This document shows positions 1-15,702 of a stretch of 15,702 nt of DNA, in pieces (within the stretch, counting starts at the first letter, position 1; each line of letters begins with the position of its first letter). Origin of the DNA: Chloroflexota bacterium (GTDB lineage: Bacteria; Chloroflexota; Chloroflexia; JAMDCE01); assembly GCA_023489135.1 (NCBI GenBank), contig JAMDCE010000012.1:1-15702 (forward strand), written 5' to 3'. Under the pieces are notes generated by a model that searched no databases, was not told the DNA's origin, and saw only the letters and a program-made list of their open reading frames with translations. A program made the position numbers and the translations under genes.

Positions 1-46
1 CCGGTCGTGGTCAGAACTTATTGAAAGCGTTGTCCTAAACAAATGA
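1..46 (+). CDS. 3' end of an unidentified upstream gene (partial)
   Basis: In the second forward frame the window opens with a short tail reading RSWSELIESVVLNK and a TGA at 44-46. This stop overlaps the ATG of the porphyrinogen oxidase gene as ATGA (43-46), an arrangement typical of translationally coupled genes. The tail is too short to identify. A ferrochelatase or another haem-pathway protein would fit the neighbour, but that is only a guess from context. A rival reading in the third frame ends at TAA 36-38 and gives no overlap. Confidence 0.35.
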   Translation, partial: RSWSELIESVVLNK

Positions 47-1530
47 AAACCAACCAGGTAGATGCTAACACCAAACGAATAGTAATCATAGGCGGGGGCG
101 CGGCCGGCCTGGCCGGGGCGCTGGCCGTGAAGCGAGCGGCCGAAGAAGGCCACCCCGTGGATTGGATCCTGCTGGAGAAAGACAGCCGTCTGGGCGGCAA
201 GATACTGACCGAGAAGATCGACGACTTCATCGTCGACGGGGGTCCGGACTGCTTCCTCTCCGAGAAACCCTGGATGGCCCAGATGGCCGCTCGCGTGGGC
301 ATTACCGACCGGCTTCTGGGCAGCAACGAGCCGATGAAGCGGACCTTCATCTACGCGGGAGGCCGGTTCCACGACCTGCCCGATGGCGTGATGATGATGG
401 TACCCACCAAGTTCCTGCCCTTCGCTACCACCTCGCTGTTCTCCTGGCCGGGTAAGATCCGCATGGGCCTGGACCTCTTCCTCCCGGTGAGGAAGGACGA
501 GGGGGATGAGACCCTGGCGAGCTTCGTCCGACGCAGGCTGGGACGGGAATGCCTCGACCGGCTGGCCGAGCCCATGGTTGCCGGCGTCCATGCCTCCGAT
601 CCGGAGCACATGAGCCTGCGGGCGACCTTCCCCCGTTTCCTTCAAATGGAGCGCAAATACCGCAGCTTGATTCTCGGTTTCCTGGCGGCACGCCGGAACT
701 TCCCCAAGCCTCCGCCACCCAAACCGGGCAGCCCGCAGCGAACCTACTTCATGACCTTCCGCGACGGGATGCAGGAGATAACCGATGCCGTGGCGGACGC
801 CGCCGGCCGGGATCGCATGCTCACCGGCAGGAAGGTAACAAAGATAGAGGAACGGGCCGAAGGCGCGCGCTACGCCGTTCACCTGGAAGGAGGCCGGATC
901 ATCCACGCGGACGCCGTGATCCTCTCCGCCGAGGCGTATATGGCCGCCACGATGCTAAACGGCCTGGACCGCCAGCTGGCCCAGTTGCTGGAAACTATCC
1001 CCTACGTATCCGCCGGGACGGTGTCGCTGGCCTACCGCCGAGATAGACTGGGCCACGACTTGCACGGATTCGGATTCCTCGTCCCCTCCAACGAGAAGCG
1101 AAAGATAATGGCCTCCACCTGGTCGTCGACCAAATGGATTGGCAGAGCGCCCGAGGGCCACGCCCTGATTCGCGTGTTCGTGGGCGGGGCTCACAATCAA
1201 GCGCTCGTCGAGCTTGATGACGAGGAGATCATCCGAATTTCCCGCGACGAGCTGAGAACGATAATGGGCATCTCTGCCGAGCCCGAGTTCGCTCGAGTGT
1301 ACCGCTGGATAAGGGGAATGCCCCAGTACACGCTGGGACACCTTCAGCGCCTGGAAACTATGGAGGAGCGTCTGGCACAGCATCCGGGGCTCTACCTGTG
1401 CGGCGCCTCGTACCGCGGGGTAGGGACGGGAGACTGCATGAACTCGGCCGAGCAGGCCGTGGCCAAAGCCATCGAGTACCTGGGAGCCACCCCCGAAAGG
1501 ACCCTCAGCAGCGCCCGCGGAGGGGCGTAA
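43..1530 (+). CDS. hemY: HemY-type protoporphyrinogen/coproporphyrinogen oxidase
   Basis: FAD-dependent oxidase of late haem synthesis. HemY-family enzymes use O2 to aromatise protoporphyrinogen IX, or coproporphyrinogen III in the coproporphyrin-dependent branch. Seen in the sequence: an N-terminal Rossmann dinucleotide-binding motif, VIIGGGAAGL (residues 14-23), followed by the acidic ribose-binding residue E45 and the RLGGK turn characteristic of flavin amine oxidases. The C-terminal FAD motif CGASYRGVGTGDC lies at residues 453-465 and matches the GASYRGVG...DC signature of HemY. Length (495 aa) is slightly above the usual ~470. The start at 43 places the Rossmann strand about 12 residues in, as expected, and overlaps the upstream stop (ATGA), so it is probably coupled. 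No strong ribosome site is visible. Which porphyrinogen is used cannot be told from the sequence. Family assignment is secure. Confidence 0.93.
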   Translation: MKTNQVDANTKRIVIIGGGAAGLAGALAVKRAAEEGHPVDWILLEKDSRLGGKILTEKIDDFIVDGGPDCFLSEKPWMAQMAARVGITDRLLGSNEPMKRTFIYAGGRFHDLPDGVMMMVPTKFLPFATTSLFSWPGKIRMGLDLFLPVRKDEGDETLASFVRRRLGRECLDRLAEPMVAGVHASDPEHMSLRATFPRFLQMERKYRSLILGFLAARRNFPKPPPPKPGSPQRTYFMTFRDGMQEITDAVADAAGRDRMLTGRKVTKIEERAEGARYAVHLEGGRIIHADAVILSAEAYMAATMLNGLDRQLAQLLETIPYVSAGTVSLAYRRDRLGHDLHGFGFLVPSNEKRKIMASTWSSTKWIGRAPEGHALIRVFVGGAHNQALVELDDEEIIRISRDELRTIMGISAEPEFARVYRWIRGMPQYTLGHLQRLETMEERLAQHPGLYLCGASYRGVGTGDCMNSAEQAVAKAIEYLGATPERTLSSARGGA

Positions 1531-1666
1531 GCCCCCAGTCCTGCCGCATCCAGAACTAGCCCTTGCGCCGAACGGCCGCCTGTGATAAACTGCGCAAACA
1601 ACGTGGCTATCCGGCTCACGCCTGAGCCATTCGCGCGTGGGCCGAGTGGGGCATGGGAGGTTGGGT

Positions 1667-2776
1667 GTGTGGTCCTGGCTGCGTGCGGCGCTCCTCGTTC
1701 TTTCCAGTCTGACATTGGTTTCGCCCGCGGTTCTCGCCGAGGGGCCACCCGCTACGCCGGGGAACAATCCGCCTTCACCGGCGAAAAGTGGACCTCCAAC
1801 GGAAAAGCCTCCCCTCGACTGGGATATCCCTAACGGCCACTTCTACACCCAGGCCAACGGATTCCCTTTGGGAACGAGCCCGAGGGGCTTCGCCGTCGCC
1901 GACGAGGGCGGGGTAGGTTTCTGGAGCGAGTTCAAGAGACTCGGCGGGGTAGAAGGGGTAGGTTATCCGGTCTCCAACCGCCTTCAGCTGGCCGGATTCA
2001 CCTCACAGGCGGTGCAAAAGGGCATCCTCCAGTGGCGACCCGATATCAAGCGGGCGTGGTTTGTCAACGTCTTTGACTACCTCCACGATACCGGAAAGGA
2101 TTCGTGGCTGCTGAGCTTCCGTTCGGTCCCCGCTCCGCTGCACCCGGATTTCGACAAGGGCAAGAACTGGGACTCTATTTTGAAGGATCGCCGGGCTATC
2201 CTCGACGCCTTTCCCAAGCTCAAAGAACGCTACTCGTCGGCCAAAGATCCCTTGAACCTGTATGGCCTTCCATCTTCCAAGGTGGAAGATATGGGTAATT
2301 CCTACGTGGTGCGGCTGCAGCGCGCGGTGTTGCAGCAGTGGAAATCGGATGTCCCCTGGGCCAGGGCCGGCGACGTCACGGTCGCCAACGGGGGCGATTT
2401 GGCCAAAGAGGCGGGGATGCTGGACGCCAAACTGATCAGGCCCTCCTTCGCCCCCACCGGCACGTGGAAGATGTCGACAGCCTACCGCATCGACGGCAGA
2501 GCCACCTGGTACGGCGGCAAATTCAACGGCAGAAAGATGGCCAACGGCCAGACTTACGATATGAACGATCCGACCACCACCGCCAGCAATATGTATCCCT
2601 TCGGCACCAAGCTCAAGGTGACCCGAACCAAGACCGGCAAGAGCCTGGAGGTGGTGGTGAGGGATACCGGGGATTTCCGCCATCCAATTGTGGTCGATCT
2701 CAGCCACGCGGCCTTCGGCAAGATCGCCAACCCGGCGGAGGGTGTTATGGACGTGACCGTCGAGGTAATGCCGTAG
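1667..2776 (+). CDS. Exported RlpA-like double-psi beta-barrel protein, catalytic residues altered
   Basis: Predicted secreted cell-envelope protein of 369 aa. The GTG start at 1667 is chosen because GGGAGG (1655-1660) lies 6 nt upstream and the protein then opens with a clean signal peptide: MWSWLR, a hydrophobic stretch, and an A-x-A-type site near VLA-EG around residue 25. A Pro-rich linker follows. Residues about 50-150 carry a repeat-like region (GFAV, FWSEFKRLGGV, GYPVS, Q-x-x-x-x-GILQW) like those in Chloroflexota exported proteins. The C-terminal ~95 residues form an RlpA-type domain: GRATWYGGKFNGRKMANGQ, PFGTKLKV, VVRDTGDF, VVDLSHAAF. Aligned by eye to the RlpA lytic transglycosylase, the conserved Glu is Q295 and the His is S307; only the Asp (D333) is kept. 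It may therefore bind glycan without cleaving it. There is no lipobox Cys. The stop codon TAG lies inside a following hairpin. A weak promoter (TTGCGC, 17 bp, TAAACT near 1562-1590) is possible. Confidence 0.85.
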   Translation: MWSWLRAALLVLSSLTLVSPAVLAEGPPATPGNNPPSPAKSGPPTEKPPLDWDIPNGHFYTQANGFPLGTSPRGFAVADEGGVGFWSEFKRLGGVEGVGYPVSNRLQLAGFTSQAVQKGILQWRPDIKRAWFVNVFDYLHDTGKDSWLLSFRSVPAPLHPDFDKGKNWDSILKDRRAILDAFPKLKERYSSAKDPLNLYGLPSSKVEDMGNSYVVRLQRAVLQQWKSDVPWARAGDVTVANGGDLAKEAGMLDAKLIRPSFAPTGTWKMSTAYRIDGRATWYGGKFNGRKMANGQTYDMNDPTTTASNMYPFGTKLKVTRTKTGKSLEVVVRDTGDFRHPIVVDLSHAAFGKIANPAEGVMDVTVEVMP

Positions 2777-2799
2777 GGGCGTTCAGTTGAACGCCCCTA
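2774..2799. terminator. 12-bp stem hairpin at the end of the RlpA-like gene
   Basis: TAGGGGCGTTCA (2774-2785) is followed by a GT loop and its exact complement TGAACGCCCCTA (2788-2799). The TAG stop codon of the upstream gene is the first three bases of the stem. No T-tract follows, so intrinsic termination is uncertain. It lies between convergent genes and belongs to a TAGGGGC...GCCCCTA hairpin family seen elsewhere in the window. Confidence 0.6.
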
Positions 2800-2849
2800 T
2801 CCAGCGTGAGGTGAAACCCGGGCGGCTCTGCCCTCGTGCGGCTTTGCTC

Positions 2850-3533
2850 CTAGGCGCTCGCTGCCACGACAACCCCTTCCCTGGAGTCGAGGATATCCAA
2901 GAACAGGTCAACTATCTCCGGGTCAAACTGCGAGCCCGCCTCTCTTATCAATTCGGCCACCGCCGCTCTGTGACCCAGGGCCTTTCTATAGGGCCGATCC
3001 GTAGTCATGGCAGAATAGGCATCCGCCACGGCCACGATCCTGGACACCAGGGGAATCTCGGATTGCTTCAGTCCATCGGGGTAACCAAGGCCGTCAAACC
3101 GTTCGTGATGGTGCTTGATCGCGATCAGAACCGGCATGAGGTGAGGCAATTCCTGGATCATCCTGGCCCCCAGGCTGGGATGTTCCATCATTATCTGGTG
3201 CTCCGATTCGGTTAGAGGCGCTCGCTTGCGCAATATGCCGATGGGGATGCCGATCTTTCCCACGTCGTGAAGCAGGCCCGCCACATGGGCGGTGTGTCGC
3301 ACCTCGTGTGATAAGCGGAGCCGATCGGCGGCGGCCAGGCTCAGCGTGGCCACCATCTCGGAGTGCCGCTTGGTATAGTGGTCCTTGCCATCGACCGCTT
3401 CGACCAATCCCTCCAACACATTTACGCAGGTGTTCAGCTCGCTCCGGTTTACTCGGATATCCGGCTGCGGACAGCGGTAAGAATTCCTCCCTATGGGAGG
3501 GTCCTTCAACTTGGCTAAGCGTCGATTAAGCAC
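2850..3533 (-). CDS. Stand-alone HD-GYP domain phosphohydrolase
   Basis: Probable cyclic di-GMP phosphodiesterase of 227 aa, cytoplasmic. Seen: the HD pair in LLHDVGKIGIP (H89, D90), an upstream conserved KDHYTKRHS (residues 50-58), HP (118-119), and the signature HHERFDGLGYPDGL (142-155), followed by IVAVADAYSAMTTDRPYR. These are the core metal- and substrate-binding elements of HD-GYP enzymes. Family members usually carry an N-terminal receiver, PAS, GAF or membrane sensor; here only about 35 non-conserved residues precede the domain. The protein is therefore either an unadorned enzyme or one that lost its sensor. The GTG at 3533 has AAGGA about 7 nt upstream; a TTG at 3539 is the alternative. 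It converges on the RlpA-like gene and diverges from the NIL gene. No diguanylate cyclase is present in the window. Confidence 0.88.
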   Translation of the reverse strand: MLNRRLAKLKDPPIGRNSYRCPQPDIRVNRSELNTCVNVLEGLVEAVDGKDHYTKRHSEMVATLSLAAADRLRLSHEVRHTAHVAGLLHDVGKIGIPIGILRKRAPLTESEHQIMMEHPSLGARMIQELPHLMPVLIAIKHHHERFDGLGYPDGLKQSEIPLVSRIVAVADAYSAMTTDRPYRKALGHRAAVAELIREAGSQFDPEIVDLFLDILDSREGVVVAASA

Positions 3534-3670
3534 TGCCAATTCCTTACCGAAGCTATCTTACATAAGCTCAGCCAATAGTAGCGGTATTCCCGCGTTTCGT
3601 AAAGGGACTTAGGTCGCCACTTTGTTGGGACTGTCGGGGGCCAAGTTCACCCCTCGCGGTCACGGCGGAC

Positions 3671-3698
3671 TTGACTTATCATCACAATATGCTATTCT
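3671..3698 (+). promoter_or_regulatory. Sigma-70-like promoter for the NIL-domain gene
   Basis: TTGACT (3671-3676), a 16-bp spacer and TATTCT (3693-3698) preceded by TG (extended -10). The predicted transcript starts near 3705, 60 nt before the chosen ATG. This supports the downstream start over the longer open frame. It was read by eye and not tested. Confidence 0.55.
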
Positions 3699-3766
3699 GG
3701 CCGAGGTCGATGAGTCATGTAGTCAGACGGATTCCCTACAAGTGTACGGGAGAAGGAGTGAATGGT

Positions 3767-4009
3767 ATGGCGAAGCAGCGAGTGAAGTTCACGTTTCCTT
3801 CGAATCTGATCACCGAGCCGGTGATTTACGAGCTAGGGAGAAAATTCGACGTGATCACGAATATACGCCGGGCGAACGTTACCGCCCACGAGGGCTGGGT
3901 AATTCTGGAGATCGACGGAGAGCCGGAAGACATAGAGAAGGGAATACAGTACGTCATCTCCAAGGGCGTGCGGGTCGACCCCGTGGAAGGCGACGTGTTC
4001 GCGGGCTAA
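3767..4009 (+). CDS. Stand-alone NIL-domain protein
   Basis: Small cytoplasmic protein of 80 aa made of almost nothing but a NIL domain, the ferredoxin-like fold best known at the C-terminus of the methionine importer ATPase MetN, where it binds methionine. Seen: RVKFTFPSN-x-x-x-EPVIYELG, then NIRRANVTAHEGWVILEIDG, then a final helix-strand IEKGIQYVISKGVRVDPV. This order is the family pattern. Stand-alone NIL proteins occur in anaerobes and archaea; their ligand is often unknown. The ATG at 3767 is preceded by AAGGAG (3753-3758) with 8 nt spacing. The open frame extends back to 3671, but that region holds the promoter. No methionine-transport genes are nearby, so a link to methionine is not supported by context. 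The next gene, 95 nt downstream, may share the transcript. Confidence 0.82.
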   Translation: MAKQRVKFTFPSNLITEPVIYELGRKFDVITNIRRANVTAHEGWVILEIDGEPEDIEKGIQYVISKGVRVDPVEGDVFAG

Positions 4010-4041
4010 GGATGAGGAAAACGCACCACCGATTATCCGGA

Positions 4042-4068
4042 TGGTAGGGGCACGGCGCGCCGTGCCCT
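4042..4068. repeat. Perfect 20-bp palindrome (TGGTAGGGGCACGGC family)
   Basis: GGGCACGGCG (4048-4057) is followed directly by its complement CGCCGTGCCC (4058-4067), preceded by TGGTAG. The same TGGTAGGGGCACGGCG start and GCCGTGCCCT end recur at 11819-11847, and inverted at 11953-11981, so this is a copy of a dispersed element. It lies between the NIL and KGG genes and could also act as a partial terminator or transcript stabiliser. Confidence 0.7.
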
Positions 4069-4104
4069 CCACGCCTCAACCGTCGACGGTGGAGGTTTGC
4101 AGCA

Positions 4105-4437
4105 GTGGATGATGTCGAAGAGGGCATCACGGTGCGGGAGGCGGGGAAGAGGGGTGGTCAGAGCGTCAAGGCCAAGTACGGAGAGGAGTACTTCTCGGAC
4201 ATTGGCAAGAAGGGCGGGAAGGCCCTTCGCGACAAGAGCGATGATAGCTTCTATGTTGAAAACGGCAAGAAAGGCGGTACCGCCTGCCGGCAAAAACACG
4301 GCCGCCAGTTTTATGTCAAGATCGGCCGGAAGGGCGGCGAAGCCCTGAAAGAAAAGCGGGGCAAAGAGCACTACTCCGAGATCGGCAAGAAGAAATCCGA
4401 GAGCCGGCCGGAGACAATGACCGCAGAGCAAGCTTAA
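4105..4437 (+). CDS. KGG-repeat (stress-induced acidophilic repeat) protein
   Basis: Small, very hydrophilic, Lys/Gly-rich protein of 110 aa. It is composed of four consecutive 20-residue units at residues 14-33, 34-53, 54-73 and 74-93, plus a broken fifth start at 94. Each unit opens with GK/R-x-GG, continues with a basic stretch and ends in an aromatic-x-x-I/N pattern, for example GKKGGKALRDKSDDSFYVEN. This matches the KGG motif family, which includes B. subtilis GsiB and resembles plant LEA proteins; members are linked to desiccation and general stress. No catalytic role is expected and the partner is unknown. The GTG start at 4105 has GGTGGAGG (4089-4095) 9 nt upstream. There is a single Cys (unit 3). 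The exact 20-residue period with no insertions suggests tandem duplication. A long inverted repeat follows the gene. Confidence 0.85.
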   Translation: MDDVEEGITVREAGKRGGQSVKAKYGEEYFSDIGKKGGKALRDKSDDSFYVENGKKGGTACRQKHGRQFYVKIGRKGGEALKEKRGKEHYSEIGKKKSESRPETMTAEQA

Positions 4438-4473
4438 GCACAGGGAGCATCAGATCGATCCACCTCGGGAGGC

Positions 4474-4543
4474 TCACCGCGGAGACACAGAGGACGCGGA
4501 GATAGCAAAGTAAAACTCTGCGTTCTCTGCGTCTCCGCGGTGA
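4474..4543. repeat. 28-bp imperfect inverted repeat, CCGCGGAGAC type
   Basis: The left arm 4474-4501 begins TCACCGCGGAGACACAGAGG. The right arm 4516-4543 is its reverse complement with 3 mismatches in 28, and the loop is 14 nt, A-rich. It sits between the ends of the convergent KGG and cinA genes and could terminate both. I recognise the CCGCGGAGACGCAGAG theme as a common intergenic repeat in environmental bacterial genomes; that is from memory. Confidence 0.75.
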
Positions 4544-4606
4544 AACGGACCTGTGCGGCGATTCCGGGGAAGCGGTTTACAAGCCTCTCGTCCAAGAATC
4601 CCAGGT

Positions 4607-5839
4607 CTACTTCGAGGCGAGGAGTTCCCTTCTAACGATGTTGAGCGCCCTGGTGACCGCGATGCGCTTCAGCTCTGCCCGGCCGGCCTGGTGTCTTCCA
4701 CCCGACACCTTGACGGCGCCTCTGTTGTCGACGCCGATGTGCATCGTCCCCACCGGCTTTCCTTCCAGCTCGTCCGGCCCGAAGACACCGGTTATGCTCA
4801 CCCCTATGTCGGTTCCCAGGCTCTCTCGCACCGCCGTGGCCATGGCCTCGGCCGTCTCCGGACTGACCGTCCCGTGCCTGTCCAGGATGTCGCCTCTCAC
4901 CCCGCAGGCTCGCTTCGACTCGGCCGAGTAGGTCACCAGCCCCCCCTTGAAGTAATCCGAGGCCCCCGGAGTATCGGTCAGCGTGCTGGACAACAATCCG
5001 CCGGTGCTGGATTCCATCGTGGAAATGGTAAGGCCCTGCGCTCGCAGCAGATCGCCCACCACCTTTTCCAGGGTGTCGTCATCTGTTCCGTAGATGAAAG
5101 TCCCGAAGATCTTGCGCAGCTCCGATTCAAGCCCGGCCATCATCCTCTCGGCATCCGATTTGGTCGCGGCCTTGGCCGTCATACGCAGGTGAACCCCATC
5201 TTGCTTGGCATAGGTGGCCAAGGTAGGGTTGGTGGACGACACGAGGTGCCTCACCATCTCCTCGGCCCACGATTCGCCCTTCCCGATTACCTTCAGGGTG
5301 CGGGAGACGATGGTGGCGCCGGAGCCCAGCGCCGCCAGCCGGGGCTGAACCTGATTGGCCCACATCCTTCGCATTTCCGCCGGGACCCCGGGCATCGCCG
5401 TGATCGCTCGCCCGTCCTTCTGCAGCCACCATCCGGGTGCGGTGCCCACGGGATTGGGCAGCGCCTGCGCCGAAGGTATGAGCGCAGCCTGTTTGACGTT
5501 GGTTGCCGGCATATCGGATCTCAGCATAGCGAACCGCTCGCGCAGCTCTTTCTCCAGACGTGGGTCCACGGTCATCGTCTCGCCCATCAGCTCGGCGATG
5601 GATTCCCGCGTGAGATCGTCTTCGGTGGGTCCGATTCCGCCCGTCACGATGGTGACGTCGGATCTCGACCAGGCGCGACGAAACACCTCGACGATACGGG
5701 ACTGATTGTCGCCGACCTGAGAGATCCAGTACACGTCGAACCCCAACGCCGACAACTGCTGCGCCAGGTAGGCGGCGTTGGTATCAACTATGTGCCCCAA
5801 GAGCAGTTCAGTGCCCACCGATACGATCTCAGCTTTCAT
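4607..5839 (-). CDS. cinA: CinA: nicotinamide-nucleotide amidohydrolase, two-domain
   Basis: CinA of 410 aa. The C-terminal half is the PncC-type NMN deamidase that salvages NMN to NaMN; the N-terminal half is a MoCF/COG1058 domain with reported ADP-ribose pyrophosphatase activity. Seen: the N-terminal signature MKAEIVSVGTELLLG-x-x-x-DTNA, then TGGIGPTEDDLTRE (the phosphate-binding loop of the domain), and APG with PGVPAEM further on. The C-terminal half shows MESSTGGLLSS, GGLVTYS, GTVSPETAEAMA, TGVFGPDE and KPVGTMHIGV. Position 2 of the STGG motif has Ser where Cys is common, and GVFGP replaces the usual GIAGP; both look tolerable. The start at 5839 is chosen for the conserved N-terminus and GGGGAGAG just upstream. 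It follows the DUF362 gene by 14 nt, so the two are almost certainly cotranscribed. Confidence 0.95.
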   Translation of the reverse strand: MKAEIVSVGTELLLGHIVDTNAAYLAQQLSALGFDVYWISQVGDNQSRIVEVFRRAWSRSDVTIVTGGIGPTEDDLTRESIAELMGETMTVDPRLEKELRERFAMLRSDMPATNVKQAALIPSAQALPNPVGTAPGWWLQKDGRAITAMPGVPAEMRRMWANQVQPRLAALGSGATIVSRTLKVIGKGESWAEEMVRHLVSSTNPTLATYAKQDGVHLRMTAKAATKSDAERMMAGLESELRKIFGTFIYGTDDDTLEKVVGDLLRAQGLTISTMESSTGGLLSSTLTDTPGASDYFKGGLVTYSAESKRACGVRGDILDRHGTVSPETAEAMATAVRESLGTDIGVSITGVFGPDELEGKPVGTMHIGVDNRGAVKVSGGRHQAGRAELKRIAVTRALNIVRRELLASK

Positions 5840-5853
5840 GTTTTCTCTCCCCT

Positions 5854-6942
5854 TTAGCCCGGCATTATCTGATCGAACAAAGACTGAGGCTTGCCCTCGG
5901 GAACCTCCACTGCGCCTTCCGGACACAGCTCAGTGCAGCAGTAACATGAGATGCACTTTTCGTTGTCGATGACCGGGTAGGGACTCATAGTGATCGCCTT
6001 GGGAGGGCAGTTTATCTCGCACCGGCGGCACCGGGTGCACTTCTCCACGAAGCACAGCGGCCGGATGGAACCGATGGTCTGAACGACGGCCGCCCTTTCC
6101 TCGGCCGCGGCGGTAAAAGTGGTGGGCAGCTTGAAATCGGGAATGGCTTCCAGCTTGCCGTCGATCTCGATCTCAGCGGCCTCGTAAGTACCTAAGCCCC
6201 GCTCCTGAGCTACCTGCAAGAAATACAGGCTCGACGGATCAACGCCGATCATGCGAGCCATGGTAGCATCGAGCGCGACGCCGTCATTGCTGGCCAGGAT
6301 CTTTCCCAGCGGTCGCACTTGCCCGTGGCTCGGCCCGTTTCCTTCCATGACGGTCAGAGCGTCCAGCAAATGCAAATCCGGGGGCCGCTTGGCGTAGATG
6401 TCGATGAGCATCCGGGGAAAGCGCCGGTGGCCCGGGGCCTTGAGATGTAGCTGGGCCTTGCACGAGCCGGCAATGTACCCGTAGCAGTTCTTGATGGCGC
6501 CGGTGATGGTGGTCAAGGTATGCGTCTTGAAGATGGGCAGGTTGATGATGTAATCGGCTTCGAGAATGGCCTTGGAGATCACCAAGGTCTCACTGTATTG
6601 GGAATCGGCCGGAATCTCTACCACTTCTTGAGAGAGATTGACGAAGCATCCCTCGGACGCCTCGTATATGCCGCACTTCTTGGCCGTCCACAGGGAATTG
6701 CGATCCACGCCGCCGGGGTTGTCCCCCACCATCACCTGCGCCCCCCTCCTCAGCGCTGCCCGCACGACGGCCCGCACCACCTCCGGGTGCGTCGTCACGC
6801 CCGCTTCCGGTGGCGTGGAGGTCATTATGTTAGGCTTGAGGAGAACCTTGCGCCCGGAAATTCCCGGCACCAGTTGCTCAAAGACGTACTCAACTCTGCT
6901 ATCGAGATCGCCGTTTACATCGGCGATGATCACTTTGGACAT
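5854..6942 (-). CDS. DUF362 protein with C-terminal 2[4Fe-4S] ferredoxin domain
   Basis: Cytoplasmic protein of 362 aa. Residues about 1-290 form a DUF362 domain, with LLKPNIMTSTPPEAGVTTHP near the N-terminus, a glycine-rich GDNPGG, INLPIFKTH in the middle, and DALTVMEGNGPSHG. The last ~60 residues are a bacterial-type ferredoxin with two complete C-x2-C-x2-C-x3-CP motifs at residues 302-313 and 330-341, enough for two [4Fe-4S] clusters. DUF362 proteins are widespread in anaerobes and their reaction is not established; the ferredoxin tail implies electron transfer. The start at 6942 has GGGAGGAG a few bases upstream. The gene precedes cinA by 14 nt in the same direction. A possible 43-codon frame ends inside its first codons. 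Function beyond the family name is unknown. Confidence 0.9.
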   Translation of the reverse strand: MSKVIIADVNGDLDSRVEYVFEQLVPGISGRKVLLKPNIMTSTPPEAGVTTHPEVVRAVVRAALRRGAQVMVGDNPGGVDRNSLWTAKKCGIYEASEGCFVNLSQEVVEIPADSQYSETLVISKAILEADYIINLPIFKTHTLTTITGAIKNCYGYIAGSCKAQLHLKAPGHRRFPRMLIDIYAKRPPDLHLLDALTVMEGNGPSHGQVRPLGKILASNDGVALDATMARMIGVDPSSLYFLQVAQERGLGTYEAAEIEIDGKLEAIPDFKLPTTFTAAAEERAAVVQTIGSIRPLCFVEKCTRCRRCEINCPPKAITMSPYPVIDNEKCISCYCCTELCPEGAVEVPEGKPQSLFDQIMPG

Positions 6943-7061
6943 AGCTCCTCCCGCGTGCTTTTCCCGGCCGTCGTTTGGTCGACCATCACCTCCACCTCTC
7001 GCACCAAGGCACCTATCCCGGTGGCCGAAGCGCCATCCGGACCCGAGATGTCGCCACGCAT
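6930..7061 (-). CDS. Possible small ORF, 43 codons, overlapping the DUF362 start
   Basis: An open frame on the minus strand from ATG at 7061 to TGA at 6930 fills most of the 156-nt gap between the response regulator and DUF362 genes, and overlaps the DUF362 start by 13 nt. Its composition looks coding-like (mostly G/C in third positions, central ALVREVEVMVDQ). I see no ribosome site before the ATG and I do not recognise the peptide. It could be a coupled small protein, a remnant, or chance. Confidence 0.22.
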   Translation of the reverse strand: MRGDISGPDGASATGIGALVREVEVMVDQTTAGKSTREELCPK

Positions 7062-7098
7062 CCTGGACAGATGGACGTTGTGGTCGTCTTACCCGTAT

Positions 7099-7548
7099 TT
7101 ACCTCCCTCTGTCGGTGGGCGGGACCTCGTTCAAGACCATCCAGTACAACCCAAGCTGTCGCACCGCGTCGGCGAACTGCTCGAAGTCCACCGGCTTGCG
7201 AACGTAGCTGTTTGCACCAAGGGCGTAGCTGGATATCAAGTCTTGCTCCTCGTTCGATGAGGTGAGAATCACAACCGGCAGCAATCTAGTCCTGTCATCG
7301 CCGCGCATTCGTCGCAGCACCTCAAGGCCATCGATCCTCGGCAGCTTCAGATCCAGCAAGATGACAACCGGCATCTTGTGGAGATCGCGGCCTTCGTAGC
7401 TCCCTCTTCCAAACAAGTAGTCCAGGGCCTCGACTCCGTCACGCGCCACCACCACTTCGTTCACGATGCTGGACTTCCTGAAAGCACGTAGCGTAAGCGC
7501 CTCGTCGGCGGGATTGTCCTCCACCAGAAGTATCTTTTTGTCGTCCAT
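7099..7548 (-). CDS. Receiver-only response regulator (Rcp1-like)
   Basis: Single-domain CheY-superfamily protein of 149 aa. It is presumably phosphorylated by a histidine kinase and acts by protein contact, since no output domain is present. Seen: acidic pair E10/D11 in ILLVEDNPADE, phosphoacceptor D66 in ILLDLKLPRIDG, switch Thr T96 in VVILTSS, and Lys K118 in YVRKP. The N-P-A-D-E-x-L-T-x-R-A-F-R-K pattern and the variable loop before the phosphosite are typical of the Rcp1/phytochrome-associated group. ATG 7548 is preferred because AGGAGG (7560-7555 on the minus strand) abuts the other candidate ATG at 7554, leaving no spacer, but lies 6 nt before 7548. Its leader carries a long inverted repeat. 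No histidine kinase gene is nearby, so it is an orphan here. Confidence 0.9.
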   Translation of the reverse strand: MDDKKILLVEDNPADEALTLRAFRKSSIVNEVVVARDGVEALDYLFGRGSYEGRDLHKMPVVILLDLKLPRIDGLEVLRRMRGDDRTRLLPVVILTSSNEEQDLISSYALGANSYVRKPVDFEQFADAVRQLGLYWMVLNEVPPTDRGR

Positions 7549-7567
7549 CGCCATCCTCCTTTGCCGT

Positions 7568-7669
7568 CTGAACCGCAGATGAACCAGATTGGGGGATTTC
7601 GCAGATGCCGAATCTGTCCGACCCGGGCAATCTGCGTAATCCCGTAATCAGCGTCAATCTGCGGTTCAG
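7568..7669. repeat. 102-nt imperfect inverted repeat, AACCGCAGAT type, in the response-regulator leader
   Basis: The outer arms are exact: CTGAACCGCAGAT (7568-7580) against ATCTGCGGTTCAG (7657-7669). Inward, GATTGGGGGATTTCGCAGAT pairs imperfectly with ATCTGCGTAATCCCGTAATC. The element lies between the predicted minus-strand promoter (7698-7726) and the response-regulator start, so it would be transcribed as a large hairpin 20 nt ahead of the start. The AACCGCAGATT theme is, from memory, a common intergenic repeat. Confidence 0.7.
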
Positions 7670-7697
7670 ATTTCGCCTCACCACCCGCAGCGGATAC

Positions 7698-7726
7698 ACT
7701 ATACAGCGTCAATCATACGTAGTCAA
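7698..7726 (-). promoter_or_regulatory. Sigma-70-like promoter for the response regulator
   Basis: On the minus strand TTGACT (7726-7721), a 17-bp spacer and TATAGT (7703-7698) each match the consensus at 5 of 6 positions. Predicted transcription begins near 7691, giving a leader of about 140 nt that contains the inverted repeat at 7568-7669. Confidence 0.65.
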
Positions 7727-7763
7727 GGCAGCCGACCGTGCATCTCTGTCCACGAAAATTGTC

Positions 7764-7792
7764 TAGACACCCTCTCCTTATGGTGGTAGAAT
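7764..7792 (+). promoter_or_regulatory. Sigma-70-like promoter for the URO-D-like gene
   Basis: TAGACA (7764-7769), a 17-bp spacer and TAGAAT (7787-7792), each 5 of 6 to consensus. The predicted start is near 7799, about 34 nt before the chosen ATG. It is divergent from the response-regulator promoter 38 bp away, so one operator between them could control both genes. Confidence 0.6.
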
Positions 7793-7832
7793 TGATTCTA
7801 TCCACATACAGAATAGTGTGAAGGTAGAAGCT

Positions 7833-8828
7833 ATGCCGATGACGAAGACAGAACGAGTTCAGGCCGCGCTGAGGGGCGAGCCGGTTGACCGCGTCCCGGT
7901 GAGCGCCTGGGGGCACGACTACTCGAGGGAATGGTCGGCCGAGGGACTGGCCCAGGCGATGCTGGAGCGCCAGCGCAGGTACGACTGGGACTTCACAAAA
8001 GTCAATCCCCGGGCGAGCTACTTCGTCGAGGACTGGGGCTCGCGCTGGGAGCCTTCGGGCAAACCCCACGTCGGCCCGATCTTCGTGGATTCCCCCATCA
8101 AGCGCGCCCGCGACTGGGGAAGGCTCGATCCCCTCGACCCGGAAAAGGGAGTCCTGGGAGAGCACCTCAGGGCCCTGGAGTTGATCCGCGACGGCCTGGC
8201 CGGGGAAGTGCCTTTCGTCCAGACCATCTTCTCGCCCCTGTCCATCGCCAAGTACCTGGTGGGCAAGCGCGAAGACGTCATCCGCGACCATATGCGTGAG
8301 GATCCGGATGCCCTGTCCCACGCGCTGTCGGTCATTGTGCACACATTCGCCGACTATTCGCGCCGCTGCGTCCAAAGAGGGGCCAGCGGCATCTTCTTTG
8401 CTACCACCGGTTGGGCCAGCTCTGACGCCCTGGACGAGGACGATTACGTGCGCTTCGGGAAGGTATTCGATCTCGAAGTGCTTGACGCCGTCCGGGACAC
8501 GGGCTGGTTCCACGTGCTGCACAACTGCGGCGCCCACATTTTCTTCGAGCTTCTATCCTACTACCCGGTCCAGGCTATCAACTGGTCTGTGGCATCGCCC
8601 GGGAATCCGAGCTTGAAGGATGCCCTGGCCATCGCCAACCAGGCCGTGATGGGCGGGATTGACGAGAAGAAGACCCTTCGAGAGGGAGGCCCAGAGCAGG
8701 TCGCTCAACAGGCTAAAGATGCCTTGCAGCAGACCAGGGGCGTTCGCTTCTTGCTCACTCCCGGTTGCTCCATTCCGACGGACACGTCCGAAGCCAGTCT
8801 CGTGGCGCTGCGGTCCGCCGTGGAATAG
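7833..8828 (+). CDS. URO-D superfamily protein, corrinoid methyltransferase-like (not HemE)
   Basis: Cytoplasmic protein of 331 aa in the uroporphyrinogen-decarboxylase superfamily. Seen: N-terminal KTERVQAALRGEPVDRVPVSAW, which fits the superfamily, but not the RQAGRY motif with the Arg residues that true HemE uses on uroporphyrinogen. Instead it has LHNCG with H230 and C232, and PGCSIP with C312, the H-x-C-x(n)-C zinc pattern known in MtaA/MtbA-type methylcobamide:coenzyme M methyltransferases. The C-terminal ending, TPGCSIPTDTS, is also typical of that branch. I infer a zinc-dependent methyl transfer or demethylation role with unknown substrate. No corrinoid protein gene is visible in the window. 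ATG 7833 has AAGG 8 nt upstream; GTG 7818 and ATG 7839 are alternatives. It has its own promoter and a hairpin after its stop. Confidence 0.83.
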   Translation: MPMTKTERVQAALRGEPVDRVPVSAWGHDYSREWSAEGLAQAMLERQRRYDWDFTKVNPRASYFVEDWGSRWEPSGKPHVGPIFVDSPIKRARDWGRLDPLDPEKGVLGEHLRALELIRDGLAGEVPFVQTIFSPLSIAKYLVGKREDVIRDHMREDPDALSHALSVIVHTFADYSRRCVQRGASGIFFATTGWASSDALDEDDYVRFGKVFDLEVLDAVRDTGWFHVLHNCGAHIFFELLSYYPVQAINWSVASPGNPSLKDALAIANQAVMGGIDEKKTLREGGPEQVAQQAKDALQQTRGVRFLLTPGCSIPTDTSEASLVALRSAVE

Positions 8829-8876
8829 GATGGCGTTCAACCAGGACCTGTCATAAGGATGTTGCCGAGGCTCCAG

Positions 8877-8908
8877 CGTAGGGGCGTCCAATTGAGAACG
8901 CCCCTACG
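8877..8908. terminator. 11-bp stem hairpin after the URO-D-like gene
   Basis: CGTAGGGGCGT (8877-8887) pairs exactly with ACGCCCCTACG (8898-8908) across a 10-nt loop. It is the same TAGGGGCG...CGCCCCTA family as 2774-2799. There is no T-tract. It lies 48 nt after the stop, so it may end or stabilise that transcript. Confidence 0.6.
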
Positions 8909-8956
8909 ACGCCACGGAAACACCCTCCAAAGTCCTTTGTGCGATGAAGCTCGGTG

Positions 8957-8990
8957 TGCAGTGCCGGACTTCTTGATGCCGGCACTGGCA
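8957..8990 (+). promoter_or_regulatory. Hairpin just upstream of the VTT-gene ribosome site
   Basis: AGTGCCGG (8960-8967) pairs with CCGGCACT (8979-8986) over an 11-nt loop, and the stem extends by TGC/GCA with one bulged base. It ends a few nucleotides before GGGAGGGG (8995-9002). It could modulate access to the ribosome site; no such role is demonstrated. Confidence 0.4.
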
Positions 8991-9008
8991 GAACGGGAGG
9001 GGTGTGGG

Positions 9009-9584
9009 TTGATTAGAGTGGGTCAGCAGGTTTCGCTGAGCTGCGTGACAAAGCGAAGGCTTCTAGGTGCGGCGGTGGTCCTTGCCATCCTCGGTGGTTC
9101 CGTCTGGGTGGCCTGCGCCCGTCCAAACCTCGAAGGGCTGGCCGTTTACGGTTATCCCGGCCTCTTCGCGGTGATGTTTGCCTCCAGCGCCAGCGTGCTC
9201 CTTCCCCTGCCGGGGTTCGCCACGGTCATGGCCGCGGGGACGATGGCCAACCCGTTGCTGATCGCCCTGTTCGCCGGTCCGGGCAGCGCATTGGGGGAGC
9301 TCACGGGTTACATCGCCGGGCAGGGCGGAAGAAACATGCTCGAGAAGCGGCACATCGGGGTGGTCCGGCGATTCGAACACTGGCTCGACAAGTACGGCTT
9401 CTGGGCGCTGCTCGTCTTCGCCGCCATCCCCAACCCGGCCTTCGACATGGTGGGGATAGCCGCAGGCTCCCTCGGTTTCCCCGTAAGAAAGTTCCTGGTC
9501 GCCTGCCTCGTGGGCAACACGATCAAGTATCTATTCTTGGCTTCCATTGGAAGCACTGCGATCAGCCTTCTCGCCCGCGCCTGA
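9009..9584 (+). CDS. VTT/DedA-family (SNARE-associated) membrane protein
   Basis: Integral membrane protein of 191 aa in the VTT (DedA/TMEM41-VMP1) fold family, some members of which act as lipid flippases or in membrane homeostasis. Seen: an N-terminal hydrophobic segment after TKRRL, then GLFAVMFASSASVLLPLPGF with the re-entrant P-x-P loop, ALGELTGYIAGQGGR (the conserved G-x-x-x-GY-x-x-G-x-x-x-R), KYGFWALLVFAAIPNPAFD (second re-entrant loop with the conserved P-x-P-x-x-D), and a final hydrophobic helix with GNTIKY. The TTG at 9009 is preferred because GGGAGGGG (8995-9002) is 6 nt upstream. Longer frames starting at 8859 or 8976 run through two hairpins and lack conserved residues. The substrate is unknown. 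No functional link to the upstream URO-D-like gene is evident. Confidence 0.87.
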   Translation: MIRVGQQVSLSCVTKRRLLGAAVVLAILGGSVWVACARPNLEGLAVYGYPGLFAVMFASSASVLLPLPGFATVMAAGTMANPLLIALFAGPGSALGELTGYIAGQGGRNMLEKRHIGVVRRFEHWLDKYGFWALLVFAAIPNPAFDMVGIAAGSLGFPVRKFLVACLVGNTIKYLFLASIGSTAISLLARA

Positions 9585-9600
9585 TGAAGGTGAACAACCA

Positions 9601-9623
9601 AGGGGCGACTATTCGTCGCCCCT
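9601..9623. terminator. 9-bp stem hairpin between the convergent VTT and FtsH-like genes
   Basis: AGGGGCGAC (9601-9609) pairs with GTCGCCCCT (9615-9623) across TATTC. It is 16 nt after the VTT stop and suits bidirectional termination, though no T-tract follows. The rest of the gap up to 9783 shows nothing I can name. Confidence 0.55.
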
Positions 9624-9783
9624 CTCTATGTCAACTAGCACGTAGGCTAGAGCAGGTTTCCGATCATCTCGGCCGTCCCCGCACCCTCCGGGGCCACACC
9701 CCGTCTCCCCAAGGGAGAATAATAGTGCAAGAGCCGACCAGAGGGTTCTGAAAACCGCCACAGGAGACCATTTATTCATCATT

Positions 9784-11574
9784 TTATGCCGCCACCTCCA
9801 GTTCTGGATCCGCATCGACGTGCCCGTTGGAGGCGATAACCGAGTCCTGCTCAGCTTTCCGCCCTTCCCGCGCCGCCTCCGCCCGCTGGATCACCTCGGA
9901 AATCTCGTCGCCGTCCAGCTCACCCTGCTCCAGCAACGCCTCGGCTATGGCCGTCACGGCGTCACGGTTTTCGTCCAGGAGCTTCTTTACCTTATTGAAC
10001 TCCTCGTCGAGCAGCTTCTCGATCTGGAGCTTGGTTCTGTCGTCAGGTGCAGCCTGGGGAAAAGCACGGGCGGAGTAGAGCGAGCCGTTCATCCCGAACC
10101 ACGAGATCACCGCGGCGGCCGCCCGAGTAGCCTGCTCCAGGTCCGAGGTTACGCCCGACAACTCGACGTTCAGGAAGATCTGTTCGGCAGCCCGGCTGGC
10201 CAACGAGCACTGGATGTCGGCCAACAGCTCCCCCTTATCGCGGGTGTAACGTTCCTCGGCAGGCTTGGTCGCCGAAAGTCCAAGGGCCTGCCCGTGTCTA
10301 ATAATGGTGACCTTGCTCATCCGCTCGTTTGGAAGCAGTTTGTACTGGGCAAAGCAGTGGCCTGCTTCGTGGTAGGCAATTCTTCGTTTCTCGTCGCCGG
10401 ATATGCTGCGAATCGGCTGCCGCAGCCCCCATTCGTGCGCTTCGCGGGCAGCCGTGAAATCGTGGTATTCGATGTGGTCCCGCCCGTCGAAGTGCGCCAT
10501 TACCACCGCCTCATTAATGACGTACTTGATGGTGACCGGTGAATAGCCTATGGTGTCGTAGGCCAGCTTATCCAGGGGCATCTCGCCGTGCTTGACTTTG
10601 TCCAGGTAGTACTGGATTATCTCTTTGCGCCCGTCGAAATCGGGCAGGTCGACCACGATCTTGCGATCGAACCGCCCCGGGCGAACCAGAGCCGGGTCGA
10701 GAACGTCCGGCAGGTTGGTGGCCCCGATGGTCAGGACGTTCGGGACATCCGCCTTGCCTCGACGCAGCCCCAGCTTACGGAGCAGCTTGTTGCGCCATCC
10801 ACTCTCGATATTGGGCGGGTCCATCTGCAGCAGCAGCTCGTTCAGGAGACCGGTTCCACCACCACCCATAAGGCCACCCATCATGCCTCCCATGCCACCG
10901 GCCTGGCCCGCCCGGTTTTGTCCGATGGCGTCTATCTCGTCGATGAACACGATACAGGCGCCGTACTTCTTGGCCTTCTTGCGAGCCTTGCCGTACAGCA
11001 TCATGACGCGTAGGTTGCCTATGCCGAAGAACATGTTCTGGAAACTGGGAGCCGAAGCATAACAGAAGGGCACCCCGGCCTCGGCCGAGATGGCCTGGGC
11101 CAGATAGGTCTTGCCCGTGCCGGGAGGGCCGACCAGGAGCAAGCCCCTGTGCACCTCTCCACCCATCTCCTTGAAAGGTTTCACCCCTCGCAGCAGGGTC
11201 ACGACCCGGCGTGCCACCTCCACGATGTCGTCGGCACCCTTAACGTCTTTGAAAGTTATCCCGGACTCGCCCGGTTCGATCCAATAAGTTCTGCCTCGAC
11301 CCAGGAACCAGAAGAGGGCGGCAAACTGGACCACGATGAAGACGATGGCGAAGGCGATCTGGAAAAGCATCATGACGCCGTAAAGGAGGTAAGGCGCCCA
11401 CTGACTCAGATTCGGAAGCAGAACCTTCCACATAAACAGCCCGACCATGAGCAGGAAAACTAAGGTCTTCCAGCTGTTCTTGATCTTGCTGCCGAATTGA
11501 TCCACAATCAAGTCCACTTCATCCGGTGGCTTGGCGTTATTCACTTTTCTTGAGACATCCGGTACGTTGTTCAT
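9784..11574 (-). CDS. ftsH: FtsH-like membrane AAA+ zinc metalloprotease, reduced periplasmic region
   Basis: Membrane-anchored ATP-dependent protease of 596 aa. Seen: two hydrophobic segments (about 36-53 and 62-91) joined by a loop of under 10 residues; Walker A GPPGTGKT (149-156); the pore loop FQNMFFGIG; Walker B IVFIDEIDAIG; sensor/SRH GATNLPDVLDPALVRPGRFDRK; the zinc site HEAGH (402-406) with third ligand D478 in SGVTSDLEQAT; and a C-terminal acidic, coiled tail. All catalytic parts are present. Oddities are the near absence of the ~75-residue periplasmic domain of classical FtsH, and a long Gly/Met-rich insert (AGGMGGMMGGLMGGGG) after Walker B. It is probably a divergent paralogue rather than the housekeeping FtsH. 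ATG 11574 has GGGAGAG about 9 nt upstream. The frame stays open to 11874, but the extension runs into a repeat element. It is divergent from prkA. Confidence 0.9.
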   Translation of the reverse strand: MNNVPDVSRKVNNAKPPDEVDLIVDQFGSKIKNSWKTLVFLLMVGLFMWKVLLPNLSQWAPYLLYGVMMLFQIAFAIVFIVVQFAALFWFLGRGRTYWIEPGESGITFKDVKGADDIVEVARRVVTLLRGVKPFKEMGGEVHRGLLLVGPPGTGKTYLAQAISAEAGVPFCYASAPSFQNMFFGIGNLRVMMLYGKARKKAKKYGACIVFIDEIDAIGQNRAGQAGGMGGMMGGLMGGGGTGLLNELLLQMDPPNIESGWRNKLLRKLGLRRGKADVPNVLTIGATNLPDVLDPALVRPGRFDRKIVVDLPDFDGRKEIIQYYLDKVKHGEMPLDKLAYDTIGYSPVTIKYVINEAVVMAHFDGRDHIEYHDFTAAREAHEWGLRQPIRSISGDEKRRIAYHEAGHCFAQYKLLPNERMSKVTIIRHGQALGLSATKPAEERYTRDKGELLADIQCSLASRAAEQIFLNVELSGVTSDLEQATRAAAAVISWFGMNGSLYSARAFPQAAPDDRTKLQIEKLLDEEFNKVKKLLDENRDAVTAIAEALLEQGELDGDEISEVIQRAEAAREGRKAEQDSVIASNGHVDADPELEVAA

Positions 11575-11818
11575 TTCGCTGCTCTCCCTACCACCCACTT
11601 GCAGCTGTTTGTGCTTGATTGCCAGTGCGATGGCGTTTGCTGGTTTCATGTACTCATACTGCACGAACTGTGCCGTTACGAGCGGACGGTGGGATGGTTC
11701 ATAAAGCGGGGGAGATAGGGTAACAGTTTGCGTCGTTGAATCTGGCGAGGTTACCGGGTCCACAATTATCCTGTGAGGGTCAGAGGAAGAGGTCGGTGGC
11801 ACATTGAAGGCGAACAGC

Positions 11819-11981
11819 TGGTAGGGGCACGGCGTTGCCGTGCCCTGGAGTCGGCCGCAGTCCGAGTCCCTCAATCCAAGTCGAAATGTTGGTTTCCGAG
11901 ACGTTCAGCCTGCTCGCTGCCCAAATCGAGCTGTGAGCGATATTCTGCCGGTCAGGGCACGGCAACGCCGTGCCCCTACCA
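11819..11981. mobile_element. MITE-like element with 29-bp perfect terminal inverted repeats
   Basis: TGGTAGGGGCACGGCGTTGC and the following 9 bases (11819-11847) are repeated exactly in reverse complement at 11953-11981, enclosing 105 bp. Each arm is itself a small hairpin (GGGCACGGC/GCCGTGCCC around a 3-nt loop). A related single arm occurs at 4042-4068. No clear target-site duplication is visible. The interior, read on the minus strand (11920-11870), encodes the helix-turn-helix-like peptide AASRLNVSETNISTWIE, without a start or full protein. It may be a miniature transposable element, or two hairpins around a gene remnant. Confidence 0.6.
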
Positions 11982-12044
11982 TAGGGTGTCACGCCGCCGA
12001 ACTGCTGCCCAATTCCTGAACCATCCTCGGACGGTTCCTTGCGC

Positions 12045-12102
12045 TCACGCCTTGCCTGATAGCATTCCGAACGAGCGTTCCTCGCTCAGGCCGCCGGCGT
12101 GA
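12045..12102. promoter_or_regulatory. 58-nt nested dyad upstream of the sigma-54 promoter
   Basis: Three nested complementary pairs are seen: TCACGCC (12045-12051) with GGCGTGA (12096-12102), GCCTGA (12054-12059) with TCAGGC (12086-12091), and GAACG (12069-12073) with CGTTC (12076-12080). The centre is about 130 bp upstream of the predicted transcription start, inside the usual zone for sigma-54 activator sites. It could also be a terminator or a repeat. Confidence 0.4.
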
Positions 12103-12115
12103 CCACCGGCACGGA

Positions 12116-12125
12116 TGCACGTGCA
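12116..12125. promoter_or_regulatory. TGCACGTGCA palindrome, possible activator half-site cluster
   Basis: A perfect 10-bp palindrome overlapped by GTGCAATGCAC (12121-12131), centred about 84 bp upstream of the predicted start. The TGCAC half-site recalls the NtrC consensus (TGCAC...GTGCA), but the spacing between halves is wrong for NtrC. Confidence 0.3.
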
Positions 12126-12177
12126 ATGCACTATCCTTTGCTTGATGCCGATCAAGGACTGCCTAACAAGGCCTTAA

Positions 12178-12194
12178 TTGGCACGAATCTTGCA
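12178..12194 (+). promoter_or_regulatory. Sigma-54 (-24/-12) promoter for prkA-yhbH-spoVR
   Basis: TTGGCACGAATCTTGCA matches the sigma-54 consensus YTGGCACG-N4-TTGCW at every defined position. The GG is at 12180-12181, the GC at 12192-12193, and the required 10 bp lie between them. Predicted transcription starts near 12205, leaving a leader of about 255 nt before prkA. It would need an AAA+ enhancer-binding activator, which is not encoded in this window. Confidence 0.75.
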
Positions 12195-12316
12195 AACCAT
12201 GATCAGTGAAGCAGCAAAAGCCGAATAGGCTGAAGAAGAGCGTTCAGGGTAAATGGGAGCACAGAGCTTGACTGAACACTAGTCGCATTCAGAGGTGGAA
12301 ATAGGGCAACTTAATT

Positions 12317-12360
12317 GGCCGGCTATTCGCCTCCGTGGAGCGACGAGTACGGCCTTTTTT
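12317..12360 (+). terminator. Terminator-like hairpin with T6 tract in the prkA leader
   Basis: GGCCG (12317-12321) pairs with CGGCC (12350-12354), followed at once by TTTTTT (12355-12360). An inner CTCC/GGAG stem (12331-12340) caps the loop, with an unpaired interior between. The stem is short for a strong terminator. Its place between promoter and start codon suggests attenuation or a premature stop. Confidence 0.35.
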
Positions 12361-12460
12361 AGTAGGTGTTCGGGCAAATTCTAACTGTGGAGAGAGGGGA
12401 ATAGCGCAAATCGACCGAAATACGGTGTCCGCTGCACGAGAATCCAAGAAAGGATGTGAG

Positions 12461-14362
12461 GTGGCCGTGGATCTAGTCAGTAGATTAGAGAAATTCCGAG
12501 CCGAAGAACAGAAATTAGCCTGGGAGGGACCGTTTACCCAGTACTTCGAGATGGTCACAAAAGATCCCAGGCCCACACGCCTTTCCCACGCGCGCGTCTA
12601 CGATATGATCGTAGCCTCTGGGGTCGAAGTCGGCCGGGAAGGGGAGCCAACATACAATTTCTTTACATCAGAGCTTTTCGGGCTAGACAAGACGCTGCAA
12701 CAACTGGTCGATTACTTTCACTCCGCGGCCAAGAGGTTGGAGGTCCGCAAGAGGATACTCCTACTCATGGGCCCCGTCGGTGGAGGAAAATCGACCATTG
12801 TGTCGATGCTCAAGCGCGGGTTGGAGAGGTACTCCCGAGTGGACGAGGGCGCAGTGTACGCCATCAAAGGGTGTCCAATGCATGAGGAACCCCTCCACCT
12901 TATCCCGGAGGAGCTAAGGGAAGACATTAACAGAGAATACGGGCTGTATATCGAGGGAGACCTCTGCCCTGTCTGCCGGCAGATGGTTCAGGACGAACAT
13001 CACGGCAAGATCGAAGACGTGATAGTGCAGAGAATTGCCTTTTCCGAGAAGAATCGAACGGGCATCGGCACTTTCTCTCCCAGCGATCCCAAGTCCCAGG
13101 ACATCTCCGAGCTTACGGGAAGCATCGATCTGTCCACGATCGGCCAGTTCGGCGTGGAGTCTGACCCTCGGGCGTACCGGTTCGACGGCGAGCTGAACAT
13201 CGCCAACCGGGGTTTGATGGAATTTGTCGAGATGCTGAAGAGCGACGAGAAGTTCCTTTACGGACTGCTCACTCTCTCGCAGGAACAGAGCATTAAGACC
13301 GGAAGGTTCGCGATGATCTACGCGGACGAGGCCATAATGTCTCACACCAACGAAAACGAGTACACCGCGTTTATCGGCAATAAGAAATCGGAAGCGCTTC
13401 AGGACAGGATCATCGTGATCAAGGTGCCCTACAACCTGAGGGTCTCCGACGAGGTGAAGATATACGAGAAGCTCGTTTCGCAAAGCGACCTCAAGGGCGT
13501 GCATATCGCGCCGTACACCCTGAGAATCGCCAGCATCTTCGCCGTGCTGACGCGGCTGCAGGAATCCAAGAAGGCCGGCATGAGCGTCTCCAAGAAGCTG
13601 AAGCTCTACGACGGCGAGGACGTCGAGACCTTTACTCAGAAGGACGTTCGGGAGCTGCGTGAGGAAGCGCCGAGAGAGGGGATGGAGGGCATCTCGCCAC
13701 GCTACGTGATCAACCGGCTCTCCAACGCCCTGGTCAAGGAAAACATCAGCTGCATCAACGCCATTGACGCTCTTCGCGCGCTGAGAGACGGGTTCGACCA
13801 GCACACCAGCATAACCAAGGAAGAGCGCGAGAGATACCTGAACTTAATTTCCGAGGCTCGAAAAGAGTACGACGAGATGGCCAAGAAAGAAGTGCAAAAG
13901 GCCTTTGTCTACTCGTTCGAGGAATCGGCCAGGACTTTGCTAAACAACTACCTGGATAACGTCGAAGCCTTCTGCAACTCCGCCAAATTGAAGGATCCGA
14001 TCACGGAAGAACAGGTGGAGCCCGATGAGAAGCTGATGCGTTCCATCGAAGAGCAGATTGGTATTAGCGAGAATGCGAAGAAGGCTTTCCGAGAAGAGAT
14101 TCTGATACGAATTTCATCCAAGGCTAGAAAGGGCCAGGCCTTCGACTATATGACTCACGAGCGCTTGAGAGAAGCGATCGAGAAGAAGCTGTTCTCGGAC
14201 TTAAGGGATGTGGTCAAGATCACGACCTCGAGCAAGACACCCGACGCCGAGCAGCTGAAGAGGATCAACGAGGTGGTCGACAGGCTTGTCAGCGAACACG
14301 GTTACTGTCCGGTCTGTGCCAATGAGCTTCTGAAGTACGTTGGCACGCTGCTGAACCGGTAG
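12461..14362 (+). CDS. prkA: PrkA family AAA+ serine protein kinase
   Basis: Cytoplasmic PrkA (YeaG) homologue of 633 aa, close to the ~631 aa of the Gram-positive type. Described members are AAA+ proteins with a C-terminal kinase-like region and reported Ser/Thr kinase or Lon-like protease activity, acting in starvation and sporulation. Seen: Walker A GPVGGGKS (104-111); a Cys/His-rich region with GCPMHEEPLHLIP and DLCPVCR typical of the longer form; SEKNRTGIGTFSPSDPKSQD; NRGLMEFVEMLK; Walker B-like FAMIYADEAIMSHTNENE; LQDRIIVIKVPYNLRVSDEVKIYEK; a C-terminal helical kinase-like region; and the CPVCANELLKYVG ending. The GTG at 12461 has AAGGA (12450-12454) 6 nt upstream and gives the family's usual N-terminus; the frame open to 12335 is leader. 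It is first in the cluster with yhbH and spoVR, under the sigma-54 promoter. Confidence 0.95.
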   Translation: MAVDLVSRLEKFRAEEQKLAWEGPFTQYFEMVTKDPRPTRLSHARVYDMIVASGVEVGREGEPTYNFFTSELFGLDKTLQQLVDYFHSAAKRLEVRKRILLLMGPVGGGKSTIVSMLKRGLERYSRVDEGAVYAIKGCPMHEEPLHLIPEELREDINREYGLYIEGDLCPVCRQMVQDEHHGKIEDVIVQRIAFSEKNRTGIGTFSPSDPKSQDISELTGSIDLSTIGQFGVESDPRAYRFDGELNIANRGLMEFVEMLKSDEKFLYGLLTLSQEQSIKTGRFAMIYADEAIMSHTNENEYTAFIGNKKSEALQDRIIVIKVPYNLRVSDEVKIYEKLVSQSDLKGVHIAPYTLRIASIFAVLTRLQESKKAGMSVSKKLKLYDGEDVETFTQKDVRELREEAPREGMEGISPRYVINRLSNALVKENISCINAIDALRALRDGFDQHTSITKEERERYLNLISEARKEYDEMAKKEVQKAFVYSFEESARTLLNNYLDNVEAFCNSAKLKDPITEEQVEPDEKLMRSIEEQIGISENAKKAFREEILIRISSKARKGQAFDYMTHERLREAIEKKLFSDLRDVVKITTSSKTPDAEQLKRINEVVDRLVSEHGYCPVCANELLKYVGTLLNR

Positions 14363-14431
14363 CCGCAAAAGGGGCAAGCCCTCGCGATTCGAGCCGAAGC
14401 TGGCTTTCCTCGTTGGGGGAGGTTCGGAGAA

Positions 14432-15583
14432 ATGGCGTTCACAATATCACTATCAAAAAACGATTGGTCGTTGCATAGGAAAGGCCCAGCAGACCAGGCT
14501 CGGCACAACGAGAAGGTTCGAGAGGCAATCAAAGGCAACTTATCCAACATCATAAGCCAGGAAGCTATCATCACTTCTGATGGTAACAAAATAGTCAAGG
14601 TGCCCATTAGGTCTCTGGAGTTGCCGCGCTTCCGGTACGATTTCAGGAAGAAGAACCAGGTGGGGCAGGGGGAAGGGGAATCGAAACCGGGAGACAACGT
14701 GGGGCAGGGGCAGCCGGGACAGGGACAAGGACGGCAAGCCGGAGACCAACCGGGCATCGACTACTTCGAGGCAGAAGTCACCATCGAGGAAATCGCTTCC
14801 CTGCTTTTCGACGAGATGGGGTTGCCTAACCTCGAGCAGAAGCAAGCCGCAGAGGTAGAGGCGGCGGGAATCAAATACAACGACATCCACAAGATCGGCA
14901 TCATGGGCAACCTGGATAAGAGGCGGACGATTATGGAAAACATCCGCCGCAATGCCCTGGTGAACCACGACCCAACCTTCCAGCACGTAACCAGGGACGA
15001 TCTGAGGTTCCGAACCTGGAATCCCGACGTGAAGCGCGATACCAACGCCGTGGTCATCGCCATGCGCGACGTATCCGCCAGTATGGGAGAGTTCGAGAAG
15101 TACATAACCCGAAGCTTCTACTTCTGGATGGTGAAGTTCCTGCGGCGAAAGTACAACGCCGTCAAGATCGTGTTCATCACTCACCATACCGAAGCCAAGG
15201 AAGTGGATGAGGAAACGTTCTTCAAGCTGGGAGAGAGCGGCGGCACCAAGGTTTCCTCGGCCTACAAGCTGGCCCTGGACGTAATCGAGCAGCGCTACGA
15301 CCCTCAAGCCTGGAACATCTACCCGTTCCACTTCTCGGACGGAGACAACTGGGGCGACGGCGACAACAAGCTGTGCGTGGAGCTGGTTAACAAGCTGATT
15401 TCGGTGTGCAACATCTTCGGCTACGGTGAGATTCAGGAGAGCCGCCATAGCTCGCCCAGCACGCTGATGTCCGCTTTCCTGTCTATCCAGAGCGATCGGT
15501 TTATTCCCGTGACCATCGCCGACAAGGCCGATGTTTATCCTGCTCTCCGCAAGTTCTTCACTCCGAGGGAGGCGGCGGCGTAA
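14432..15583 (+). CDS. yhbH: YhbH/YeaH family protein (DUF444, VWA-like)
   Basis: DUF444 protein of 383 aa, the regular partner of PrkA (yeaH beside yeaG in E. coli; yhbH in Bacillus). Seen: N-terminal DWSLHRKGPADQARHNEKVREAIK, typical of the family; a low-complexity Gly/Gln linker at about 75-107; EIASLLFDEMGLPNLEQK; and a C-terminal von Willebrand A-like fold with the metal-site motif D213-V-S-A-S217 (RDVSASMG), FITHHTEAKEVDEETFF, SGGTKVSSAY, and YPFHFSDGDNWGDGDN. The biochemical role is not settled; genetics place it with PrkA in stationary-phase or nitrogen-starvation responses. ATG 14432 has GGGGGAGG about 10 nt upstream. It lies 69 nt after prkA and one nucleotide before spoVR, so all three form an operon. 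Confidence 0.94.
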   Translation: MAFTISLSKNDWSLHRKGPADQARHNEKVREAIKGNLSNIISQEAIITSDGNKIVKVPIRSLELPRFRYDFRKKNQVGQGEGESKPGDNVGQGQPGQGQGRQAGDQPGIDYFEAEVTIEEIASLLFDEMGLPNLEQKQAAEVEAAGIKYNDIHKIGIMGNLDKRRTIMENIRRNALVNHDPTFQHVTRDDLRFRTWNPDVKRDTNAVVIAMRDVSASMGEFEKYITRSFYFWMVKFLRRKYNAVKIVFITHHTEAKEVDEETFFKLGESGGTKVSSAYKLALDVIEQRYDPQAWNIYPFHFSDGDNWGDGDNKLCVELVNKLISVCNIFGYGEIQESRHSSPSTLMSAFLSIQSDRFIPVTIADKADVYPALRKFFTPREAAA

Positions 15584-15584
15584 G

Positions 15585-15702
15585 ATGTATGTAGACCCTG
15601 AGCTAAAGCAACTGGAGGACGCCGCGGCTACTATTTGGGAAATGGCCATCAACATGGGCCTGGACCCATTTCCCACGCACTTCGAGGTAGTCCCGTCCTC
15701 GA
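15585..15702 (+). CDS. spoVR: SpoVR family protein, N-terminal fragment (runs off the window)
   Basis: The first 39 residues are visible, ending IWEMAINMGLDPFPTHFEVV plus PSS. The pattern (helix, then GLD-x-(F/Y)P-x-x-FEV) is the N-terminus of SpoVR/YcgB proteins, and position after prkA-yhbH makes the call secure. Full-length members are about 450-500 aa. The ATG at 15585 lies one base after the yhbH TAA, with GAGGGAGG (15565-15572) 12 nt upstream, so translation is probably coupled. In Bacillus SpoVR affects spore cortex formation; no sporulation is implied for this organism. Confidence 0.88.
   Translation, partial: MYVDPELKQLEDAAATIWEMAINMGLDPFPTHFEVVPSS

Follow-up and report, generated by a model that had tools for sequence, protein, structure and literature searches.

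The prkA locus and its upstream element

The window, which is the whole stretch of 15,702 nucleotides analysed here, ends with three co-directional genes, prkA, yhbH (DUF444) and spoVR, in this order. They lie downstream of a -24/-12 element and a predicted leader. The features are as follows (G244 is the genome of the nearest relative):

12179..12194, plus strand: sigma-54 -24/-12 promoter element by sequence, TGGCACGAATCTTGCA (0 mismatches, 0.01 expected; counterpart TGGCACAGTTCTTGCA in G244)
12205..12466, plus strand: predicted 5' leader of the sigma-54 transcript (start at about 12205 predicted from the -24/-12 geometry)
12317..12360, plus strand: terminator-like hairpin and TTTTTT tract in the leader (-16.8 kcal/mol; aligns with G244 at z 6.4)
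12467..14362, plus strand: prkA, AAA_PrkA and PrkA C-terminal domain, GTG start (Pfam PF08298, E-value 7.4e-129; PF06798, E-value 5.5e-98)
14432..15583, plus strand: yhbH/yeaH, DUF444 (Pfam PF04285, E-value 3e-107)
15585..15702, plus strand: 5' end of spoVR, cut by the window end (aligns with the start of SpoVR in G244)

An earlier reading, made from the sequence alone (the sequence-only reading), had named these three genes. Pfam confirmed the calls for prkA and yhbH. Since only 118 bases of the third gene lie inside the window, spoVR was confirmed through the G244 counterpart at the aligned place (PF04293, E-value 1.7e-149). The start of prkA was taken as the GTG at 12467, which by eye is preceded by a purine-rich, ribosome-site-like stretch; the predicted leader is thus about 262 nt long.

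The element carries GG and GC at the exact spacing and matches TGGCACG-N4-TTGCW at 12 of 12 positions. By chance, a mean of 0.01 such matches is expected per window, and 2 of 200 shuffles contained one. When up to two mismatches were allowed, it was still the sole match in the window (2.07 expected), and the runner-up positions with the invariant GG and GC reached 9/12. The GG-N10-GC pattern by itself carries no evidential weight, with 256 matches in the window vs 234 expected. The distance from the element to the prkA GTG is 288 bp, or -291 when counted from the second codon. The near-perfect match with exact spacing that the sequence-only reading had placed on the coding strand upstream of prkA was therefore borne out, except that the element starts at 12179 and the earlier string began at 12178.

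When the same scan was run on yeaG of E. coli MG1655, TGGCATGAGAGTTGCT was recovered at -119 (11/12), and thus the scan detects a known case. A simple consensus scan of positions 11700-12520 found no sigma-70-type promoter. By sequence, identification of the window element as a putative sigma-54 promoter is supported. Short GC-rich repeats (GGGGCACGGC..GCCGTGCCC) seem by eye to recur in the window at ~4043-4070, ~11820-11850 and ~11950-11980; of these, two precede the prkA promoter.

Relatives of the locus and recurrence of the element

A scan of named genomes yielded 80 prkA loci, mostly labelled Chloroflexi, the closest being 80% identical. The nearest relative, G244 (3.1 Mb), was reached via relatives of G002; its PrkA is 86% identical and the locus is syntenic. 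The gene order cinA, uroporphyrinogen-decarboxylase-like, dedA, ftsH, prkA, yhbH and spoVR is common to both, while the DUF362 and response-regulator genes found in the window between cinA and the uroporphyrinogen-decarboxylase-like gene are missing in G244. The presence of prkA is uneven: 61 of the 201 G002 relatives have it, and 5 of the 197 G004 relatives.

In a 39-row PrkA tree, drawn without G244, the window protein was placed among Chloroflexota PrkA, beside that of locus L001. This supports the earlier taxonomic guess, in the sense that the window is Chloroflexota-like. The sequence-only reading had also left open that the regulation was transferred; transfer together with the gene from Proteobacteria is not indicated, as the window PrkA is only 32% identical to E. 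coli YeaG and groups with Chloroflexota. L001 itself belongs to a bin labelled Patescibacteria, without rpoN and without the site, and its contig may be misbinned or transferred. A second PrkA gene was observed in G002 (55% identical to that of the window), G019 (57%) and G003 (76%). In addition, the PrkA genes of some Chloroflexota relatives carry inteins (Intein_splicing, LAGLIDADG_3) at about PrkA residues 209 and 257 (L327 87-3593, minus strand; L328 99-4613, minus strand; L329 189-3344, plus strand). L328 seems to carry two, and the PrkA of L330 has an insert near residue 289 with no intein match.

RpoN (PF04552) was found in 39 of the 44 genomes with a close prkA relative, which cover 44 of the 80 loci, and in 12 of 20 genomes of a second set, in which G033 repeats the first set and G261 has a short partial match only. 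G244 has one rpoN. From these relatives, we infer that the source organism carries rpoN as well; by this proxy, the absence of rpoN that would have refuted the sequence-only reading does not apply. The remark that many Chloroflexota lack rpoN stands in part: a survey finds the gene in only some Chloroflexi (PMC3162934), and the three genomes under the names Thermomicrobiaceae or Thermalbibacter are without it, but it is found in most of the genomes that contain a close prkA relative. The RpoN box, which reads the -24 element, has the form ARRTV[AT]KYR in 22 of 23 Chloroflexota-type RpoN loci. A zinc-ribbon-like CxxC...CxxC insert after region I was seen in 20 of 23 loci examined from such genomes (L090-L098, L100, L102, L104, L106, L107, L109, L211-L214 and L232) and in none of eight from Bacillota/Acidobacteriota; L089 differs, L099 is truncated and L108 is not readable.

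When the regions before prkA were scanned, the element recurred in some close relatives, which goes against a second refuting condition of the sequence-only reading, a lack of conservation before close prkA homologues. The G244 counterpart lies at -286 from the second prkA codon, compared with -291 in the window, and 11/12 sites were found in G002 (-136), G003 (-130), G019 (-131), G031 (-136) and G004 (-459). G009 and G010 are among those with 10/12 sites. In total, 6 of 34 loci from rpoN-bearing, mostly Chloroflexota genomes reached at least 11/12 (0.06 expected from first-order Markov resamplings; none on the reverse strand), and 11 of 34 reached at least 10/12 (0.75 expected). None of five loci from genomes without rpoN reached 10.

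Several loci stood outside these counts. An orientation check set aside four rpoN-bearing loci (best scores: L021 9, L022 7, L157 10, L173 9) and five rpoN-lacking ones (L029 7, L030 8, L032 7, L172 8, L175 10), and L007 (score 5) and L028 (score 6; its match misses the start) were also left out. When the nine loci excluded by orientation and L007 were restored, sites of at least 11 were present in 6 of 39 rpoN-bearing and 0 of 10 rpoN-lacking genomes. Also outside the count were nine loci that have rpoN but belong to other phyla or carry other labels (L034, L035, L036, L039, L051, L056, L064, L074 and L080); L051 scored 10 and the rest 8 or lower or had no match. In the correct orientation, best scores before prkA were 8 for L150, L151, L154, L158 and L172, 9 for L174, and 10 for L157 and L175. 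In G041 (L060), no site precedes prkA and a 12/12 site lies between prkA and yhbH.

The link is patchy, in that sites of at least 11 are missing before prkA in the majority of rpoN-bearing relatives, and above all in Ktedonobacteria. The six sites are also not independent, because G002, G003 and G019 form one clade in the PrkA tree.

The predicted leader and its hairpin

When the window and G244 were compared by global alignment against plain base shuffles, in segments picked after the alignment was viewed, similarity was observed from the site to the hairpin (z 4.6) and at the hairpin itself (z 6.4). It ends there (window 12317-12360; counterpart at 5257-5306 of L180): between the hairpin and a point some 20 bp short of the start codon there is no likeness (z 1.2). 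The 250 bp upstream of the site are unaligned (z 0.0), and retention of the site at -291/-286 beside such DNA supports a function. A blastn search of the leader against the fetched loci misses the similarity. Because the segments were picked post hoc and blastn is blind to it, conservation of the leader up to the hairpin is suggestive only.

In these two sequences the hairpin stem is conserved and the loop divergent. Of five long-leader loci, four (window, G244, G004 and G009) show a terminator-like hairpin 107-144 nt upstream of prkA and G010 has none. An equally good hairpin arose in 2/40 shuffles of the window, 0/40 of G244, 8/40 of G004 and 0/40 of G009 (first-order Markov resamplings, as for the terminator frequencies below). 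Folding of the whole leader is ordinary (z -0.96 in the window, -0.20 in G244).

Two further ideas on the leader were not upheld. Terminators are not clearly a general trait of long-leader sites (7 of 15 in G244 vs 6.1 expected; 10 of 22 in G037 vs 5.6), and the leader does not appear to be a known RNA family, as Rfam gave no match in the window and two weak antisense matches, far below cut-off, in G244. A DNA search for leader copies in G244 and 40 relatives found none that was convincing. It also missed the leader of G244 itself, finding the start-codon end alone, so absence of other copies means little.

The hairpin with its U-tract may fit either attenuation or a separate small RNA, and it may terminate the transcript before prkA, which is a point against an operon promoter. 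In the second case, the product of the sigma-54 promoter would be a small RNA in its own right, about 150 nt long and ending at 12317-12360, and prkA would have its own promoter downstream. The extent of the window-G244 similarity, from the site to the hairpin and little beyond, and the position of the hairpins in four of five long-leader loci are in favour of such an RNA. However, the simple scan sees no sigma-70-type promoter that could serve prkA at 11700-12520, blastn and Rfam give the RNA no support, and the sites of G002, G003, G019 and G031 lie as near as 130-136 bp to prkA, a distance at which direct transcription is the straightforward interpretation. We consider the small RNA unlikely.

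The candidate activator, the putative regulon and known systems

Strong sigma-54 activator matches (E-value below 1e-50) were sought in the relatives, whose genomes are drafts of unstated completeness. Exactly one was present, among the matches listed, in 14 relatives (G002, G003, G009, G010, G019, G022, G031, G037 and G041, together with G244, G246, G253, G256 and G258). In some genomes, including G002, G003 and G019, the matches listed come from at most 62 candidates. The G010 copy is truncated at the end of a contig, and a second fragment lies elsewhere. G004 and G021 had no strong match among those listed, G291 had three, and Ktedonobacteria often had two or three. By Pfam, the complete G003 activator consists of receiver, AAA+ and HTH_8 domains, and the cut G244 activator of receiver and AAA+. 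In G003, genes for a histidine-kinase-like protein and a BON protein separate the activator gene from the nearby rpoN, and in G002, G009, G019, G022 and G031 the activator gene is also within about 5 kb of rpoN. The sigma-54 contact loop, usually GAFTGA, reads GSFTSA in five of the nine activator proteins compared. The G244 activator gene has a sigma-54 site of its own 416 bp upstream.

No activator-binding motif shared upstream of the G244 and G004 sites was found, though weakly specific sites would escape such a search. The top dyads resembled those of shuffles. In G244 the 6-mer CGCCGA was the top word (22 of 45, where shuffles reached 17 at most), but its counts upstream (35) and downstream (29) are nearly alike, and thus it looks like background.

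When TGGCAC-N5-TTGCW was counted in whole genomes, with the same pattern reversed as control, an excess was observed in G244 (49:2), G037 (67:6), G004 (20:0), G010 (21:5), G006 (29:5), G005 (30:5), G009 (14:2), G041 (9:2) and G021 (10:2). Counts were not clearly above the control in G002 (10:8), G003 (8:11), G019 (6:3) and G031 (9:5). Genes were placed by a simple caller trained on the window genes (called coding fraction of the fetched stretches 0.66-0.72). Distinct sites were mostly intergenic (45/48 in G244, 18/20 in G004 and 60/67 in G037), and the next gene was often co-directional (40/48, 15/20 and 46/67, respectively). In G244, 23 of the 40 co-directional sites lie 46-133 bp before the gene; some sites are distant, as much as 1 kb away from the gene listed for them.

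Thirty of the 40 co-directional G244 genes were scanned with Pfam and 24 had a match. The matches include KGG/LEA, rubrerythrin, BON, glycosyltransferase 20 (which we take to be the trehalose-phosphate synthase family), DJ-1/PfpI, an M50 peptidase with CBS and a subtilase. A histidine kinase, a response regulator and the activator itself are also in the set, together with ABC1, phosphoribosyltransferase, MurT, RNase J, penicillin-binding protein, 2-hydroxyacid dehydrogenase, CofD and others. Several targets are common to G244 and G037, among them the response regulator (68%), MurT (73%), RNase J (69%), penicillin-binding protein (77%) and 2-hydroxyacid dehydrogenase (79%). The G037 set also includes an FtsH N-terminus, DUF302, Nramp and a DUF2231-Rieske protein, and one G004 target scanned is Hsp20. 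From the listing, the set appears to tilt to stress, with envelope genes as prominent. Sigma-54 has been described as governing the cell exterior (PMC3162934), and the prominence of envelope genes is in keeping with that. As a side observation, the KGG family is a sigma-54 target in G244 (L200), and the window frame at 4105-4437 resembles by eye a KGG-repeat stress protein, with no site of 9 or more before it.

The sequence-only reading had pointed to nitrogen starvation and NtrC, as for E. coli yeaGH. The 11/12 element before E. coli yeaG agrees with such control, and NtrC and the activator of the relatives fall into one broad class of response regulators. On the other hand, the relatives have one strong activator match for many sites, and the 30 G244 targets that were scanned, of which 24 matched Pfam, include no nitrogen-assimilation gene. 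The NtrC reading is thus not supported, and we regard it as improbable.

We think it probable that 12179-12194 is a functional sigma-54 promoter for prkA-yhbH-spoVR, with an AAA+ activator-dependent start at about 12205, a place in a regulon of several dozen sites and possible attenuation at the hairpin. RpoN-RNA polymerase would bind 12179-12194 and wait as a closed complex until the AAA+ activator remodels it, and transcription would then run from about 12205 through the three genes. The activator would most likely be the organism's only one, of the response-regulator type with a Fis-family helix-turn-helix. Since the lineage would have several dozen promoters of this kind, the presumed inducing signal would act on prkA together with stress, envelope and signalling genes. 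The leader hairpin and U-tract (12317-12360) may limit read-through into prkA. A chance match or decayed, functionless relic is scarcely credible: most rpoN-bearing relatives lack the site, but expectation was 0.01 in the window and 0.06 against the 6 of 34 loci observed, and G244 keeps the site though its upstream DNA is unaligned.

PrkA is widespread, and sigma-54 control of the prkA operon is already known in three classes of Proteobacteria. It is reported in E. coli (PMC4664914, PMC6299236), where yeaGH has two adjacent promoters (PMC6299236). Like the window, yeaGH (sigma-54/NtrC and sigma-38) is a kinase and DUF444 operon behind a -24/-12 element. It differs in its distant PrkA (32% identity) and, in MG1655, in being followed by cdgI, not a spoVR gene; the setting here would be a single activator, perhaps not NtrC, and a broad regulon. 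The three-gene prkA-vWA-spoVR operon of Rhizobium etli is reported as strongly sigma-N (RpoN1) dependent and raised on growth arrest, but NtrC is said to act negatively (PMC3188799) and the phylum is another. In Burkholderia cenocepacia, an NtrC regulon table includes prkA, the next gene and a SpoVR gene (PMC5491218). That case differs in being a nitrogen circuit of Betaproteobacteria. In Chlamydia, CtcC is to our knowledge the only sigma-54 activator, and it has no DNA-binding domain, unlike the G003 activator with its HTH_8. There, the CtcB-CtcC pair is reported to drive the sigma-54 regulon through a response-regulator activator (PMC7482065). Control differs again in Bacillus subtilis, where a prkA of the same family is under sporulation sigma-E (PMC3188799), and the Bacillota-labelled loci scanned have no site of at least 11 in the 600 bp before prkA. 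No study of sigma-54 control of prkA, or of a sigma-54 regulon, in Chloroflexota was found in the open-access literature searched.

This promoter adds a new instance to a known link, and its regulatory setting is new as well. The phylum, the sole response-regulator activator and the zinc-ribbon-like RpoN insert appear to be new and, less surely, so does the leader with its terminator-like hairpin. Genes of the kinds seen here (prkA-yhbH-spoVR, KGG, BON, glycosyltransferase 20, DJ-1/PfpI, rubrerythrin and Hsp20) are controlled elsewhere by RpoS or SigB. As a tentative proposal, which we hold with less than even confidence, zinc-ribbon RpoN in a branch of Chloroflexota may form, with one response-regulator activator, a global stress/envelope sigma system, to which the prkA locus would add a conserved leader containing a conditional terminator or a small RNA. 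The findings point to a large single-activator sigma-54 regulon in Chloroflexota and to a zinc-ribbon-like RpoN variant, and a Chloroflexota case with a different activator setting allows the idea of a recurrent reason behind the sigma-54-prkA link to be tested.
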